Origin: Leptothoe kymatousa TAU-MAC 1615
Lineage (GTDB): Bacteria > Cyanobacteriota > Cyanobacteriia > Phormidesmidales > Phormidesmidaceae
Assembly (NCBI RefSeq): GCF_018739865.1
Contig: NZ_JADOER010000004.1
Location: forward strand, 1,064,157 to 1,128,156
Length of the DNA: 64,000 nucleotides
Reading direction: 5' to 3'
This document shows, one piece after another, positions 1-64,000 of the stretch (position 1 is its first letter; the number at the start of each line of letters is the position of its first letter). The notes under the pieces were generated by a model, which ran no database searches, was not told the DNA's origin, and worked only from the letters and a program-made list of their open reading frames with translations. Position numbers and translations under genes: made by a program.

Positions 1-1
1 C

Positions 2-1867
2 GGCAGCACCAACCTCACCGAAATAGACCATGCCCGCAGCCTCGGCATTGAGGTGATTGTCACCGACCACCACACCCTGCCCGCCGAGCGCCCTCCCGTG
101 GTGGCCATCGTCAATCCCCGCTACTTTGCCGCCGATCATCCCCTGGCCCATCTGTCCGGTGTGGCGGTGGCCTATAAGCTGATCGAAGCCCTCTATGCCG
201 CCACAAAGGGCAGCCCCATCAACGTGGCGCTACGGCCCTTGGCAGAACTCACTGACCTGGTGGCCATTGGCCTGATTGCCGATTTGGTCCAGCTCAGCGG
301 CGACTGTCGATATTTGGCCCAAATGGGAATTCGGCAGCTGCAGACCCACCTGCGAACCCAGGCGCCGATTCGGCCTGGTGTGGCGGAGCTACTCAAGCTG
401 TGTCGCCGCACCGGCGATCGGCCCACGGATATTTCCTTTGGCATTGGTCCCAGAATCAATGCCGTGAGCCGCATCCATGGCGACGCCCAGTTTTGTGTCG
501 AACTGCTCACCAGCCAAGACCCCGACCATTGTCGGGAGCTGGCCCAGCAGACCGAATGGGCCAACACCCGCCGCAAGGCCTTGCAAAAGGATGTGCACAC
601 CCAGGTGATTCAGCGCCTGGGCGAGCTGGATATGGCCACGGTGCAGGTGATTGTGCTGGCGGATGCCCAATGGCCCACGGGGGTGTTGGGCATTGTGGCG
701 GGGCAGGTGGCCCAGGAATATGGCAAGCCGACGATTTTGCTCACCATCGATGGCGAGGTGGCGCGGGGGTCGGCCCGGTCGGTGAATCGGATCGATCTCT
801 ATCAGCTGGTTACCGAGCAGTCCCATTTACTCACCAGCTTTGGTGGTCACCCCTTTGCGGCGGGGATGACCCTGCCCGTGGACAATGTGGCGGTGTTTGC
901 CGCTGCCCTCAACCGGCAGCTGCGGCAGATAGGCAGTCCCTCTGGGCCGACGATTCAGGTGGATCTTGAAATTAGCGTCTGTGAGCTGGGCAAAGGGCTG
1001 TTTCAGCAGCTCAATTTGCTAGAACCCTATGGCATGGGCAATCCGGTGCCGCGCCTGCTGATTCGCAATGCTTGGTTTGATAATACTTGGCACCAAAAGA
1101 TCAAGGACCCGGTGTCCAACCGCAAGCTGCGGTTTATTAAGACCCACTTTTTACTCAAGGACGATACCTGTACGGCTGGATTTCCAGGACTGTGGTGGGG
1201 CCACTACAAGGATGATTTGCCCGTGGGGCGGTGTGATGTGGTGGTGGAGCTAGATTTTAATGCCTATTCACGGCAGAAGAAGCCCCAATATGGGGGCTAT
1301 GAGGTGCGCATTGTGGATGTGAGAACAGTGCAGGCTGAGGCTGAGGTAACTGCGCCGACGCAGCAGGTAATTGATTTGCGATCGCAAGAAACAGAATCAG
1401 AGCCAGCCGATGGTCTGGTGGTGACCCAGTGCCCCACCACCTGGCAGGAGTTGCGACCCTGGTTTCATCAGGCCACACAGCAGCATACGCCGCTGGTGCT
1501 GGCTTATAAGCCCCCTGCTGAGGTGCAGGCGCCAATGGAGGTGTGGAAGCAGCTGGTGGGGGTGGCGAAATATGTGGCCCGCACCGGGAAAACGGTGACA
1601 ATAGCGGAGCTGATGGAGAAACTAAGCATTGGATACGCTGCCTTAAAGGTGGGGCTGGCGGCGCTGGAGAGTTTTGGCTTTCGGGATGAGGCAGGGACTG
1701 CCCAGGCGGTGGTGCTGACCTACGAGGCTGGTTTGGCAGCTGACAGGGAACAGCAACAGGCTGGTCTGCGGTTGTTTTTGGCTAGCTTGGAAGAAGAACA
1801 GTTTCAGCGACAATATTTTTCTAATGTGCCGGTGAGTGTGGCGCAGCAGGTGATGCAGGCAGATTAA
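2..1867 (+). CDS. recJ: RecJ single-stranded-DNA exonuclease (5' end outside window)
   Basis: The frame is open from base 2 and the start lies upstream of the window, so only the C-terminal part is seen (about 620 residues). RecJ is a cytoplasmic 5'-3' exonuclease on single-stranded DNA in RecF-type recombination and repair. Visible hallmarks are the DHH motif (VTDHHTLP, about bases 59-82), the rest of the DHH domain ending near LTDLVAIGLIADLV, and the DHHA1 domain with GGHPFAAGM near bases 842-868. An OB-like segment and a long C-terminal extension follow; I do not recognise the extension beyond saying that cyanobacterial RecJ proteins commonly have one. The gene converges on the acetyltransferase gene, with a repeat hairpin between them. 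The family call is secure; the role of the tail is unknown. Confidence 0.93.
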   Translation, partial: GSTNLTEIDHARSLGIEVIVTDHHTLPAERPPVVAIVNPRYFAADHPLAHLSGVAVAYKLIEALYAATKGSPINVALRPLAELTDLVAIGLIADLVQLSGDCRYLAQMGIRQLQTHLRTQAPIRPGVAELLKLCRRTGDRPTDISFGIGPRINAVSRIHGDAQFCVELLTSQDPDHCRELAQQTEWANTRRKALQKDVHTQVIQRLGELDMATVQVIVLADAQWPTGVLGIVAGQVAQEYGKPTILLTIDGEVARGSARSVNRIDLYQLVTEQSHLLTSFGGHPFAAGMTLPVDNVAVFAAALNRQLRQIGSPSGPTIQVDLEISVCELGKGLFQQLNLLEPYGMGNPVPRLLIRNAWFDNTWHQKIKDPVSNRKLRFIKTHFLLKDDTCTAGFPGLWWGHYKDDLPVGRCDVVVELDFNAYSRQKKPQYGGYEVRIVDVRTVQAEAEVTAPTQQVIDLRSQETESEPADGLVVTQCPTTWQELRPWFHQATQQHTPLVLAYKPPAEVQAPMEVWKQLVGVAKYVARTGKTVTIAELMEKLSIGYAALKVGLAALESFGFRDEAGTAQAVVLTYEAGLAADREQQQAGLRLFLASLEEEQFQRQYFSNVPVSVAQQVMQAD

Positions 1868-1881
1868 GAGGAACATGAAAG

Positions 1882-1912
1882 TGGTGCCCAGCTAGAGGCT
1901 GAGCACCAGACA
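1882..1912. repeat. Small palindromic repeat, copy 1 (hairpin between convergent genes)
   Basis: TGCCCAGCTAGAGGCTGAGCA forms a short hairpin with one C/A mismatch. The sequence, including the following ACCAGAC, recurs nearly unchanged at 3199-3226. It lies between recJ and the convergent GNAT gene and could also stop transcription, but there is no clear T-tract. Repeats of this kind are common in cyanobacterial intergenic regions. Confidence 0.5.
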
Positions 1913-1943
1913 AATAAACTAATTCATGTTTGATCGTCATTGT

Positions 1944-2921
1944 CTAAGGAGACAACACTTTTCGATAAACCGTTGAGCGAAAATCTTCGCTAAAGCCAAC
2001 GGACTTATACAGGGCGAAGGCACCACTGGGATTTTCGGCATCGACACCGATGGTGGCAGTGTCCATACCCCTAGCCTGTAGACGCTGGAGGCCAGCCATC
2101 AAGAGAGTTCGGGCCAGTCCCCGGCGACGGTAGCCCCGTCGGGTGCCCAACAAACATACGTACCCCTCTTTGCGCCCCAGCCGCTGATTATAGTCAGGGT
2201 CAATGGCGCTATAGCAGAAGGTAACTAATGTGCCCTCATCGGTTTCAATCACTAAATCCAGAGCTGGGTTGTAATCAGCAGATTGGGTGTAGTGATGGAA
2301 CTCTTCCAGTGTCATGGGAGTGTGGTTCCAGTGGTCCACAAAGGACTGGTTAAACATGGCGACCCAGGCGGTAGCGTCGCTGTTGGCATCCACTGGGCGA
2401 ATTTTCCAGCCATTGGGCAATGACGGTACGGCAATATCTCCTTCTAGGGAGCGTTTTAGCTCATAGAAGTAGCGGATGGGGGTAAACCCAAATTGGCGCA
2501 ACAGTTTTTTGCGATCGCTAAGTTTATCGCGACAGCCCGTGTGGAATACCAGGGGCAATCCTTCTGGACTAACTTCCCGCAGACGCTGTTCAGCCCAGAT
2601 CATGGCAGCGTCTTCTAACCCGTCACCGCGCAGATGGGGATGAACATTGAAGTAAACCGACCCTAGAAATTCGGTTTCGTTGGGTTGGGAATCGTGCCAG
2701 AGAGTTGCCATGGCAACCACATTGCCTTGGACATCTTTCCATAGTCGTAGGTCATGGTCAGGATCAAACCCTGGGCTGGCAAAAGCCTCCCTTAGGTCTC
2801 TGACGGAGGTACGACTGTCCAAATCATCTGCCTCACGGCAGGCGTTAATTAACCTGGCGATGGCGTCTAAATCGGCTTCACCAGTGTAGGTATGTTCTCG
2901 AAACGTAGATGCAGTGGCCAT
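1944..2921 (-). CDS. Two-domain GNAT family N-acetyltransferase
   Basis: This 325-residue protein has two GNAT folds in tandem. The N-terminal half (about 5-150) is degenerate. The C-terminal half (about 165-325) carries the acetyl-CoA loop GTRRGYRRRGLARTLL (the RxxGxG/A signature) followed by AENPSGAFALYKSVGF, typical of motif B. The arrangement recalls mycothiol synthase (MshD)-like two-domain acetyltransferases, but cyanobacteria do not make mycothiol and I assign no substrate. The start ATG (2919-2921) is the first codon and makes a sensible N-terminus. It transfers acetyl groups from acetyl-CoA to an amine in the cytoplasm, by family inference. It is a single gene with a 346-base gap upstream. 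Confidence 0.85.
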   Translation of the reverse strand: MATASTFREHTYTGEADLDAIARLINACREADDLDSRTSVRDLREAFASPGFDPDHDLRLWKDVQGNVVAMATLWHDSQPNETEFLGSVYFNVHPHLRGDGLEDAAMIWAEQRLREVSPEGLPLVFHTGCRDKLSDRKKLLRQFGFTPIRYFYELKRSLEGDIAVPSLPNGWKIRPVDANSDATAWVAMFNQSFVDHWNHTPMTLEEFHHYTQSADYNPALDLVIETDEGTLVTFCYSAIDPDYNQRLGRKEGYVCLLGTRRGYRRRGLARTLLMAGLQRLQARGMDTATIGVDAENPSGAFALYKSVGFSEDFRSTVYRKVLSP

Positions 2922-3267
2922 AAAGCCTTTTGAAATTTAAATCAGATAGAGTGCAGCTACAAAGACTCACCAGCAAATTACGGTTAAATTTGTAGCCTAT
3001 ATACTACGTGATGCTTTATGGGTGCGTGTGACCGATCTGATTCAACTTTTTTGATTTTGATAATTTGGGTAGGGTGGGCATTGCTGAGAAGATTTTTGCT
3101 GCAGGAAAAGGGGAGGCTCTAACTCGCACTCAGGCTCTGCCTGGAGCGGGCGATTGTGGCTCTGCCACTTGTGCAGAAGGCAGGAGCCTTGAGAGTTATG
3201 CCCAGCCAGAGGCTGGGCACCAGACTAAATAGGATGCTGGTACATCGCATAGTTTCGGTGAGCGGTG
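2922..3267. other. Intergenic region with a second copy of the hairpin repeat
   Basis: No convincing ORF lies here. The left part holds the presumed promoter of the GNAT gene. The right part contains several GGCTCTGCC-type segments (about 3116-3185) and the palindromic repeat described separately at 3199-3226. Confidence 0.5.
3199..3226. repeat. Small palindromic repeat, copy 2
   Basis: GCCCAGCC-AGA-GGCTGGGC is a perfect 8-bp stem with a 3-base loop. It is followed by ACCAGACTAAAT, which matches the copy at 1885-1912 (ACCAGACAAAT). Two copies 1.3 kb apart in intergenic DNA support a dispersed repeat rather than two independent terminators. Confidence 0.55.
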
Positions 3268-4458
3268 CTAATTTTCACGAACGACCCAACCAATTTCAGG
3301 CCGAAGGAAAAGATCGTTGGAATCTTGCTTAACTCCAACAAATCCACCCAAAAGTTCCATGTCAAAGCATTGTGCTAAATACTTCCAACGAAAGGGGACT
3401 TTAGCTAATCCACTGGGAAAATCACTCCCTGACATTTCAGAAAAAACATCATCCTCATGATTATTGATGCCATATCGTAGCCCTTGCAGTTGATGATTAC
3501 CCTTAATTAACCAGGGATTTTTCCGATTTACTTGGCGAGTTTTCGAGTCTGTTAAGTATGGGAAAAATACTATAATCCATCCAGTGATATAAGGGCCTCC
3601 ACTAGCATTTTGAAATTTGTAGAATGACTGCCAAAACGTTTTATCTGACTGACCTTGGGCAGCCATAATAAATTGGTCTAAGACCGGAATCAGTAAATCA
3701 ACCCACCACTGCAGCTCAAATTCTGCGAGTCTTTTTGTTCGCTCTAGCAAGTCCTGCCAGTCGGCCACTGTTCCTTCCAGTCTTATTCTTGGAATTCCAC
3801 AAGCGGTCATAAGACTATAGTCAAAATAAGGCTGCATTGCATCTAGAAGAACCAGTTCTGACGCAGCCTTCTCTACCGCACGAGTCGTCGAAAAGTGGGG
3901 AATGAGCAAATCATGGGTAGCAGGTCCAACGTGTTGACGAATTTGGGCAGAAAAAGATTCGAATACTTCCTCCCAGGGATTCTCTGGAGAGCCTTTGACA
4001 AAGTCATCACGCCGAACCTCGATCTTGATTTTTTTCTGATGCTGAACAAATTGAGATCTGAGTTTGTCTGCATGCACATTGATATGACTGGCCAGTCCCT
4101 GACTGATGAGTAGCCAAATCATATCTGGAGATAAACTTAGGGGGCGATGTTCTGCAAAAGCACCATGCACCGCTGCAACAAACGGGTGAACTCCAGCAGC
4201 GGCAAGTAGCGTTCCACGATAGTTGGAGCAAGCCTCAAAAGACAATCCTGGGTCTGGGACCTGTTCTCGTTCTTCTCTATTTTTGAAATGCTCTCGCCAA
4301 TCTGTAGGTACCTTCAGTAAGGCATCTACGGCCTGATAATAGGAGATCTCCGGGAATCGTCTATCGGTGGATGATACATCTGAAACCTCGAATACTATCG
4401 ATGAATTATTGGTTTTTACTGATTGTTTAATATCTGTTGAATAAGACTGTTTCTCCAT
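3268..4458 (-). CDS. DUF4419 domain-containing protein
   Basis: This 396-residue protein shows the DUF4419 pattern: AVHGAFAEHRPLSLSPDMIWLL near residue 115, then the WVDLLIPVLDQF, GGPYITGWIIVFFPYL and SGLAKVPFRW segments in the C-terminal half. There is no signal peptide or membrane segment. The molecular function of the family is not known, and these proteins occur sporadically in bacteria and fungi. The gene stands alone, with an AT-rich upstream stretch and a decayed TIR fragment about 120 bases beyond its start. The start ATG (4456-4458) is the first in frame. A horizontally acquired accessory gene is plausible from the sporadic family distribution and the degraded neighbour, but this is inference. 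Confidence 0.75.
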   Translation of the reverse strand: MEKQSYSTDIKQSVKTNNSSIVFEVSDVSSTDRRFPEISYYQAVDALLKVPTDWREHFKNREEREQVPDPGLSFEACSNYRGTLLAAAGVHPFVAAVHGAFAEHRPLSLSPDMIWLLISQGLASHINVHADKLRSQFVQHQKKIKIEVRRDDFVKGSPENPWEEVFESFSAQIRQHVGPATHDLLIPHFSTTRAVEKAASELVLLDAMQPYFDYSLMTACGIPRIRLEGTVADWQDLLERTKRLAEFELQWWVDLLIPVLDQFIMAAQGQSDKTFWQSFYKFQNASGGPYITGWIIVFFPYLTDSKTRQVNRKNPWLIKGNHQLQGLRYGINNHEDDVFSEMSGSDFPSGLAKVPFRWKYLAQCFDMELLGGFVGVKQDSNDLFLRPEIGWVVREN

Positions 4459-4574
4459 AAGACAGCAACCCTCATCGATAGATTTTAGCTAACCATTCTA
4501 TCGAGTGTCAGAAAACCCATACAAGTAATGATTCAGTTCTTAAACTTTGAGCAATTTCAATGTTTGCTGAGCTT

Positions 4575-4721
4575 TTAGAATTCGAGTTTTTTGCTGCAGC
4601 CATAGTGCCAGGTGCTCACCAAGCCACTGCGCTTCAGCGGCATCAAATGCGCTTCCAATTCCTGCCTATCGGCTTCATCTGCCCTGGCATAGGCCAAAAA
4701 TATGGAAACCGGATTGCCCAT
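4575..4721 (-). pseudogene. TIR-domain remnant (48 codons)
   Basis: Read on the minus strand from the ATG at 4721, this gives a peptide beginning MGNPVSIFLAYARADEADRQ and continuing ELEAHLMPLKRSGLVSTWH, then a stop at 4575. That is the first strand, helix A and start of strand B of a bacterial TIR domain, in the form (I)FLSYAxxDExxRxELExHLxxLxRxGLxxxWHDR common in cyanobacteria. The catalytic Glu region and the rest of the domain are absent. Downstream sequence shows no continuation in the other frames that I can recognise. It is a truncated relic of a TIR signalling or NADase protein, not a working gene. Confidence 0.6.
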
Positions 4722-4888
4722 GCAAAGCCCTAATGCGACTAACTGTGCCTTCAAGCATTATAAAGACCCTTCCGGTAAAACTCCATCAGGCTTGATAGTG
4801 ATTACGGTTTTGACTGATAAAGCGCGTAGTCGGGTTTCGACTGCGCTCAACCCTCAGGTCTACGAGGTATGCTCTACATCGCCCCCGA
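4722..4888. other. Short intergenic stretch with a GAGCGCAGTCGAAA-type element
   Basis: No gene is supported here. TTTCGACTGCGCTCAACC lies within 4834-4852. It resembles a short intergenic element I have often seen repeated in bacterial genomes, with GGGTT/AACCC at its ends. I see no second copy in this window. Confidence 0.25.
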
Positions 4889-5293
4889 TTACTTAGGATT
4901 CGTTACCAGTAAATCTCTTTTATCACCAGAGACCAAAAACCAACTGACCGTATCCTCCGCATTCTCTCGGGCGATATAAATGTCAAACGGTCCCGCTTCT
5001 TTCGTTTCTCGACTAGTGAGCTGAATGATGGCCTGGTAGGTGCCCTGCACATGGAAAACATCATTGTCCTGGGCTTCCCGCTGGGTCACATCCACCTGGC
5101 GTAGCTTAAAGTTGGGCAGCTGTAGCACCTGGGGCGATAGCTGAGCGATCAGCGCCTGCTGTGTTTGGGCTATTTTCAGTGCCAAACCCCGCTCCACAAT
5201 TGCCTGGGGCGGCACCGTGCCAAACTGACTGCAGGCCTGCATTAGCAACACCAAACCCAGCAAAAATAACCAACGCAAACGACCCATTCTCAT
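4889..5293 (-). CDS. Small lipoprotein of unknown function
   Basis: This 134-residue protein begins with a classic lipoprotein signal: positive residues MRMGRLR, a hydrophobic core and the lipobox LMQAC with Cys at residue 21. The mature part has the pattern of a small alpha/beta fold with a segment FHVQGTYQAIIQLTSRETKEAGPFDIYI, followed by a Trp-rich strand. I recognise no family; it looks like cyanobacterial hypothetical lipoproteins. It is expected to be lipid-anchored facing the periplasm. It sits just downstream (24 bases) of the PCP_red-like gene on the same strand, so the two may be co-transcribed. Confidence 0.65.
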   Translation of the reverse strand: MRMGRLRWLFLLGLVLLMQACSQFGTVPPQAIVERGLALKIAQTQQALIAQLSPQVLQLPNFKLRQVDVTQREAQDNDVFHVQGTYQAIIQLTSRETKEAGPFDIYIARENAEDTVSWFLVSGDKRDLLVTNPK

Positions 5294-5317
5294 CTACCCA
5301 CTGTTTTAATATGCCAA

Positions 5318-5485
5318 TTATCCAAACTTTTTCTTGGCCTGTTCGTAGACTTCGATAGTAATTTCAGTAGCTCCGGCTTCCTGGGCAAATTTTTCGATTT
5401 TCTTGCGGGCCGCTGGACGCACGAAAAAAGGAATTTCCTTTAGGCGGGCTTTTGCTTCAGTGGTCCACTCAACGGCATTGCTCAT
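5318..5485 (-). CDS. PCP_red-like mini-protein (ChlB/BchB C-terminal domain family)
   Basis: This 55-residue ORF begins MSNAVEWTTEAKARLKEIPF and continues FVRPAARKKIEKFAQEAG, ending EITIEVYEQAKKKFG. The pattern W-(T/S)-x-E-A-x-x-x-L-x-x-I-P-x-F-x-R-x-x-A-R-x-x-I-E-x-x-A-x-x-x-G-x-x-x-I-T matches the small domain found at the C-terminus of the dark-operative protochlorophyllide reductase subunit ChlB (Pfam PCP_red), which also occurs as a free-standing protein in cyanobacteria. No function is established for the stand-alone form; regulation or assembly in tetrapyrrole enzymes is only a guess. The ATG at 5485 is the only reasonable start. It is probably the first gene of a two-gene unit with the lipoprotein. 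Confidence 0.75.
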   Translation of the reverse strand: MSNAVEWTTEAKARLKEIPFFVRPAARKKIEKFAQEAGATEITIEVYEQAKKKFG

Positions 5486-5639
5486 GGAAAATTATAGGTG
5501 CACAGCCCTTTTACTTTACCGCCAAAAAAACGCTGCCGCACGTACCTATGGGGGCAAAATGTAGCTGCGGTGCACCCCATTACCCTGGGGCCATTGCCCA
5601 TAGTGATGGGGAACCGGCCTTCCATGGCGAGGCGCACCC

Positions 5640-6515
5640 TTACACCTGGCCCCGCAATGCGGCTAGTTCCCCACGGATAGATAGGGGCGCATACCCCAGG
5701 GCAAAGGCCTTACTACTATCTAAAGAAACGTCTGGCGGGCGCGGGGCCGACATTGGCACATCCCGTTGCCGACCGGCCTTTAACCCTTCTGGGGGCAGTT
5801 CAAAAACGTCCACCATCAAACGACCAAAATCATAGCGAGAGATCCGTTCTTTTCCGCCTAAATGGACAATGCCTTGCACCTTGTCCAGGGCTAGCAACAG
5901 CCCCTTGGCCGCAGTGGTGCCACTGGCGGGGGTGCGAATCTCATCGGTGAATAGGTTTAACTCCTGTTTGTTGCGCAACATTTGGAGAAACGGTTGCAAA
6001 AAACTGTTGGCCGTTGGCGGTGCCGCACCAAACATCAGGGGCATACGGCATACCGCAGCCTGGGGATAACATTGGAGTATTTCCGACTCTGCCAATGCTT
6101 TTTGTTCGCCGTATAGATTCACTGGAGAAAGCGGATCGTCTTCTGTGTAAGGCGCATTGAGACCGTCAAACACCTGGTCGCTGGAGGCAAACACAAAGGG
6201 AATATTCGCGATCGCACACTGTTGGGCCAGGGTGCGAGATAAAACCACATTGATCCGGTGGGACGTTTCTGGATTTTCCTGGCACCAATTGGGCTTTGAT
6301 TCAGCTGCCAGGTGGATGACTCCATCGGGCTGAATCGTTTGAAACAGTTGGTGCAATGCCTGAAAATTGGTTAAGTCTGCTTGGAGCAGCGTAGCGCCAG
6401 GAATCGTTAACGCTTTGGAATGGTAGATGCCATACACATCCCAGTGGGGGGAAGCCATTTGGCATAGATTCCAACCCAGAAAGCCACTGGCTCCCGTCAC
6501 AAGCAGTTTTGGCAT
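5640..6515 (-). CDS. RmlD-like NAD(P)-dependent sugar-nucleotide reductase (SDR superfamily)
   Basis: A Rossmann protein of about 290 residues. It opens with MPKLLVTGASGFLGWNLC (the TGxxGxxG cofactor motif) and has the active-site YxxxK as NLYGEQKALAE with the preceding Ser in FASSDQVFDG. The pattern IHLAAESKPNWCQENPE resembles dTDP-4-dehydrorhamnose reductase (RmlD/RfbD) and the MAT2B-like group. The reading frame is open upstream to 6545, but the ATG at 6515 puts the Rossmann motif at the usual distance from the N-terminus and is preferred. It is an NAD(P)H-linked reductase or epimerase of a sugar nucleotide by family; the substrate is not deducible. It has no rml partners nearby, so a role outside rhamnose synthesis is possible. 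Confidence 0.8.
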   Translation of the reverse strand: MPKLLVTGASGFLGWNLCQMASPHWDVYGIYHSKALTIPGATLLQADLTNFQALHQLFQTIQPDGVIHLAAESKPNWCQENPETSHRINVVLSRTLAQQCAIANIPFVFASSDQVFDGLNAPYTEDDPLSPVNLYGEQKALAESEILQCYPQAAVCRMPLMFGAAPPTANSFLQPFLQMLRNKQELNLFTDEIRTPASGTTAAKGLLLALDKVQGIVHLGGKERISRYDFGRLMVDVFELPPEGLKAGRQRDVPMSAPRPPDVSLDSSKAFALGYAPLSIRGELAALRGQV

Positions 6516-6583
6516 GGGGCGCTCCAACATAGGTCCGGGACCCATTGTAAAAGGGAGTGTGGCCCGGAGTGAACCTTGGGGGC

Positions 6584-7129
6584 CTATAGCATGGTGTAGT
6601 GTGTGGCGTCAGCAAACAACACCCCAATGGTGGCCTGGGGCTGCAAAACGCGCATAACGGGTTCTAGAATGCCTACGGGTTCTTGACCACGGAGAATTTT
6701 GCCATCGATGGGAGAGCTAAACTCAAAGGTGACATAGTGTACCTTTTGCAGGCGCATAGTAGAAGTAATGATGCCCGGCACAATGTGGGTGGCGGCCAAT
6801 GCCACATATCTGCGACGAACGTAGTCTTTGCGCGCCAGGTGGCCGGCGATGTATAAACCCACGGGTAAGATCAACAGAATCAGCAGCTGCATCCATTGGA
6901 ACGGTCTACCCTGGGATACGGCATCGTAAATTAGACCGATAACTACGGTGGGTAAGGCCAGGATGCCGAATGCAATAAATCCGATGCCTATCCAGTTCCA
7001 GAATTTGTTTGTTCCGGTTTTAGGCAAGGGGCGTTCTCCGTCGAGAAATGCGTAATTTTCTGAAAACCGAATAGCGATGGGGGCTTCTAACAGATTGATG
7101 AACCGAGTCTCACTAAATGTAGTAAACAT
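6584..7129 (-). CDS. Membrane protein of unknown function (two TM helices)
   Basis: This 181-residue protein has a short cytoplasmic N-terminus and two hydrophobic helices, roughly residues 44-68 (IGIGFIAFGILALPTVVIGLI) and 79-96 (MQLLILLILPVGLYIAGHLA). A soluble C-terminal domain with strands HYVTFEFSSPIDGKILRGQ follows. The layout resembles DUF3592-like two-helix membrane proteins, but I cannot name a family with confidence. The start ATG is at 7127-7129. It lies 68 bases upstream of the reductase gene on the same strand. Confidence 0.6.
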   Translation of the reverse strand: MFTTFSETRFINLLEAPIAIRFSENYAFLDGERPLPKTGTNKFWNWIGIGFIAFGILALPTVVIGLIYDAVSQGRPFQWMQLLILLILPVGLYIAGHLARKDYVRRRYVALAATHIVPGIITSTMRLQKVHYVTFEFSSPIDGKILRGQEPVGILEPVMRVLQPQATIGVLFADATHYTML

Positions 7130-7359
7130 GACGATTGGTAGATGAGTCTAAAGGGCGATGACCACCTGTGCTCTTTTTATTCTGCCATTAAATGATTTTC
7201 GTTTCTACGTACTTAATGCCACATTCCTTGCAGATTTAGGCAATGGGATAATCCGTGACTGTGCTATTCCTAGTGGTTTTCAGGGTTTCTGTTGAAAATG
7301 TAACAAGAAAAAAAATATAAAAAGTCTTATTCTTTGTTACAGTCCTTTTAGGGAAATAA

Positions 7360-7467
7360 CCGTGATTTTACGTAGATTTTATCCGTTGTGTTGTTAGGGC
7401 GTTGACCGTGATTTTACGTAGACTAAGGTTGCGGTGCTGCTGAGGGGGTAATTGTAATTTCACGTAG
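7360..7467. repeat. Three 46-base repeat units at the 3' end of the next gene
   Basis: GTGATTTTACGTAG occurs at 7362 and 7408, and as GTAATTTCACGTAG (two changes) at 7454, exactly 46 bases apart each time. The remainder of the first two units is also loosely alike (GTTGTGTTGTTAGGGCG against GCGGTGCTGCTGAGGGG). The rightmost unit is the last 14 codons of the secreted-protein gene; the other two lie beyond its stop codon as decaying copies. Confidence 0.55.
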
Positions 7468-8187
7468 GTCGAATGATGCTGTGCCGGGTGAAAAATAATA
7501 TTCTCCCGTTAGCCCTACTTCAAATTGTAGTCCGGCGATTAAATCGGCTTCCATGATTTGGTTGCCAAGCTCCACATTGCCACTGTGTTGAAACTTAAAC
7601 CAGTTGGGATGGTTGGCCGCGATGGGCACCGAAATTTTAGTCCATTGCTGGCCAGGTTCCACACATAGCCTCTCGTATTCTAGGGGGGGTACACCATGGG
7701 CCCAAATCTCTCCATCGCGATCCATAAAGCGCAGACCCACACATACAGGGGATGAAGACCTGGCTTCAAAGGTGATTTGAGCTGTTTTAGGCAGTTTTTC
7801 TGGCACCAGGTTCTTGGGAACAACACTGACGCTGGTGCCATGGCCATGGCGGGCAAATTCTACGGTGAGATAAGGCTTGGGCTGATAGCGGTTGACATGG
7901 GATTTGACCCAGCTAAAATCGTTGCCATCATGGAGTTTGGCATCGGGGTCGGCCCAGAATTTGCCAACGGTAGCTGTCCCTCGGGAAAAGTCCTGGTAGA
8001 TACCGTCCGAGGCCTCGTCTCCTGTGGCTGGTTTCAGTCCATGGTATCGATAGACATCAACAATCGGTTGCTCCTGAGGGTGGCCGTTCTGGGGGAATTC
8101 TGACTGGTTTGCCTTGGCGGTGGAAAAATAGAATAGGGATAGTCCTATGAAGGCAGAGGCTAATATGGGATGGAGCAAACGTTTCAT
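7423..8187 (-). CDS. Secreted protein of unknown function, probable beta-sandwich
   Basis: About 254 residues from the ATG at 8187 (the frame is open to 8205). The N-terminus MKRLLHPILASAFIGLSLFY followed by FSTAKANQ is a Sec signal peptide, with cleavage likely after AKA. The mature protein is rich in alternating strands, for example TAQITFEARSSSPVCVGLRF, and ends in SFDLREITITP. This pattern recalls carbohydrate-binding beta-sandwich modules, but I see no diagnostic motif. It is exported to the periplasm or outside. It is the last gene before a 46-base repeated tail and has no obvious operon partner. Confidence 0.65.
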   Translation of the reverse strand: MKRLLHPILASAFIGLSLFYFSTAKANQSEFPQNGHPQEQPIVDVYRYHGLKPATGDEASDGIYQDFSRGTATVGKFWADPDAKLHDGNDFSWVKSHVNRYQPKPYLTVEFARHGHGTSVSVVPKNLVPEKLPKTAQITFEARSSSPVCVGLRFMDRDGEIWAHGVPPLEYERLCVEPGQQWTKISVPIAANHPNWFKFQHSGNVELGNQIMEADLIAGLQFEVGLTGEYYFSPGTASFDLREITITPSAAPQP

Positions 8188-8396
8188 ATAAACTCCCAAG
8201 AACAACTATGCTTCAAGATGCCCATATTTGAGCTCCCTCGATGATCTCTTATTCTAAGTTTTAGCCATAGATACGATGAGTCTTTGGCTGGCTGACTGAC
8301 GAAAGTTCCTTCGGTAGGTTGGCTAGCGTTGAAAACTATGGGTTTAATTCATTTCTTTTTCTAAGGTAGGATCTACAGCAGAATCTTCCTCAACCC

Positions 8397-9632
8397 TTAG
8401 CTGGATTGATAGGGTAAGGTGATTTCAAAGGTCGTTTTATTGTCTGGCTGAGAAGAGACCTTTATCGTGCCGCCATGGTTGCTGATGATGGAATAGCTGA
8501 TGAAAAGTCCTAGGCCCTTCCCCTGACCAACGGGTTTAGTGGTGAAAAAGGGTTCAAAGATTCTGTTTTGTTCTTTTTGGGGAATTATCTTGCCTGTGTT
8601 CGTGATTGAAACCTGAATCTGCCGATCATTTATGACTGCTGTATGAATAAGAATTTCAGGTGTTTTATCATAGTCTTGGCAGTCTCGAATAGCATCAATA
8701 GCGTTATTAAGGATGTGTAAGAAGACTTGATTTAGTTGATTGGGGTAGCAGGTAATGCTGGGCAGGGTGCCGTAATCGCGAATAATGCTGATGGCGGAAC
8801 ATGTATCTGTTGCATTTAAGCGATGTTGCATAAGCGACAGGGTGCTGTCAATGCCACTGTGAATGTTGGCAGCTTTGCAGGGGGTCTCATCTAAACATGC
8901 AAACTTGCGCAAACTTGCAACAATTTTTTGAATGCGATCGCTACCCACCTGCATAGAGCTGAGGATTTTGGGCACATCTTGAACTAGAAAATCTAGATGA
9001 ATGTCCGCTTGTTTTGCTTGAATTAAGGAACTGGGCTCTGGATATTCCTGTTGGTAAAGTGCTAACAACTCTTTTAAGTCTTCAAAATAATCCTCTAATG
9101 GTTCAAGATTGCCAGCGATAAAACCAATGGGGTTGTTGATTTCATGGGCAACACCGGCCACCGTTTGTCCTAGGGAGGACATTTTTTCTGCATGAATAAG
9201 CTGGGCCTGGGTAGTTTTTAGCGTGCTTAGGGTGGTTTCCAAATTTTTGTTTAGGGAGCGTAGTTGTAGGTGGGTATTTACCCGCGCTAACAATTCTGCT
9301 TCTTGGAACGGTTTGCTGATATAGTCAACGGCCCCTAGGGTAAACCCTTTAACAATACTGTCCGTATCGGTGAGGGCGGTGAGAAAGATAATGGGAATAT
9401 CTTTCCATTCTGGATGTTGTTTGATTTGGCGGCAGGTTTCGAACCCATCAATTCCCGGCATCTGCACATCTAATAAAATTAGGTCGGGAATGTGTTTTTG
9501 CAGGCGTTTCAGCGCCCGTTCGCCACTGATAGCTGTGGTTGCTAAATATCCTTGGGATATGAGCGTATCCCTAACAACTTCTAGGTTGTTAGGGATATCA
9601 TCAACAACTAAAATCGTGGTTTTATCCTGCAT
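8397..9632 (-). CDS. Receiver-histidine kinase (REC-HisKA-HATPase)
   Basis: 411 residues from the ATG at 9632. The frame extends further upstream, but this start begins the receiver directly ([12 protein letters not shown]) and overlaps the end of the upstream kinase gene by 11 bases, which suggests translational coupling. The receiver (about 1-125) has its phospho-acceptor in [13 protein letters not shown] and the conserved Lys in YISKPF. After a short coiled coil comes a dimerisation/phospho-acceptor helix with [13 protein letters not shown], then an ATPase domain with the N box NNAIDAI and a G box [11 protein letters not shown]. It has no membrane segments. The order suggests a cytoplasmic kinase gated by its own receiver, probably receiving phosphate from the adjacent hybrid kinase. 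Confidence 0.9.
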
Positions 9633-12231
9633 GGGTAATTTCCTTGGCCATATACTGCTGCAGTAATTCCTCGATTTCTTCGGCTTTGAATTCCTTTGCC
9701 AATTGCCTAATGGGTTCAGCAAAAGCTAGATAGGTGTTCTCTGTGTTAACTAGGCTATCGAGCTGTTCACATAGTTGTTTTAGGTCGCCAATTTGAGCGG
9801 GTTCCAATAGGCATTCTAAGGTTTCCTGTGGAGGTAAAATCAACTCGGTGGGTTGGGATAGTATCGGCTCGTTGCCATCGGGTTCATGGATCCACGTCAG
9901 ATTTAAATGGGTGGTCAGTAACTGTATCAGTTCTTTGATATCTACGGGCTTGACCAAGAATCCATCCCCCCCCGCATCCAAAGCCATCTGCTGGTCCATT
10001 TGCGCCACTGATGCGGAGGAGACCAGTACTTTGGTGTGTTTTAACGTTTCACTGCTACGAATATGTAGTAAAAACTCAAATCCATCCATTACTGGCATGG
10101 CTAAATCGGTAATGATTAGATCCGGGGGCGTTGATTGGAGCTGGTCTAAACCATTCTGGCCATTGATGGCTTGAATCACTTCAAAGTCTAGAGACTCTAG
10201 TAAATTAGTTAGAACGGCTCGGTTTTCCCAACGGTCATCGATCACCAGAATGGTATGGCGCTTGCCTTCATAACCAATGATGCGATCGCTGGCTGCAATA
10301 TCTTGTTGTTGTACCCAATCCTGGGCGCGAGGTACTTCAGCGGTGAAGAAGAACTCACTTCCTTCCCCTAGTTGACTTTTAACCTGAATGTGGCTGCCCA
10401 TTAATTTTATGATGCGCTGGCTAATGGCCAATCCCAATCCAGTGCCCTCGGACTGTTTTCGATGGTCTCCCACTTGTTCAAATGCTTCAAATAGTTTGGC
10501 ACAATCGTCCTCGGCAATGCCGACTCCGGTGTCTTTTACCTGAAAAAACAGGTTGCTATGGGCTTCAGAGAGCTCCAGGACGTCCACGCTTAAGGTAACG
10601 GTGCCACTGTCAGTAAATTTGATGGCGTTACTCAGGAGATTAATCAAAACCTGGCGTAGGCGCTTTTCATCAACTTCGATGCCCGCTGGCAAACGGGAAC
10701 TGGGTTGATAAACAAATTCAATCCCTTTTTGCTCTGCCCGCATTTCACACATCTCGACCACGCTTTGTAACAGAGACGGTAAATGAACCGCCGTTGGCAT
10801 GAGTTCTAGCTTACGGGCCTCAATTTTAGAGAGATCTAGAATATCGTTAATCAATGTGAGCAGGTGAGAACCACAGCGATGAATAACGTTCACGCCGTTT
10901 TTCTCTTCTGGGGGCAATGTTTTCGTCCGCCTTAGGATCTGGGCATAGCCCATGATGCCATTGAGTGGCGTCCGTAACTCGTGGCTCATATTGGCTAAAA
11001 AATCGCTCTTTGCCTGGTTAGCGGCATCGGCTTGTTCCTTCGCGTCTGCTAGTTCTGCCGTTCGTTCTGCCACTCGATATTCTAGGGTTTCGAAGGATGT
11101 TCGTAGCTGACTAGCCATTTGGTTGAAGGTTGTGGCCAACGTTCCCACTTCATCCGTCGTCATCACAGGGGCGGTTTGGGTCAAATCTCCCTGGGCTAAA
11201 CCATTGGCCGCGTCGCTAATGGCCAAAATCGGACGGATAATTCGCCGGGATAGCAAATATACGGCAATTAAAAGTACTCCTGAGGAGAGCAATCCAAGAA
11301 TGACAATATTCCTGGCTAATTTTCGAGCGGGTAAAAAGGCTGTGGACTGTTCGATTTCAGCAATTAGGGCCAGGTTTTCTTCAGGTAACCAGCGGTAAAC
11401 ACCCACCACGGGAATCCCCTGGTAGTTTTTGTATAGGCCAAATCCATTTTTTTGTTGATTAATGGCTTGGTCAATGCCTGGGCTACTAACGCTAATTTGG
11501 TCTGCTGCGACCTGCGATGTGCCGCCCTCTGTTTGCTTTGAAATAAAAAAGTTTTTTGTCTTGGTTTGTCCCACCAAGTAGGTTTCCGCCGTATTCCCTA
11601 GGCCTGTATTATCGCGAATCAGGGTATCGACCTGGTTAAGATCGAGATCGACCACGAGGGCTGCCATGCGTGTCCCTTGGTCATCTAAAATCGGTGTGGC
11701 TACTGTAACAGCAGCTTTCTGGCTGTTTGGGGAAATATAAAAATTGGGAACAACAATGTTAATGCGATCGCGGGTAAAGTAAGTGGCTGGAGCCCCTAAG
11801 GGACGATAGGTCTTTTCGATGCTCGGGTTATCTGAGGCAAAAATAACAAAGCCGCTATTGCGTGTAATTCGAATACTGCGGAGATTGGGTTTAATCTCAC
11901 TCAGATTGGTCACACGGTCAGTTAGCTCTTGGTAAGCTGTTTGATAGGCCGGATCCTCTGGGCTGGTGGTCAACAAAGTTTCGATCGTTACCCGAATTTT
12001 ATCTTCCTGGCTGACCAGCAAAACGTCACTTAATTGGTCCTTTACCCACTTATCCAGTTGGTATCCCTTAAGTTCAGCCGCCACGGTGAGACGGTTTAGG
12101 ACTTCTGTTTCGAGGGACGTACGTGCCTGGACGAAGGAGCCAACGGCAACGACACTGACGGTGACTAAGGACAGTAGTGAAAAACACCCCACCAGTTTAG
12201 TTAATAAGCTTTTGTTCAGCCAATGTTTCAT
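9622..12231 (-). CDS. Membrane-bound hybrid histidine kinase (Cache-HAMP-HisKA-HATPase-REC)
   Basis: 869 residues from the ATG at 12231. A GGGAGG sequence seven bases upstream decides this start over the open frame to 12246. TM1 lies near 10-30. A dCache-like periplasmic sensor follows (about 35-300), then TM2 (about 305-330), HAMP ([20 protein letters not shown]), a coiled coil and the phospho-acceptor [15 protein letters not shown]. The ATPase has NLLSNAIKF and GTGLGLAIS, and the receiver has [13 protein letters not shown] and FLVKPVD. The tail of about 80 helical residues ([14 protein letters not shown], then [12 protein letters not shown]) could be an output or phosphotransfer-like segment but lacks a clear Hpt motif. 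It is part of a minus-strand operon downstream of a periplasmic binding protein, which suggests ligand sensing through that protein. Confidence 0.92.
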
Positions 12232-12503
12232 GCCATTGCCTCCCAACTGTTTCTGGTGGATAAAGGTGCTGGCTGAAGCGGGGCACTCTGCGTTAGCTCA
12301 GCCTTGAGCTCCAAGTGTTTTTGCCATGGATAAACCCGTTGAATGATACCCGCGTTTTCTTTGGCTAAGCCCTGGCCCCACCAAGTGCTTAGATCGCTAC
12401 GCTCTGGGGCTAAATCAGCCGTAGATGCTTGGGGCTCAATTGTGCCATTGCCTAGCCCGTCCCCAACCAAAGAAAGCCGTATAAAATCCCGATGGGTGAT
12501 CAT
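12228..12503 (-). pseudogene. Truncated duplicate of the binding-protein N-terminus
   Basis: This 91-codon ORF begins MITHRDFIRLSLVGDGLG, with later ERSDLSTWWGQG and ENAGIIQRVYPWQ. It is clearly homologous to the first 80 residues of the solute-binding protein encoded just upstream at 12668-14083 (MISRREFTRISLLGVGLG; KRSDLTIWWEQG; ENEQIIQIVQSWE). The lipobox Cys of the parent is gone and the rest of the protein is missing. The stop codon overlaps the kinase start as ATGA, and the kinase's Shine-Dalgarno lies inside the last codons. So the remnant is kept in frame and could serve as a translational lead-in. Whether the peptide itself does anything is unknown. Confidence 0.7.
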
Positions 12504-12667
12504 AGCAAGCCATATCGAAAATTATATTCAAATGATGTCCTATAACGAAGTTTTCACGAACTTATTGAGGTTCTAACATTCGAAAATAGAATCACGTTTG
12601 TCATCCTCTCTGAGGCTGCAAACGCCTGGGAAATAACCATCCTATATTTTCCAATCACCCATGCTGG

Positions 12668-14083
12668 TTATTTCCACTGTGACCAAATATTGTGGATTTC
12701 ATCAATTGCCCAGTTGCTTGCTGCTTTGGGCGATACCCTATCGTGAACAACCCTATACACGGTTTTGGCCCATAGCTGCTGATTTTGGACCTCACTAAAG
12801 GCCGGGTGAATGACTTCATGGGGCGTAAGACCAGCCCGTTGGGAAATTTTAACTGTGGCAGACAGATGTGGATCCGTCGTATCACTCCAGAGAGAATCTT
12901 CAAATAGTTGGGGCATTACGGGGAGTGCCCGCCCCTTAAATCCGGTGACCAGTTGTTTAAGATTTTGAGGCTCAATTAAGTACTTGAGGAAATTTTTAGC
13001 CGTATCTGGATGGGGAGATGTCTTAAGGACGATCGCTTGTTTAATCGCCTTTCGCGTAGACAGTTCAGTTCCATCTGGCTTCCTTGGTCGCTCAATGGTG
13101 ACCATTTGTTGATAGCGCTCCGCCGCATCCTGGTTATAACCGTTAGGGGGTAATTTTTGGGTTAAAGGAATGGAGAGGGTTAAATTTTGCGTCATAACAA
13201 CCTCGCCAGCAATAAAGCTATTGTTGTTGCCGCCGCCTGCCCATGTTGCCGCCGCAGGCGGGACATAACCATCTAGGAAAAAGCGCGTATATTCGTCTAA
13301 TGCGGTGATCATCCGCTGTCGATTATTTGATTCGGCTAGTAAAAACTCGCCGTCGGCGTTAATCACCTGGACGTTATGGGCATCTAAAAACATCATTAAA
13401 CCCACATAGGTGTCAAATCCAGGGATCGACATGGATAGGCCCAGCCCATAGATATCAGGATGACCTTTGGCTCTGAGCCGGGTTTGGGCAGAACGCCAAA
13501 ACTGCCAAAACGGTTCCCAGTCCATCGGTACATCGGTGGGGCCGTAACCTAGCTTTTCGATCAAAGGCTGCCAATAGTGGATGTAGTCCTCGATTTGCCA
13601 TAGGGGCAGGGCATAATAGCTCGCTTCTCCGCGGACCTGATTATGATAAAAAACTTGGTCTAGTGCTACCGATGTATAGCGCTCCTGAGCGGGTAACATC
13701 ACCTCGGACAAATCCAGTAATTGATCTTGCCAGGCAAGCTTTGGGGCAAGACTGTTGTCTACGCCAATGGAATAGACGATATCTGGCAATTTAGAAAAAT
13801 CAGACCCTTGGATGAGCTGGCTGAGTTGTTGCGCAATTAAGTTAATGGGCAAAAGCTTTAAGTTAACTGTCAACCCAGATTGTTGTTCCCAGCTTTGAAC
13901 AATTTGGATTATTTGTTCATTTTCTTCTGGTAAAAATCCTTGTTCCCACCAAATGGTTAAGTCGCTGCGCTTGTTTGCTGATGTCGAATTGGAGACAGAC
14001 GACCGAATTTTATCTGTGCAATTGCTTAATCCTAAACCAACACCCAATAGAGAGATGCGTGTAAATTCTCGACGACTGATCAT
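12668..14083 (-). CDS. Sugar-type ABC solute-binding lipoprotein (SBP_bac_1 family)
   Basis: This 471-residue protein has a twin-Arg N-terminus MISRREFTRISLLGVGLGLS followed by Cys (lipobox LSNC near residue 22). It probably goes to the periplasm by the Tat route and is lipid-anchored. The mature domain follows the family 1 extracellular binding-protein pattern: SDLTIWWEQG, a W-rich substrate-cleft region, NADGEFLLAES and the conserved TAKNFLKYLIEP near the C-terminus. Such proteins bind oligosaccharides for ABC importers, but no permease or ATPase gene is adjacent. Downstream on the same strand come a truncated duplicate and two kinase genes. I infer it presents a ligand to the Cache kinase rather than, or as well as, feeding a transporter. 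Confidence 0.85.
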   Translation of the reverse strand: MISRREFTRISLLGVGLGLSNCTDKIRSSVSNSTSANKRSDLTIWWEQGFLPEENEQIIQIVQSWEQQSGLTVNLKLLPINLIAQQLSQLIQGSDFSKLPDIVYSIGVDNSLAPKLAWQDQLLDLSEVMLPAQERYTSVALDQVFYHNQVRGEASYYALPLWQIEDYIHYWQPLIEKLGYGPTDVPMDWEPFWQFWRSAQTRLRAKGHPDIYGLGLSMSIPGFDTYVGLMMFLDAHNVQVINADGEFLLAESNNRQRMITALDEYTRFFLDGYVPPAAATWAGGGNNNSFIAGEVVMTQNLTLSIPLTQKLPPNGYNQDAAERYQQMVTIERPRKPDGTELSTRKAIKQAIVLKTSPHPDTAKNFLKYLIEPQNLKQLVTGFKGRALPVMPQLFEDSLWSDTTDPHLSATVKISQRAGLTPHEVIHPAFSEVQNQQLWAKTVYRVVHDRVSPKAASNWAIDEIHNIWSQWK

Positions 14084-14178
14084 GGTGGGTTCTATCGAAA
14101 ACTACATGGGGTTGGATGTTCTACGGTCAATTTTTCACTGCCTGGTCCAAGGTCTAACAGCCAGATGGGGCGCAATGG

Positions 14179-14643
14179 TTATTCTAATGACCAATCCCAA
14201 ACCTTAGGTTCCGCTTCAGAGGTGGTTACAATAATCACCAATATCAACCCCTCGCGTTCAATAAACTCCATCCGACACAGGCCTAACCCCGTCCCTGCGC
14301 AATCTCTTACTTCTTCGTAGCCCAAATCCTGCATCTGTTGCACCGCCGTGCTGACATAGTCTAAGGGGGGATAGGTGCGGGGAATCCAAATCTCTTGGTC
14401 GATGAGGGCACGGGCTTCGCCATAGGCCATGCCCAATTCCATGCCTTCAATTACATCTGGCAAAAACTCGTCATCTGCAGACGGCTGCGCCATGGCAGCG
14501 CTGATAGAAGTGTCATGGTGCATCGGTCCTAGGACACTGAGTAAGGTCAGCAGCACTAGTAGGGGATAGACTTTGGAGAAGAACATGGCGGTTGCTTGTA
14601 GCCATTCCATAGGTGGGAGGACAAGGGTATCTACAGTCTGCAA
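14179..14643 (-). CDS. Secreted small protein of unknown function
   Basis: Up to 154 residues. A hydrophobic stretch FFSKVYPLLVLLTLLSVLG acts as a signal or anchor. An internal ATG at 14586 (MFFSKVYP) would give a more typical signal peptide than the first ATG at 14643. The mature part has GMAYGEARALIDQEIW, DLGYEEVRDCAGTGLGLCRM (two Cys that could form a disulfide) and a strand-rich end. The G-M-x-Y-x-x-(A/V)-R-x-x-L-x-x-x-G/I-W pattern recalls small periplasmic cyanobacterial proteins with a beta-lactamase-inhibitor-like fold, but I cannot confirm the family. It lies 95 bases upstream of the binding-protein gene on the same strand and may belong to that operon. Confidence 0.6.
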   Translation of the reverse strand: MQTVDTLVLPPMEWLQATAMFFSKVYPLLVLLTLLSVLGPMHHDTSISAAMAQPSADDEFLPDVIEGMELGMAYGEARALIDQEIWIPRTYPPLDYVSTAVQQMQDLGYEEVRDCAGTGLGLCRMEFIEREGLILVIIVTTSEAEPKVWDWSLE

Positions 14644-14722
14644 CCTTGATTTTTTCTACGGAAATAGCAAAAATACCGAAGAATGGGATTTTTGCCAAAG
14701 TGTAACTTGGTGCAACTACCCA

Positions 14723-15646
14723 TTAGGGCTGGTTTAGGGCTAAGCGAAACCCAAATAAAATGTGGCGTGACTCCACGGGGCGATCATGCTGGTAGGCGGC
14801 CCGACAAAAGCCGGGAAAATCATCCCAGCTGCAGCCTTTGAGCAACACCTTTGCCCCCCCTCTGGTCAATGTGCCGGTGTACTCAAATACGTTTCCGGCC
14901 ATGTCTTCGATGCCATAGGGACTCTGGCTCTGGGGATAGGCCCCCACCGGGCTCGTGCCATAGGGGCCGTGCTTGGCCCAATTTGTGCCATCATTTTGCC
15001 ACTCGCTACCCCAAGGGAAATAGTGTCCGTCGGTTCCCCGCGCAGCCTTTTCCCATTCCAAGGCGGTGGGTAGCCGATAGCTCACCCCGTCCTGCTCAGT
15101 TTTCCATGCGGCATAGGCCACCGCATCATCGTAGGAAACCAGTACCACTGGATGGTTTGCCTGCCCTGGGGGATACTGATCGCCCTGCCATAGGTAGGGG
15201 GCTACGTCGCTGTAGGGGTGCACTAAAAAGCCCTGCCGCTGATAGTCTGCGGCTGAAATCCCGGGTGGTCGATGTTCTGTCGCTTGTATAAATGCTTGAT
15301 AGTCTGCGTTGGTCACCAGGTTTTGGGCGAGGCAAAAGGAGGGTAAATTTTCTGTGCGCCTGGTGGGTTCGCGTTCAAACCATTGGCGTCTGCGGTAGCC
15401 CGCTTCGGCGGCAGCCACGTTTTCTGGGGCGTCGGCAAAGCCTTCGGCACTGATGCGATAGGCGTAGTCCCGCTCGGTGCGATCGCTGCCGGCCATAAAC
15501 TCCCCCCCAGCCACATGGGCAAACCCTGGCACCGCCTCACAGTCGGCCTGGAGAATGCCAGATTCAGGCATAGAACCCGCCGTCAGTTGCTGACAGCTCG
15601 CCAGCAATAGCAGCAGACTGACGGTGCTAAGGCGTATGGTTGGCAT
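14723..15646 (-). CDS. SUMF1/FGE-fold lipoprotein
   Basis: This 307-residue protein starts with a lipoprotein signal MPTIRLSTVSLLLLLASC (Cys 18). The rest is the formylglycine-generating-enzyme fold: VAGGEFMAGSDRTERD, YRLPTALEWEKAARG, FPWGSEW, VGAYPQSQSPYGIEDMAGNVFEYT and the terminal CRAAYQ...GFRLALNQP. Genuine FGE uses a pair of copper-binding Cys in its last quarter. Here one Cys sits in PGFCRAA, but the partner position (in the GCSWDDF stretch) appears to be Asp, so sulfatase activation is doubtful. Many bacterial relatives bind or modify other substrates, such as EgtB-like or effector proteins. It is lipid-anchored facing the periplasm and is a single gene on this strand. Confidence 0.85.
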   Translation of the reverse strand: MPTIRLSTVSLLLLLASCQQLTAGSMPESGILQADCEAVPGFAHVAGGEFMAGSDRTERDYAYRISAEGFADAPENVAAAEAGYRRRQWFEREPTRRTENLPSFCLAQNLVTNADYQAFIQATEHRPPGISAADYQRQGFLVHPYSDVAPYLWQGDQYPPGQANHPVVLVSYDDAVAYAAWKTEQDGVSYRLPTALEWEKAARGTDGHYFPWGSEWQNDGTNWAKHGPYGTSPVGAYPQSQSPYGIEDMAGNVFEYTGTLTRGGAKVLLKGCSWDDFPGFCRAAYQHDRPVESRHILFGFRLALNQP

Positions 15647-15819
15647 GGGGGCATAGTCTCCTGGGGGATATGGATATCCTAGGTGAGGAGTCTGAGAATA
15701 GACTTATTTTTTGACTGAAATTATCCAGCGATGTCGAAATCAAGGTTGCTTATTCGTTATAGAAGTAGAGCATGGGTAAAAAGGCCCGCTGCTCTGGTGA
15801 TTTAACCCAACAAATTCAA

Positions 15820-16161
15820 ATGAAATACGCGATTTTGGTTTACGAGACAGAACAGGACTTTGCCCATAGAGATCAGCATATGCCTGCCTACAATGCCTAC
15901 TCCCAGGCATTGTCAGAAGCCGGTGTCCTCACAGGCGGTGCCGCCCTGCATCCCGGTCACATTGCGTCTACCGTGCGCCTCAAGGATGGCCAGCGCCAGG
16001 TGCAAGATGGTCCCTATGCCGATACCAAAGAACAGCTGGGGGGCTTCTTTTTGATTGATGTGCCCGATCTCGACAATGCCCTGGACTGGGCCGCCCGCTG
16101 TCCGGCGGCGGGTCTCTGTGCCGTTGAGGTGCGTCCCCTATGGTCCATGGAGGCAAATTAG
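15820..16161 (+). CDS. YCII/DGPF-domain protein
   Basis: 113 residues from the ATG at 15820 (MKYAILVYETEQDF). The frame opens earlier at 15772, but those residues are atypical. The signature QDGPYADTKEQLGGFFLIDV is the DGPF motif (DGPFAETKEQLGG in most members), and the C-terminus PAAGLCAVEVRPLW fits the YCII/dimeric ferredoxin-like fold. Enzymatic function is not established for DGPF proteins. The gene is 46 bases upstream of an ECF sigma factor with a long C-terminal extension. A DGPF gene next to such a factor is the hallmark of the ECF42 group, where DGPF genes are the usual promoter targets. Confidence 0.88.
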   Translation: MKYAILVYETEQDFAHRDQHMPAYNAYSQALSEAGVLTGGAALHPGHIASTVRLKDGQRQVQDGPYADTKEQLGGFFLIDVPDLDNALDWAARCPAAGLCAVEVRPLWSMEAN

Positions 16162-16207
16162 GAGATTGCCGTGAACCTACTATCCGTACCTCGGGGGTAG
16201 ATGAATA

Positions 16208-17428
16208 ATGGACGCACGTCGAGTCGCAGAACTAGCCGCCCGCAATTCCTATGGTCGTCTGGTGGCCTATTTGGCGGTCAGGTCCCAGGACATTGCCACC
16301 GTAGAAGATGCCCTCGGCGATGCGTTTCTGAAAGCCCTTAGCAGTTGGCCACAGAGGGGGGTGCCCGACAACCCGGAAGCTTGGCTGTTGGTGACTGCCC
16401 GCCGTCGATTGATCGATATGGCACGGCGGTCCCAAACCCACGCTAAAGCGTTGAATATTCTTAACCTCAGTGGTGTAGATTCCGCCGAAAATCTGGAGGA
16501 AATCTCGTTCCCTGATGAGCGGCTAAAGTTGTTATTTATTTGTGCTCATCCTGCCATCAATGTGAACATTCGCACACCGCTGATGTTGCAGACGGTGATG
16601 GGGTTAAACGCTGCTCAAATTGGGTCTGCATTTTTGGTGGCACCGACTACCATGGGGCAACGTTTGGTGCGGGCCAAAGCCAAAATTCGAGATGCGGGCA
16701 TTCCCTTTGGGCTACCCCAAACCCAAGCTCTCCCCGACCGGTTAGACGCTGTGCTGGCCGCCATTTATGCGGCTTACACTACAGGTTGGGATACGGTGCT
16801 GGGGGGGGATCCAAGCCATAAAGGATTAGCCGATGAGGCGATTTGGCTGGCCCAGCTTTGTGGGCAACTGTTGCCGGCCGAGCCTGAGGCTAGGGGGCTA
16901 CTGGCGCTGATGTTGTACTGTGCGGCGCGACGTGGGGCCAGGCGGTCAACCACCGGAGACTATGTGCCCCTGTCGGAACAAGATACGGATCTGTGGTCCC
17001 AGTCGATGATTCAACGGGCGGAGAGAGAGCTCCACCAGGCATCAATCTACGGCAGGTTGGGCCGATTTCAGCTGGAAGCGGCAATTCAGTCGGTCCATGC
17101 CCAGCGGGCGAGCACCCAGCACACTGACTGGGAAACGTTAGCTCAGCTTTATTCTGGGTTGATTCAGCTGGTGGATACCATTGGGGCAAGATTGGGCCAT
17201 GCGGTTGCGATCGCTCAAACCCAGGGGGCTCAAACTGGGCTCGATTTACTCGATGCCATGGATATAAAAACGGTGCAAAAGCATCAGCCCTATTGGGCCC
17301 TGCGGGCCCATCTGTTAGCCCAGCTAGATGAGCAACCTGCTGCCCGACAGGCCTATGCCATGGCCATTGGCTTAACGGAAGACCCAGCCATTCGTAAGTT
17401 TTTGATGGCTAAAGCACAATCGCTCTAA
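16208..17428 (+). CDS. ECF42-type RNA polymerase sigma factor with C-terminal extension
   Basis: This 406-residue protein starts at the ATG at 16208. The N-terminal 160 residues hold sigma region 2 (ARNSYGRLVAYLAVRSQDIATVEDALGDAFLKAL, then WLLVTARRRLIDMARR) and region 4 (LMLQTVMGLNAAQIGSAFLV, then TTMGQRLVRAKAKIRDAG). A helical, TPR-like C-terminal domain of about 230 residues follows (ARGLLALMLYCAARRGARRS; YGRLGRFQLEAAIQSVHAQR), characteristic of the ECF42 family. These factors have no dedicated membrane anti-sigma factor; the C-terminal domain is reported to be required for activity. Its partner is the DGPF gene immediately upstream. It converges with the DUF1822 gene across an 8-base gap. 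Confidence 0.9.
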   Translation: MDARRVAELAARNSYGRLVAYLAVRSQDIATVEDALGDAFLKALSSWPQRGVPDNPEAWLLVTARRRLIDMARRSQTHAKALNILNLSGVDSAENLEEISFPDERLKLLFICAHPAINVNIRTPLMLQTVMGLNAAQIGSAFLVAPTTMGQRLVRAKAKIRDAGIPFGLPQTQALPDRLDAVLAAIYAAYTTGWDTVLGGDPSHKGLADEAIWLAQLCGQLLPAEPEARGLLALMLYCAARRGARRSTTGDYVPLSEQDTDLWSQSMIQRAERELHQASIYGRLGRFQLEAAIQSVHAQRASTQHTDWETLAQLYSGLIQLVDTIGARLGHAVAIAQTQGAQTGLDLLDAMDIKTVQKHQPYWALRAHLLAQLDEQPAARQAYAMAIGLTEDPAIRKFLMAKAQSL

Positions 17429-17436
17429 ACATTTCC

Positions 17437-18570
17437 TTAGCTAATAAACTCTTCTTGGCGGCTAGCATCCTCTAGTTGAATCGTGACCCTGAGCTGTTGC
17501 CCGGCCTGACACCGAAACGGAGGGATTTGAATAAAAGAATCTCTTCCTCCAGAATGTACCGTCTTTAATAACTGGCCAGTTTCGGACAGCTCTAACGATA
17601 AAACAATATTGCGAGGCAGTACGGGTTCACTGGAGGGATAAAGTTGAATCCGAATGTTGCGACGGTTGTCGGATTCCATATCTATATTGAACATAAGCAA
17701 CAAATCGTCGCTGTAGTCACCGACAGCAATTTTTTTGCCGCAGGTGAGGACGGCATTGCTGGTGACGACGGAGCGGAACTCCGCAGGGCACACACCCGGA
17801 AACAATGACTCTAGGGGGCCCCATCCCTGGGTATAAATGTTATTCAGCCAGTCCCGTATATTGACGGGGCTAATCTGTTGTCTGCTTTGGCAAAGTTGTT
17901 TTCTCCAGGCCTCATTGCTAACCAATGCCCCCCAATGGGGGAAGGGAATGGCTAGTCTGGGTTCGGGGCTGTCGACTAATGTTTGCATGAGCGCTGTGGC
18001 TTCTGGGGCGCATATCTTTGGCAGAGGTTCTAGGGGGGGCAGTGGTTGCCGGGGCATTTGTTGCGCCACCCAAAATGCTGAGAAATCTTGTATCATCTCC
18101 TCGGCGTTGAGGTGATAAGTACGGGTACTTGTCGTGTAGGTGCCTTTAGTTTTAAGGGTGGAGTGATGGGTATATCCCCACAAGATTAGCTGTTCTTCAT
18201 CCACGTTAACGTGGGCCGCTAAATAATAATCGGCCTGCCATTGCGGCATATCAACCCATTCTTGGGGGACTTCAATTTCCGATAGCTTGATGGCTTCAGA
18301 TAAAATAATGATTAATCTTCTGTCGCCAAGTTCTAAACATAGTCCCTCGACGTTGGCCCACATATCAAATGGAGCAGCATGGGGCCAGGGGAGGACGGGG
18401 CTGTCAAATTCTTCTTGTAGCCAGGTTGTTATTGCCGCGAGGCCGAGCTGGTGAAGATATAAACGCCAGCGGGTAGCGGCATCCGCAATCGATGCATGGG
18501 ACTGCCACTGGGGGACGTCGATGGGCATGGCCAGAATCGGTTGTACGGGATTATCAAAAAAAACGCTCAT
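17437..18570 (-). CDS. DUF1822 family protein, copy 1
   Basis: 377 residues from the ATG at 18570 (MSVFFDNPVQPILAMPIDVP). This start overlaps the stop of the upstream sigma-like gene as ATGA, so the two are translationally coupled. The family pattern includes RLIIILSEAIKLSEIEVPQEW, DYYLAAHVNVDEEQLILWGYT and a terminal beta-domain (IRIQLYPSSEPVLPRNIVLS, then SRDSFIQIPPF-like strands). No signal peptide or TM is visible. DUF1822 is essentially a cyanobacterial family of unknown function that sits beside sigma-like and CHAT/CHASE2 genes. A paralogue occurs at 55328-56296 in exactly that setting, while here no CHAT gene is adjacent. Confidence 0.85.
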   Translation of the reverse strand: MSVFFDNPVQPILAMPIDVPQWQSHASIADAATRWRLYLHQLGLAAITTWLQEEFDSPVLPWPHAAPFDMWANVEGLCLELGDRRLIIILSEAIKLSEIEVPQEWVDMPQWQADYYLAAHVNVDEEQLILWGYTHHSTLKTKGTYTTSTRTYHLNAEEMIQDFSAFWVAQQMPRQPLPPLEPLPKICAPEATALMQTLVDSPEPRLAIPFPHWGALVSNEAWRKQLCQSRQQISPVNIRDWLNNIYTQGWGPLESLFPGVCPAEFRSVVTSNAVLTCGKKIAVGDYSDDLLLMFNIDMESDNRRNIRIQLYPSSEPVLPRNIVLSLELSETGQLLKTVHSGGRDSFIQIPPFRCQAGQQLRVTIQLEDASRQEEFIS

Positions 18571-19772
18571 TTTGAGTCCTCTGATGGTTCTGGCGCATAG
18601 TGGTGCTGTAACCACTCGTGAATGACGTCGCTAACATTTTCTAGTACGTCGCATTCTGGAGAAATATGCACTGTGGTTTGGCCCCAGTTAACAACGCTGA
18701 GTAATAACTTCTGACGAATGCGTTGTAGCTGACGGGAAACTTTATATTGCTGAATATTTGTTTTCTGGGCAATGGTACTTTGGGTGAGTTTTTCTTGGTA
18801 GTAAAGGGTGAGTAGGGTTTGCTGAGCGGCGCTCAGGGTCTTGATGGCTGCGGTTAAGACGGTGTTAATTTGTTGTATTTGTTTTTGTTGTTCTGCGTAG
18901 GTTTCGTTGCCTACGAGCTGGGCCATTGGGGTTTCGCTCGCGGCGATGGTGTTGATCGGTTCTTCGGTGGAATCGTCGTACTGGCGCTGGTTGAGGGACG
19001 TAATGCTGGGGTTGAGGTAGTTGCGGGCAATGGTGGCCAGTTGGATCAACTCTTGCTTTAGCTGTTGGGGGTCGCTGGCGAGGGAATGGTCTTCGTCGCC
19101 CTTGGGGTTGGGGGGCAGTTGATGGCTCAATTGCTGAAACCGCCTTGCGATCGCATGCAGTTGGTCCTCACTGGGGTCACTGAGCCCGCGGGCCGATCGC
19201 CCTGGGGTTGGGGTACACACAGCGCGAAAACACTGCCACAACAAAAGTAATGGCGCCGTATGGATAAACCCAACGGCGAGCAAGGCTTCATTCAGTTGGG
19301 TCTGGCTTAACCGGCGCAACAGCCCCCAGTCACTACTAATGTGAATTTCCTGCTGCTGCCGTAGCTGGTCGCGAATATAGTTACCAAAAGCAGTATGGGC
19401 ATAGGCCTTGAGCTTACTGCCATAGTCGGGGTTGTACCCCCGCAAAATCCGAGGACTATGGACGATGGCAATTTGAAAACTATCTGCCACCGAATATTGC
19501 ACCATGGGGAAACGGCGAGTTACCTGGTCTGCCGCTCGGTAGCAGGGCTCCTGCAAATAGGCCCACAGGTGCTCCATGGCCTGGGGGGAATGGTCCAGTA
19601 GCCTGTACCAATGCAGGGCCCAAAATACGTCTGATTTTTCGGTGGGGTGCTGTTGCAACAGCTGCCGCATCCTTTGCTCTAAACGCGGCATGGGCATCCA
19701 GCATTCAAAGCGATCGTCCGCAAACTGAATGAATGTGGAGAAGACAGCCAAAATGTCGTTCCGAGGGCGCAT
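18567..19772 (-). CDS. Sigma-70-like regulator of the DUF1822-linked type, copy 1
   Basis: This 401-residue protein has a region-2-like segment (KLKAYAHTAFGNYIRDQLRQ) and a C-terminal region-4 helix-turn-helix (TLSAAQQTLLTLYYQEKLTQ, then STIAQKTNIQQYKVSRQLQRIRQKL). The middle, about 150-290, is a long helical insertion. The last 45 residues (VVNWGQTTVHISPECDVLENV) are outside the sigma fold. Related cyanobacterial proteins are annotated as sigma-70 family factors, but canonical promoter-recognition residues cannot be confirmed by eye. The gene is followed with ATGA overlap by DUF1822. A shorter relative lies at 54512-55273. It may be a true alternative sigma factor or a sigma-derived adaptor. 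Confidence 0.75.
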   Translation of the reverse strand: MRPRNDILAVFSTFIQFADDRFECWMPMPRLEQRMRQLLQQHPTEKSDVFWALHWYRLLDHSPQAMEHLWAYLQEPCYRAADQVTRRFPMVQYSVADSFQIAIVHSPRILRGYNPDYGSKLKAYAHTAFGNYIRDQLRQQQEIHISSDWGLLRRLSQTQLNEALLAVGFIHTAPLLLLWQCFRAVCTPTPGRSARGLSDPSEDQLHAIARRFQQLSHQLPPNPKGDEDHSLASDPQQLKQELIQLATIARNYLNPSITSLNQRQYDDSTEEPINTIAASETPMAQLVGNETYAEQQKQIQQINTVLTAAIKTLSAAQQTLLTLYYQEKLTQSTIAQKTNIQQYKVSRQLQRIRQKLLLSVVNWGQTTVHISPECDVLENVSDVIHEWLQHHYAPEPSEDSK

Positions 19773-19830
19773 TCTCTAAACGTTCAGTAACACGGCAATG
19801 GGGTGGCAGACCGAGCCAAATCTAGCCGCC

Positions 19831-19895
19831 TTCCCTTTAGTTAAAGGCCCTTTAATAAAGGGCCTCTAATAAAGCCCTTTAATAAAGCCCCTGTC
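19831..19895. repeat. Short imperfect repeats of TAATAAAG with a 9-bp palindrome
   Basis: TAATAAAG recurs at 19853, 19867 and 19880 within GC-flanked units of 13-14 bases. GGCCCTTTAATAAAGGGCC at 19846-19864 is perfectly self-complementary around one base. It lies just upstream of the sigma-like gene, so it could be an operator, a slipped-strand array or simply repetitive promoter DNA. Confidence 0.4.
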
Positions 19896-20027
19896 TTAAA
19901 AGGCCAATTTACTGGCTAATGGGGCCGATTCGACGTGGAATTAAGGGGGCTGATCAGGAGGGGTAAAACCCCTTTGGGATCATGCCACGTTTACCCTGGC
20001 TGTCCTTAGCTATGTCACGAAATGAAA

Positions 20028-20459
20028 TCATCCCAAGGTGGGCCGGCGACCGTAGTGGCGATAAAGCCAGTAGTCCTGCAGAATTTTGCCATGGTCAAAA
20101 CATAGGTTCTCTGGCAGTTCCCACAGGTTGAATAGCTTAAAGTGCTTGGCGTCGTCCCCGGCCATGGGGGTGCCTTGGGCAGCGGCCAGAAAAACAATGC
20201 TGATGGTGTGTTTGCGCTGGTCCCGGCCGGGGGCAGAATAAACGTGAAACTGTTCCAATAGCTGGATGTCTAAGCCAATCTCTTCTTTAGCTTCGCGGAT
20301 AGCGGCGGTTTCTACGGATTCTCCATAGTCTACAAAGCCGCCGGGAATGGCCCACCCCAGAGGCTCATACAAACGCTCAATCAAAATAATGGGGCGCTGG
20401 GGACGATCGGTGAGTTCGATGATGATATCGACGGTGGGGGCAGGATTGCGATAGGCCAT
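20028..20459 (-). CDS. Nudix hydrolase
   Basis: This 143-residue protein carries the full Nudix box, GGFVDYGESVETAAIREAKEEIGL (G-x5-E-x7-R-E-U-x-E-E-x-G-U), at about residues 38-61, which binds the catalytic divalent metal. It begins MAYRNPAPTVDIII, and the pattern RPIILIERLYEPLGWAIPGG is typical of ADP-ribose pyrophosphatase/MutT-like housekeeping hydrolases. It cleaves a nucleoside diphosphate linked to another moiety; the exact substrate is unresolved. It is a single minus-strand gene, divergent from malQ with about 85 bases between the two starts, so the promoters probably overlap. Confidence 0.9.
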   Translation of the reverse strand: MAYRNPAPTVDIIIELTDRPQRPIILIERLYEPLGWAIPGGFVDYGESVETAAIREAKEEIGLDIQLLEQFHVYSAPGRDQRKHTISIVFLAAAQGTPMAGDDAKHFKLFNLWELPENLCFDHGKILQDYWLYRHYGRRPTLG

Positions 20460-20544
20460 AGGGAGCTAAGCGCTTAGCAGAACGTTATTGCATTGAATAA
20501 CCATGCTAAAGTCAGTTGGCCTTAATTCAGCAATTACTCCCACC

Positions 20545-22044
20545 ATGTCATTTACCAGAGCTAGCGGTCTTCTGTTGCATCCGACATCGCTTCCTAGCCG
20601 CTACGGCATCGGCGATCTGGGCCAGATGGCATATCGGTTTGTGGACTTTTTGGGGGAGACGAAACAGCAGCTTTGGCAGATTTTGCCCCTGGGCCCCACG
20701 GGCCATGGAAATTCTCCCTATATGTGTTATTCCGCCATGGCGGGTAACCCCTGGCTGATTAGTCTAGATAGCCTGGTGGAGCAGGGGCTGCTGGAGAAAT
20801 CGGAGTTGGCGGATGCGCCGGATTTTCCGGCAGACCGGGTGGATTATGACCGGGTGATTGCCTATAAGGGGGAGCGCCTGCGGCAGGCGGCCCAGAAGTT
20901 TCAGGCGACGGCTTCATCCGAATTTGAGCAGTTTTGTCAGGCCCAGGCGTTTTGGTTAGAGGACTACAGTTTGTTTATGGCCCTTAAGGAGGCCAACGAT
21001 GGGCTGAGTTGGAGTGAATGGGATACGGCCATTGCCAAACGTGAACCGGAGGCCTTGGCAACGTGGCGCGATAAGCTGGCGGATGCCATCTTTTTACAAA
21101 AGTTTTTGCAGTTTGAATTTTGTCGCCAGTGGTTTGCCCTCAAGGCCTATGCCAATGAGCGCCACATTCAGATTATTGGCGATATGCCCATTTATGTGGC
21201 CCATGACAGTGCCGATGTGTGGGCTTTTCCTGAGAACTTTATGATCGATCCGGAGACGCTGCGGCCGTCGGAAATGGCCGGTGTGCCGCCGGATTATTTT
21301 AGTGAAACGGGTCAGCTGTGGGGCAACCCCACCTACAACTGGGAGGTGCTCGAAGAGACTCAGTTTGACTGGTGGCTCAAGCGGATTAAAACCTCCTTGG
21401 CCTATGTGGACCAGATTCGCATTGACCACTTTCGCGGGTTTGAGTCCTATTGGGCCGTGCCGGCGGGGGAGGAAACGGCGATGAATGGGACGTGGGTAGA
21501 AGCGCCGGGGGTGGCGCTATTTGAACGGGTGGAAGCGGTGCTGGGTAAGCTGCCCTTTTTAGCTGAGGATTTGGGCATTATTACCCCGGAAGTGGAAGCC
21601 CTGCGGGACCAGTTTGGGTTTCCGGGGATGAAAATTTTGCAGTTTGCCTTTGGGTCAGATCATCGCAATCCCTATTTGCCGTTTAATTGCGATCGCAACT
21701 TCGTTATTTACACAGGCACCCACGACAACGACACCACCGTCGGCTGGTACACCACCGCCAATGACTATGAAAAGCAGCGACTGGCTGCATTTGTCGGTGG
21801 ATTTGCCCCGGAGTCAGTGCATTGGACCATGATGCGACTGGCCCTATCGTCCATTGCCAACTTGGCGATCATTCCCCTGCAAGATTTGCTGGGCCTGGGG
21901 GGAGAAGCCCGCATGAATACCCCCGGTTTGGCCGAGGGGAATTGGCAATGGCGATTTGCCGAGGACGCCCTCACCCCCACCCTGCGGCAGCAGTTCACAG
22001 CCCTAACCGAACTCTATGGTCGCGCTACCCATCAATGGTCTTAG
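20545..22044 (+). CDS. malQ: 4-alpha-glucanotransferase (disproportionating enzyme)
   Basis: 499 residues from the ATG at 20545 (MSFTRASGLLLHPTSLPSRY). The frame extends to 20503, but family members begin at this point. It is a GH77 enzyme that transfers alpha-1,4-glucan segments between maltooligosaccharides in glycogen metabolism. Visible: SRYGIGDLG, GNSPYMCYSAMAGNP, the nucleophile Asp in IRIDHFRGFESYWAVP (about residue 293), the acid/base Glu in LAEDLGIIT (about 340), and the transition-state Asp in YTGTHDNDT. The length matches the family (about 500). A hairpin at 22093-22118 lies downstream and may terminate transcription. Confidence 0.95.
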   Translation: MSFTRASGLLLHPTSLPSRYGIGDLGQMAYRFVDFLGETKQQLWQILPLGPTGHGNSPYMCYSAMAGNPWLISLDSLVEQGLLEKSELADAPDFPADRVDYDRVIAYKGERLRQAAQKFQATASSEFEQFCQAQAFWLEDYSLFMALKEANDGLSWSEWDTAIAKREPEALATWRDKLADAIFLQKFLQFEFCRQWFALKAYANERHIQIIGDMPIYVAHDSADVWAFPENFMIDPETLRPSEMAGVPPDYFSETGQLWGNPTYNWEVLEETQFDWWLKRIKTSLAYVDQIRIDHFRGFESYWAVPAGEETAMNGTWVEAPGVALFERVEAVLGKLPFLAEDLGIITPEVEALRDQFGFPGMKILQFAFGSDHRNPYLPFNCDRNFVIYTGTHDNDTTVGWYTTANDYEKQRLAAFVGGFAPESVHWTMMRLALSSIANLAIIPLQDLLGLGGEARMNTPGLAEGNWQWRFAEDALTPTLRQQFTALTELYGRATHQWS

Positions 22045-22092
22045 AGTCGCGGCATTAAGGCCGGGGTCTTAGTGCCGGGGGGCTTAAGACTC

Positions 22093-22118
22093 CCAGTGTG
22101 AAGTTGGCTTTACACTGG
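22093..22118 (+). terminator. Possible terminator after malQ
   Basis: CCAGTGTGAAG-TTGG-CTTTACACTGG is an 11-bp stem with one G-U pair and a 4-base loop, 48 bases after the malQ stop. The following sequence CGACCAAAAATT lacks a T-tract, so termination strength is uncertain. Confidence 0.45.
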
Positions 22119-22446
22119 CGACCAAAAATTAATCTATGGATTCATAACAAATTAGAGCCATCACCGCGGTTTCCCGGGGTTGATGTCAACGATTGGGGGC
22201 TGTTTGCAATAGTCAATTTGTTGCAAAAAAAATCGAAAAAATAAAAATATGATTAATGCTCCTACCCCATAGAGGGAGTTAGTTGTGGGGCAAATTGTTG
22301 ATGAACTCTTCGCCCATGGCTATTGCATCCTGTCTGTAATTATGTAGTTGAATTTACTGAAAATGATCGGTTGAGACAGCCTTGTTCGTGGCATCATCCC
22401 TGATAGAATCCAACCATAGGTAGTGAAGACAACATTAATATCGGCC
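22119..22446. other. Intergenic region upstream of the OmpR-type regulator
   Basis: About 330 bases without an ORF worth calling. An A-rich run (about 22217-22255) lies mid-way, followed by CCCCATAGAGGGAG. The promoter of the response regulator is presumably here, but I could not single out a convincing -10/-35 pair or an operator repeat. Confidence 0.4.
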
Positions 22447-23208
22447 ATGGTTTCTAGCGGCTTAGCTCCAATCCAATCCTCACTACGAGTGGGTCTGGGA
22501 CGAGTATTAATCGTTGAGGACGAAGAGCTTATTAGGGAGACAGTTGCTTTGGCGTTAGCCGAAGAAGGGTTTGAAATTGTTGTGGCGGCTGATGGCCCGA
22601 CAGCCCTAGAGAAACTCATTGGCTCTGCTGACGGTAGCCGAGACGCTATTTCCGACATTAGCCTGGTGATTTTGGACTTGATGCTGCCGGGAATGAACGG
22701 TCTAGATCTATGTCGTTTGGTGCGTCATCGCGGTTTGGATGTGCCGATTTTGATCCTCAGTGCCAAGGGTACGGAAACGGATCGGGTGGTGGGTTTAGAA
22801 GTCGGCGCCGATGACTACCTATCTAAACCCTTTGGTATGCGAGAGCTGATTGCGCGCTGTCGGGCGTTGCTGCGGCGTTACCAGTCGAAGGCCAAGTCCC
22901 CGGAGGATACGTCCGCCCTACGGTTTGAAAATATTGCCTTGCACCCCAATGAGTGCCGTGCTTTTCTCAACGATCAAGAGCTCAGCCTTTCCCCTAAGGA
23001 ATTCAAGATTCTAGAGCTATTTATGGGTCGTCCCCGGCGGGTGTGGTCCCGCGATCAGATTATTGATCGTGTTTGGGGATACGACTTTATGGGCGATAAC
23101 AAAACCGTGGATGTGCACATTCGCTGGCTGCGCGAAAAGCTGGAGGAAGATCCCAGCAAACCTAAGTATTTGAAAACCGTCCGTGGCTTTGGCTATCGCC
23201 TTGGGTAA
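22447..23208 (+). CDS. OmpR/PhoB-family response regulator
   Basis: 253 residues from the ATG at 22447 (the frame extends to a GTG at 22423). The receiver domain (about 20-145) begins RVLIVEDEELIRETVALALA, with phospho-acceptor Asp in LVILDLMLPGMNG and Lys in DDYLSKPFGMRE. The winged-helix DNA-binding domain (about 155-253) has LSLSPKEFKILELFMGRPRR and TVDVHIRWLREKLEEDP...TVRGFGYRLG. It resembles the cyanobacterial phosphate regulator SphR/PhoB group, but no partner kinase is adjacent and I do not commit to that name. It binds DNA when phosphorylated. Twenty bases downstream begins the gamma-glutamyltransferase gene on the same strand. Confidence 0.88.
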   Translation: MVSSGLAPIQSSLRVGLGRVLIVEDEELIRETVALALAEEGFEIVVAADGPTALEKLIGSADGSRDAISDISLVILDLMLPGMNGLDLCRLVRHRGLDVPILILSAKGTETDRVVGLEVGADDYLSKPFGMRELIARCRALLRRYQSKAKSPEDTSALRFENIALHPNECRAFLNDQELSLSPKEFKILELFMGRPRRVWSRDQIIDRVWGYDFMGDNKTVDVHIRWLREKLEEDPSKPKYLKTVRGFGYRLG

Positions 23209-23228
23209 ACGGTTGACGACAATGGCAG

Positions 23229-24851
23229 TTGCCCGTGGTTAACCCGCCCACAGAACCGGTGCACATCAACCGGAGCCAGGCCCATGGCATGGTGGTTTCC
23301 CCCCATACGATTGCATCTAAGGCCGGGGAAACGGTTCTGCGTCAGGGGGGCAATGCCGTTGATGCGGCTGTTGCCGTTTGTGCCGCCCTTTCGGTCACCT
23401 ATCCCCACATGAATGGGTTGGGGGGGGATGGGCTGTGGTTGATTTATGATGCGGCGACGCAACAGGTGTACGGCCTAAATGGCTCGGGGCGTTCGGCAGC
23501 TGGTTTGGATATCCACGCCCACAGCAAAGAATTGCCCCAGAGGGGGGCTGCTGCCGCCATGACGGTGCCCGGAGCGGTGGATGCCTGGTGGTGTGCCCAC
23601 CGGCGGTTTGGCCAGCGGCCCTGGCCCACATTGTTACAACCGGCCATTGAGTTAGCGCAGGGCTACCCCCTATCGTCGTCGCAGTTTCGGTGGACCCGCC
23701 AAGATCAGGCTCTCTTGGCCGCAGATCAGGGCGCTGCGGCCACATTTTTGACTGCCGCTGCCGTGGGAGATCGCATCCAGAATCCTGCCCTGGCCAGGGT
23801 GCTGCAGTCCTTGGCAAAAGGCGGCGCCGATGAGTTTTACCGGGGCCCCATTGCCCGCGCCATTGTGGAGTATGTGGCCCCCTTAGGCAGCCCCCTGGGG
23901 CTGGAGGATTTTGCCAACCATCGCTCGGACTGGGTGCAGCCCATTACCACCACCTATCGGGGCCAGCGGATCTATCAGCTGCCGCCCAATACCCAGGGGC
24001 TGGCGGTGTTGCAAATGCTCAATTTGATTGAACCCTACGACATCGCTAGCCTGGATGCGGTGGACTACTACCATTTGATGGTGGAGGCCACTAAGCTGGC
24101 GTTTTGCGATCGCAACCGCTGGATTGGCGATGCCGCCTTTACGGATATTCCGAGCCAGCAGCTGGGCTCCAAAGCCTACGGCCATCGGCTGCGCCATCAC
24201 CTGGATATGCACCGGGCACAGACGGGGCACCACACCGTCCCCATGGGGGGAGATACGGTCTATGCCGCCGTGGTCGATGCCCAGGGCAATGGCGTATCCC
24301 TGCTCCAAAGCCTCTACTTTGACTATGGCTGTGGGGTGGCCCCGCCGGAGTTAGGGTTTGTGCTCAATAACCGGGGCGCTATTTTTTCCCCCGATCCGGC
24401 CCACGTAAATGGCGTTGCCCCTAAAAAACGCCCCCTGCAAACCCTGATTCCGGCCATGGCCCTAGAGCACGATAGGTTGAATTTAGTGTTTGGCACCATG
24501 GGCGGGGAAGGCCAACCCCAAACCCAAGTGGCGCTCTTAACGCGCGTCTTAGATCTCGGCCTAGACATTCAAACCGCGGTCAATCTGCCCCGCTGGCGCT
24601 GGGGCCGTACCTGGGGCCAACCGTCGGCCCGTTTGGCCCTAGAGGGGCGCATTGAACCCACCATCCGCCATGCCCTGCGACAGCGGGGCCACACGTTGCA
24701 AATAGAGGCCAACTGGTCTGAACCCATGGGCCATGCCCACATGATTCGGGTGCAGCCCGACTGTTTGCAAGGGGCCTGCGACCCCAGAAGTGACGGCATT
24801 GCCGTGGGCGTTGTCGCTAGTTCTTGCGACAAATCTCTCAAAAATCCTTGA
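23229..24851 (+). CDS. ggt: Gamma-glutamyltransferase (Ntn hydrolase)
   Basis: About 540 residues. The frame has no ATG at the right place: candidates are TTG at 23229 or GTG at 23235, both just upstream of HINRSQAHGMVVSPHTIAS, where family homology begins. GGT transfers or hydrolyses the gamma-glutamyl group of glutathione and related compounds. It is made as a proenzyme that cleaves itself before a Thr. Here that Thr is in GGDTVYAAVVDAQGN (about residue 342). Other family marks are LRQGGNAVDAAVAV, NGLGGDGLWLIYD (substrate loop) and GTMGGEGQPQTQV near the C-terminus. No obvious signal peptide is seen, so this may be the cytoplasmic cyanobacterial type. It probably shares a transcript with the regulator upstream. 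Confidence 0.9.
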   Translation: MPVVNPPTEPVHINRSQAHGMVVSPHTIASKAGETVLRQGGNAVDAAVAVCAALSVTYPHMNGLGGDGLWLIYDAATQQVYGLNGSGRSAAGLDIHAHSKELPQRGAAAAMTVPGAVDAWWCAHRRFGQRPWPTLLQPAIELAQGYPLSSSQFRWTRQDQALLAADQGAAATFLTAAAVGDRIQNPALARVLQSLAKGGADEFYRGPIARAIVEYVAPLGSPLGLEDFANHRSDWVQPITTTYRGQRIYQLPPNTQGLAVLQMLNLIEPYDIASLDAVDYYHLMVEATKLAFCDRNRWIGDAAFTDIPSQQLGSKAYGHRLRHHLDMHRAQTGHHTVPMGGDTVYAAVVDAQGNGVSLLQSLYFDYGCGVAPPELGFVLNNRGAIFSPDPAHVNGVAPKKRPLQTLIPAMALEHDRLNLVFGTMGGEGQPQTQVALLTRVLDLGLDIQTAVNLPRWRWGRTWGQPSARLALEGRIEPTIRHALRQRGHTLQIEANWSEPMGHAHMIRVQPDCLQGACDPRSDGIAVGVVASSCDKSLKNP

Positions 24852-24988
24852 TGGAAGTTTGTTAGAGTAGTCGCGGATATAGCAATTGTTCAATCGATTG
24901 TGAGTCAGATGAGTTGTGTCATCGAGGGCTTTTGGGGAGAGTGATTGTCCTGACTCAACTGACCAATGTTCTATAGTGCCAGTCTGTG

Positions 24989-27900
24989 ATGCCGTCGCCC
25001 AATACAGAGAGGCCGCCTGACCGTAGGCGGTTTTGGAAACTTACTGCTATTACCCTTGGCGCAGGCACTATTATCGTTGGCACAGTGGCCTTTATTGGGG
25101 CTTGGGTATTTGTCAATACTGGCCTAACGCCGCTGTTGGAACGGCGCCTATCGAAGCTATTAGAACGGGAATTAGAGCTAGGTCAGTTAGAGGCGCTCTC
25201 CTGGAACGGCATGCAGGTGGGGGCTTCGGCCTTGAAGGCCACCGCAACGGATCCGACCCATGTCACGGCGGACTCGGTGGCCGTGGGTTTCGACCTTTGG
25301 CGGTTAATTTTTCAGCAAGAACTCGACATTGATCTGCGCCTGACCGGGGCTAAGGGCTACCTAGAGCAGCATCCAGAGCAAGGCTGGCTGGGCATTGAAG
25401 TGCCCACCTTTGAACCCCCGCCCCAGGAACCGCTGGTAAAGGTGCGGATGGATGACATTGATGTGGTCAATGGCGAAATTACCCTGGTGCCTTTGCCGGC
25501 GGACGGAGCGGAGCCGGAGCCGTTGTTGCTCAGGGATGTCAATGGCACGGTGGGCATCGACCCGATGCAGGTGGATGGCCAGGACAGTCAGCAGGTGGTG
25601 TTTGAGTCAACGACCATCCCCCCCGGCGGGGGGGAGATCGAATTTACGGGGGCCGTTGTCCCCATCGCCTCTGGCAACAGCGAACAGCCTATCCAGCAGA
25701 AAACTCGCCTGGGCATTAAGGGGGAAGGGGTGGCGGCTGAGGCCGTCATGGCTTTTTTGTTGCCCACCATGGGGCAGCGCAATTTTCCCATGGCAACCAC
25801 CGCCGGGCGGGTCAGCGGCCAATGGACCGTGGACTTTGTGCCAGAGCAACCGGTGACGGTGGCTGGGGCCGGCAGCGTCGACAATGGCCAACTGCAGCTG
25901 GCGGCTTTGCCCAGCGAGGGCCCATGGGGAAACACCATTGACAATATTGATGTCACGGCCCGATTTAAGGGCACCACCATCACCATAGACAAAGCCCAAG
26001 GGGCCTATGGTGAGCTGACGGCAACGGGCACGGGCACCGTGGACTGGGCCGGTGACTATGATCTGGTGGCCCAGGTCCCTGATATTGATCTAGAAACCTT
26101 GCTGGAGCGGTCTGAGGCGGATGTGCCCATTGCCCTCAGTGGTTTATTTGAGAGTACGGTGGCCATTACGGGGCCGGTGCTACAGCCCAAAATTGCGGCA
26201 GATGTGGTGGCCAGCGGGCCGGTTACGATTGACCGGGTGGTGCTGAATGACCTCGATGCGGATGTGGTGATGCAAAGCGATCGCATCGAAACCCTATTGG
26301 ATGTGGTGACGGTCAACCAGCTCACGGCCAACCCGGACATTGGCGGGCAAATTACCGGCAGCGGCGTGCTCAACCTAGCCAATATCCCGGAAGCGCCACC
26401 GGAGTTAGATTTCACCATCGAAGCCGCCAATGTCCCTGGGGATGAGGTGTTGGCCCTCTACGATATCCAGCAGTTGCCCTTTAGCCTTGGGGCGGTGGCT
26501 GCCCAGACAACGGTTGTGGGCAGCCCGGCCGATTTAGCCACCCGCATCAATGTGCAGGCCCCCACCCTGGCCTACGGCGGTCAGGTCTATCCGGCCCAGG
26601 CGACGGCCGTGTTTGCGGATGGGGGGCTAAGGATTCCCCAGGCCCTGGTGCAGGTGGGCGCCGGCAGTTTGACTGCCAGGGGGGATGTGGGGCGCGATCG
26701 CTGGCAAGGGGATGTGGTGGCCAACAATGTCAACCTTGAGGCCCTAGGCTTGGCCCCGCTGGGCAGCGTTGATGCGGATGTGGCGGTTTCAGGTCCGTTG
26801 CAGGGGGCTGGTTTAAATACGATCCAGGCCCTGGGGGACTATCGGGTTCAGCTAATGGATGGGGCCATCCAGGGCGAGGCGACCCTGCGCAACGGCGGCT
26901 GGCAAACCGATGCCACCCTGGCCGCCCTGGGGCTCCGGCAATTTTCTCCCCAGCTGGCGGGCAACACCAGCGGTAGCCTGAGTTTGCAAGGGCGGTTAGA
27001 TGCCCTGACCTTAGCTGATGTGCGGGCCCAAGGGGATTTAAATTTTTCCGCCGGTCTAGGGGGGCTATCTCCCCGGCTAGCGGGGTTCAACACCCCGCTC
27101 ACCACTCAGTTTGAATGGTCATCCCAAGAGCTGCGCATTGTGCAAGCAAATAGCGATCAGCTCCAGGCGCGGGGCGTGGTCTCCACCGATGTGGTGGGCA
27201 ATCAGTTTCGCGGGATTCAAGGGTTTATCCTCGATGTCGATGCCGCTCGCTATCCCCTAGCCCTATTGCCCACCCCAGTGCCCCTGGGTGGTTTTGCCTC
27301 GTTCGAGGGGCGCTTCCTGGGCACCCCGACGGCCCCCCAATTAAATGGAAACCTGACCTTAGAGCAGTTTGGTGTGAATCAGGTGGCCTTCGATCCATGG
27401 TTGTCGGGCCCCATTAGCTACGGGCCCCAGGCGGGGCTGGCGGTGGACCTGGCGGGGCTGAGTGGGCCCACCATTAATGGATTGGACGATGGCATTGCCC
27501 TAAATTTTAAAACGCTCCGCGATTTAGACTTTGATGTGCGTTGGCAGGGGGCAAGGGCCTGGGGGCGGACGGAGGGTGATTTTTTACGCACCAGTTTGCA
27601 GGATCTGCCCCTCCAGGCGTTGGCGCTACCGACCGTGGATCGATTGGGCGGTGGTCTGCAAGGGACCCTCTCGTCCCAGGACGACTGGTTGATTGATTTG
27701 GCCCGTCAAACCTTTGTGGGAGGCGTGGTGGTAGAACAACCCAGTTTGGGCTATCTCAATGCCCAACGGCTAACGGGGCAGATCACCTATCGCGATCGGC
27801 ACCTATTTGCAGAACAGGGGGAGCTGATCTTTAATGCCTGTTCCAATCGTCTCAACAATGGCAGTCCCCCCTCTCACTTTTACTGTGTACCCGGTGATAC

Positions 27901-30367
27901 TGCCGATAGTCTCTACCGGTTCAATGGCAATGTTGCCCTAGATACCCTGGCCTACAATGCCAACGTTTCTGTGGAAAATGGAGATGTGGGGGATGTGTTG
28001 ACAGCCTTGGCCATCAACGATCTGCAGGATCTAATTCAGACATTTCAAGCGCCGCTTGGGGGAGGGGCGCTTCCCCCCGAGCAGGCCACCCAAGAGATTT
28101 TGGCCACCCGGTCTGTGGGGGATACCAGTGGTTCATTACAAGACCAGCTACGACGGTTGGCGGAAATTCAAGCCATTCAGGATCAGGCGGCCCTGGCGGA
28201 GGCCGAGAATCCGATTCCGCCGTTGGCCCAGTTAACCGGGCGCTTTGATGCTGATGTGACGATCAGCGGCCGTCCCCAAGCACTGCCTAATCTTGAGTTT
28301 GATGTGCAAGGTCAGGACTGGCGGTGGGGGCGTGACTTTACCGCCGACCGGGTGATCGCCCAGGGGGAGTTGGCGGACGGTATCCTCACCCTGCAGCCAT
28401 TACGCATGGAGACTGTCTTGTCCCCGGTGGGCGCTCCTCCCCAGCTGGCGTTTGCCAACCTGGCGGGGACGTTGTCCTTATTGGATCAGGATAGTTCGGG
28501 TCTGCAGCTGGTGGCCGAAAGACTACCGATCGCCGCCGTCAGGGATATGTTTAATCTGCCCTTGGGGTTACGGGGAGAGTTTAATGCGATCGCAAACTTT
28601 AGCGGCAGCATTGGCAACCCCACCGTTCGTGGGGACGTGGTCCTTGCCAACGGCAGCATTAACAACCAACCCATTGAGCAAGCCGAGGGACTGTTTCTCT
28701 ACGAAGACGCTCGCCTGTTGCTCAACGGCACCCTGAACCAAGTGAATAATCCGCAACCATTAACCTTGGTGGGGGACATTCCCTATGCCTTTGACTTTAT
28801 GGCGGTGCGGCCCGCTGATGACAGCATTTCCCTCACCATCGATGTCGCCGATGAGGGATTGGCCCTGCTGAATGTGCTCAATGACCAAGTAAGTTGGGAA
28901 TCGGGTAAAGGTCGAGTATCCCTGGATGTGGGGGGACGCCTCAGCCAGCCCATCATCACTGGGATCATGGATGTGCAAGATGCGGTATTACGTTCTCCTT
29001 TGCTGCCCGACCCCCTAACGGATTTTGTTGGGCGTATTGTTTTTGAAAACGACCAAATTATTGTTCAAAAATTAAACGGCAACTACGGAAATGGCCGCCT
29101 GCAGGCCGTGGGGCGTTTTCCCCTAGGGTTTCCCCCGCTCCTAAGCGGCGCTGAACTGGCAATCCTCGGGGATCAAGCCATCTCCCCATCAGAATCGGCC
29201 CTGTCCCCCGATGGGGTGTCCCCTGCTGCTGCCGCTGTGGCCGACGCCCCGGCCCAGCACCCATCCGGCGCCCTCACCGTCACCTTAGATGACATTGATT
29301 TAGACCTGCGGGGGATCTATCGTGGCCGGGTTAAGGGGCAAGTTGTTGTGGGGGGCAGTTTGTTGGTGGGTGGTCCCCAACTTGGCGGTGTTGTGGAGCT
29401 GGCCAATGGCCGGGTCTTTTTGCCCGATGGTAGTACGGACCCGGTGGCCAATAATTTAGAGGAAGAAGCCTCCCCATTTATTCCTCGATTCGACAATCTC
29501 AAAATTACCCTGGCAAAAAATATTCAAATTCAGCAAAGCAATCTGCTCAACGTAATTGCCGACGGGAATTTACGCCTGACAGGTCCCCTGCGCCCGTTTC
29601 GAGCGATTGAGCCAGAGGGCGAAATTCGATTACGCTCCGGACGCATCAATCTGCTCACTACGACATTTCGTTTAGCCGGTCGAGATAATGTCGCTCGGTT
29701 TTTTCCAGATCGGGGGATCGCCGATCCCTTCCTCGATATCAGGTTGCGTACATCTGTTACCGAAACCCAGCAAAGTAATGTGGTAGAAGCCACGGCCTTT
29801 GCCACGTCTGAAGTTGCCGATGCGTCGGTCGATCCATTTCGCGCCACCACGGGTCTGGAAACCATTCGCATTCGGGCCAACTATCAAGGGACCGCCAGTA
29901 AGCTGCTAGAGAGTTTATTCCTATCTGATATTGGGGATACGGTGATTGAACTGTCCAGCTCCCCCCCCCGTTCTCGCCAAGAAATTATTAACCTGTTGAG
30001 CGGCAGCTATGTGGCGGCACTCCAGTCGGGGCAAGGGGTGATCAATTTCTTTGGGGGAGCTTTGCTGACGCGACTGCAGGACTTTATTGGTCGGACCCTT
30101 AACCTCAGTGAGTTTCGTCTGTTTCCCGTCACTGGTGCTTCACGATTTTCTAGCGAAGACAACAGCGGGTCTGACCTAGATGTGGCCACCGAAATCGGTT
30201 TTGATGTCACCAACAATGTCACCCTATCTATTCTAGAAATCCTCACCGATAGCACACCGACAGAGTTTAACCTGCGTTACCGCCTGACCGATGAGTTCAC
30301 CTTAAGGGGGACTACAAATTTCGACGATCGCAATCGAGTTTTGTTAGAGTTTGAAACGAGATTTTAA
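24989..30367 (+). CDS. TamB-family translocation/assembly protein (DUF490), very long
   Basis: 1792 residues from the ATG at 24989 (a GTG directly before it is also possible). One N-terminal membrane anchor (ITLGAGTIIVGTVAFIGAWV, about 20-42) is followed by AsmA/TamB-like repeats of short beta strands (VVNGEITL, VTIDRVVLNDLDADV, and many GxLxxxG patterns). These form the long periplasmic beta-groove. The C-terminal TamB/DUF490 domain (about 1350-1792) includes PEGEIRLRSGRINLLTTTFR and ends with strands STPTEFNLRYRLTDEFTLRG and FETRF. TamB proteins span the periplasm, work with an Omp85 partner and are implicated in lipid or outer-membrane protein delivery. Cyanobacterial homologues are routinely this long. 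No Omp85 gene is in view. Confidence 0.92.
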   Translation: MPSPNTERPPDRRRFWKLTAITLGAGTIIVGTVAFIGAWVFVNTGLTPLLERRLSKLLERELELGQLEALSWNGMQVGASALKATATDPTHVTADSVAVGFDLWRLIFQQELDIDLRLTGAKGYLEQHPEQGWLGIEVPTFEPPPQEPLVKVRMDDIDVVNGEITLVPLPADGAEPEPLLLRDVNGTVGIDPMQVDGQDSQQVVFESTTIPPGGGEIEFTGAVVPIASGNSEQPIQQKTRLGIKGEGVAAEAVMAFLLPTMGQRNFPMATTAGRVSGQWTVDFVPEQPVTVAGAGSVDNGQLQLAALPSEGPWGNTIDNIDVTARFKGTTITIDKAQGAYGELTATGTGTVDWAGDYDLVAQVPDIDLETLLERSEADVPIALSGLFESTVAITGPVLQPKIAADVVASGPVTIDRVVLNDLDADVVMQSDRIETLLDVVTVNQLTANPDIGGQITGSGVLNLANIPEAPPELDFTIEAANVPGDEVLALYDIQQLPFSLGAVAAQTTVVGSPADLATRINVQAPTLAYGGQVYPAQATAVFADGGLRIPQALVQVGAGSLTARGDVGRDRWQGDVVANNVNLEALGLAPLGSVDADVAVSGPLQGAGLNTIQALGDYRVQLMDGAIQGEATLRNGGWQTDATLAALGLRQFSPQLAGNTSGSLSLQGRLDALTLADVRAQGDLNFSAGLGGLSPRLAGFNTPLTTQFEWSSQELRIVQANSDQLQARGVVSTDVVGNQFRGIQGFILDVDAARYPLALLPTPVPLGGFASFEGRFLGTPTAPQLNGNLTLEQFGVNQVAFDPWLSGPISYGPQAGLAVDLAGLSGPTINGLDDGIALNFKTLRDLDFDVRWQGARAWGRTEGDFLRTSLQDLPLQALALPTVDRLGGGLQGTLSSQDDWLIDLARQTFVGGVVVEQPSLGYLNAQRLTGQITYRDRHLFAEQGELIFNACSNRLNNGSPPSHFYCVPGDTADSLYRFNGNVALDTLAYNANVSVENGDVGDVLTALAINDLQDLIQTFQAPLGGGALPPEQATQEILATRSVGDTSGSLQDQLRRLAEIQAIQDQAALAEAENPIPPLAQLTGRFDADVTISGRPQALPNLEFDVQGQDWRWGRDFTADRVIAQGELADGILTLQPLRMETVLSPVGAPPQLAFANLAGTLSLLDQDSSGLQLVAERLPIAAVRDMFNLPLGLRGEFNAIANFSGSIGNPTVRGDVVLANGSINNQPIEQAEGLFLYEDARLLLNGTLNQVNNPQPLTLVGDIPYAFDFMAVRPADDSISLTIDVADEGLALLNVLNDQVSWESGKGRVSLDVGGRLSQPIITGIMDVQDAVLRSPLLPDPLTDFVGRIVFENDQIIVQKLNGNYGNGRLQAVGRFPLGFPPLLSGAELAILGDQAISPSESALSPDGVSPAAAAVADAPAQHPSGALTVTLDDIDLDLRGIYRGRVKGQVVVGGSLLVGGPQLGGVVELANGRVFLPDGSTDPVANNLEEEASPFIPRFDNLKITLAKNIQIQQSNLLNVIADGNLRLTGPLRPFRAIEPEGEIRLRSGRINLLTTTFRLAGRDNVARFFPDRGIADPFLDIRLRTSVTETQQSNVVEATAFATSEVADASVDPFRATTGLETIRIRANYQGTASKLLESLFLSDIGDTVIELSSSPPRSRQEIINLLSGSYVAALQSGQGVINFFGGALLTRLQDFIGRTLNLSEFRLFPVTGASRFSSEDNSGSDLDVATEIGFDVTNNVTLSILEILTDSTPTEFNLRYRLTDEFTLRGTTNFDDRNRVLLEFETRF

Positions 30368-30548
30368 AAGGTGTAATGCACCTATGCCCTAATCGAGGTA
30401 TTTTTATAGGCTAAAGCCCATAGCTTTATCAAGTTGCCAGTTCCCTCTCCATATAGTGTATCTATACTGATAAATAGCTAAATCAACGAATTAACTCTAA
30501 GTAAAGCGCTTAGACCCCATTTATTTTTACGTCCACCGCCCACACCCT

Positions 30549-31418
30549 ATGAATCAGTTTATTTCCCGTCTTACTCGTCCTACCCTAGCGACCCTGCTGA
30601 TTTTGCTAGGGGGCGGTTTGGCAGCCCCTCGTGTAGAAGCCCAGGCGCTTTTACCCTACACCTTGCCTTTAGATGAGGAGCGACTGACGGCAACGGGACT
30701 AAGTCTTGCCCAGGAAGCTGCGCAACTGGCTCAATTCCAGCAATATGACGAAGCCTTGGCGCGTATTCAACTGGCGGCTCAGCTGGCCCCCCAAGATCCC
30801 CAAATCTTGACCCTGATGGGCAGTTTGTATCTACAGGTGGGGGATAGTTCGACCGCAGTGACCACCTTGGAAAAGGCGAAGGTGCTCAAGGCCGACGATC
30901 CCGTAATTTGGTTCACCTTGGGCTCCGCCTACTTTAGTGAAGCAAAATATTTACAAGCGGCTAATGCCCTGGAAAAAGGTCTGAGTTTTGAGCCGAGTAA
31001 TCCGGGGGCCCACTTTGACCTAGGCAACGCCTATTACAAGCTCAACCGCTACCCTAAAGCGATTGAGCACTATGAAGCAGCCGTTCGCTATGACGAGATG
31101 TTTTGGCCCGCCATCAATAATATTGGGCTGGTGTTTTACGAAATGGGCCAGGCAGAATCAGCGATTGAACAGTGGGAACGCTCCTTAGACGTGGCCCAGG
31201 AGGAACCAGAACCAACCCTGGCTATTGCAGTTGCGAACTATGCCGCCAATATGAATCGCCCTGCCGCCATCGAATCAGCCACAGCGGCACTAGAACGGGA
31301 CAGTCGCTACGCTAATCTGGAATTTTTAGAGGAAAATCTGTGGGGCAATCGATTGCTCGGTGCGACCGAAGCCCTGTTTGATACTCCCGGTCTCCAGGAT
31401 GTGTTGTCTGGTCTCTAA
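30549..31418 (+). CDS. Exported TPR protein
   Basis: This 289-residue protein has an N-terminal signal peptide (LTRPTLATLLILLGGGLAAP, cleavage likely after VEA). About five tetratricopeptide repeats follow, among them QYDEALARIQLAAQLAPQDP, SSTAVTTLEKAKVLKADDPV, YLQAANALEKGLSFEPSNPG and YPKAIEHYEAAVRYDEMFWP. TPRs make protein-protein contacts, and this one should act in the periplasm. It follows the TamB gene after 181 bases on the same strand, so a link to the same envelope pathway is possible but unproven. A perfect 46-bp palindrome lies about 90 bases beyond its stop. Confidence 0.85.
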   Translation: MNQFISRLTRPTLATLLILLGGGLAAPRVEAQALLPYTLPLDEERLTATGLSLAQEAAQLAQFQQYDEALARIQLAAQLAPQDPQILTLMGSLYLQVGDSSTAVTTLEKAKVLKADDPVIWFTLGSAYFSEAKYLQAANALEKGLSFEPSNPGAHFDLGNAYYKLNRYPKAIEHYEAAVRYDEMFWPAINNIGLVFYEMGQAESAIEQWERSLDVAQEEPEPTLAIAVANYAANMNRPAAIESATAALERDSRYANLEFLEENLWGNRLLGATEALFDTPGLQDVLSGL

Positions 31419-31508
31419 TGGTGAAAGTGATCACAGGGCTGGTACCTAACGCCCTTGTCTAACTAATTTGTAAACCAACCCTACAGTTAGTTAAAAAACA
31501 GTATTTTG

Positions 31509-31554
31509 TACAAAGATAAGGGGGCGCCATTAATGGCGCCCCCTTATCTTTGTA
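31509..31554. terminator. Perfect 46-bp palindrome, probable bidirectional terminator
   Basis: TACAAAGATAAGGGGGCGCC, then ATTAAT, then the exact reverse complement. The transcript can fold into a 20-bp stem with an A-rich 5' base and U-rich 3' base on either strand. It lies 91 bases after the TPR gene and before the convergent lone-receiver gene. The perfection over 46 bases is unusual for a terminator. Confidence 0.7.
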
Positions 31555-31750
31555 TGGTTAGATTAAATAAATTTAATCGATTTGGTTCTTTTGTACTAGT
31601 ATGACTCTATACAGTCTAAATTGCCTTAAGGTCGCCCACCACTTTGGGGCTCTGATTGCCTTATTGCAGTTACTGGTTAGGGTTAGACTGCTTTGCAACT
31701 ATGCAATAACATCTACAGATGAGTCTAAACCAAGCGCTAGCAAAACCCGT
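31555..31750. other. Short AT-rich spacer
   Basis: With the palindrome at 31509-31554 this makes a 332-base gene-free stretch between convergent genes. Apart from the palindrome I see no feature. Confidence 0.4.
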
Positions 31751-32146
31751 TTATTCACCAATCATTGCTTTGACATCATCGACAAACTTTTGGTGGTCCA
31801 CAATGGGTTTTGAAATATAGCCGTCAGCGCCACTCTGTTGTAGAAAGTTCTCCCTATCGCCATCCATGGCGTGGGCGGTCACCAAGATAATGGGGAGTTG
31901 GGCGGTGTCGCTATTGGCTTTTAACATCTGGGTAATGCGGATACCGTCCACGGGTTTGCCTTGATAGACACTGTGGGACAGGGACACATCCATTAAAATC
32001 ACGTCTACTTCGCCGCTGGCGGCAATTTGCATGACTTCATCCACGTTTTCCGTATGTTTGACCGCTAAGCCACCCCGCTTGGTCAAAATCTTGGAGAAAA
32101 CGCGCGCGTTGATCATGTCGTCTTCCACGATTAAAACCGTTTTCAT
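31751..32146 (-). CDS. Stand-alone receiver-domain response regulator
   Basis: 131 residues from the ATG at 32146 (MKTVLIVEDDMINARVFSKI); two more in-frame codons lie upstream. It is a single CheY-like receiver: acidic pocket EDD, phospho-acceptor Asp in DVILMDVSLSHSV, Thr/Ser in IILVTAHAM and Lys in DGYISKPIVDHQ. The sequence VSLSHSVYQGKPVDGI has a small insertion after the acceptor, seen in some cyanobacterial receivers. It has no output domain, so it probably passes phosphate on or acts by protein contact. It is divergent from the topoisomerase gene with 319 bases between. Confidence 0.88.
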   Translation of the reverse strand: MKTVLIVEDDMINARVFSKILTKRGGLAVKHTENVDEVMQIAASGEVDVILMDVSLSHSVYQGKPVDGIRITQMLKANSDTAQLPIILVTAHAMDGDRENFLQQSGADGYISKPIVDHQKFVDDVKAMIGE

Positions 32147-32465
32147 AGGCATTTCGTTAACACAGCAAAGTTACTATAGCTACTGTCAGTCACTGGTCTG
32201 GGAGTCTAGGCCAATGCCGTAGTAGTTTTTCGTTTAAAGAATAATGGAGCTGTGAACGTAGGCGTTCCCAAGTCGATTGAATTCTTTGTTGATTTGGATC
32301 TTAACTATTGCGGATCCATGGCGCTTGTGTATAAGGTACAGCATTGGTAAGGCAAAACCACATTCAAGTTAAAACCTAGAGTTTCCTCTATTAAGAGACG
32401 ATTTTTCTGGATGTGGACAACATATTAGTCACTGCATTTCAGGCAGCTTTCAAGGATACGAAATC
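32147..32465. other. Divergent promoter region of the receiver and topoisomerase genes
   Basis: No ORF is supported. CACATTCAAGTTAAAAC at 32359-32375 has a 16-of-17 match at 42447-42463, upstream of the hybrid kinase gene. Both copies lie about 85-105 bases before the coding start. An AAGGA ribosome site precedes the ATG at 32466. Confidence 0.4.
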
Positions 32466-34964
32466 ATGGCAAACCAGTTAAATGCGTTTTCGGATGAACA
32501 AATTGTTGTCACTTCTCTTCATACAGAGGTGCAGCGATCATATCTGGAATATGCCATGAGCGTAATTGTCGGGCGAGCTTTGCCGGACGTGCGTGATGGA
32601 TTAAAACCGGTGCATAGACGTATTCTCTATGCGATGCATGAGTTGGGGTTAACGCCCGATCGACCGTTCCGAAAATGTGCCCGCGTAGTGGGAGATGTGC
32701 TGGGTAAGTATCATCCCCATGGTGATCAGGCGGTTTATGACGCCCTGGTGCGCATGGTGCAGGACTTTTCCACCCGCTATCCGTTGCTGGACGGCCATGG
32801 CAATTTTGGCTCAGTGGACAATGACCCGCCAGCGGCTATGCGGTATACCGAAACGCGGTTAGCCCCTGTGAGCCATGAGTCTTTGCTAGGGGAAATTAGC
32901 GAGGCCACCGTCGATTTTATTGATAACTTTGACAGTTCTCAGCAAGAGCCCATTGTATTGCCCGCTCAGCTGCCGAACTTGTTGCTTAATGGGAGTTCGG
33001 GCATCGCCGTTGGCATGGCCACGAACATTCCTCCCCACAATCTGGGGGAGGTGGTGGATGGTTTGATTGCCATGATCGATCGCCCCACGCTTACGGATGA
33101 GGCTTTGTTTAAGTTGATTCCTGGGCCAGATTTCCCCACGGGTGGTGAAATCACAGGCACCAAGGGCATTTATGATGCCTACCGCACGGGGCGGGGGAGC
33201 ATTCCGGTGCGGGGCATTGCCAGCTTTGAGGAGGTGCAGCCGGGGAAGGGGCGCCAGCGCCGTAATGCCATTGTGGTGACCGAACTGCCCTACCAGGTGA
33301 ATAAGGCTGGGTGGATTGAGAAAGTGGCGAATTTGGTCAATCAAGGCCGGCTTGATGGGATCGCGGATATTCGGGATGAAAGCGATCGCGACGGCATGCG
33401 GGTCGTGATTGAGCTCAAACGGGAGGCCCAACCCCATGGCATTTTGGCCGCCCTGTATAAGATGACGCCCCTGCAGAGCAACTTTGGCGCCATTATGCTG
33501 GCCTTGGAGGGGGGGCAACCGGTGCAAATGCCCCTGCGCCACATGCTACAGGCGTTCCTCGATTTTCGTGAAGAAACGTTGGTGCGGCAGTACACCAACG
33601 AACTGGAGCGCACCGACCAGCGGTTGCATATTGTGGAGGGGCTGCTCACGGCCCTCGACAGCATTGACGAAGTGATTGAAATTTTGCGGGCGGCCCCCGA
33701 CGGCACCACCGCCAAAATGGAACTAATGGAGCAGTTTGACCTGAGCGATCGCCAGGCAGATGCAATTTTGGCCATGCCCCTGCGACGGCTGGTGGGTCTG
33801 GAGCAGGAAAAGCTGCTGAACGAATTTGATGAGCTATCCACCGTGAAGGAACGGCTGGAGCTGTTGCTCGGAGATCGCAAAGAGCGGCTCAAGTCGCTAA
33901 AAAAAGAGCTGAGAAAGCTGAAAAAGGCCTACGGAGACGAGCGCCGCACCCGGTTGCAGTCCGCCAGTGAGCGGGCGGCGGAAGAAGAACGCTTAGCCAA
34001 TTTGGTGGCGGAGGCCAATGAGGAAGAAACCGTGGTGGAGTTCACCCGCAAAGGCTATGCTCGCCGGGTTTCGCCCCGGGCTTACCAGCGGCGCCAGGGG
34101 AAACAGGAGGCGCTTCCCACCAAGCTGACGGAGCTGGACGATGTCACCACCCAAACCGAGTTTGCCTCCACGGCCCAGGCATTTTTGGTGTTTTCCCGCG
34201 ATGGTAAGGCCTATAGTTTAGGCATTAACGAGGTGCCCTTAGCCCAGCGACAATCCAAGGGTCAGCCCCTGGTGAATTTATTGCCCGATGCCATTGGCAA
34301 CGATCCGGGGGCGATTTTGCCACCGATTTTGCTCAGTGATGCGGTGATGGCGCGGCAGGTGATTTTAGTGACGGCCAATGGCAAGATTAAGCGTTTACCG
34401 ATGACGGAGTTTGAATCTATTACGGCCCGTGGACTGCTGGCCATTAAGCTCAAACCTGGGGATCATTTGGCCTATGCCGTAGTGGCCGATTTAGAACAGG
34501 ACCTCATGCTGGCATCTTCCGGTGGTCGTCTATTGCGGTTTGCCATTGATCGTGACCAGTTGCCGGACACTAGCCGAAATTCCCAAGGGACCCAAGCGAT
34601 TCGGGTGATTAAGGGGGAATCGGTGGTGGGCTGTGTGCCGATTAAGAATAATAGCAAAGTGTTATTGATGTCTATCAAAGGCTATGCCAAACGGATGCAG
34701 GTGGCGGCGATCAATCGCAGTAGTCGGGGGGGGATTGGTTCCCAGTCGTTCAAATTTAGTCAGAACAGTGACCAGTTGACCACCCTTGTGGTGGTGCCAG
34801 GGGCGGCTGACTTTACGGTGATGACCAGCAGCGATCGGGCGGCGCGGTTAAAAATTGACCGAGTGCCGCTGCAGGGGCGTAGTCAACCCTGCGATCGCAT
34901 GCTTACCCCTGCCCGAGGTGAAACCATTACCGATATCCTGGTATCTGTGGTGGAGCAGGGTTAG
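32466..34964 (+). CDS. Type IIA DNA topoisomerase subunit A (GyrA/ParC paralogue)
   Basis: This 832-residue protein starts at the ATG with AAGGA upstream. The breakage-reunion domain includes [20 protein letters not shown], the quinolone region [16 protein letters not shown] (residues 82-97) and catalytic Tyr127 in [10 protein letters not shown]. The C-terminal beta-pinwheel spans about 510-832. The subunit cleaves and rejoins DNA with a GyrB/ParE partner. Two details depart from standard gyrase A. The position equivalent to E. coli Ser83 is Gln88. The GyrA box (QRRGGKG in gyrases) reads QRRQGKQ at 541-547, which suggests weaker DNA wrapping. Cyanobacteria usually carry two subunit A paralogues; this looks like the gyrase/topo IV-like second copy. 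No subunit B gene is near. Confidence 0.88.
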
Positions 34965-34973
34965 GAAGCAAAC

Positions 34974-36191
34974 GTGGCTGAGGTTGTTATCGACAACGTT
35001 TACAAAACATTTCCCCGTCAGGCATCGGACGCTAAGCCAGCGACGGTGCTCAAGCGCATTTATCTCGATGTCAAAGACGGGGAGTTTATGGTGCTGGTGG
35101 GCCCCTCGGGCTGTGGCAAAAGCACGCTGCTGCGTCTAATTGCCGGATTGGAAAGCATTACGGGGGGCACCATCGCCATTGGCGATCGCTCGGTGAATGC
35201 CCTCGCCCCGAAACAGCGGGATGTGGCCATGGTTTTCCAAAGCTATGCCCTGTATCCCCATTTGAGCGTCTACGACAATCTAGCCTTTGGCCTGCGGCGC
35301 ACGGTCAGCGATTTGCCTGGGATAACCCGCGGGCAACAGCTGCTGTTTGGGGCGACACGGCTATTGCCGCCGGGGTTTCACTATTGGCCCGAGCGGGAAC
35401 AGGCCATTGCCAAACGTGTGAAGGCCATTGCCGAGATTTTGCAGATTACGCCCCTGCTCAAGCGGTTGCCAAGGCAGCTATCTGGCGGGCAAAAACAGCG
35501 GGTCGCCCTGGGGCGAGCCATGGCCCGCAACCCCCAGGTGTTTTTAATGGATGAGCCCCTGTCCAATTTGGATGCCAAGCTGCGGACCGAAACCCGTGCC
35601 CAAATTGTGGCCCTACAGCGGCGGCTAGGCACCACCACCATCTATGTCACCCACGATCAGGTGGAAGCCATGACCATGGGCGATCGCATTGCGGTCATGT
35701 CCGAGGGGGTAATCCAGCAAATTGCGGCCCCGCTCGAACTGTACCGATACCCGGCCAATCGATTTGTGGCCTCGTTCATTGGGTCGCCACCGATGAATTT
35801 TCTCACCGTGCAGGTGCAGGCCCCCCTAACGCTGGTGCATCCTGCCTTTCGCCTCACGGTGCCCAGCCATTGGGAATCCGTGTTAGCCCCCTACGGTGGC
35901 CGCCCCTTAACCCTGGGCATTCGTCCAGAGCATTTGCGCCTGGCGGTGCCCGCTCCCAAACATCTGGCGGTGACCGTGCAGCGCACAGAGGCCTTGGGCA
36001 GTGAAACCTATGTGAGCGTCAATTTAGATGATGTGCCCGACGGGAACGAAGAGAAGACTCTTTTAGCTCGCCTGGATGGCACTGAGGAGGCTGTTCCCAA
36101 GCTAGGCGATCAGTTGGTCTTGGGGATTCGCATCGAGCACATCCATTTATTTGACCCAGAAACGAATATTGCCTTGAATCCTGGGGTATAA
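34974..36191 (+). CDS. MalK/UgpC-like ABC transporter ATPase
   Basis: 405 residues with a GTG start (34974), supported by AGGAAG nine bases upstream and by the lack of an earlier ATG. Walker A is GPSGCGKST, the Q loop is [10 protein letters not shown], the signature is [15 protein letters not shown], Walker B is [12 protein letters not shown] and the switch His is in YVTHDQ. A C-terminal TOBE-type domain (about 280-405) has [13 protein letters not shown]. Between the Q loop and the signature is an insertion of about 40 residues ([20 protein letters not shown] and onward), longer than in E. coli MalK. Family members energise sugar or glycerol-phosphate import, and in cyanobacteria one ATPase often serves several importers. 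It begins nine bases after the topoisomerase stop and is probably co-transcribed. Confidence 0.92.
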
Positions 36192-36210
36192 GCGTGGGGG
36201 GATAAACAAA

Positions 36211-36234
36211 TACCCACCCGAACCTGGGTGGGTA
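36211..36234. terminator. Terminator hairpin between convergent genes
   Basis: TACCCACCC-GAACCT-GGGTGGGTA is a perfect 9-bp stem with a 6-base loop. It lies 20 bases after the ATPase stop and 40 bases before the end of the convergent PEP-CTERM gene, a suitable place for a shared terminator. There is no T-tract on the plus side. Confidence 0.6.
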
Positions 36235-36273
36235 AGAGACAAGATTAAGGTTGTGTGTACAGGGGCTGGCCGT

Positions 36274-37020
36274 TTACTTCTTGTTCCAGCGCAGGGCTAA
36301 CCCAGCTAATGCTGCGATCGCAATCCCAGAGGTGGGTTCAGGCACTGATGTCGGTGTATCCTCATCGGGTTCTGAAATACGAATACCAAAATTTGTAATC
36401 GTTACCAGGGCACGTCCCCCTTCATTGTCTCCCGTGCCAATGTTGAACCCAAAAATCTCGTCGGCGTTTACAGATACCGTCGTCGAACCGCGCTGGCGCA
36501 CCTCGCCGGCACTGTCGCTAAGTTGGTTGAATGGACTGTCTGGCAGTACTTCAGGGGGCAAGTCGCTAACAAAGTAGCCAAACAAATCAAAGGCTGGGCC
36601 TAGGGAGTCTTCGGTGGCATATTCCCAATCAAAAAAGAGCTCACCCGTATCCGGCACGGTCACATACAACGCAGTGAAGCTGTCCCGGCAAAGCAGTGAA
36701 ACGAAATTGCTGGGAGCTGTGCCACAGGTCAATCCAAACTGCTCCAAATACTCTGACTGGTTACTACCCAGCAGAGTTAGGGCATCAGGGTCGCTAAATT
36801 CTACCGAGCCATTGAACGGGGCCAGTTGCTCCTGAAACTCCCGTACAGCATCTTCATCAACGTTGGGGGAAAAAATAGGACTGCTATTAAAAAGTTCCCA
36901 TTCCCCAGGAGCAAAGTCACCAGTAAATCCTTGAGCGATTGCCATCTGAGCGGTTGCAGTAACCACAGCCGTCGATGCAAAGAATGCGCCTAAAACAGTT
37001 TTAAAAATGGCCTTTGCCAT
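36274..37020 (-). CDS. PEP-CTERM sorting-domain protein
   Basis: This 248-residue protein has a signal peptide (FKTVLGAFFASTAVVTATAQ, cleavage around AIAQG). Its C-terminus is VPEPTSGIAIAALAGLALRW followed by basic residues, the PEP-CTERM sorting tag: PEP motif, hydrophobic helix and positive tail. In exosortase-bearing bacteria the tag is recognised in the membrane and the protein is processed for export or anchoring, often with exopolysaccharide. The body is beta-rich and acidic with no known catalytic motif (WEYATEDSLGPAFDLFGYFV). No exosortase gene is in view. It is a single gene with a 546-base upstream region. Confidence 0.88.
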   Translation of the reverse strand: MAKAIFKTVLGAFFASTAVVTATAQMAIAQGFTGDFAPGEWELFNSSPIFSPNVDEDAVREFQEQLAPFNGSVEFSDPDALTLLGSNQSEYLEQFGLTCGTAPSNFVSLLCRDSFTALYVTVPDTGELFFDWEYATEDSLGPAFDLFGYFVSDLPPEVLPDSPFNQLSDSAGEVRQRGSTTVSVNADEIFGFNIGTGDNEGGRALVTITNFGIRISEPDEDTPTSVPEPTSGIAIAALAGLALRWNKK

Positions 37021-37566
37021 CGTATCCCGTAAGTAAAAAACCTTAACCTTATTGCTCTTAACAAAGGGTTAGTAGACCTAACCGGAAGATGACCTGATAT
37101 ACGTACAAAACAATCGGTATCTGGATACAACTCAGATTGATTTGCCGTTACACCGAATATAGTCGTTTCAATTTCGAACGGCGGCTTGGAGTTAAAGCGT
37201 TTACCAAAACAATATGCTGACTACGGCTTTGTTAAGGTTGGTTGATGCTGGTTTAGCAAGTTCGGATAAAGCCTAAGCAATTGTTAGCAAAACCGAAACT
37301 TGTCATCCGTAGTTTTGACGTTTTTTAGGGTGCTGCCTACGTCATTTATATGACTTGCGGTTGCCATAACTCATTTGAAACCAGTCACGTTGTCTGTAAA
37401 TCCACCGATCTATTTGTTGATATAGTCACATTGTTCTTAACTCCTGTACATAAAAATGTTGCGCAGTATATCTACCTATCAATAATTTTTCAGGTGTCTT
37501 AACCGATTAGCCTCAGCCCCTGTAGTGTGTAGTCTCAATAGAGCTTAAACATTGAAGTGACAGACT
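37021..37566. other. Long intergenic region between divergent genes
   Basis: 546 bases holding the promoters of the PEP-CTERM gene and pfkA. It is AT-richer than the flanking coding DNA. I find no ORF, tandem repeat or strong hairpin; GACTACGG (37222) and CCGTAGTT (37308) are only a weak inverted pair. Confidence 0.4.
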
Positions 37567-38712
37567 ATGGGACAGCATCGGGACAGTAAACGAATTGGCT
37601 TGCTCACCAGCGGTGGTGACTGTGCAGGGTTAAATGCCGCGCTACGGGCGGTTGTGCATCGAGCCCATAGCTATGGATGGGATGTTTTGGGCATTTCTCG
37701 GGCCACCCAAGGTTTAATGGCCCGCCCGCCGCAATATGTGGAATTTGATATCTCTAGCACCCACAATCTGTTGTTGGCGGGGGGCACAGTGTTGGGAACA
37801 ACGAACAAGGGCAATCCCTTCGATTTTCCATTGCCCGATGGATCTACTTGCGATCGCTCCCAGGAGATTATTGATGGCTATCACCTACTGGGTTTAGATG
37901 CCCTGATCGGCATAGGCGGCGATGGCAGCATGGCCATACTACGCCGTTTGGCCCAACAGGGAGGGCTAAATCTCGTAGGTATTCCCAAAACCATCGACAA
38001 CGATTTGGGGTCTACGGAGCGTTCCATTGGCTTTGATACGGCGGTGAATATTGCCACCGAAGCCTTAGACCGTCTGCACTTTACGGCGGCTAGCCATTCT
38101 CGGGTCATGATCTTAGAGGTGATGGGCCGAGATGCGGGCCATATTGCCCTGAATGCAGGCATTGCTGGCGGTGCGGACATTGTTCTAATTCCTGAAATTC
38201 CCTATAGCATCGAGAGTATTTGCCAGACCATTAAGGGACTCAAGCGTAATTTTGCCACCATCATTGTGGCGGAGGCGGTGTGTACCGAATCCGGAGAAAA
38301 AGTAACCCAAACCAACCGGTTAGGCCAATGTCGCCTGGGGGGAATTGGAGAATATTTAGCGGAGCAAATCACTGAAAGTATTGGCGCGGAAACCCGAGTA
38401 ACGGTCTTGGGCCATGTGCAGCGGGGCGGGACGCCGTCTCCGTTGGATCGGGTTTTGGCCACCACCTTTGGGGTGGAGGCTGTGGATCTGATTGCGGCCG
38501 AAAAGTACGACCATATGGTGAGTTGGCAAAATCGCCAGGTGGTTCATGTGCCCATTGCTGATGCGATCGCAGAATATCGTGCCGTCAACCCGGCCGATAC
38601 GCTGGTGAAAACTGCCCGGGGCATGGGCATTTGCCTAGGGGATGTTGCCTGTCAGGTGGTTGACCAGCAGGTGCGATGCGACGGCCAGGTGTTAGCCCAG
38701 GCAAGAGTCTAA
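37567..38712 (+). CDS. pfkA: 6-phosphofructokinase
   Basis: This 381-residue protein starts at the ATG at 37567. It phosphorylates fructose 6-phosphate at C1 in glycolysis. Motifs: GLLTSGGDCAGLNAALRAVV, GTTNKGNPF, IGIGGDGSMAIL, GIPKTIDNDLGSTERSIGFDTA (catalytic Asp in TIDND) and EVMGRDAGHIAL. The residue after GGD is Gly120, which in known enzymes favours ATP as donor, whereas Lys141 in PKTIDND is the residue usual in pyrophosphate-dependent or group III enzymes. The Gly/Lys combination occurs in ATP-dependent PfkA of the mixed group. It is longer than E. coli PfkA (320) and is a single gene. Confidence 0.93.
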   Translation: MGQHRDSKRIGLLTSGGDCAGLNAALRAVVHRAHSYGWDVLGISRATQGLMARPPQYVEFDISSTHNLLLAGGTVLGTTNKGNPFDFPLPDGSTCDRSQEIIDGYHLLGLDALIGIGGDGSMAILRRLAQQGGLNLVGIPKTIDNDLGSTERSIGFDTAVNIATEALDRLHFTAASHSRVMILEVMGRDAGHIALNAGIAGGADIVLIPEIPYSIESICQTIKGLKRNFATIIVAEAVCTESGEKVTQTNRLGQCRLGGIGEYLAEQITESIGAETRVTVLGHVQRGGTPSPLDRVLATTFGVEAVDLIAAEKYDHMVSWQNRQVVHVPIADAIAEYRAVNPADTLVKTARGMGICLGDVACQVVDQQVRCDGQVLAQARV

Positions 38713-38921
38713 GGTCGTGGAGAAGTCGGTGGCCCTAATTCCTGCTGCCGGCTGCCTAATTCTCTATGAATGTAAGCTTCTGTTAACCAATGGCATGATT
38801 GCGCAGTTCACGATAGACAATGACCCAAAGGCATTGGGGCGATCTCGGCTGTTTCTGCGTGCCACGTACTCAGTTCTAATCCCGTTGTTAATGCCAGCTT
38901 TTTGTCTGTCAGCACGTATGC

Positions 38922-39554
38922 GTGCCCTATTTTATGCAGTTTGCTAAATCGTTGACGTCTTCCCAAGATGATACCCAAGAAAAAATCCTTGGGGCGGCCC
39001 AGCGATTATTTGCCCGGCGTGGCTATGGGGGGACCACCACTCGCGATTTAGCCCAGGCCGCAGGGGTGGCAGAAGGTACCTTATTTCGCCACTTTGAGAA
39101 TAAAAAAGCCATTTTAGTGGAGGTGGCCACCCGTGGATGGGTCGACCTGCTTACGGAGCTACTCACGGAGCTGAGTGAAATGGCAAACTACAAGGCGATT
39201 GCCAAGGTCATGCGCAAACGCATGCTCAATCTGTCTGCCAATACCGACATGCTCCGGGTGTGCTTTATGGAGGCTCAGTTCCATCCGGAGTTGAGGGAGC
39301 GGGTGCAGGCCGAGGTGATTGAAAAAATGACCGATGTGGCCGAGGCCTTTTTCCAAACGGCGATGGATCGCGGCACCTACCGCCCGATGAATCCCCGGGT
39401 GGTGGCTCGAATTTTCCTAGGGATGTTTACCATTGCTGGGTTTAGCCAGGTCACCCTAGCCGATGAGGCCAGTTCAGCCCAGGATATGAAAGAACTGGCG
39501 GAAACCCTGGCCGATATTTTTCTCAACGGTGTGTTGGCCAATGTTGATGCCTAG
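38922..39554 (+). CDS. TetR/AcrR family transcriptional regulator
   Basis: This 210-residue protein has an N-terminal TetR helix-turn-helix: TQEKILGAAQRLFARRGYGG, TTTRDLAQAAGVAEGTLFRH, FENKKAILVEV (about residues 18-65). The C-terminal ligand or dimer domain (about 80-205) is all-helical and not diagnostic. The start is uncertain: in-frame ATGs at 38922 and 38934 precede the conserved region by about 15 residues. It represses its target until an unknown small ligand binds, by family. The last four bases overlap the end of the convergent HugZ-like gene. Confidence 0.88.
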   Translation: MPYFMQFAKSLTSSQDDTQEKILGAAQRLFARRGYGGTTTRDLAQAAGVAEGTLFRHFENKKAILVEVATRGWVDLLTELLTELSEMANYKAIAKVMRKRMLNLSANTDMLRVCFMEAQFHPELRERVQAEVIEKMTDVAEAFFQTAMDRGTYRPMNPRVVARIFLGMFTIAGFSQVTLADEASSAQDMKELAETLADIFLNGVLANVDA

Positions 39555-40042
39555 TTTTGTCGGCGTCCTTCCAACTGATTCAAATCCTCTTTGTTGACCC
39601 GGTAAGCGGCGCCAAAGCCCAGCACGAATTGTCCCGTTTGGGGTTTTAGACAGAACAGTTGAAAATCTGACAGCTCTTTCATCATTCCAATGACGGGGCC
39701 AAACTGCTGTTCAAATCGCTGGATGAGTCCATGCCATTGTGCGGTCTCGCGGGGGAGCGCTTCGGCGGTGCATTCGTAGGTGAGACGCCGTCGGGCAAAA
39801 ATTTCCTTGGTGGCCGCTTCGTCTTCTAGCATGAGCACGCTGGCTCGACCGGTTTGTTTTAGGTTGTCGGTGTGGGCCGATAATCCACTGATGTAAATAT
39901 AAATGGATTTATCCGGATCTATTAAAAAAGGGGCATAGCTTGCTTGGGGAATGCCGTCGCTGCTGGCCGTGCTTAAGACGATACTGCGAAATTTACTCGG
40001 AAACGCTTGATAAAGCTCAGTGACACGATTGAGATCAGCCAT
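39551..40042 (-). CDS. HugZ-like / pyridoxamine 5'-phosphate oxidase-fold protein
   Basis: This 163-residue protein has a split-barrel flavin/heme-binding fold. SIVLSTASSDGIPQASYAPF begins the barrel, SIYIYISGLSAHTDNLKQTG and ASVLMLEDEA continue it, and the C-terminus GQFVLGFGAAYRVNKEDL is the pattern of the HugZ heme-utilisation branch. HugZ proteins degrade heme, but close cyanobacterial relatives lack direct proof and the distinctive C-terminal His cannot be identified here. It is cytoplasmic. It is divergent from ridA, with about 160 bases between. Confidence 0.82.
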   Translation of the reverse strand: MADLNRVTELYQAFPSKFRSIVLSTASSDGIPQASYAPFLIDPDKSIYIYISGLSAHTDNLKQTGRASVLMLEDEAATKEIFARRRLTYECTAEALPRETAQWHGLIQRFEQQFGPVIGMMKELSDFQLFCLKPQTGQFVLGFGAAYRVNKEDLNQLEGRRQN

Positions 40043-40203
40043 GGTTTTAGCGATCGCAACAACTCAATACAAGTCGTTGCTGATGGTTAGAGATGAACGA
40101 ATTTACAGACGGGCCCCATAGACCCCACACCTGCAAATGAAATCATAGTTTGGATCAGCAACGCCCGGTAAAATACTCAAGCTAGTTAACTAAACACAAC
40201 ACC

Positions 40204-40593
40204 ATGGTTCGTCGCATTATTCAAACCGAAAGTGCTCCTGCCCCCGTTGGCCCTTACAACCAAGCCATCGTCGCTGCCGGTGAAATGGTTTTCGCCTCTG
40301 GCCAAATTGCCCTGGATCCTAAAAACGGGACCCTCGTGGGCGAAGGTGACGTCGCTGCTCAAACAAAACAATGCCTAGATAACCTGAGCGCCGTTTTAGC
40401 CGCTGCCGGGGCCACCATGGAGAATGTGGTGAAAACATCGGTTTTCTTAAAAGATATGAATGACTTCGCCACTATGAATGGCGTATATGCCACCTACTTT
40501 GATGAAGCAACTGCCCCTGCCCGTGCCTGTGTTGAAGTAGCCCGCTTACCCAAAGACGTTTTAGTCGAAGTTGAATGTATTGCCGTACTGTAA
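40204..40593 (+). CDS. ridA: RidA family enamine/imine deaminase
   Basis: This 129-residue protein matches RidA (YjgF/UK114) over its whole length: GPYNQAIVAAGEMVFASGQI, the central VVKTSVFLKDMNDFATMN, and the C-terminal signature PARACVEVARLPKDVLVEVECIAVL with the conserved Arg that binds substrate carboxylate. It hydrolyses reactive 2-aminoacrylate and similar enamines released by PLP enzymes. The start ATG at 40204 is the first codon. A candidate promoter for the next transcript begins three bases after its stop, so the downstream leader and DAHP synthase gene appear to form a separate unit. Confidence 0.95.
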   Translation: MVRRIIQTESAPAPVGPYNQAIVAAGEMVFASGQIALDPKNGTLVGEGDVAAQTKQCLDNLSAVLAAAGATMENVVKTSVFLKDMNDFATMNGVYATYFDEATAPARACVEVARLPKDVLVEVECIAVL

Positions 40594-40595
40594 AG

Positions 40596-40624
40596 TTGAC
40601 GATTCGATTTTGGCGCGCTAACGT
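40596..40624 (+). promoter_or_regulatory. Candidate promoter of the attenuator leader
   Basis: TTGACG (40596-40601) and TAACGT (40619-40624) are separated by exactly 17 bases, placing a start near 40631-40633. That is about 30 bases before the first leader peptide. The -35 is nearly consensus; the -10 keeps the key T1, A2 and T6 positions. Confidence 0.45.
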
Positions 40625-40662
40625 ACACATATCGACGCAAAAACGTTTCTAAGTTTTTACCC

Positions 40663-40713
40663 ATGCAGTCCAAGTTTTTTCACTTTTGGTTTATCCAGGT
40701 TCACCGGCATTGA
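40663..40713 (+). CDS. Leader peptide 1, Phe/Trp-rich (attenuator 1)
   Basis: The ATG at 40663 opens MQSKFFHFWFIQVHRH, with a stop at 40711-40713. Four Phe codons and one Trp codon occur in 16 positions, before the segment that takes part in the competing helices. There is no clear Shine-Dalgarno, which is not rare in cyanobacteria. In such leaders the ribosome's pace at the control codons decides which helix forms. Because U-rich DNA encodes Phe by chance, its reality rests on the matching RNA architecture rather than on composition alone. Confidence 0.55.
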   Translation: MQSKFFHFWFIQVHRH

Positions 40714-40776
40714 ACCCTGGCGTTAGCATGGGAAGCCGGTGAACCGCAGAGTGCAAGCTCTGCGGTTTTGTTTTTT
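40695..40776 (+). promoter_or_regulatory. Attenuator 1: protector, antiterminator and terminator helices
   Basis: Three competing helices are visible. The protector pairs 40695-40703 (CCAGGTTCA) with 40711-40720 (one bulged C). The antiterminator pairs 40698-40708 (GGTTCACCGGC) perfectly with 40735-40745. The terminator pairs 40742-40751 (AACCGCAGAG) with 40758-40767, followed by TTGTTTTTT. The first two share their left arm, and the second and third share 40742-40745. The left arm overlaps the last codons of leader peptide 1. A ribosome that finishes would mask it and allow the terminator; one stalled on the Phe codons would leave it free to form the antiterminator. Confidence 0.65.
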
Positions 40777-40917
40777 CTACCTACCTCTTACGTTCATGAT
40801 TGTTTGCTACAGCTGGCAATTTACATTTTTCTTTTTTACGCCACCACCGGGTAGGTAGCGTTAGTTTTACTGTACTGACTTGCCCGGAACCTCTACAGGT
40901 TGCGGGCTTTTTGTTTT
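40777..40917 (+). promoter_or_regulatory. Attenuator 2: protector, antiterminator and terminator helices
   Basis: Protector: 40777-40785 (CTACCTACC) pairs perfectly with 40850-40858. Antiterminator: 40847-40856 (CCGGGTAGGT) pairs over ten positions, two of them G-U, with 40878-40887. Terminator: 40882-40892 (GCCCGGAACCT) pairs with 40897-40907 (one G/G mismatch, loop CTAC) and is followed by TTTTTGTTTT. The antiterminator uses six bases of the terminator's left arm. A ribosome at the leader stop codon (40856) would cover the middle segment and allow termination; one stalled at the Phe run would leave it free to pair with 40878-40887. The DAHP synthase ATG follows 25 bases after the T-tract. 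Confidence 0.68.
40796..40858 (+). CDS. Leader peptide 2, Phe-rich (attenuator 2)
   Basis: The ATG at 40796 begins a 20-codon ORF, MIVCYSWQ then FTFFFFT and PPPGR, with the stop at 40856-40858. Five Phe (four consecutive, codons 40826-40837), one Tyr and one Trp make it resemble the E. coli pheA leader peptide. The stop codon lies inside the segment shared by the protector and antiterminator helices. It has no strong ribosome site. It starts 21 bases after the first terminator's T-tract, so its transcript must read through attenuator 1. Confidence 0.6.
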   Translation: MIVCYSWQFTFFFFTPPPGR

Positions 40918-40941
40918 CTACTATTTCCTCTTTCTAGACCC

Positions 40942-41811
40942 ATGAATGACGCCAAACTTGTTACTAAAACCCATCTAGATCACACCAGTGAAATTGCCAT
41001 CACGCCAACTATTTCCGTGGGTGGCAACGAGCTATTCATCGTGGGTGGCCCCTGTTCCATCGAGAGTATGGCCCAGATGGAAACCATTGCCCAAGCCCTG
41101 CGGCAGGCACCGGTGCAAGCTCTGCGGGGCGGCATCTATAAGCCTCGCACCTCTCCCTATGCCTTCCAAGGCATTGGCGATGTGGGGCTAGACATTCTGG
41201 CCGCTATCCAACAACGCCATGGGCTGCCCATCATTACTGAGGTGATGGCTATCCATCAAATTGATAAGCTGGCCGCCCATGCCGATGTGTTGCAGGTGGG
41301 CAGTCGCAATATGCAAAACTTTGATTTGTTAAAAGCATTGGGTTCTGTGGATAAACCCATTCTCCTCAAACGAGGACTAGCGGCCACGGTAAATGAATTT
41401 GTGATGGCGGCAGAATATATCGCCAGCCACGGTAATACCAACATTATTCTTTGTGAGCGCGGCATTCGTAGCTTTGATAGCTATACGCGCAATGTTTTAG
41501 ATCTTGGCGCCGTGGTTGCCCTCAAGCAACTTACCCACTTACCTGTGCTCGTAGATCCTAGCCATGCTACGGGCAAACGCGAATTGGTTGCGCCCTTAGC
41601 GCGAGCGGCCATTGCCGCTGGGGCAGACGGACTCATGATTGAGTGCCATCCGCAGCCGGAAAAATCTATCAGTGATGCTAGACAAACCATTGATTTGGAT
41701 GCCATGCAATCACTTATCAATAGCTTAAAACCATTGGCTCAAGCGGTTGGACGCTCCATTGGGGAAGTTGTCCCGGCGGCCCATAGCCCCATGCCATCCA
41801 TCTCGATGTGA
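40942..41811 (+). CDS. aroF: 3-deoxy-7-phosphoheptulonate (DAHP) synthase, class I-beta type
   Basis: 289 residues from the ATG at 40942; the frame is open to 40900, but those codons lie inside the terminator stem. It condenses phosphoenolpyruvate and erythrose 4-phosphate, the first step of the shikimate pathway to Phe, Tyr and Trp. Motifs are VGGPCSIESMAQM, RGGIYKPRTSPYAFQGIG (substrate loop), VGSRNMQNF, LLKRGLAATVNEF, CERGIRSFDSYTRNVLDL, PVLVDPSHATGKRELV (metal His) and GLMIECHPQPEKSISDA, all typical of the short Bacillus-type enzyme without an ACT or mutase domain. So this form may lack strong allosteric feedback, which would make leader control by aromatic amino acids sensible. A hairpin follows at 41847-41887. 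Confidence 0.95.
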   Translation: MNDAKLVTKTHLDHTSEIAITPTISVGGNELFIVGGPCSIESMAQMETIAQALRQAPVQALRGGIYKPRTSPYAFQGIGDVGLDILAAIQQRHGLPIITEVMAIHQIDKLAAHADVLQVGSRNMQNFDLLKALGSVDKPILLKRGLAATVNEFVMAAEYIASHGNTNIILCERGIRSFDSYTRNVLDLGAVVALKQLTHLPVLVDPSHATGKRELVAPLARAAIAAGADGLMIECHPQPEKSISDARQTIDLDAMQSLINSLKPLAQAVGRSIGEVVPAAHSPMPSISM

Positions 41812-41846
41812 TGGGCGTTCTCCCCCATCATCCATGCTATGAATTA

Positions 41847-41887
41847 GCCGCTCCGTAGTTTCCCCACTAGCGAAACTACAGAGCGGC
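41847..41887 (+). terminator. Long hairpin after aroF
   Basis: GCCGCTC-C-GTAGTTTC pairs with GAAACTAC-A-GAGCGGC: 15 pairs and one C/A mismatch around a 9-base loop. It starts 36 bases after the aroF stop. The following TTATGTATG is only weakly T-rich. Confidence 0.55.
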
Positions 41888-42554
41888 TTATGTATGCAAT
41901 TGCAGCCGTTGCCGATATGGATAGGCAACAAGTAAGCCAACTTTTTACGTATGGAGGTGTGGCAGATTAAACCATTGCAAAAACCAGCAATGCCAATTCA
42001 ACTAATTTAAATTTATGACCCGGCGTAACCTTGCTTAAGTAAAGCTATCTTTAAGCTTTCTAAAAGTCTGGGTTTAGCCTATGGAATAATACGCAGGATT
42101 AGCCAGGTATAGAATACAGTTTTTTGATAATCCGAGGGTCAAAGATTAAACCTAGGATAAACACCTGCTTCAGCGCAAACATTCGATAGCATTCCATTGT
42201 CTACAACCTATCGAAGCCATTCGAGGGTGTTCTTATTCTTGAACTTTGAAGAGTCTTGTTGACAACTGTTCTGATTCCTGGGGAACCCAGTTGTTGATTA
42301 AGGTACGGGGGTGTGTAGCTGTTACTGTTTTTCAAGACTTTATCATTCATGCTGTTGCTGATTGGGAGGCTGAATGGGTCTGTAAGCATAGCTAATTGCC
42401 TGAATCTTACAGATAATGCCATTCCACGGATCAGCAATGCCTAATTCACATTCAGGTTAAAACTGAGGGTTTGGGCTCCAGTTCGAGCTACCTATTTAAG
42501 TAAGATTCTGATGCATTATCAGAAAAAATTATTTTATTTTTGGAGATGCCTGAG
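41888..42554. other. Long gene-free region upstream of the first hybrid kinase
   Basis: About 660 bases, AT-rich, with no ORF that resembles a protein. A small palindrome, CTGGG-GAA-CCCAG, is at 42279-42291. CACATTCAGGTTAAAAC at 42447-42463 matches 32359-32375 in 16 of 17 positions. The kinase promoter should be here, but I cannot pinpoint it. Confidence 0.4.
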
Positions 42555-45374
42555 GTGAAACGCAAGCATTTTGTAAGGGGGATACCTGCTGTCGCAACAC
42601 TCTCAGTCTTAGCAATTCTAGGTCTGAAAAATTTTGCTGTTGATTTCGATCAATATAGAAGCTATAGCGCTCTAATTTCAGATCAGTTGGTCAATGAGGC
42701 AGCTGTTCAGCTATCGCTGCAAAATATTCGCTACACGATTTCTCAAAATGACCAGTCATTAAATGTCGCTCTCCTAGAAGCGGAAAAAGTTCAGACGCAA
42801 CTAACTGCGCAAATTCCGCCGTCAGTTTCAGCCAATGATAGAAATCGATTAGAACGGCAGCTAGAGTTTAATACTGAACTCTTAGCGGAAAAACGTCAGC
42901 TGATTGAAACCCTTGAAAAGCACCACGCAGAGGTGAGAAAAGCCCTAGACCAAGAAGCCAACTTATTGGAAGGACTCAATGGCAATCTCCGGCTAGAAGT
43001 GGAGGCATTGCTAGATGACTTATCGCTCTATGCGGTTACCAGTAACGAGCAACTGATTGTTGATATCAATACAAAACTGAGACGTTTAGAAAACAGATTG
43101 GGGCCTTCGGCGACCCAGAGGCAGATGACCCAGTCGGCTCAAATGATTTTGATCAATAAGCCTGTGGCAGACCAGTTGGTGGGCCAGGTGTTTGATTTAC
43201 CGTTAACTAATAATATTCGAGCGCTAGAAAAACAGTTCGCCGATATTCAACAAACGACCCGAACCCGCGTAGAACTATATCGCAGCTTTATTTATATTTT
43301 GCTGTTTGTCAGTTTAGGGGTGGTCTCTTTTTGGGTTATCAATCGCCTACGCAGCTCTAGCCAGCATACTGTTAAAGTGCTGGAGAGTATTACCGATGCC
43401 TTTATTGCCGTTGATCGTCAATGGTCGATTACCTACGTCAACGCCCAGGCTGCAGATATTCTCAAGCGAGATATTTCCGGATTACTTGAACAAAATTTTC
43501 TGAAAGTTTTGCCAGAATCTTTAGCAAAACGTTTTACTGAGCAATACCATGATGCCGTTGCCAAAAAAATAGCGGTGATTAGTTTTGAAGCCTACTATGA
43601 ACCCACCCGGCGTTGGCTGATGATTCGGGGCTATCCCGGTATTGAGGGACTATCGATTTTTTGGCAAGACATTACCGAACGCAAACAGGCGGAAAAGAAG
43701 CTACTAGAGCTAAACCGAGACCTTGATGGTCGGGTTAAAAATCGCACAGCTCAATTGGCCAGTGCCATGGAAGAGGCTGAATCAGCTCGGGTCAAAGCCG
43801 AAGATGCCAACCGTTCTAAGAGTGAGTTTTTGGCCAATATGAGCCACGAGTTGCGGACGCCTTTGAATGCCATCATTGGCTACAGTGAAATGTTGGAGGA
43901 AGACGTTACTAGCATTGGTGAAGACGACTTTGTGCCCGATTTGAAAAAGATTCAAGGGGCCGGTAAACATCTCCTTGGTTTGATCAATTCGGTGCTCGAC
44001 CTATCGAAGATTGAAGCCGGTCGTATGGAGCTATTTTTAGAAGATATTTCTATTCAAACAATTACCAAAGATATTGTTGGCACGATTCAGCCCCTAGTGC
44101 AAAGAAATGGCAATAAACTGTTTGTGTCTTGTCCGGACGATATTGGCACAATTTATGCCGATCAGGTGAAGTTGCGACAGAGTTTAATTAATTTGTTGAG
44201 CAATGCTTGTAAGTTTACGGAAAATGGTGAAATCACGTTGACCATTAAGCCGACTAGCATTACGACCCAGGCAGGGACTCAGGAGAATTCTTTGCAGTTT
44301 GTGGTGGCTGATACGGGTATTGGCATGACACCTGAGCAAATGAGTAAAGTGTTTCAGGCGTTTACCCAGGCCGATACCTCCACAACCCGTAAATATGGGG
44401 GAACTGGTTTAGGCTTAACCATCACCAAGCAGTTTATCTCTATGATGGGAGGTGATGTTTCTGTGGATAGTGTGCCTGGCGAAGGGACATCCTTTGCGAT
44501 TACGATTCCCAGAACTGTCCATGCCCATAGCTCCTCCGAAGACACCTTTTTTGCGCCACCATTGCCCCTAAGCGATCGGGCCGCTGTTTCTGCTCTATAT
44601 GAAATATCAGGACAGTCGTCGGAAAAGACGGTTTTGCTCATCGTCGTCGATCAGCACACCCGCGATCGCTTACAGATTTGGTTAAACGATGCCGGGTATA
44701 AAGTCGTCTGCGCTATGGATAAAAAGCAGGCGATTGCCCTTGCCCAAGAACTACTGCCCGACGCCATTTTGCTGGATGGCATGATTCCACAAAAGTCTAG
44801 AAACTTGCTGGTGGAGAGATTCAGAGCCAAAGCGCCCCTAGCTCAGATCCCGATAATTTTGCTGTCAACAGCGGAAACGTCGGCTCAAGAGGAGCATTTT
44901 GGCATTGATGATTCTCTGGATCGACCGCTTAAGCCCATGGAGGTACTAAATGTACTAGGTGCCCATTTACCCAAACCAGCAGGGCCTAAGGTGCTAGTGG
45001 TGGAAGATGATTTGAATGCGCGGGAGATTTTAGGACGATTGTTGCAACAGGCGGACTGGACCGTGGTTCTCGCCGCCAGTGGACCCCAAGCATTTGACTA
45101 TCTTCAGCACACCATGCCCGATGTGATTGTGCTGGATTTGATGATGCCTGGCATGGATGGATTTGAATTTGTGCGGCTTTTACATCAATCGCCTAGGTGG
45201 AGCACTATTCCGATCATTGTTGTAACTGCAAAAACCTTAACGGCCAAAGACCAGCAACGTTTGAAGGGGGTTGTCCGGGTCTATCAGAAGGCTGATTTCA
45301 ACCGCCAAGAATTACTCAGCGAAGTGAGGTCGATGATAGCTTCTCGGGTAAATAGTACGCCCATGGCTAGCTGA
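42555..45374 (+). CDS. Hybrid histidine kinase A (helical sensor-PAS-HisKA-HATPase-REC-REC)
   Basis: About 940 residues. GGAG at 42542-42545 is nine bases before a GTG at 42555 but directly abuts the ATG at 42546, so the GTG is preferred. An N-terminal TM ([13 protein letters not shown]) and a second near 250-270 ([18 protein letters not shown]) flank a long all-helical, coiled-coil periplasmic domain resembling DAHL-type sensors. A PAS domain follows ([16 protein letters not shown]), then [20 protein letters not shown], and an ATPase with NLLSNACKF and GTGLGLTIT. Receiver 1 is degenerate ([24 protein letters not shown] with Arg for the usual Lys). Receiver 2 is canonical ([28 protein letters not shown]). 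It is the paralogue and tandem neighbour of the next kinase. Confidence 0.92.
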
Positions 45375-46028
45375 GTTTGGCCTGTGGCCGCCCTTTACTG
45401 AGGGTACCGGTGAACGGCTTGGTCAACGGGCCATGACGGTGAAAAAACTCAGGGACCGCGGGCACGCCTGAAATCGTTAATGGCTTGGTAGCATGCTGCG
45501 CCTTGTTTGGTGGCCGCAAAAGCACGATATTTATGACCACTATTGACGAATAACAGTCCTATGAATGTATTTAACTATGAACGATTACCTTCCGGAACTA
45601 ATCCCCCTAGGCGAGCATCTTTATAAAGAAGTTTTGCTGTTTCTGAAATTTAGCAATGGCAAAAATACGATGGCACAACCTTTAAATATCACTAGCTGTT
45701 TAAAGGTGTCATTAATTTATGAATATCTCAATATTTTATACCGTTAGCCAGCCAATAGGTTGAATCTTTATTGTAAGGGACAGGATAAGACTTCAGTGTT
45801 TGTTTATCAGTATGGCGCTACCACAGTATCTTTTTACTGCGTCTCATGTCGATGGTTTATAGATCAATTCATTTCTCTTTTTGAGGGTGAAGCATCAATG
45901 GGGCAGAGGTGGATGTATGGTGACCGCAACTTTACCCATGTGGTTAATCATCAACGCGTTGCCGATAGCTTGTCAGTCAAGTTAATGACCACTCTCCTTA
46001 TATAGATAAGAATTTAGGAGGAATGTTA
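45375..46028. other. Gene-poor spacer between the two kinase paralogues
   Basis: 654 bases. Two short plus-strand ORFs (45565-45747 and 45760-46005) have no protein-like features and I do not call them. On the minus strand, 45384-45547 reads in two frames as GHKYRAFAATKQGAACYQ and VPEFFHRHGPLTKPFTG. This could be a frameshifted relic of an unidentified gene. AGGAGG at 46016-46021 is the ribosome site of the next gene. Confidence 0.35.
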
Positions 46029-48902
46029 GTGAATCGAGACTCTCTACTTCAAGGGACAGGGGTAGCCGTTGCTTTTCTACTTCTAACTGTCTTAGGGATT
46101 AAGGGCAAATCCGTTAATGTTAGCCAGTATCAACGGTACGCAGATTTAATATCGAGCCAAGTTGAAAGTGATACTGAAGTTGAGCTGGCCTTGCTCAAAG
46201 AGCGCTACACGATTTTGAGAAATGATGAACCGCTTGAGGAAGCTCTGGCGGAAGAGCTAGCTATCCAGGAAGAGCTAGCTAGGGATGTACCTGCTTTTGT
46301 TCCTAAAGACGACCAGGTTAAATTGAAAAATTTGATCAGTCGTGATGCCCAATTTCTCCAGGAAAAAACGGAATTGGTAAACCAATTTCAGGAGACCAAT
46401 GGGGAACTACAAAATGCTCTGGTACAGTTGCCTAGCTTAGTCAATGAATTAAAAAATACCAGTGACGCGGATCTGGAGAAGCTGATTGATGATGTTTTGA
46501 TTTACATCATGGCCACCGACGAGCAGCTGGTGTCCAGCATTGAAAACGAGCTAAAAGTTGTTAAAGCCAAGCTCAACGCTGGGGAGTTCTCCAGCGCTAA
46601 GGATGTCGCTCAGGTGGTTCAGCTCTCCCAGATGGTGCTGGATAATAAACCGGTTACTGATGCGTTAGTCGATCAGGTGCTTAATTTGCCCCTAACTCAA
46701 AACATTCGTGAGTTAGAGAATGTTTTTGACCAATCTAGTCGAGCCGCATTTAGGCAAGCTGCCCTATACCGCAACCTTGCCTATTTAGTGGCCTTGTCCC
46801 TGATTGGTGTGATTGCCTATACCCTCGTGGCTCGACTGCGGCAGTCCACACAGCGTACCACCAGCGTCCTGGAAAATATTACCGATGCGTTTGTGGCGGT
46901 GGATCGTGGCTGGAAGGTCACTTACGTTAATGCCCAGGCGGCTGAAGTTTTGAAGCGTAATATTCAAGGGCTGCTAGAGCAAGACTTTTGGAAGATTTTT
47001 CCAGAGTCATTGGGTCTGCGCTATCAGCAGCAATATCGTCGGGCCATGGCTGAGCAGACGGTGGTGAGTTTTGAGACTTACTATGCGCCGACCCAACGGT
47101 GGTTGCAAGTGCGAGGCTATCCGGGGCGTGATGGTCTATCTCTGTTTTTGCAGGACGTGACAGAGCGTAAGCAGGCAGAAGAGCAGCTAATGGAATTAAA
47201 CCGTGACTTGGATAGCCGAGTGCAGGACCGCACCACCAAGTTAATGAAGGCGATGGAGGAGGCCGAGGAAGCCCGGGTTAAGGCGGAAGATGCTAACCGT
47301 TCTAAGAGTGAGTTCTTGGCTAATATGAGCCACGAGCTGCGCACGCCCCTAAATGCCATTATTGGTTACAGCGAAATGCTGGAGGAAGAGGCGACGGATG
47401 TGGGTGAGGAAGATTTTGTTCCGGATTTGCAAAAAATCCAAGGGGCTGGCAAACACCTGTTAGGGCTGATTAATTCGGTGCTAGATCTCTCCAAGATTGA
47501 AGCGGGACGGATGGAGCTATTCCTCGAAGAGTTCTCGATTAAAGGGTTGGTGGATGATATTGCCGGGACGATTACGCCGGTGGCCCATAAAAATAATAAT
47601 CACCTGTCGGTCTTTTGTCCTGCAGACATTGGTAGTTTGCATGCGGATCAAACGAAGCTGCGCCAAAGCTTGTTTAATCTATTGAGCAATGCCTGTAAGT
47701 TCACTGAGAATGGTGACATTACGTTGACTGTGGAAGAGGTCTCTACGGTCGATGAGGAGATCTACGATGGTCCTTGGCTCCGTTTTATTGTCAGTGACAC
47801 TGGCATTGGCATGAAGGACGATCAGATCGAAAAGATTTTCGATGCGTTTACCCAGGCGGATGCATCGACGACTCGAAAATATGGTGGCACTGGATTGGGG
47901 CTAGCGATTACCAAACAGTTTATCAATATGATGGGCGGTGATATTTCGGTCGAAAGTGTTAAGGGGCAGGGAACTACATTTTCTCTGTTGATTCCGCAGA
48001 CGGTGAAATCGTTGAATCCTAAGGGCAAGACATTTTTTGCCCCTGCGCTTGCGACTGAAGGGGACGCGCCGATAGTGTCCAGTGGTTTGGTGAACCAGTC
48101 GAGCCAAAAAACGATTTTGGTGATTGATGATGACCAGGATGCGCGCGAGATTTTGCGTCGTTCCCTTGATGAAGCGGGGTATAACGTAGTCTGCGCCTCT
48201 AATGGGGAACAGGGATTGGCCCTGGCGGAAGAATTATTGCCAGATGCGATCACGTTGGATGTGATGATGCCGCAAATGGATGGCTGGTCAGTGCTAAGAC
48301 AGCTCAAAGAAAAGCCGACTGTTGCGGATATTCCTGTGATTCTGTTGTCGATTGTAGATGATCGGCCCATGGGGCATAGTCTAGGTGCTGCAGACTATTT
48401 AACCAAGCCTATCGATCGTCGACGTTTACTGGGGGTATTGGAGGCCCACCTTTCGGATCAGCCATCACCTACGATTTTGGTGGTGGAGGATGATGTTAAT
48501 GCCCGTGAAATTATGGGGCGGTTTTTGCAACGTCAGGATTGGACAGTGGACTTGGCGTCTAATGGACGCGAAGCCCTGCAATATCTAGATGGAACGACGC
48601 CGGATTTGATTGTGTTGGATCTGATGATGCCTGAAATAGATGGGTTTGAATTTATTCAGATGTTGCGGCAAAATCCTGACTGGCAAGATATTCCTGTGAT
48701 TGTGGTGACAGCCAAGGCTTTAACAGCTACTGATCAGCAGCAATTGGAAGGTGTGGCAAGGGTGTATCAAAAGGCCGATCTCAATCGCCAAGAGTTGCTA
48801 AGCGAGCTGCAGGCGGTGGTGTCGGGGAAGACGGTTTCGATTCCTAATAGTGCGACAGATACAGTTTCTAGTACGGATAGGGTGTCCAGTGCATCTGATT
48901 AA
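46029..48902 (+). CDS. Hybrid histidine kinase B (helical sensor-PAS-HisKA-HATPase-REC-REC)
   Basis: 957 residues from the GTG at 46029, chosen because AGGAGG lies seven bases before it and only one base before the alternative ATG at 46023. The architecture matches kinase A: TM1 ([15 protein letters not shown]), a helical coiled-coil periplasmic domain, TM2 near 250 ([18 protein letters not shown]), PAS ([16 protein letters not shown]), phospho-acceptor [15 protein letters not shown] and ATPase GTGLGLAIT. Both receivers here keep all key residues ([52 protein letters not shown]). It probably sends phosphate through its receivers to the REC-REC-pseudokinase protein encoded 39 bases downstream. 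Confidence 0.93.
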
Positions 48903-48941
48903 CCCGGTAGTAATTGGAGGCTGAGGTTAATTAAGGGGATT

Positions 48942-51104
48942 ATGGCAAAAATTTTATTGGTTGAAGATAACGAGCTTAATCGGGACATGCTGAGCCGACG
49001 CCTTCGTCGCCGTGGCTATGAGCTGTCGATTGCGGTGGATGGTGCTGAAGCAATTGCGATCGCGGCCGCCCAATCCTTTGATCTCATCCTGATGGACATG
49101 AGTTTACCAGTGATGGATGGATGGGAGGCGACACGTCGTCTAAAGGCTCAACCCCATACCCAAAAAATTCCCATTATTGCGTTAACCGCCCATGCCATGC
49201 GGGGCGATCGCGATCAGGCCCTCGCGGCAGGCTGTGATGACTATGACACCAAGCCCATTGATCTAAAGCGATTACTGGGTAAGATCAAATCATTCTTATC
49301 ATCAGAGCAGCTGGCGGATGCTTCCGATACGCCAAAGCCCATCGTCAAAGCGCCCCCAGCGTCTACGGCGCCAGTGGTTCCCATCAAACCAGTGACCACA
49401 ACTCCAGCCGTGGTGCAGCCGGTGAGGTATCCAGAACAACCCATTGCCGCCGAAGCCTGGTTGCCGTTGGATCAACGTTCTCCTGAACCACCCGCTGCCC
49501 CAATTCAGGATGACCCCTGGGGGACGCCCGGTCTTTCCGATCAGAACTCTTGGGGACCCCCGGTTCAATCCACCATTGTTGTTTCTGATAATGAATCGGC
49601 TACCCCGCTGGCGACGGACGGCGTACAGCGATTGGATCAGCCTGCGGCTAACTCCGTAACCTCGGAAGCAACTACCGCTGATAACCAAGAACCCTTGATC
49701 CCAGCTGCGGTTGAAAAAGCAAACAACATTTTCAGCGGTTTGCCTATTCTGGTGGTGGACGACAACGAAGACAACCGCGATATGTTGAGTCGTCGCCTCA
49801 CGCGTCGGGGCTATGAATCCGTGGTGGTAGACAGCGGTGAAGCGGCCCTGGCTTACATTGCCAGACATCCTGAAGTGGCCCTGGTGCTGCTCGACATTAT
49901 GATGCCGGGGATTGATGGCATTGAAACCCTTAAGCGTCTGCGTAAGACCTACTCTAGAAACGAGCTGCCGGTGCTGATGGTGACGGCCAAAGCCCAAAGT
50001 GATGATATGGTGAGGGCCTTTGAACTAGGGGCCAATGACTACATCACCAAGCCCATCGATTTTGCCGTTACCCTGGCCCGAGTTGAAACCCAGCTAGCGA
50101 TTGTCAAAGCCACAAAAATACAACAGCCTACCCCAGAGGCTGCTGCGCCCCTGCGTCCTGTGGCGTCTTCTCCCCCCACGGCGCTCAAGCCTCCCTCTTC
50201 GTCTTCAGTGGTTGCGCCAGCGGAGCCAGCGGCGGCGGCCAACATTAGCCTGGTGCCTAAAAACAGCTTCTCTCGGTTTGCGGCCGATCGCTATCAGGTC
50301 CAGTATTTCCTAAGGCAAGAGCCCCTGGGGCCCCTGTCCATTGCCCTGGATAAACACACGGACTCCTTGGTGCTGTTGCAAACCCTGAAGGCCTATTCCC
50401 AAGACACCGCCGATCTCTTACGGCGGGTGATGGAAAAAGAAACAGAAGCTTTTCAGCCCCTCCGTTCTTTGTTCCCAGGGTATACCTATGGCCAGGTAGA
50501 CAATACGTTTTATATTGTCCATGGGTTGGGTAAAAACTTTAGCCAAGACCAGTTGCTGCAAGCAAAGCTGCAAAAGCCTTGGTCGTTGGAGTCTGTTTTA
50601 TTGTTGATGGACCGCCTGCTAGAGCAGGTGAGTGTTTTCCATCGCCATAACCAGGTCCATACCGGGCTGCGGGATGATTGTTTTATCCAAACCCAAAACT
50701 GGGAAACCATGGGCCAGTCTATGGTGCTGGTGGATAGCGGTTTGGGTAAGCGGGTCATGATTGGCGTCAGTCAGCAGTCCGCTGAATATCGTAAGCAATT
50801 GCTGATGCAGCGAGACTATCAGCCCCTAGAGCAGCGCATTGCCCGCCCCGTTATGAGCAGCGACATCTATGCCCTGGGGTTGATTGGTCTCCAGGCGTTG
50901 ACAGGGCAATCCATTGATCAGTTGACGTTGCCCAGCGTGAGTGGCGAGCTGCAGTGGCGTGGGTTTGCCGCAATTCCAGACCCCATTGCTGACTGGTTTG
51001 AACAACTGATTCATCAAAGTCAGAATAAGCGATTTGGCCATGCGATGGCGGCGCGGAACGCCCTCACCCCTCATTTGCAAGCCTATTTGGCAGAGCCCGG
51101 CTAA
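48942..51104 (+). CDS. REC-REC-pseudokinase fusion protein
   Basis: This 720-residue protein has receiver 1 (about 1-120; ILLVEDNELNRDMLSRRLRR, LILMDMSLPVMDG, DTKPIDL) and then a Pro/Ala-rich linker of about 140 residues. Receiver 2 (about 265-385) has ILVVDDNEDNRDMLSRRLTR, LLDIMMPGIDG and YITKPID. A second Pro/Ser/Ala linker precedes a C-terminal domain of about 270 residues that follows the Ser/Thr kinase fold. In that domain VHTGLRDDCFI stands where VHRDIKPDNIL is expected (the catalytic Asp replaced), VDSGLGKR replaces DFG, and SSDIYALGLIGLQALTGQ matches SDIYSLGVxxxxxLTG. The ATP-binding Lys is not evident. So it is likely a catalytically dead scaffold controlled by phosphorylation of its receivers. 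It shares an operon with kinases A and B. Confidence 0.85.
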   Translation: MAKILLVEDNELNRDMLSRRLRRRGYELSIAVDGAEAIAIAAAQSFDLILMDMSLPVMDGWEATRRLKAQPHTQKIPIIALTAHAMRGDRDQALAAGCDDYDTKPIDLKRLLGKIKSFLSSEQLADASDTPKPIVKAPPASTAPVVPIKPVTTTPAVVQPVRYPEQPIAAEAWLPLDQRSPEPPAAPIQDDPWGTPGLSDQNSWGPPVQSTIVVSDNESATPLATDGVQRLDQPAANSVTSEATTADNQEPLIPAAVEKANNIFSGLPILVVDDNEDNRDMLSRRLTRRGYESVVVDSGEAALAYIARHPEVALVLLDIMMPGIDGIETLKRLRKTYSRNELPVLMVTAKAQSDDMVRAFELGANDYITKPIDFAVTLARVETQLAIVKATKIQQPTPEAAAPLRPVASSPPTALKPPSSSSVVAPAEPAAAANISLVPKNSFSRFAADRYQVQYFLRQEPLGPLSIALDKHTDSLVLLQTLKAYSQDTADLLRRVMEKETEAFQPLRSLFPGYTYGQVDNTFYIVHGLGKNFSQDQLLQAKLQKPWSLESVLLLMDRLLEQVSVFHRHNQVHTGLRDDCFIQTQNWETMGQSMVLVDSGLGKRVMIGVSQQSAEYRKQLLMQRDYQPLEQRIARPVMSSDIYALGLIGLQALTGQSIDQLTLPSVSGELQWRGFAAIPDPIADWFEQLIHQSQNKRFGHAMAARNALTPHLQAYLAEPG

Positions 51105-51117
51105 ACATCTTTGGGAC

Positions 51118-53766
51118 TCACAACCCATTGCCGATTAACACAAAGGGCGCCCAGTAATAGGGCTCTTCCTGGCCCTGGTCAATTAGCTGACGTTGGGCAT
51201 TTTGTAGGGCTTCAGCCTTTGTTTTTCCTTGGGTGAGGGCGTCATAAAACAGTGCCATCAGTTGGGATGTGGTGCGATCGTCCACCCACCATAGGGAGGC
51301 CAACGCCGCTCGGGCCTCGGTGCGCTGCACTTGAAATCCCATGCCTAAAATTTCCACCCCGTCTGCAATGTAGCTGATCCCCGTTTGGCAGGCGCTGAGC
51401 ACCACCAGGTCTACGCTGGGTAAGGATAGATGGCGTAGTTCCTTGAGGGTAATGGTGTCCCCGTCTCCCAATAAGATAAAAGAATTTTCTGGCTGTCCTG
51501 GAATGAATGCGGCATGGGTGGCTAGATGGAGAATATTTTGTTCTTTTAGCTGGGTTTCCAGGTTATTACGATTAAAGTCTGCATTGAGCAAAATCTGAGT
51601 GTCGGGCAACTTGTCTTTTAGGAAAGAGACTTCGCGATCGGCATAGAAAAGGCCGTTAAAGTTAGTGGTTGTTTGGTCAACAAATTTTTCAAAGGTTTGC
51701 TCGGTGTCGGTAAACGCGGCTGCCAGAGCATTGAAGGGGCGCTGTGGTGGATTCACCAGATCACTCATCTCGCTGGTGGTGAGATTATAGGAAGAGTACG
51801 TTTCCGCTAACCATTGCCCGTCCGCCTGGTTATACAAAACAGACAGGGGAATATAGTGGAGCACTCCGTCGGGAATGTAGATGATATTGTCGATTTTTAG
51901 TTTTTGCAGCTCCGTTTGTAGGGGGGCAATAATTGCTTCGTGTAGCGAACCGGCTGTCGCCCTAATGTCTTCGCTGGGGTCTGAGATATTTTTGCGCAGG
52001 CGGGTGACCTGTTCTTCTAGCTGATGTTTGGCTAACCAGGTGGTTTTGTGAATGGGATCACCGGTTTTGGGTATCAGCAGCAGTTCCAAACGATCGTTCA
52101 AAATTAAAGGGTAGAGAACGGCGGACTCGTGGGGTAAGGTTTTCAGGTCTTTTTGCAGCTGTTTGAGCGAGTCTGGTTTGAGGGTGGCCCCTTCTTGGAG
52201 CTGGTCTAGTGCCCTGGCGACGTCGGGATTTTGTAGAAAGTCTGCCAAACTGAGCGCAGTCTCGATGTCTGATGGCCCTTGCAGGAGTAACGCCCGGTGC
52301 TGTGTCAGTAAGGTCCGCTCGGGCTCCAGGTAGGGCAGCTTTTCTGAAACAGTTGGCTGGTCTGCGCGCACATCGTGGAAGTAGTCTTCGAGTTCTTGGA
52401 TTTTGAGCAGGTCTAATACTTGTTGTGCTTCAAATACCCGTTCTTGCTCTAATAGCAGGGCGGCGAGTTCTCGGTAGCTATCGGCGACGGTGTCGGTATA
52501 GCGCCGTTGGGTTTCTAGGGGGAGCGATCGCACATTGGCTCGGATTTGTTCAATGTCATTAATGGCCCGCTTGTAGAATGCGATCGCTACAGCAGGTTGT
52601 TTCTGCTGAGTTAGCAAATCAGCCAAATTTATCCAGGTGAGAATTTGGCCAATGCGGTCTCCAATATCATGGCTGAGCCGCAGTGATAATGTATAGCTCT
52701 CCCATGCCGGTTCATATGTCTGTTCGGCCACATAGAGATCACCGAAGGTATCTAAAATATTGACGTGATAAGCTTTAGCTTGAGGATGATCACTGCGTAC
52801 TACCTGTGTAAGAGCCTGATCTAAAGTAGCGCGGGCCTGGGCTAGATCTTCAACTTGTAGGTAGGTATAGCCTAAATTGTTTAAAATCAGTGCAGTATCA
52901 TTGCCAGCCATTTTATTTTCTAGGCTCAGTGCTTGTTCGTAATAATTGATGGCATTGTCATAACGTTGTCGCAATCCCTGGATAAATCCAAGCAACGTTA
53001 AGAGGTCAATCTCTTCATCGAGTTCTTGGGCAGTTCGACTTATGACCAGTGCTGTTTTTGCACTTTGATAGGCTTGGTCATAGTTGCCTAAATCGGTGTG
53101 TATACCACTGAGTACAGTAGCCGTACGTAGCCTGTTACTTGTGTCATTTAATGTTAAAAAAATATCATAGGCTTCTTGATATAATCCTAGTGCTTTAGCT
53201 AAATTGCCGTCACTATCGTTGATACGTCCTAGGGTGTATAACGCATGGCCCAATCTTTGTCTGGATGGCGTATCGTTCTGTGGTTGTTTTCTATATAGGG
53301 TGATACTTCTTAATAAAGAAGCTCGTGCCTGATCAAAATTTTCTAAGTTTCGAAAGGTCCAGCCCAGCTGAAACCATAGTTCGGCCTTTCGAGCACTAGA
53401 TTCAGGAAATGATAGGTTTTCAATGGTTTGAAGAGATTGTTGATATGCCTCTAGTGCTGCCTCAAATTCGTTCTGAGAATCATGCAAATAACCGATTTGA
53501 AATAAAATGTCGGCTTTAACAAGTGTCGGTTCACTGGAAGATAGCCCAAGCACTTGCTGATAATGGCGCAGGGCTTGGGCATATCCTTTTTGTTCTAATA
53601 AGCCATCAACATCGTCTAGTAGAGCATAAGGCCATGGTAAGATTTCTTGAGCCCAAACCCCCTGGTAGTCGACTATTTCCGGAATAAAGCTCCCGAGTGA
53701 AGCACCAACAAGAGACAAACCCAGAATGGGTAAAAAACGCCAGGGTGGGTCTGATATGTTTGCCAT
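51118..53766 (-). CDS. TPR-CHAT protease (caspase-like), exported or membrane-anchored
   Basis: This 882-residue protein has an N-terminal signal or anchor (FLPILGLSLVGASLGSFIPE). About ten TPRs occupy residues 45-420 (YAQALRHYQQVLGLSSSEPT; NFDQARASLLRSITLYRKQ; YDNAINYYEQALSLENKM). A helical linker and the CHAT domain (about 590-882) follow. The catalytic pair is visible as His in ILHLATHAAF (about 747) and Cys in VVLSACQTGIS (about 790), followed by GMGFQVQRTEARAALASLWW and the terminal APFVLIGNGL. CHAT proteins are caspase-superfamily peptidases; TPRs usually select partners. It diverges from the sigma-like/DUF1822/CHAT-CHASE2 gene set and is likely part of the same system. Confidence 0.9.
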   Translation of the reverse strand: MANISDPPWRFLPILGLSLVGASLGSFIPEIVDYQGVWAQEILPWPYALLDDVDGLLEQKGYAQALRHYQQVLGLSSSEPTLVKADILFQIGYLHDSQNEFEAALEAYQQSLQTIENLSFPESSARKAELWFQLGWTFRNLENFDQARASLLRSITLYRKQPQNDTPSRQRLGHALYTLGRINDSDGNLAKALGLYQEAYDIFLTLNDTSNRLRTATVLSGIHTDLGNYDQAYQSAKTALVISRTAQELDEEIDLLTLLGFIQGLRQRYDNAINYYEQALSLENKMAGNDTALILNNLGYTYLQVEDLAQARATLDQALTQVVRSDHPQAKAYHVNILDTFGDLYVAEQTYEPAWESYTLSLRLSHDIGDRIGQILTWINLADLLTQQKQPAVAIAFYKRAINDIEQIRANVRSLPLETQRRYTDTVADSYRELAALLLEQERVFEAQQVLDLLKIQELEDYFHDVRADQPTVSEKLPYLEPERTLLTQHRALLLQGPSDIETALSLADFLQNPDVARALDQLQEGATLKPDSLKQLQKDLKTLPHESAVLYPLILNDRLELLLIPKTGDPIHKTTWLAKHQLEEQVTRLRKNISDPSEDIRATAGSLHEAIIAPLQTELQKLKIDNIIYIPDGVLHYIPLSVLYNQADGQWLAETYSSYNLTTSEMSDLVNPPQRPFNALAAAFTDTEQTFEKFVDQTTTNFNGLFYADREVSFLKDKLPDTQILLNADFNRNNLETQLKEQNILHLATHAAFIPGQPENSFILLGDGDTITLKELRHLSLPSVDLVVLSACQTGISYIADGVEILGMGFQVQRTEARAALASLWWVDDRTTSQLMALFYDALTQGKTKAEALQNAQRQLIDQGQEEPYYWAPFVLIGNGL

Positions 53767-53965
53767 ACAACTGCCATAGAATCGGTTGGAGAAAGCGATG
53801 GTGTAACCATCACTTTCCCAATTCTAGGTGTTAAATAATTTTCCACTCTTGGCTGAGTAAGCTTTTTTAACGGTAGTTTAAAAGACTCACCTGACTGTTC
53901 GATTTGACCATTTGCATGTTTCGGGCAATTCAGGTCAGCCTGGGAATCAGGGATTCTAGATTACC

Positions 53966-54061
53966 TTACTTAATGCCTTTCTGCTGTCGAATTTGCTTGG
54001 AAATAGGTCTCCAGCGTTCAATTTCTGGGGTAGGTTTACGAGCTGCTTTAGGTTTAGACAT
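53966..54061 (-). CDS. Possible 31-residue basic mini-protein
   Basis: The ATG at 54061 opens MSKPKAARKPTPEIERWRPI followed by SKQIRQQKGIK and a TAA. Lys/Arg-rich with a central ERWRP, it looks more protein-like than a random frame. It has no good ribosome site and no recognised family. It sits in the long intergenic region between the TPR-CHAT gene and the sigma-like gene. Confidence 0.3.
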   Translation of the reverse strand: MSKPKAARKPTPEIERWRPISKQIRQQKGIK

Positions 54062-54511
54062 AGCCTGATGAAGAAGTAATGCGAAACAACAAAAGATTTC
54101 TTTGAGATTGCCATGGTGGCTTACCAACTGACATCACCCTTCGGGGTACCGTTGGTATCAATTTTGCTGTGTATGTGGATTACTTCATGCAGCCATGATG
54201 AATTCCGGATAAGGTTTCAGCCAATTGGCGCTTGTTAGGTTGCCATGACTAATTGAAATAAGTTAAAGAATCGGATTTTGTATTCAGCCATGGGGCTTTA
54301 ACCTTGGCCATGGGTTGGGTGCCGCTAGTTTTGAGACAGTAGATGGGGCGTGTTTACAGCAAGGCGCCTGAATTAAGCCAGCACATTGCCGTAGCTGGCT
54401 TTGTAGCCTAGTGTCTGGTTGACTCACCCAGTTCTGGGCCTGAGGGGCTCAAAACTGTAGTTTTGTAAATATTCCGGATCCTTGCAGAATTTGTAGCGGT
54501 TGCCCTGATGA
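54062..54511. other. Intergenic region upstream of the CHAT cassette
   Basis: 450 bases that must hold the promoter of the sigma-like gene. An inverted pair TACCAAC/GTTGGTA at about 54122-54156 is the only structure noted. No ORF or repeat is supported. Confidence 0.35.
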
Positions 54512-55273
54512 GTGACTAGCCGTATAAATTTGATAGATGGGAAGACGTTAATGCGGACAATTCTCGGACGGAGTAACCCAGGGCAATCAATGAATCAACC
54601 CCCAGATGAATTACCTCCAGATGAATTACCCCCAGATGAATTATCTCCAGATGAATTACGTCAGTTAGCTTGTGAAGCCTGTCGTCACTCTTTTGGAAGT
54701 CCGGAGCGACAGCGGTCTCTAACCCAGTTAATTCGAGTGGTGAAGCCCCGTCTTTGGTGGGACAACAGCCCTTACTACCAAGATGCGTTACAGCTAACCT
54801 GGATTTATTTCTGTCAAAACCTTTGCGAAGGAAAAACAGCCGCGAGTCCCTATAACCCAGACGTTGCTAGCGTTGTGACCTGGTTAAATGCGTACCTCAA
54901 ATTTCGGTTGTTAGATTTTGCCAAGGCAGCTCAGAAAGATCGTCAACGTTGCGTTTCTACCTATAACGATGAAGGGGAGACTACCCCGGTTGTCGAAACC
55001 CTGGCGGCTAAGCCTGACATTCCTCCCATTTTGGAACGAGTTCAGGATTGGCTAGAGCAAAACGCCAACGAACTGCGCCAGATTTATATGGCTGGTCATC
55101 CAGAGATTAACTGTTATGAGATGCTGCTCAGACGACTACCGCCGGAAACCCCCTGGCATATTCTCGAAAAAGAGTTTGGAGTGTCTTATAAAACCTTAGA
55201 GAGTTTTTATCGTCGCAAATGTAAGCCTCGCCTGAGAGAGTTTGGCCGGACGGAGGGGCATTTAAATTCCTAG
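54512..55273 (+). CDS. Sigma-70-like regulator of the DUF1822-linked type, copy 2
   Basis: Up to 253 residues. Starts are possible at GTG 54512, ATG 54551 or ATG 54590; the last begins MNQPPDELPPDEL directly. Four tandem copies of a (P/S)PDEL pentapeptide precede the folded part. The core contains YYQDALQLTWIYFCQNLCEG and VVTWLNAYLKFRLLDFAKAA (region-2-like). A terminal HTH-like segment follows (ETPWHILEKEFGVSYKTLES, then FYRRKCKPRLREF). It is about 150 residues shorter than copy 1 at 18567-19772, mainly through loss of the helical insertion. DUF1822 follows within about 55 bases, as in copy 1. DNA binding is inferred from the HTH; true sigma activity is not proven. Confidence 0.72.
   Translation: MTSRINLIDGKTLMRTILGRSNPGQSMNQPPDELPPDELPPDELSPDELRQLACEACRHSFGSPERQRSLTQLIRVVKPRLWWDNSPYYQDALQLTWIYFCQNLCEGKTAASPYNPDVASVVTWLNAYLKFRLLDFAKAAQKDRQRCVSTYNDEGETTPVVETLAAKPDIPPILERVQDWLEQNANELRQIYMAGHPEINCYEMLLRRLPPETPWHILEKEFGVSYKTLESFYRRKCKPRLREFGRTEGHLNS
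54599..54658 (+). repeat. Four 15-base tandem repeats coding for (P/S)PDEL
   Basis: The unit CCCCCAGATGAATTA is repeated at 54599, 54614, 54629 and 54644 with one or two changes each, all in frame. Copy number could change by slippage without breaking the frame, altering an acidic N-terminal tail. Confidence 0.8.
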
Positions 55274-55327
55274 TTGATTTATTTTGTTTAGTTTCATTAC
55301 TGTCACAGCCTTTTGGAGCATTTATTC

Positions 55328-56296
55328 ATGTCTTACTTACAACAGGGGGCCAGTACCATGTTGACCTGGCCGATTACTCAACAAGGAAAACTCATCGCTC
55401 AAAAGTTTTCGGAGGATCATTCCCATCCTGCTTTAGCGGAGCGTGTGCGGCGGAATACTTTGGCTGTGTGGGTAATGCATGACTTTTTTGGGGCTTTGGG
55501 GATTCCTACGGATTTGTCCGCCAGCGATAGTTGGAACCCGGCCATGCAAGCGTTGGAAGATGTGGCGGATTTGGTTGTTCCTGGGGTGGGACGGCTGGAA
55601 TGTCGACCGATGTTAGTGGGGACCCAAGGCTACGCTGTGCCAACGGAGGCGGTGGAAGAACGGATTGGTTATATTGCAGTGGTTTTAGATGAAGCCTCAG
55701 GGGAGGCTACGTTGTCGGGGTTTGTGGCCGCAGTATCCCCGGCGCATCCCCAGCTACAGCTGTCCCAGTTGCAGCCTATGGAAGCGTTCCCCGCTTATCT
55801 CCAGCGGCTGCGCCAGCGTGAGGTTGCCCCAGAATCTTCCCAGTTAACTCAGCTGAGTCAGTGGCTAGCGGGCCAGGTGGAAGGTAGTTGGCAGCTAGCC
55901 GAAGATTTGTTGGCTCAATATATGTGGACTCCGGCCTTTCGCCAGGGCGCCCAGGTGCTAGAACAGGAGGCGCCCCGCCAAATTAGGCGGGCCAAACAAC
56001 TGGATTTGGGGCTGAAGCTGGGGACGGAACAGGTGGCCCTGGTGCTGGAAGTGGGCCAAGATAATGATTCATTTATTAATGTGGGGGTGCGGCTATATCC
56101 CCTCGGTGGCGTGATGTATTTACCGGAGGGGCTGTCGGTCAAGATTTTGGATGAGACTGGTAAGGTCTATTTGACGGCCCAGGCGCGCAGTGTGGATAAT
56201 TATTTGCAGCTTTATTTTCGTGGAAAACCTGGAGAACCCTTTAGTGCCGAGGTTTCTTTGGAAGATACCTGTCTGGTCGAGAATTTTATGATCTGA
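55328..56296 (+). CDS. DUF1822 family protein, copy 2
   Basis: 322 residues from the ATG at 55328 (MSYLQQGASTMLTWPITQQG); a TTG at 55313 is also in frame. The family pattern is present: WNPAMQALEDVADLVVPGVG, RIGYIAVVLDEASGEATLSG, a helical middle with QLSQWLAGQVEGSWQLAEDL, and a beta-rich C-terminus (VALVLEVGQDNDSFINVGVR, then LYPLGGVMYLPEGLSVKILD). It has no signal peptide or TM. It is paralogous to 17437-18570. Function is unknown. Its fixed position between the sigma-like gene and CHAT-CHASE2 suggests it links the protease to the regulator. Confidence 0.85.
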   Translation: MSYLQQGASTMLTWPITQQGKLIAQKFSEDHSHPALAERVRRNTLAVWVMHDFFGALGIPTDLSASDSWNPAMQALEDVADLVVPGVGRLECRPMLVGTQGYAVPTEAVEERIGYIAVVLDEASGEATLSGFVAAVSPAHPQLQLSQLQPMEAFPAYLQRLRQREVAPESSQLTQLSQWLAGQVEGSWQLAEDLLAQYMWTPAFRQGAQVLEQEAPRQIRRAKQLDLGLKLGTEQVALVLEVGQDNDSFINVGVRLYPLGGVMYLPEGLSVKILDETGKVYLTAQARSVDNYLQLYFRGKPGEPFSAEVSLEDTCLVENFMI

Positions 56297-56339
56297 TGCG
56301 GTCGATGGGTGACGCGGTCGATCTGTGATAAAAGCAAGT

Positions 56340-58745
56340 ATGGCTAAGCAGTTTGGTAATTCCCTAGACAATATGCGAGAGCTAGGGAAACTGGTGGTGT
56401 TGAAGATTGGCCCTGGGAATTTCCAGCAGGGGTTTTCGGTGACCTTGCAGATTGGGGGGGAGACGCAGCGACCGACGGTGGAACTGGTGGGGGCATTGCC
56501 CACAGCACCGGATTTGCCGCTGCTATATCAGCAGTGGCAGACGGCCTATCGGCAGTTGCAAGTGCCCCACCGATTGGAATCTGAGCCCAATATGGTCACT
56601 AATGTGTCCTGGGTGGGGGACTGTCAGGAAATGGCTGATGCGTTGTGCGATCTCATGAACCATTGGCTGACTCAAGCCGACTTTCAGGCTATCCACAACA
56701 AACTGCTCGAGCAGCTTAGCCCCAGCGATAACATTCGGATGGTGGTGCAAACTGAAGACCCCCTATTAAAACGGTTGCCGTGGCATCAGTGGGTGCTGCT
56801 ACAGCGCTATCCTCGCCTAGAACTGGCTTTGAGTGCTCCGGTGTATGAACAGGTTGAGGCCCCCCATACCCGGAGTAAAACCGTTAGAATTTTGGCGATA
56901 TTGGGGGAGGCGACCGGGTTAGATTTAGCCACCGATCGGTCGCTTTTACAAAATTTACCCGGCGTAGACCTGCATTTTTTGCCTGCCCCCGATCGGGCCG
57001 TGCTCAACCAATATCTATGGCAGCCCCAGGGCTGGGATATTTTGTTTTTTGCCGGCCATAGCAACAGTACGGGCAGCAACGGCCAAATTAGCTTAAATGC
57101 CCAGGAGAGTTTGACCATTCCTGAGCTAAAATATGCCTTGTCTAAGGCGGTGCAGCGGGGATTAGCGATCGCGATTTTTAATTCCTGCGATGGCTTGGGG
57201 TTGGCCCAGGATTTAGCCGATCTCCATATTCCTCAAATTCTCGTAATGCGTGAGCCCGTGCCCGATCGGGTGGCCCACGAATTTCTCAAGGGGTTTCTCG
57301 AGAGTTTTTCCCGTGATACGTCCCTCTATCTCTCCGTGCGAGAAGCACGAGAACGACTGCAGGGGTTAGAAAACGAATTTCCCTGCGCCACCTGGTTACC
57401 CATATTGTGCCAAAATCTGGCTCAGCAGCCCCCCACTTGGCAGAGCCTACAGGGGCAGGTGCCATCGCCTAACCTCGGTGCTCCTTGGATGGCTGGGGCC
57501 TTGGCCACAGCCGTGACGGCAGCGACCCTGGCCATGCGATTGTTGGGGGGGCTACAGTCTTTGGAACTAGCGGCCTACGATCGGTTTTTGCGCTGGTGGC
57601 CGCTTTGGGAAACCCCCGATCATCGCATTGTGGTGATTGAAAATACTGCCACGGATCTGAAGCAGCAGGGCCTGGATAAAACATCCGATGCGTCCATCAC
57701 CGATGAGACTTTGCTCAAGCTGTTGCAAAAACTAGAAACCTTTGCGCCCAGGGTGATTGGTGTGGACATTTATCACGCCCATCCCATTGCCGATGATTTG
57801 CCAGAATTAAAACAGCGCTTAGAGTCTGCGTCCAATGTGGTGTCGTTGTGTAAGCACCCGTCCATGTCGGCGGAAACCGGAGGCATTGGCCCCCCGCCCA
57901 ATGCGACGTTACCCCACGAATCATTGGGTTTTAGCGATTTATTGGAGGACCGTGACAGTAGAGCACGGCGTATTTTACTGGCGATGGAACCATTGCCGGG
58001 ATCGGTGTGTACGGCCCATAAGAGTTTTGCCGCCATTGTGGCCGCCCAGTATCTGGCCCCTGGGGCGTTGGACAATAGCCAAAACCCTTGGTTAGAGCAT
58101 GTGTTTTGGCCAGAAGAGCACGAACAGTTTCAACTTCAGCAGGTTAAGGTTCCCCGGTTAACCCCCAGTTCTGGGGGCTATCGGCTGCCGGCAGAAGCCT
58201 TTGGGGGCTATCAACAACTGCTGCGCTATCGGCATTTGCCGGATTTGGAGCACATTGCCCAGTCCTATAGCCTTGGCCAGGTGCTACAGGCGGATTTTAA
58301 TGGTCAGGATTTGCGCGATCGCATTGTCCTGATTGGGACTACGGCCCTGGAATTTGGCGGTGGAGATATTGAAGAAAGAGACTTTTGGAAAACCCCCTAT
58401 ACCACCAGCGAACGCCCTGAAGATATGATTCCAGGGGTCTTTATCCAGGCCCATATCATCAGTCAGCTAGTGAGCGCAGTGGACGATGACCGGCCCTTCC
58501 TCAGCACCTGGAATGACGGGGTGGAAATCGCCTGGATTATGCTATGGGCGTTTGCCGGGGCCGGGCTGGCATGGTACCTGGTGAAGAATCGGTTTTGGCT
58601 GATGTTTCTCACCCTAGAAGTCAGTTTGTTTCTCATGTGTTGGAGTTTGCTGGCGGTCCCTGCCATCTGGGTGCCCTATGTTCCTGCTGCTATCGTCTTC
58701 ACAGGATCGGTTGTCGCCGTTAGTCGCTATCGGTCCTACCAATGA
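56340..58745 (+). CDS. CHAT-CHASE2 membrane protein
   Basis: 801 residues from the ATG at 56340 (MAKQFGNSLD); a GTG at 56325 is an alternative. The N-terminal 150 residues are a DUF-like module (LVVLKIGPGNFQQGFSVTLQ). A compact CHAT domain follows (about 175-365), with His in FFAGHSNSTGSNGQ (about 238) and Cys in IFNSCDGLGLAQDL (about 281). Then come a TM, a CHASE2 sensor (about 390-700; LELAAYDRFLRWWP, RVIGVDIYHAHPIADDLPE) and three C-terminal TMs with LMFLTLEVSLFLMCWSLLAV. CHASE2 is an extracytoplasmic sensing domain, so an outside signal could switch a cytoplasmic protease-like domain. The likely partners are DUF1822 and the sigma-like protein from the same transcript. Confidence 0.9.
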   Translation: MAKQFGNSLDNMRELGKLVVLKIGPGNFQQGFSVTLQIGGETQRPTVELVGALPTAPDLPLLYQQWQTAYRQLQVPHRLESEPNMVTNVSWVGDCQEMADALCDLMNHWLTQADFQAIHNKLLEQLSPSDNIRMVVQTEDPLLKRLPWHQWVLLQRYPRLELALSAPVYEQVEAPHTRSKTVRILAILGEATGLDLATDRSLLQNLPGVDLHFLPAPDRAVLNQYLWQPQGWDILFFAGHSNSTGSNGQISLNAQESLTIPELKYALSKAVQRGLAIAIFNSCDGLGLAQDLADLHIPQILVMREPVPDRVAHEFLKGFLESFSRDTSLYLSVREARERLQGLENEFPCATWLPILCQNLAQQPPTWQSLQGQVPSPNLGAPWMAGALATAVTAATLAMRLLGGLQSLELAAYDRFLRWWPLWETPDHRIVVIENTATDLKQQGLDKTSDASITDETLLKLLQKLETFAPRVIGVDIYHAHPIADDLPELKQRLESASNVVSLCKHPSMSAETGGIGPPPNATLPHESLGFSDLLEDRDSRARRILLAMEPLPGSVCTAHKSFAAIVAAQYLAPGALDNSQNPWLEHVFWPEEHEQFQLQQVKVPRLTPSSGGYRLPAEAFGGYQQLLRYRHLPDLEHIAQSYSLGQVLQADFNGQDLRDRIVLIGTTALEFGGGDIEERDFWKTPYTTSERPEDMIPGVFIQAHIISQLVSAVDDDRPFLSTWNDGVEIAWIMLWAFAGAGLAWYLVKNRFWLMFLTLEVSLFLMCWSLLAVPAIWVPYVPAAIVFTGSVVAVSRYRSYQ

Positions 58746-58769
58746 AGTGCATCTACTTGTTCCAAATCT

Positions 58770-59537
58770 ATGTCTGTTTACCTTGTGCCATTGCTCACCG
58801 TCAGCCTGGGCCTGAATGCCCCTAGCTTGGCTGATATGCCCACGGACCTAAGGTCTGCCGCATTCTCCTCCCATAGCCTATGGGCAGGTCGCCCCAGTAA
58901 CTTGGGCTATCCCAGGGATGGGACCCGCCGTGGTGGTGGTAGCCGTGGTGGGGTGTGTGATCTATCGCCAGGCACCTCGCCGTTAACGGCCCTGATGCCA
59001 GATACGGCCACCTGGACCGATGAGGTGCAACCCACACTGCCAGATATTGTGTATAGTTTGACCCAGCAACCGGCGCCAGATCTTTGGATTTATCTTCCCT
59101 ACCGGCTAGAAGAAGCGAGTCAGCTCCGGTTTACCTTGAAAGATGACGCTGGCAATCAGCTCGTGCGGGGCCAGTTAGATCCGGCGGAGCCACTGCCGGC
59201 TGCCACCCACATCATGGAGGTGGCCTTGGGGGATTTAGGGGTGAATCTATCCCCCGATCGCGACTACCACTGGTATGTAACCGTGACCTGTGGCCAAGGG
59301 CCGCCGGTGGTGGTCGATGGCTGGCTAAAACATCAGCCAGAACGCTCAGACGAGGACCCGAGCCATGGCTTTTTCGTTGACGATCTGTCGTCGTTGGCCC
59401 AATCCCAGCAAACCAATCCAGACGACGGGGTGGCTCAATCAGCGTGGCAAGAACTGTTGAATGCTGTTGGGTTGGAGGATATTGCTGCGGCCCCCATTGC
59501 CGATTGTTGTCGCTTTATTAAGCTGCCGCAAAACTAA
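58770..59537 (+). CDS. DUF928 family exported protein
   Basis: This 255-residue protein has a hydrophobic N-terminus (VYLVPLLTVSLGLNAPSLAD) acting as a signal peptide. The DUF928 motif RRGGGSRGGVCDL (RxGGGSRGxC) and LTALMPDTATWTDEVQPTLP follow, then strands DIVYSLTQQPAPDLWIYLPY. The C-terminal region has DYHWYVTVTCGQGPPVVVDG. DUF928 proteins are secreted and mostly cyanobacterial, and are often encoded beside CHASE2/CHAT genes; their activity is unknown. It begins 24 bases after the CHAT-CHASE2 stop and may be the extracytoplasmic ligand or substrate partner of the CHASE2 sensor. Confidence 0.87.
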   Translation: MSVYLVPLLTVSLGLNAPSLADMPTDLRSAAFSSHSLWAGRPSNLGYPRDGTRRGGGSRGGVCDLSPGTSPLTALMPDTATWTDEVQPTLPDIVYSLTQQPAPDLWIYLPYRLEEASQLRFTLKDDAGNQLVRGQLDPAEPLPAATHIMEVALGDLGVNLSPDRDYHWYVTVTCGQGPPVVVDGWLKHQPERSDEDPSHGFFVDDLSSLAQSQQTNPDDGVAQSAWQELLNAVGLEDIAAAPIADCCRFIKLPQN

Positions 59538-59627
59538 TGCAGAATTCCATGGGGCATACCCGATAGATAATTAGAGCCTGAAAATGGGAGATGGCCTTCC
59601 CATGGGTTCTGGTTACTTGAGTTTAGG

Positions 59628-60218
59628 ATGCCCCTAATGAATAGCTCTTTTAGTGTTCAGCCCTTCGAGCATGAATCTGTTCTTAGTTCTCTTTTAAAAA
59701 CAGCCCTGGATAATTTAGTCGATGGTTTATTGATTGTGGCGGCCAGTGGTCGAGTGCTCCAGGCCAATGCCACCGCTGCTCGGGTTTGTGGGTCACTGAC
59801 CATGTCGGAGATGTCCCTGCCGGAACTCTCCCAAATGCCCGCAGTGCTCTGGCGGCTATGCTCCCCTATTTTTAAGAATATTGCCGGTGGCCTGGAGGCC
59901 CATTTGGGCGGTGAGTTTGATATCACTAACGTGCACCATCAGCCGATTCGGGTGCGGATTCAGCCCCTAAATCTTAAGGTGCAAGAAGAAGACTGTTTGA
60001 TGCTGATTTTAGAGGATCGCCATCAGGCCTATCGCCGTCGTGCGGTGGCAGATGGTCAACGCTATGGCCTCACACCTCGGGAGGTAGATGTGTGGGAACT
60101 ACGTCTCCAAGAACAGTCCTATGAGACCATTGCCAGCACCCTATTTATCACCGAAAATACGGTCAAAAAGCATGTGAAAAGCATTCTGGCAAAGAAACGA
60201 CAGCTGGACAGATTTTGA
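59628..60218 (+). CDS. PAS-LuxR transcriptional regulator
   Basis: This 196-residue protein has a PAS-like sensor (about 20-125; LDNLVDGLLIVAASGRVLQA) and a LuxR/GerE helix-turn-helix (about 145-196; YGLTPREVDVWELRLQEQSY, then ETIASTLFITENTVKKHVKS). The HTH recognition helix ITENTVKKHVKSIL is close to consensus. It has no receiver domain, so it is not a classical response regulator; a small ligand, redox state or protein contact through PAS may control it. It follows the CHAT cassette after 90 bases on the same strand and could regulate it. A strong hairpin lies downstream. Confidence 0.87.
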   Translation: MPLMNSSFSVQPFEHESVLSSLLKTALDNLVDGLLIVAASGRVLQANATAARVCGSLTMSEMSLPELSQMPAVLWRLCSPIFKNIAGGLEAHLGGEFDITNVHHQPIRVRIQPLNLKVQEEDCLMLILEDRHQAYRRRAVADGQRYGLTPREVDVWELRLQEQSYETIASTLFITENTVKKHVKSILAKKRQLDRF

Positions 60219-60326
60219 AGATATCCCGACCGCTGAAAAGTCAGCTTAAAGGGCTTTTTCATCCTCCTGAGTCGTTGGGGTTGCCAAGCCAAGAGGTCTA
60301 AGGGGGCAGATTCCGCAGTTTATACA

Positions 60327-60362
60327 CTGAGGGCCGGATCAAAAACTTGATCCGGCCCTCAG
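60327..60362. terminator. 16-bp perfect hairpin between convergent genes
   Basis: CTGAGGGCCGGATCAA pairs perfectly with TTGATCCGGCCCTCAG around the loop AAAC. It lies between the LuxR-type gene and the convergent oxidoreductase gene, a good position for a bidirectional terminator. The plus side continues CATTTGTTG without a real T-tract. Confidence 0.65.
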
Positions 60363-60416
60363 CATTTGTTGCTAATTTTCCAGTCGTGTCGTGTGATATA
60401 TTTACACGACGATGAC

Positions 60417-61709
60417 TTAAGCCTCTACAAAGTGAGTATCTTGCTCAGCACGTAGCTGATCACAGATTCGGCCTTCGGGCAAGATCACATCGTCGTAGGT
60501 CAATACGGTATCCTTTGCCACTGGGCGCTTTAGCTTACAGCCTTCAGCGAGGCCCATGGGCAGCAGATTGTCCTTGAGTACTACATCAGCATTTTCACAT
60601 TGACCGTAGGTCATGTAATAGCCGATGCCGTCCAGGGTTTCACCTTCTTTCAGGTCGATTTTGGCAGTCGCGACCACATCCACCATGGGTTTACCCATGG
60701 GAGCCATGACGGCATCGTTAAACAGTGCCGCCCGGGCGATGGATAGGGGCACCTCAAAATGGCAAATGTGATAGGGCGTATAGAAGCTATACAGAGGGCC
60801 GGCACCCATTTTGTAGTAGCTCAGGTAGTGCTGGTGCTTAGGATCGTCGTTGGTGGCATAGACGAACACACCTGCCGCTGGCTTAGCGCCCACCACATAA
60901 TCTACGATGCCGCCTAGGGATTTGAGCTGGTCCACGTCATAGAGGTGGGTCATGTCATCCACGTGGCCCTGGAAGTCGTAGCCCAACATGCCGCGCTGGG
61001 CTACTTTCATGCCAGTGGCGTTGGCGACAACCGCTTGCTCAAAGGAGATTTTGGTACCGTCGGCAAAGCTGGTTACCATGTAGGCCGCCTGCTTCCACTT
61101 GGCGGCAAAACTGGCCTGGGTGGTTGGGTTGCGGTTGCGATCTTGTAGACCTTTGATGTTGCCGCACAGCAGTGGAGTAAAGCCAATACTCTTGACGTAG
61201 CGGTAGAGATTCATCTCCACACCAGGCTGGTCGCCGTCGCAGTTAGAGAGCACAACGCCCGCTTTGTCGGCATACACCTTGAGCATGGGGCCAACGGTGC
61301 CGTCTAGCTCTGCATTCATCATCACCACATGCTTTTTGTGGTTGATGGCCTGTAGTACGATCTGGGCGCCAAACTCAATGGTGCCAGTTACTTCTACGAG
61401 GGCATCGATGTTTTCTGCTTTACACAGCAAAGAGGCATCTTCGGTGACGGCAGGGGTGCCCCGGTTGACGGCATCTTCTAGCTCGGCGACGGTGACCACT
61501 TCTTGGATGTGTTCTACCCCCGCTTCCTGGTAAGCGCGTTTAGCACCGTCCAAACTACGGTTGAAAACGGCCACTAGCTTCATGCCGGGGACCGAGTTGA
61601 TAATTTGGTTAGCAATGCCACGCCCCATAAAGCCAGCACCGATCATGCCAACGCGGACGGGATTGCCCGCTTCTTCACGGGCTTGGAGGGCGGTATCAAC
61701 GATAATCAT
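60417..61709 (-). CDS. SAF-domain NAD(P)-dependent oxidoreductase (homoserine dehydrogenase-like)
   Basis: This 430-residue protein has an N-terminal Rossmann domain (VRVGMIGAGFMGRGIANQII; ALVEVTGTIEFGAQIVLQAI) resembling homoserine dehydrogenase-like enzymes. A central catalytic part follows (NCDGDQPGVEMNLYRYVKSI; LCGNIKGLQDRNRNPTTQ). The C-terminal SAF domain (about 345-425) ends LAEGCKLKRPVAKDTVLTYD. Proteins of this type are found in surface-polysaccharide clusters and are thought to act in making branched or unusual sugars, but the reaction is not defined to my knowledge. Its start overlaps the epimerase stop as ATGA. It is the last gene of the rfbF-rfbG-epimerase transcription unit. Confidence 0.85.
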   Translation of the reverse strand: MIIVDTALQAREEAGNPVRVGMIGAGFMGRGIANQIINSVPGMKLVAVFNRSLDGAKRAYQEAGVEHIQEVVTVAELEDAVNRGTPAVTEDASLLCKAENIDALVEVTGTIEFGAQIVLQAINHKKHVVMMNAELDGTVGPMLKVYADKAGVVLSNCDGDQPGVEMNLYRYVKSIGFTPLLCGNIKGLQDRNRNPTTQASFAAKWKQAAYMVTSFADGTKISFEQAVVANATGMKVAQRGMLGYDFQGHVDDMTHLYDVDQLKSLGGIVDYVVGAKPAAGVFVYATNDDPKHQHYLSYYKMGAGPLYSFYTPYHICHFEVPLSIARAALFNDAVMAPMGKPMVDVVATAKIDLKEGETLDGIGYYMTYGQCENADVVLKDNLLPMGLAEGCKLKRPVAKDTVLTYDDVILPEGRICDQLRAEQDTHFVEA

Positions 61710-62290
61710 GCGGGCGCTCCTGTAGAGATGGGCTGGATAGTGTCTAGTTCGTTAGCTGGATCGCCAATTAGAGGCCAGTTGGCATCTTTGTTGGAAATCA
61801 CGGCTGCGGTTTCCATGGGCCACTCGATGGCTAGCTTGGGATCGTTGTAACGTAGTCCCCGTTCATAGCCAGGGGTGTAAAATTCCGTTACCTGATAGGC
61901 CACTTCCGCACCGTCCGTTAGGGTTTGGTAGCCGTGGGCAAACATTTCGGGTACATAGATGGCCCGTCTATTGTCGGCGGTGAGTTCTACGCCAACGTGG
62001 GAAAGGTAAGTGGGAGAGTCTTTCCGCAGGTCAACAATAACGTCATAAACGGCTCCCTGGGTGCAGCGGACCAATTTGGTTTCGGTGGCCGGGGGAATTT
62101 GAAAGTGCATGCCCCGCTGGGTTCCTTTTTTGTGGTTAAAGGAGAGATTGCACTGGGCAACAACGGGCTTTAGGCCTCGTTCTTCAAATTCTTGGGCACA
62201 GAATGTGCGGGCAAAGAAACCACGATCGTCTTTTAGCAGTTCCAGGTCAACAATATAGACCCCCTGAATGGAGGTTTCATTAAAAATCAT
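61706..62290 (-). CDS. dTDP-4-dehydrorhamnose 3,5-epimerase family protein
   Basis: This 194-residue cupin-fold epimerase shows the family pattern DDRGFFARTFCAQEFEERGL, QCNLSFNHKKGTQRGMHFQI (catalytic His), AVYDVIVDLRKDSPTYLSHV and IYVPEMFAHGYQTLTDGAEV (Tyr/Asp region). RmlC-type enzymes invert C3 and C5 of a 4-keto-6-deoxy nucleotide sugar. In this context, next to CDP-glucose 4,6-dehydratase, the substrate is more likely a CDP-4-keto sugar than dTDP-rhamnose precursor, and some homologues invert only one centre. Start ATG is at 62290. It is coupled to the following oxidoreductase gene by a 4-base overlap. Confidence 0.88.
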   Translation of the reverse strand: MIFNETSIQGVYIVDLELLKDDRGFFARTFCAQEFEERGLKPVVAQCNLSFNHKKGTQRGMHFQIPPATETKLVRCTQGAVYDVIVDLRKDSPTYLSHVGVELTADNRRAIYVPEMFAHGYQTLTDGAEVAYQVTEFYTPGYERGLRYNDPKLAIEWPMETAAVISNKDANWPLIGDPANELDTIQPISTGAPA

Positions 62291-62406
62291 AGGTGTTAAT
62301 GTTTGGTAACAGATCCTAGAAACAACAGAGTGTTACTGTCTATTTTGTCAATAACGGTTAAATGGTAGTGACGTTTCAGGTTGTTATTACCTCTGTCCAA
62401 GGTGCA

Positions 62407-62446
62407 GGGCCATTTTGTCGGACACAGGAGGAGGACAAAATGGCCC
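62407..62446. terminator. 13-bp perfect hairpin between epimerase and rfbG
   Basis: GGGCCATTTTGTC and GACAAAATGGCCC are exact reverse complements separated by 14 bases. It lies 24 bases past the rfbG stop on the minus strand. It could attenuate or end transcription into the epimerase gene, or stabilise the rfbG message. Confidence 0.5.
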
Positions 62447-62470
62447 GATTGTGGACATATGGTTTAGGCC

Positions 62471-63547
62471 TTAATTTGCTTTGAGCGACGCGTAGCGTTG
62501 AATTTGCGCTAGGGTCATTCCATGCATATCGTCTTCCCTGATGTATCCGCGATACCATTCCACAATCCAATCAAGGGTTGTGGCTAGATCGAGTTTTGGA
62601 GACCACTTCAGGCGGCTTTTTGCTTTGGAGCAGTCGAGCTTCAGATAGGTGGCTTCGTGGGGGTTGACCTTGGTGTCTAGCTGCCAGCTGGCGCCGTCTC
62701 CCCAAAGTTGGGTAAGCTGCTCTGTGATCCAGGAGACAGGGCGGGCATCGCTGTCGTTGGGGCCAAAGTTCCAGCCTTCGGCTAGATCAGTGCCGGAATC
62801 CCACATTTGTTCTGCCAGGGTCATGTAGCCGCCTAGGGGTTCTAGGACGTGCTGCCAGGGGCGGATGGCATTTGGGCTGCGAATCAACACCGACTCTCCG
62901 GCGATAATGGCCCGAATAATATCTGGAATTAGACGGTCACCGGCCCAGTCACCACCGCCGATTACATTACCGGCCCGTACGCTGGAAAGGCCTATGCCGT
63001 GGTCCTGGTAGCTTTCTTCGTTGAAGTAAGACTTGCGATAGGCCGAGGCAACAAGTTCGGCACAGCCCTTACTGTTGGAGTAGGGGTCGTGGCCACCCAT
63101 GGCTTCGTTCTCTCGATAGCCCCAGGGCCATTCTCGGTTTTCGTAGCACTTGTCGCTGGTGATATTGACCACTACGCGGGCGCTGCCAGTCTGGCGCACG
63201 GCCTCTAGCAGGTGCACCGTACCCATGACGTTGGTGGCGTAGGTCTCTACGGGGTTAGCGTAGGAATAGCGTACCAATGGCTGGGCGGCCATGTGAAAAA
63301 TAATTTCTGGTTTGTGGGTCGCGATCGCATCTTGCATACTTACCAAGTCGCGCACATCGCCTTCGATGGACATCATGCCATCACCCACTCGAGCCACCTT
63401 AAATAGGCTAGGGTCTGTGGGAGGGTTGAGGGCATAGCCAACCACCTCGGCTCCCATGTGCTGTAGCCACAGCGATAGCCAACTGCCCTTAAACCCCGTG
63501 TGACCAGTTACAAAAACCCGTTTACCGCGCCAAAACTCCGCGTTCAT
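62471..63547 (-). CDS. rfbG: CDP-glucose 4,6-dehydratase
   Basis: 358 residues from the ATG at 63547 (MNAEFWRGKRVFVTGHTGFK), with AAGGA just upstream; a TTG at 63559 is also in frame. It is an SDR-type enzyme that converts CDP-glucose to CDP-4-keto-6-deoxyglucose using bound NAD. Key features are TGHTGFKGSWLSLWL (cofactor loop), HMAAQPLVRYSYANPVETYA, NITSDKCYENREWPWGYREN and DPYSNSKGCAELV (catalytic Tyr and Lys), and SVRAGNVIGGGDWAGDRLIP, all characteristic of RfbG. It is flanked upstream by rfbF and downstream by an epimerase, so the cluster makes a CDP-linked deoxy sugar for cell-surface glycan. Confidence 0.94.
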   Translation of the reverse strand: MNAEFWRGKRVFVTGHTGFKGSWLSLWLQHMGAEVVGYALNPPTDPSLFKVARVGDGMMSIEGDVRDLVSMQDAIATHKPEIIFHMAAQPLVRYSYANPVETYATNVMGTVHLLEAVRQTGSARVVVNITSDKCYENREWPWGYRENEAMGGHDPYSNSKGCAELVASAYRKSYFNEESYQDHGIGLSSVRAGNVIGGGDWAGDRLIPDIIRAIIAGESVLIRSPNAIRPWQHVLEPLGGYMTLAEQMWDSGTDLAEGWNFGPNDSDARPVSWITEQLTQLWGDGASWQLDTKVNPHEATYLKLDCSKAKSRLKWSPKLDLATTLDWIVEWYRGYIREDDMHGMTLAQIQRYASLKAN

Positions 63548-63868
63548 AAGATCCTTCAATACGATAAAAAACTAAGCGTTACCTAGGTGGCAACTGCAGA
63601 ATTTGGCAGGTACTGCTGATCGTTAGGATGATGTTCTTCAATGGATACTGATAAATAGCATCGTGTTTCGATCAACCCATTCCCTAAACCAGCACCAGCA
63701 TTCTGCAAAGGGTCTAAATCTGTGATGGATTTAGACCCTCATATTTTTAAATAGACGTTGCTGATCTGGGGTATGGTTCTATCCAATCTGAACTATGGCA
63801 AAGTTTTACAGACTGTGGCACATGCTCTAGATCAGCAACAATATAATGCCTTAGAGTTGTTTTTGGGG
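63548..63868. other. Spacer between rfbF and rfbG with two inverted repeats
   Basis: 321 bases without a gene. AGGGTCTAAATC (63709-63720) pairs perfectly with GATTTAGACCCT (63728-63739) around a 7-base loop. GTTGCTGATCT (63757-63767) is exactly repeated in inverse orientation at 63829-63839, enclosing 61 bases. The second pair looks like the ends of a small (83-base) inverted-repeat element. Confidence 0.5.
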
Positions 63869-64000
63869 TTACCAAACCTTCCAAGGAGCTTCGTTAGCTT
63901 GCCACATTTTTTCTAAGTGACGCTTATCTCGCAGGGTGTCCATGGGCTGCCAGAAACCATTGTGCTTATAAGCAGATAGCTCTTCCATATGAGCCAGCTT
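63869..64000 (-). CDS. rfbF: Glucose-1-phosphate cytidylyltransferase, C-terminal end (partial)
   Basis: Only the last 43 codons and stop are in the window; the start lies beyond base 64000. The visible residues include [32 protein letters not shown] and the terminal APWKVW, which is the conserved C-terminus of RfbF. RfbF joins CTP and glucose 1-phosphate to give CDP-glucose, the substrate of the adjacent rfbG product. It is on the same strand as rfbG, in the usual order rfbF-rfbG. Confidence 0.88.

Follow-up and report, generated by a model that had tools for sequence, protein, structure and literature searches.

Two putative leader-peptide attenuators in series upstream of the DAHP synthase gene aroF in cyanobacteria

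In a window of 64,000 nucleotides from Leptothoe kymatousa TAU-MAC 1615 (the whole stretch of DNA that was analyzed, numbered from its first letter), the gap between ridA and aroF holds what its predicted anatomy identifies as two complete leader-peptide attenuators in tandem. A sigma-70-like promoter, TTGACG-N17-TAACGT (40596 to 40624), lies downstream of ridA and is followed by two cassettes, each made up of a mini-ORF, an antiterminator and an intrinsic terminator, and then by aroF (40942 to 41811), with all of these features on the forward strand. This layout had been proposed in a sequence-only reading of the window and its coordinates held in our analyses. The promoter motif was kept in 86 of 89 orthologous leaders versus 25 of 1780 shuffled sequences, and was not among the matches of a strict promoter scan of the window. 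Both halves of the leader folded better than shuffles, with z values of -3.7 for the cassette 1 half and -2.5 for the cassette 2 half.

The aroF product catalyzes the opening step of phenylalanine, tyrosine and tryptophan biosynthesis. It is a DAHP synthase of 289 aa with the catalytic domain only, as had been inferred from the sequence alone: it matched PF00793 (E 3.4e-77) and, above cut-off, TIGR01361 and PRK08673, and had no match to the ferredoxin-like regulatory domain PF18152. Among the nearest solved chains are 3pg8 (272 aa) and the full-length 1rzm (338 aa), which have the same enzyme name. Downstream of aroF there is a large sensor histidine kinase gene (42540 to 45374), and a second kinase-like sequence at ~46400 to 47000 has stretches alike to it; the two are perhaps a tandem pair.

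Cassette 1 begins with the 16-codon mini-ORF1 (40663 to 40713, MQSKFFHFWFIQVHRH and a stop codon). The 5' arm of its antiterminator (region 2, GGTTCACCGGC, 40698 to 40708) is inside the end of mini-ORF1 and forms 11 perfect pairs with the 3' arm (region 3, GCCGGTGAACC, 40735 to 40745), which overlaps the foot of the terminator hairpin (40742 to 40767; arms AACCGCAGAG, 40742 to 40751, and CTCTGCGGTT, 40758 to 40767). That hairpin was identified by a terminator scan, is supported by covariation and has a U-run at 40766 to 40776. Cassette 2 has the same order: the 20-codon mini-ORF2 (40796 to 40858, MIVCYSWQFTFFFFTPPPGR and a stop codon), an antiterminator 5' arm at the mini-ORF2 end (region 2, CCGGGTAG, 40847 to 40854), a 3' arm (region 3, TTGCCCGG, 40880 to 40887) that is also part of the terminator, the terminator hairpin itself (40882 to 40907; arms GCCCGGAACCT, 40882 to 40892, and AGGTTGCGGGC, 40897 to 40907), again supported by covariation, and a U-run at 40908 to 40917. 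Calculated local energies of the antiterminator and the terminator were -28.2 and -18.2 kcal/mol in cassette 1 and -17.6 and -16.8 kcal/mol in cassette 2. Separately, the sequence CCCATGC at the mini-ORF1 start codon (40660 to 40666) has its complement, GCATGGG, within the antiterminator loop (40726 to 40732), and pairing of the two could close the start codon; this 7-mer match was found only in six genomes, all of the genus, which includes Leptolyngbya sp. PCC 7375, Leptolyngbya sp. Heron Island J and Adonisia turfae.

In order to determine how widely this arrangement is kept, aroF orthologues were taken from 59 relatives and from 390 genomes drawn evenly across the class, and the upstream regions of 108 orthologues were examined with an automatic caller that required an aromatic mini-ORF and a terminator 17 to 38 nt from the mini-ORF stop. 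Exactly two cassettes were called in 100 of the 108 regions. Inspection of the other eight by eye revealed both cassettes in five (in G347 with an out-of-frame second stop codon), which brings the number of orthologues with the tandem to 105; the single-cassette leaders are those of G295, with cassette 1 alone, and of G324 and G232, with cassette 2 alone. The same caller applied to 1080 dinucleotide shuffles gave no case of two cassettes and seven of one, and elsewhere in the 64 kb window it had one match, within a coding region. The presence of tandem cassettes before aroF is far beyond chance, and conservation of the mini-ORFs in relatives, which had been suggested as a check on the original proposal, is thereby established.

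The peptides encoded by the mini-ORFs have a common character. Aromatic runs were present in both mini-ORFs of all 100 called leaders, with consensus cores of (Y/F)F(Y/F)FWF and W(F)(F/Y)GF(Y/F)FW, and aromatic codons were in excess in frame: cassette 1 had 587, versus 331 and 158 in the two other frames, and cassette 2 had 654, versus 263 and 205. The last aromatic codon was exactly six codons ahead of the stop in 63% of mini-ORF1 and 80% of mini-ORF2 sequences. Only the aromatic run and the codons inside region 2 are conserved; the N-terminal residues vary freely. The leader had initially been described as Phe-rich, but Phe, Tyr and Trp are each present in 95 to 100% of the 100 leaders in both peptides, so that the sensor, as judged from its codons, is pan-aromatic rather than Phe-specific.

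An alternative is that each stage answers to its own cue, mainly Phe in one and Tyr and Trp in the other, so that the leader integrates separate amino acids. The window itself could be taken to suggest this, as Tyr is absent from mini-ORF1 (four Phe codons and one Trp) and occurs once in mini-ORF2, beside five Phe codons and one Trp, and there is a precedent in the tandem leader of mgtCBR, which senses two different signals (PMC3641672). Across the 100 leaders, however, the make-up of the cassette 1 and cassette 2 peptides was the same (F 19 and 20%, Y 11 and 10%, W 7 and 7%), and Phe, Tyr and Trp occurred together in at least 95% of each. We therefore consider separate cues unlikely, and the earlier suggestion that the second stage adds a Tyr/Trp cue has to be set aside. 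Given their shared pan-aromatic composition the two stages look redundant, with the caveat that the signals themselves are unmeasured.

Covariation of the RNA helices was assessed on an alignment of 71 non-redundant leaders. In a blind scan of column pairs, the antiterminator and the terminator were the top two helices in each cassette. In cassette 1, the 13-bp 2:3 helix of the antiterminator had 90.8% of cells paired and 89 both-side changes (shuffled mean 29), and the terminator had 97.9% paired and 27 both-side changes (shuffled mean 3.8). The corresponding values for cassette 2 were 92.1% and 37 for the 8-bp antiterminator helix (shuffled mean 14.3) and 88.3% and 63 for the terminator (shuffled mean 22.3). 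For all four helices both the pairing and the covariation score exceeded those of all 500 shuffles, and a slide of the partner by one column abolished pairing. The aligned leaders are related, and the shuffle counts are accordingly not strict probabilities; in cassette 2, moreover, the distinct pair types did not exceed those of shuffles, and its support is thus the number of compensatory cells. Covariation therefore extends to both of the overlapping, and hence mutually exclusive, structures in both cassettes, and the compensatory changes that the sequence-only reading had named as a check were found. The protector helix that it placed in each cassette fared less well: the local hairpin of cassette 1 (-8.8 kcal/mol) is pairable in 89% of cells without covariation, and the 9-bp complement that would enclose mini-ORF2 (CTACCTACC, 40777 to 40785, with GGTAGGTAG, 40850 to 40858) was absent in the genus relatives examined.

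These data also bear on whether only one stage matters, with the other a relic of duplication. That three of the 108 leaders (G295, G324 and G232) have a single cassette is compatible with such a history, as is the weak, full-length recognition of each cassette by the covariance model of the other, which is no more than a hint that the two cassettes arose by duplication. Decay would be expected of a relic, though, and covariation and geometry have been kept in both stages over class-wide divergence, which leads us to regard this possibility as very unlikely.

We give scant credence to the idea that a metabolite riboswitch or a protein-bound leader drives both terminators, with the mini-ORFs as no more than incidental T-rich spacers. 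Conservation of the helices is strong, and unstructured T-rich spacers would be kept under that scheme too, but it leaves the in-frame excess of aromatic codons, the exchanges among F, Y and W and the fixed distance to the stop codon without explanation. Apart from the switch arms and the ORF, the aligned leaders had no conserved core, and a cmscan search of positions 38000 to 43000 of the window with Rfam, at E values up to 5, gave no match to Phe_leader, Trp_leader or any other attenuator family, nor to the T-box model. It is barely credible that the mini-ORFs are functional small proteins and the terminators serve only to trim ridA read-through or to set constitutive levels, for even if leader peptides can act in trans (as reported for peTrpL of Sinorhizobium; PMC7298713), only the aromatic run and the region 2 codons are conserved here while N-terminal residues are free, mutually exclusive antiterminators covary, and the promoter is downstream of ridA.

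To relate ribosome position to structure, the RNA downstream of a ribosome placed at each codon was folded for 100 leaders; the results are predictions, not measurements. For a ribosome on codons -12 to -8, 2:3 pairs were predicted in 96 to 100% of leaders before region 4 exists; the figure was 87 to 99% at codon -7, and no leader formed these pairs with the ribosome at the stop. The mean equilibrium probability of the cassette 1 terminator foot rose in parallel from ~0.3 with the ribosome at codons -11 to -9 to 0.9 with the ribosome at the stop. The switch point of the window leader falls between codons 10 and 11 of cassette 1 and between codons 14 and 15 of cassette 2, in each case directly past the last Phe codon of the peptide, and the stall positions agree with the predicted switch point. 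Thus, in silico, the antiterminator arm is exposed while the ribosome is at the regulatory codons and covered once it is at the stop codon. Two points weigh against this picture. In the window the cassette 2 terminator had an equilibrium probability of at least 0.94 at every ribosome codon except the first two, which means that the antiterminator must form first. The cassette 1 antiterminator overlaps the terminator foot only, by 4 to 5 pairs, and hence a 6-bp hairpin can persist.

In view of the anatomy, conservation, covariation, geometry and gene association that we observed, we think it very probable that two ribosome-mediated transcription attenuators in series control aroF. There are no RNA or ribosome data, and the coupling, the sensing of tRNA, actual termination, the multiplicative logic and read-through caused by a stalled ribosome are inferred only. 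We envisage that RNA polymerase would start near 40630 and transcribe mini-ORF1, which would then be translated by a ribosome. Under a shortage of charged Phe, Tyr or Trp tRNA, the ribosome would stall on the aromatic run and leave region 2 free to pair with region 3; the terminator foot could then not close and transcription would go on. When charged tRNAs are ample, the ribosome would reach the stop codon and cover region 2, and termination would be expected near 40776. A polymerase that had passed the first stage would face the same test at mini-ORF2, with its terminator near 40917, and aroF would be transcribed only with read-through at both stages. As both stages must read through, the response would be the product of two read-through chances, and two stages may leak less and respond more steeply than a single stage.

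The pair may also supply feedback for an enzyme without an allosteric domain. The other DAHP synthase copy in the class carries PF18152, and an aromatic mini-ORF with a terminator was absent upstream of this paralogue in 11 of 12 loci examined. In the remaining one (G054:C15, locus L134), the paralogue with the regulatory domain is preceded by just one aromatic mini-ORF, MKNSQFWYSFTFRSATGVRHRSG, together with a strong terminator; by its predicted features this leader is a one-stage attenuator. No such leader was found for pheA and trpE of the genome of L. kymatousa itself. That attenuation replaces allosteric feedback on AroF is an inference and has not been demonstrated.

The distribution of the cassettes was assessed with covariance models of cassette 1 (R1) and cassette 2 (R2), which matched 129 and 133 of the 390 genomes, respectively. 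Both cassettes were present in 126, with five genomes that had weak R2 matches only left out, and matches were essentially confined to the region upstream of aroF. It is important to note that most of the matched genomes also trained the models, which makes the class counts partly circular. Weak R2 matches in G393, G355, G218, G121, G073 and G306 (E ~1e-3 to 1e-2) lacked an aromatic mini-ORF and were attributed to chance. Cassette 1 was the only one found in G045 and G295, and in G136 (locus L160, G136:C48) it survives upstream of a decayed aroF copy; G131 has both cassettes, with aroF cut by the contig end. A phylum-wide search with aroF returned matches from the same class only, and a search of a plasmid collection returned none. 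Loci of Obscuribacterales MAGs, taken from a separate collection, were outside the training set: L144 and L146 matched both models, L143, a cut locus, had both cassettes in partial form, and L149, L152 and L153 matched R1. Inspection of L149 by eye identified a second mini-ORF, also with consecutive Tyr codons (YYYY in both peptides), a shift that fits selection for aromatic codons in general. The single cassette of L153 has a peptide, MRYYGFYFWFTEVRPG, that mixes traits of both cassette types and is perhaps an intermediate. In the aroF tree all Melainabacteria sequences grouped (99/96) and were weakly joined (90/92) to two cyanobacterial lineages, which does not distinguish descent from transfer.

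Taken as a whole, we are somewhat inclined to view the leader as a class-wide cyanobacterial regulator in which two redundant pan-aromatic, ribosome-sensing terminators in series form a multiplicative (squared) gate, in place of allosteric feedback on a DAHP synthase that has no regulatory domain, the pair being old enough to be common with the non-photosynthetic Obscuribacterales, by descent or transfer. Ribosome-mediated attenuation needs a ribosome close behind RNA polymerase, and a covarying, class-wide attenuator therefore implies transcription–translation coupling at the aroF locus in cyanobacteria, a point now open to experiment on one defined leader. A series of two stages for one signal is also a natural test of what two attenuators gain over one, with the single-stage variants of G295, G324 and G232 as natural controls. 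The leader also matters for metabolic engineering of aromatic compounds in cyanobacteria, as it would place a limit on the entry step.

Ribosome-mediated attenuation has long been known. The aroF leader resembles the trp, pheA and his attenuators of Escherichia coli in its leader ORF rich in codons for pathway products, its exclusive antiterminator and terminator, and its logic of stall versus stop, but differs in having two full units in series on one gene, in mixing codons of all three aromatic amino acids, and in being of other sequence, in another phylum and without an Rfam match. Tandem glycine riboswitches and tandem T-boxes also place two sensing units in series and are thought to sharpen the response; in these, unlike the aroF leader, the RNA binds the ligand or tRNA directly and there is no translated leader peptide. 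We know of no same-signal attenuator pair elsewhere. The closest parallel in layout is mgtCBR of Salmonella, where two short ORFs in one leader each have their own attenuator (Lee and Groisman 2012, PMC3641672). Its stages respond to ATP and proline, one of them thus sensing an amino acid, and act additively, an arrangement that its authors call a singular example (PMC3641672). In contrast to the different signals of mgtCBR, the aroF stages carry the same aromatic codons, their signals being unmeasured, and the pair precedes a biosynthetic gene, class-wide. A single stage has been proposed upstream of aroF in Acholeplasma, where the uORFC-13-1 motif has one uORF, a U-run/Phe codon and a terminator; it has 24 representatives, from Acholeplasma and environmental sequences only, and its firm feature is a single Phe codon (PMC8632094), whereas the cyanobacterial leader has two stages. 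A survey by a group that studies attenuation concluded that there were no reliable data on the mechanism in cyanobacteria (Korolev et al. 2016, PMC4833913). The sequence-only reading knew of no similar case in cyanobacteria, a view in line with the open-access literature, in which we found no description of a cyanobacterial attenuator pair (most subscription journals were outside its scope). To our knowledge, this is the first well-supported case of leader-peptide attenuation in cyanobacteria: it is classical in its logic, and what is new is the phylum, the arrangement in series and the pan-aromatic sensing.
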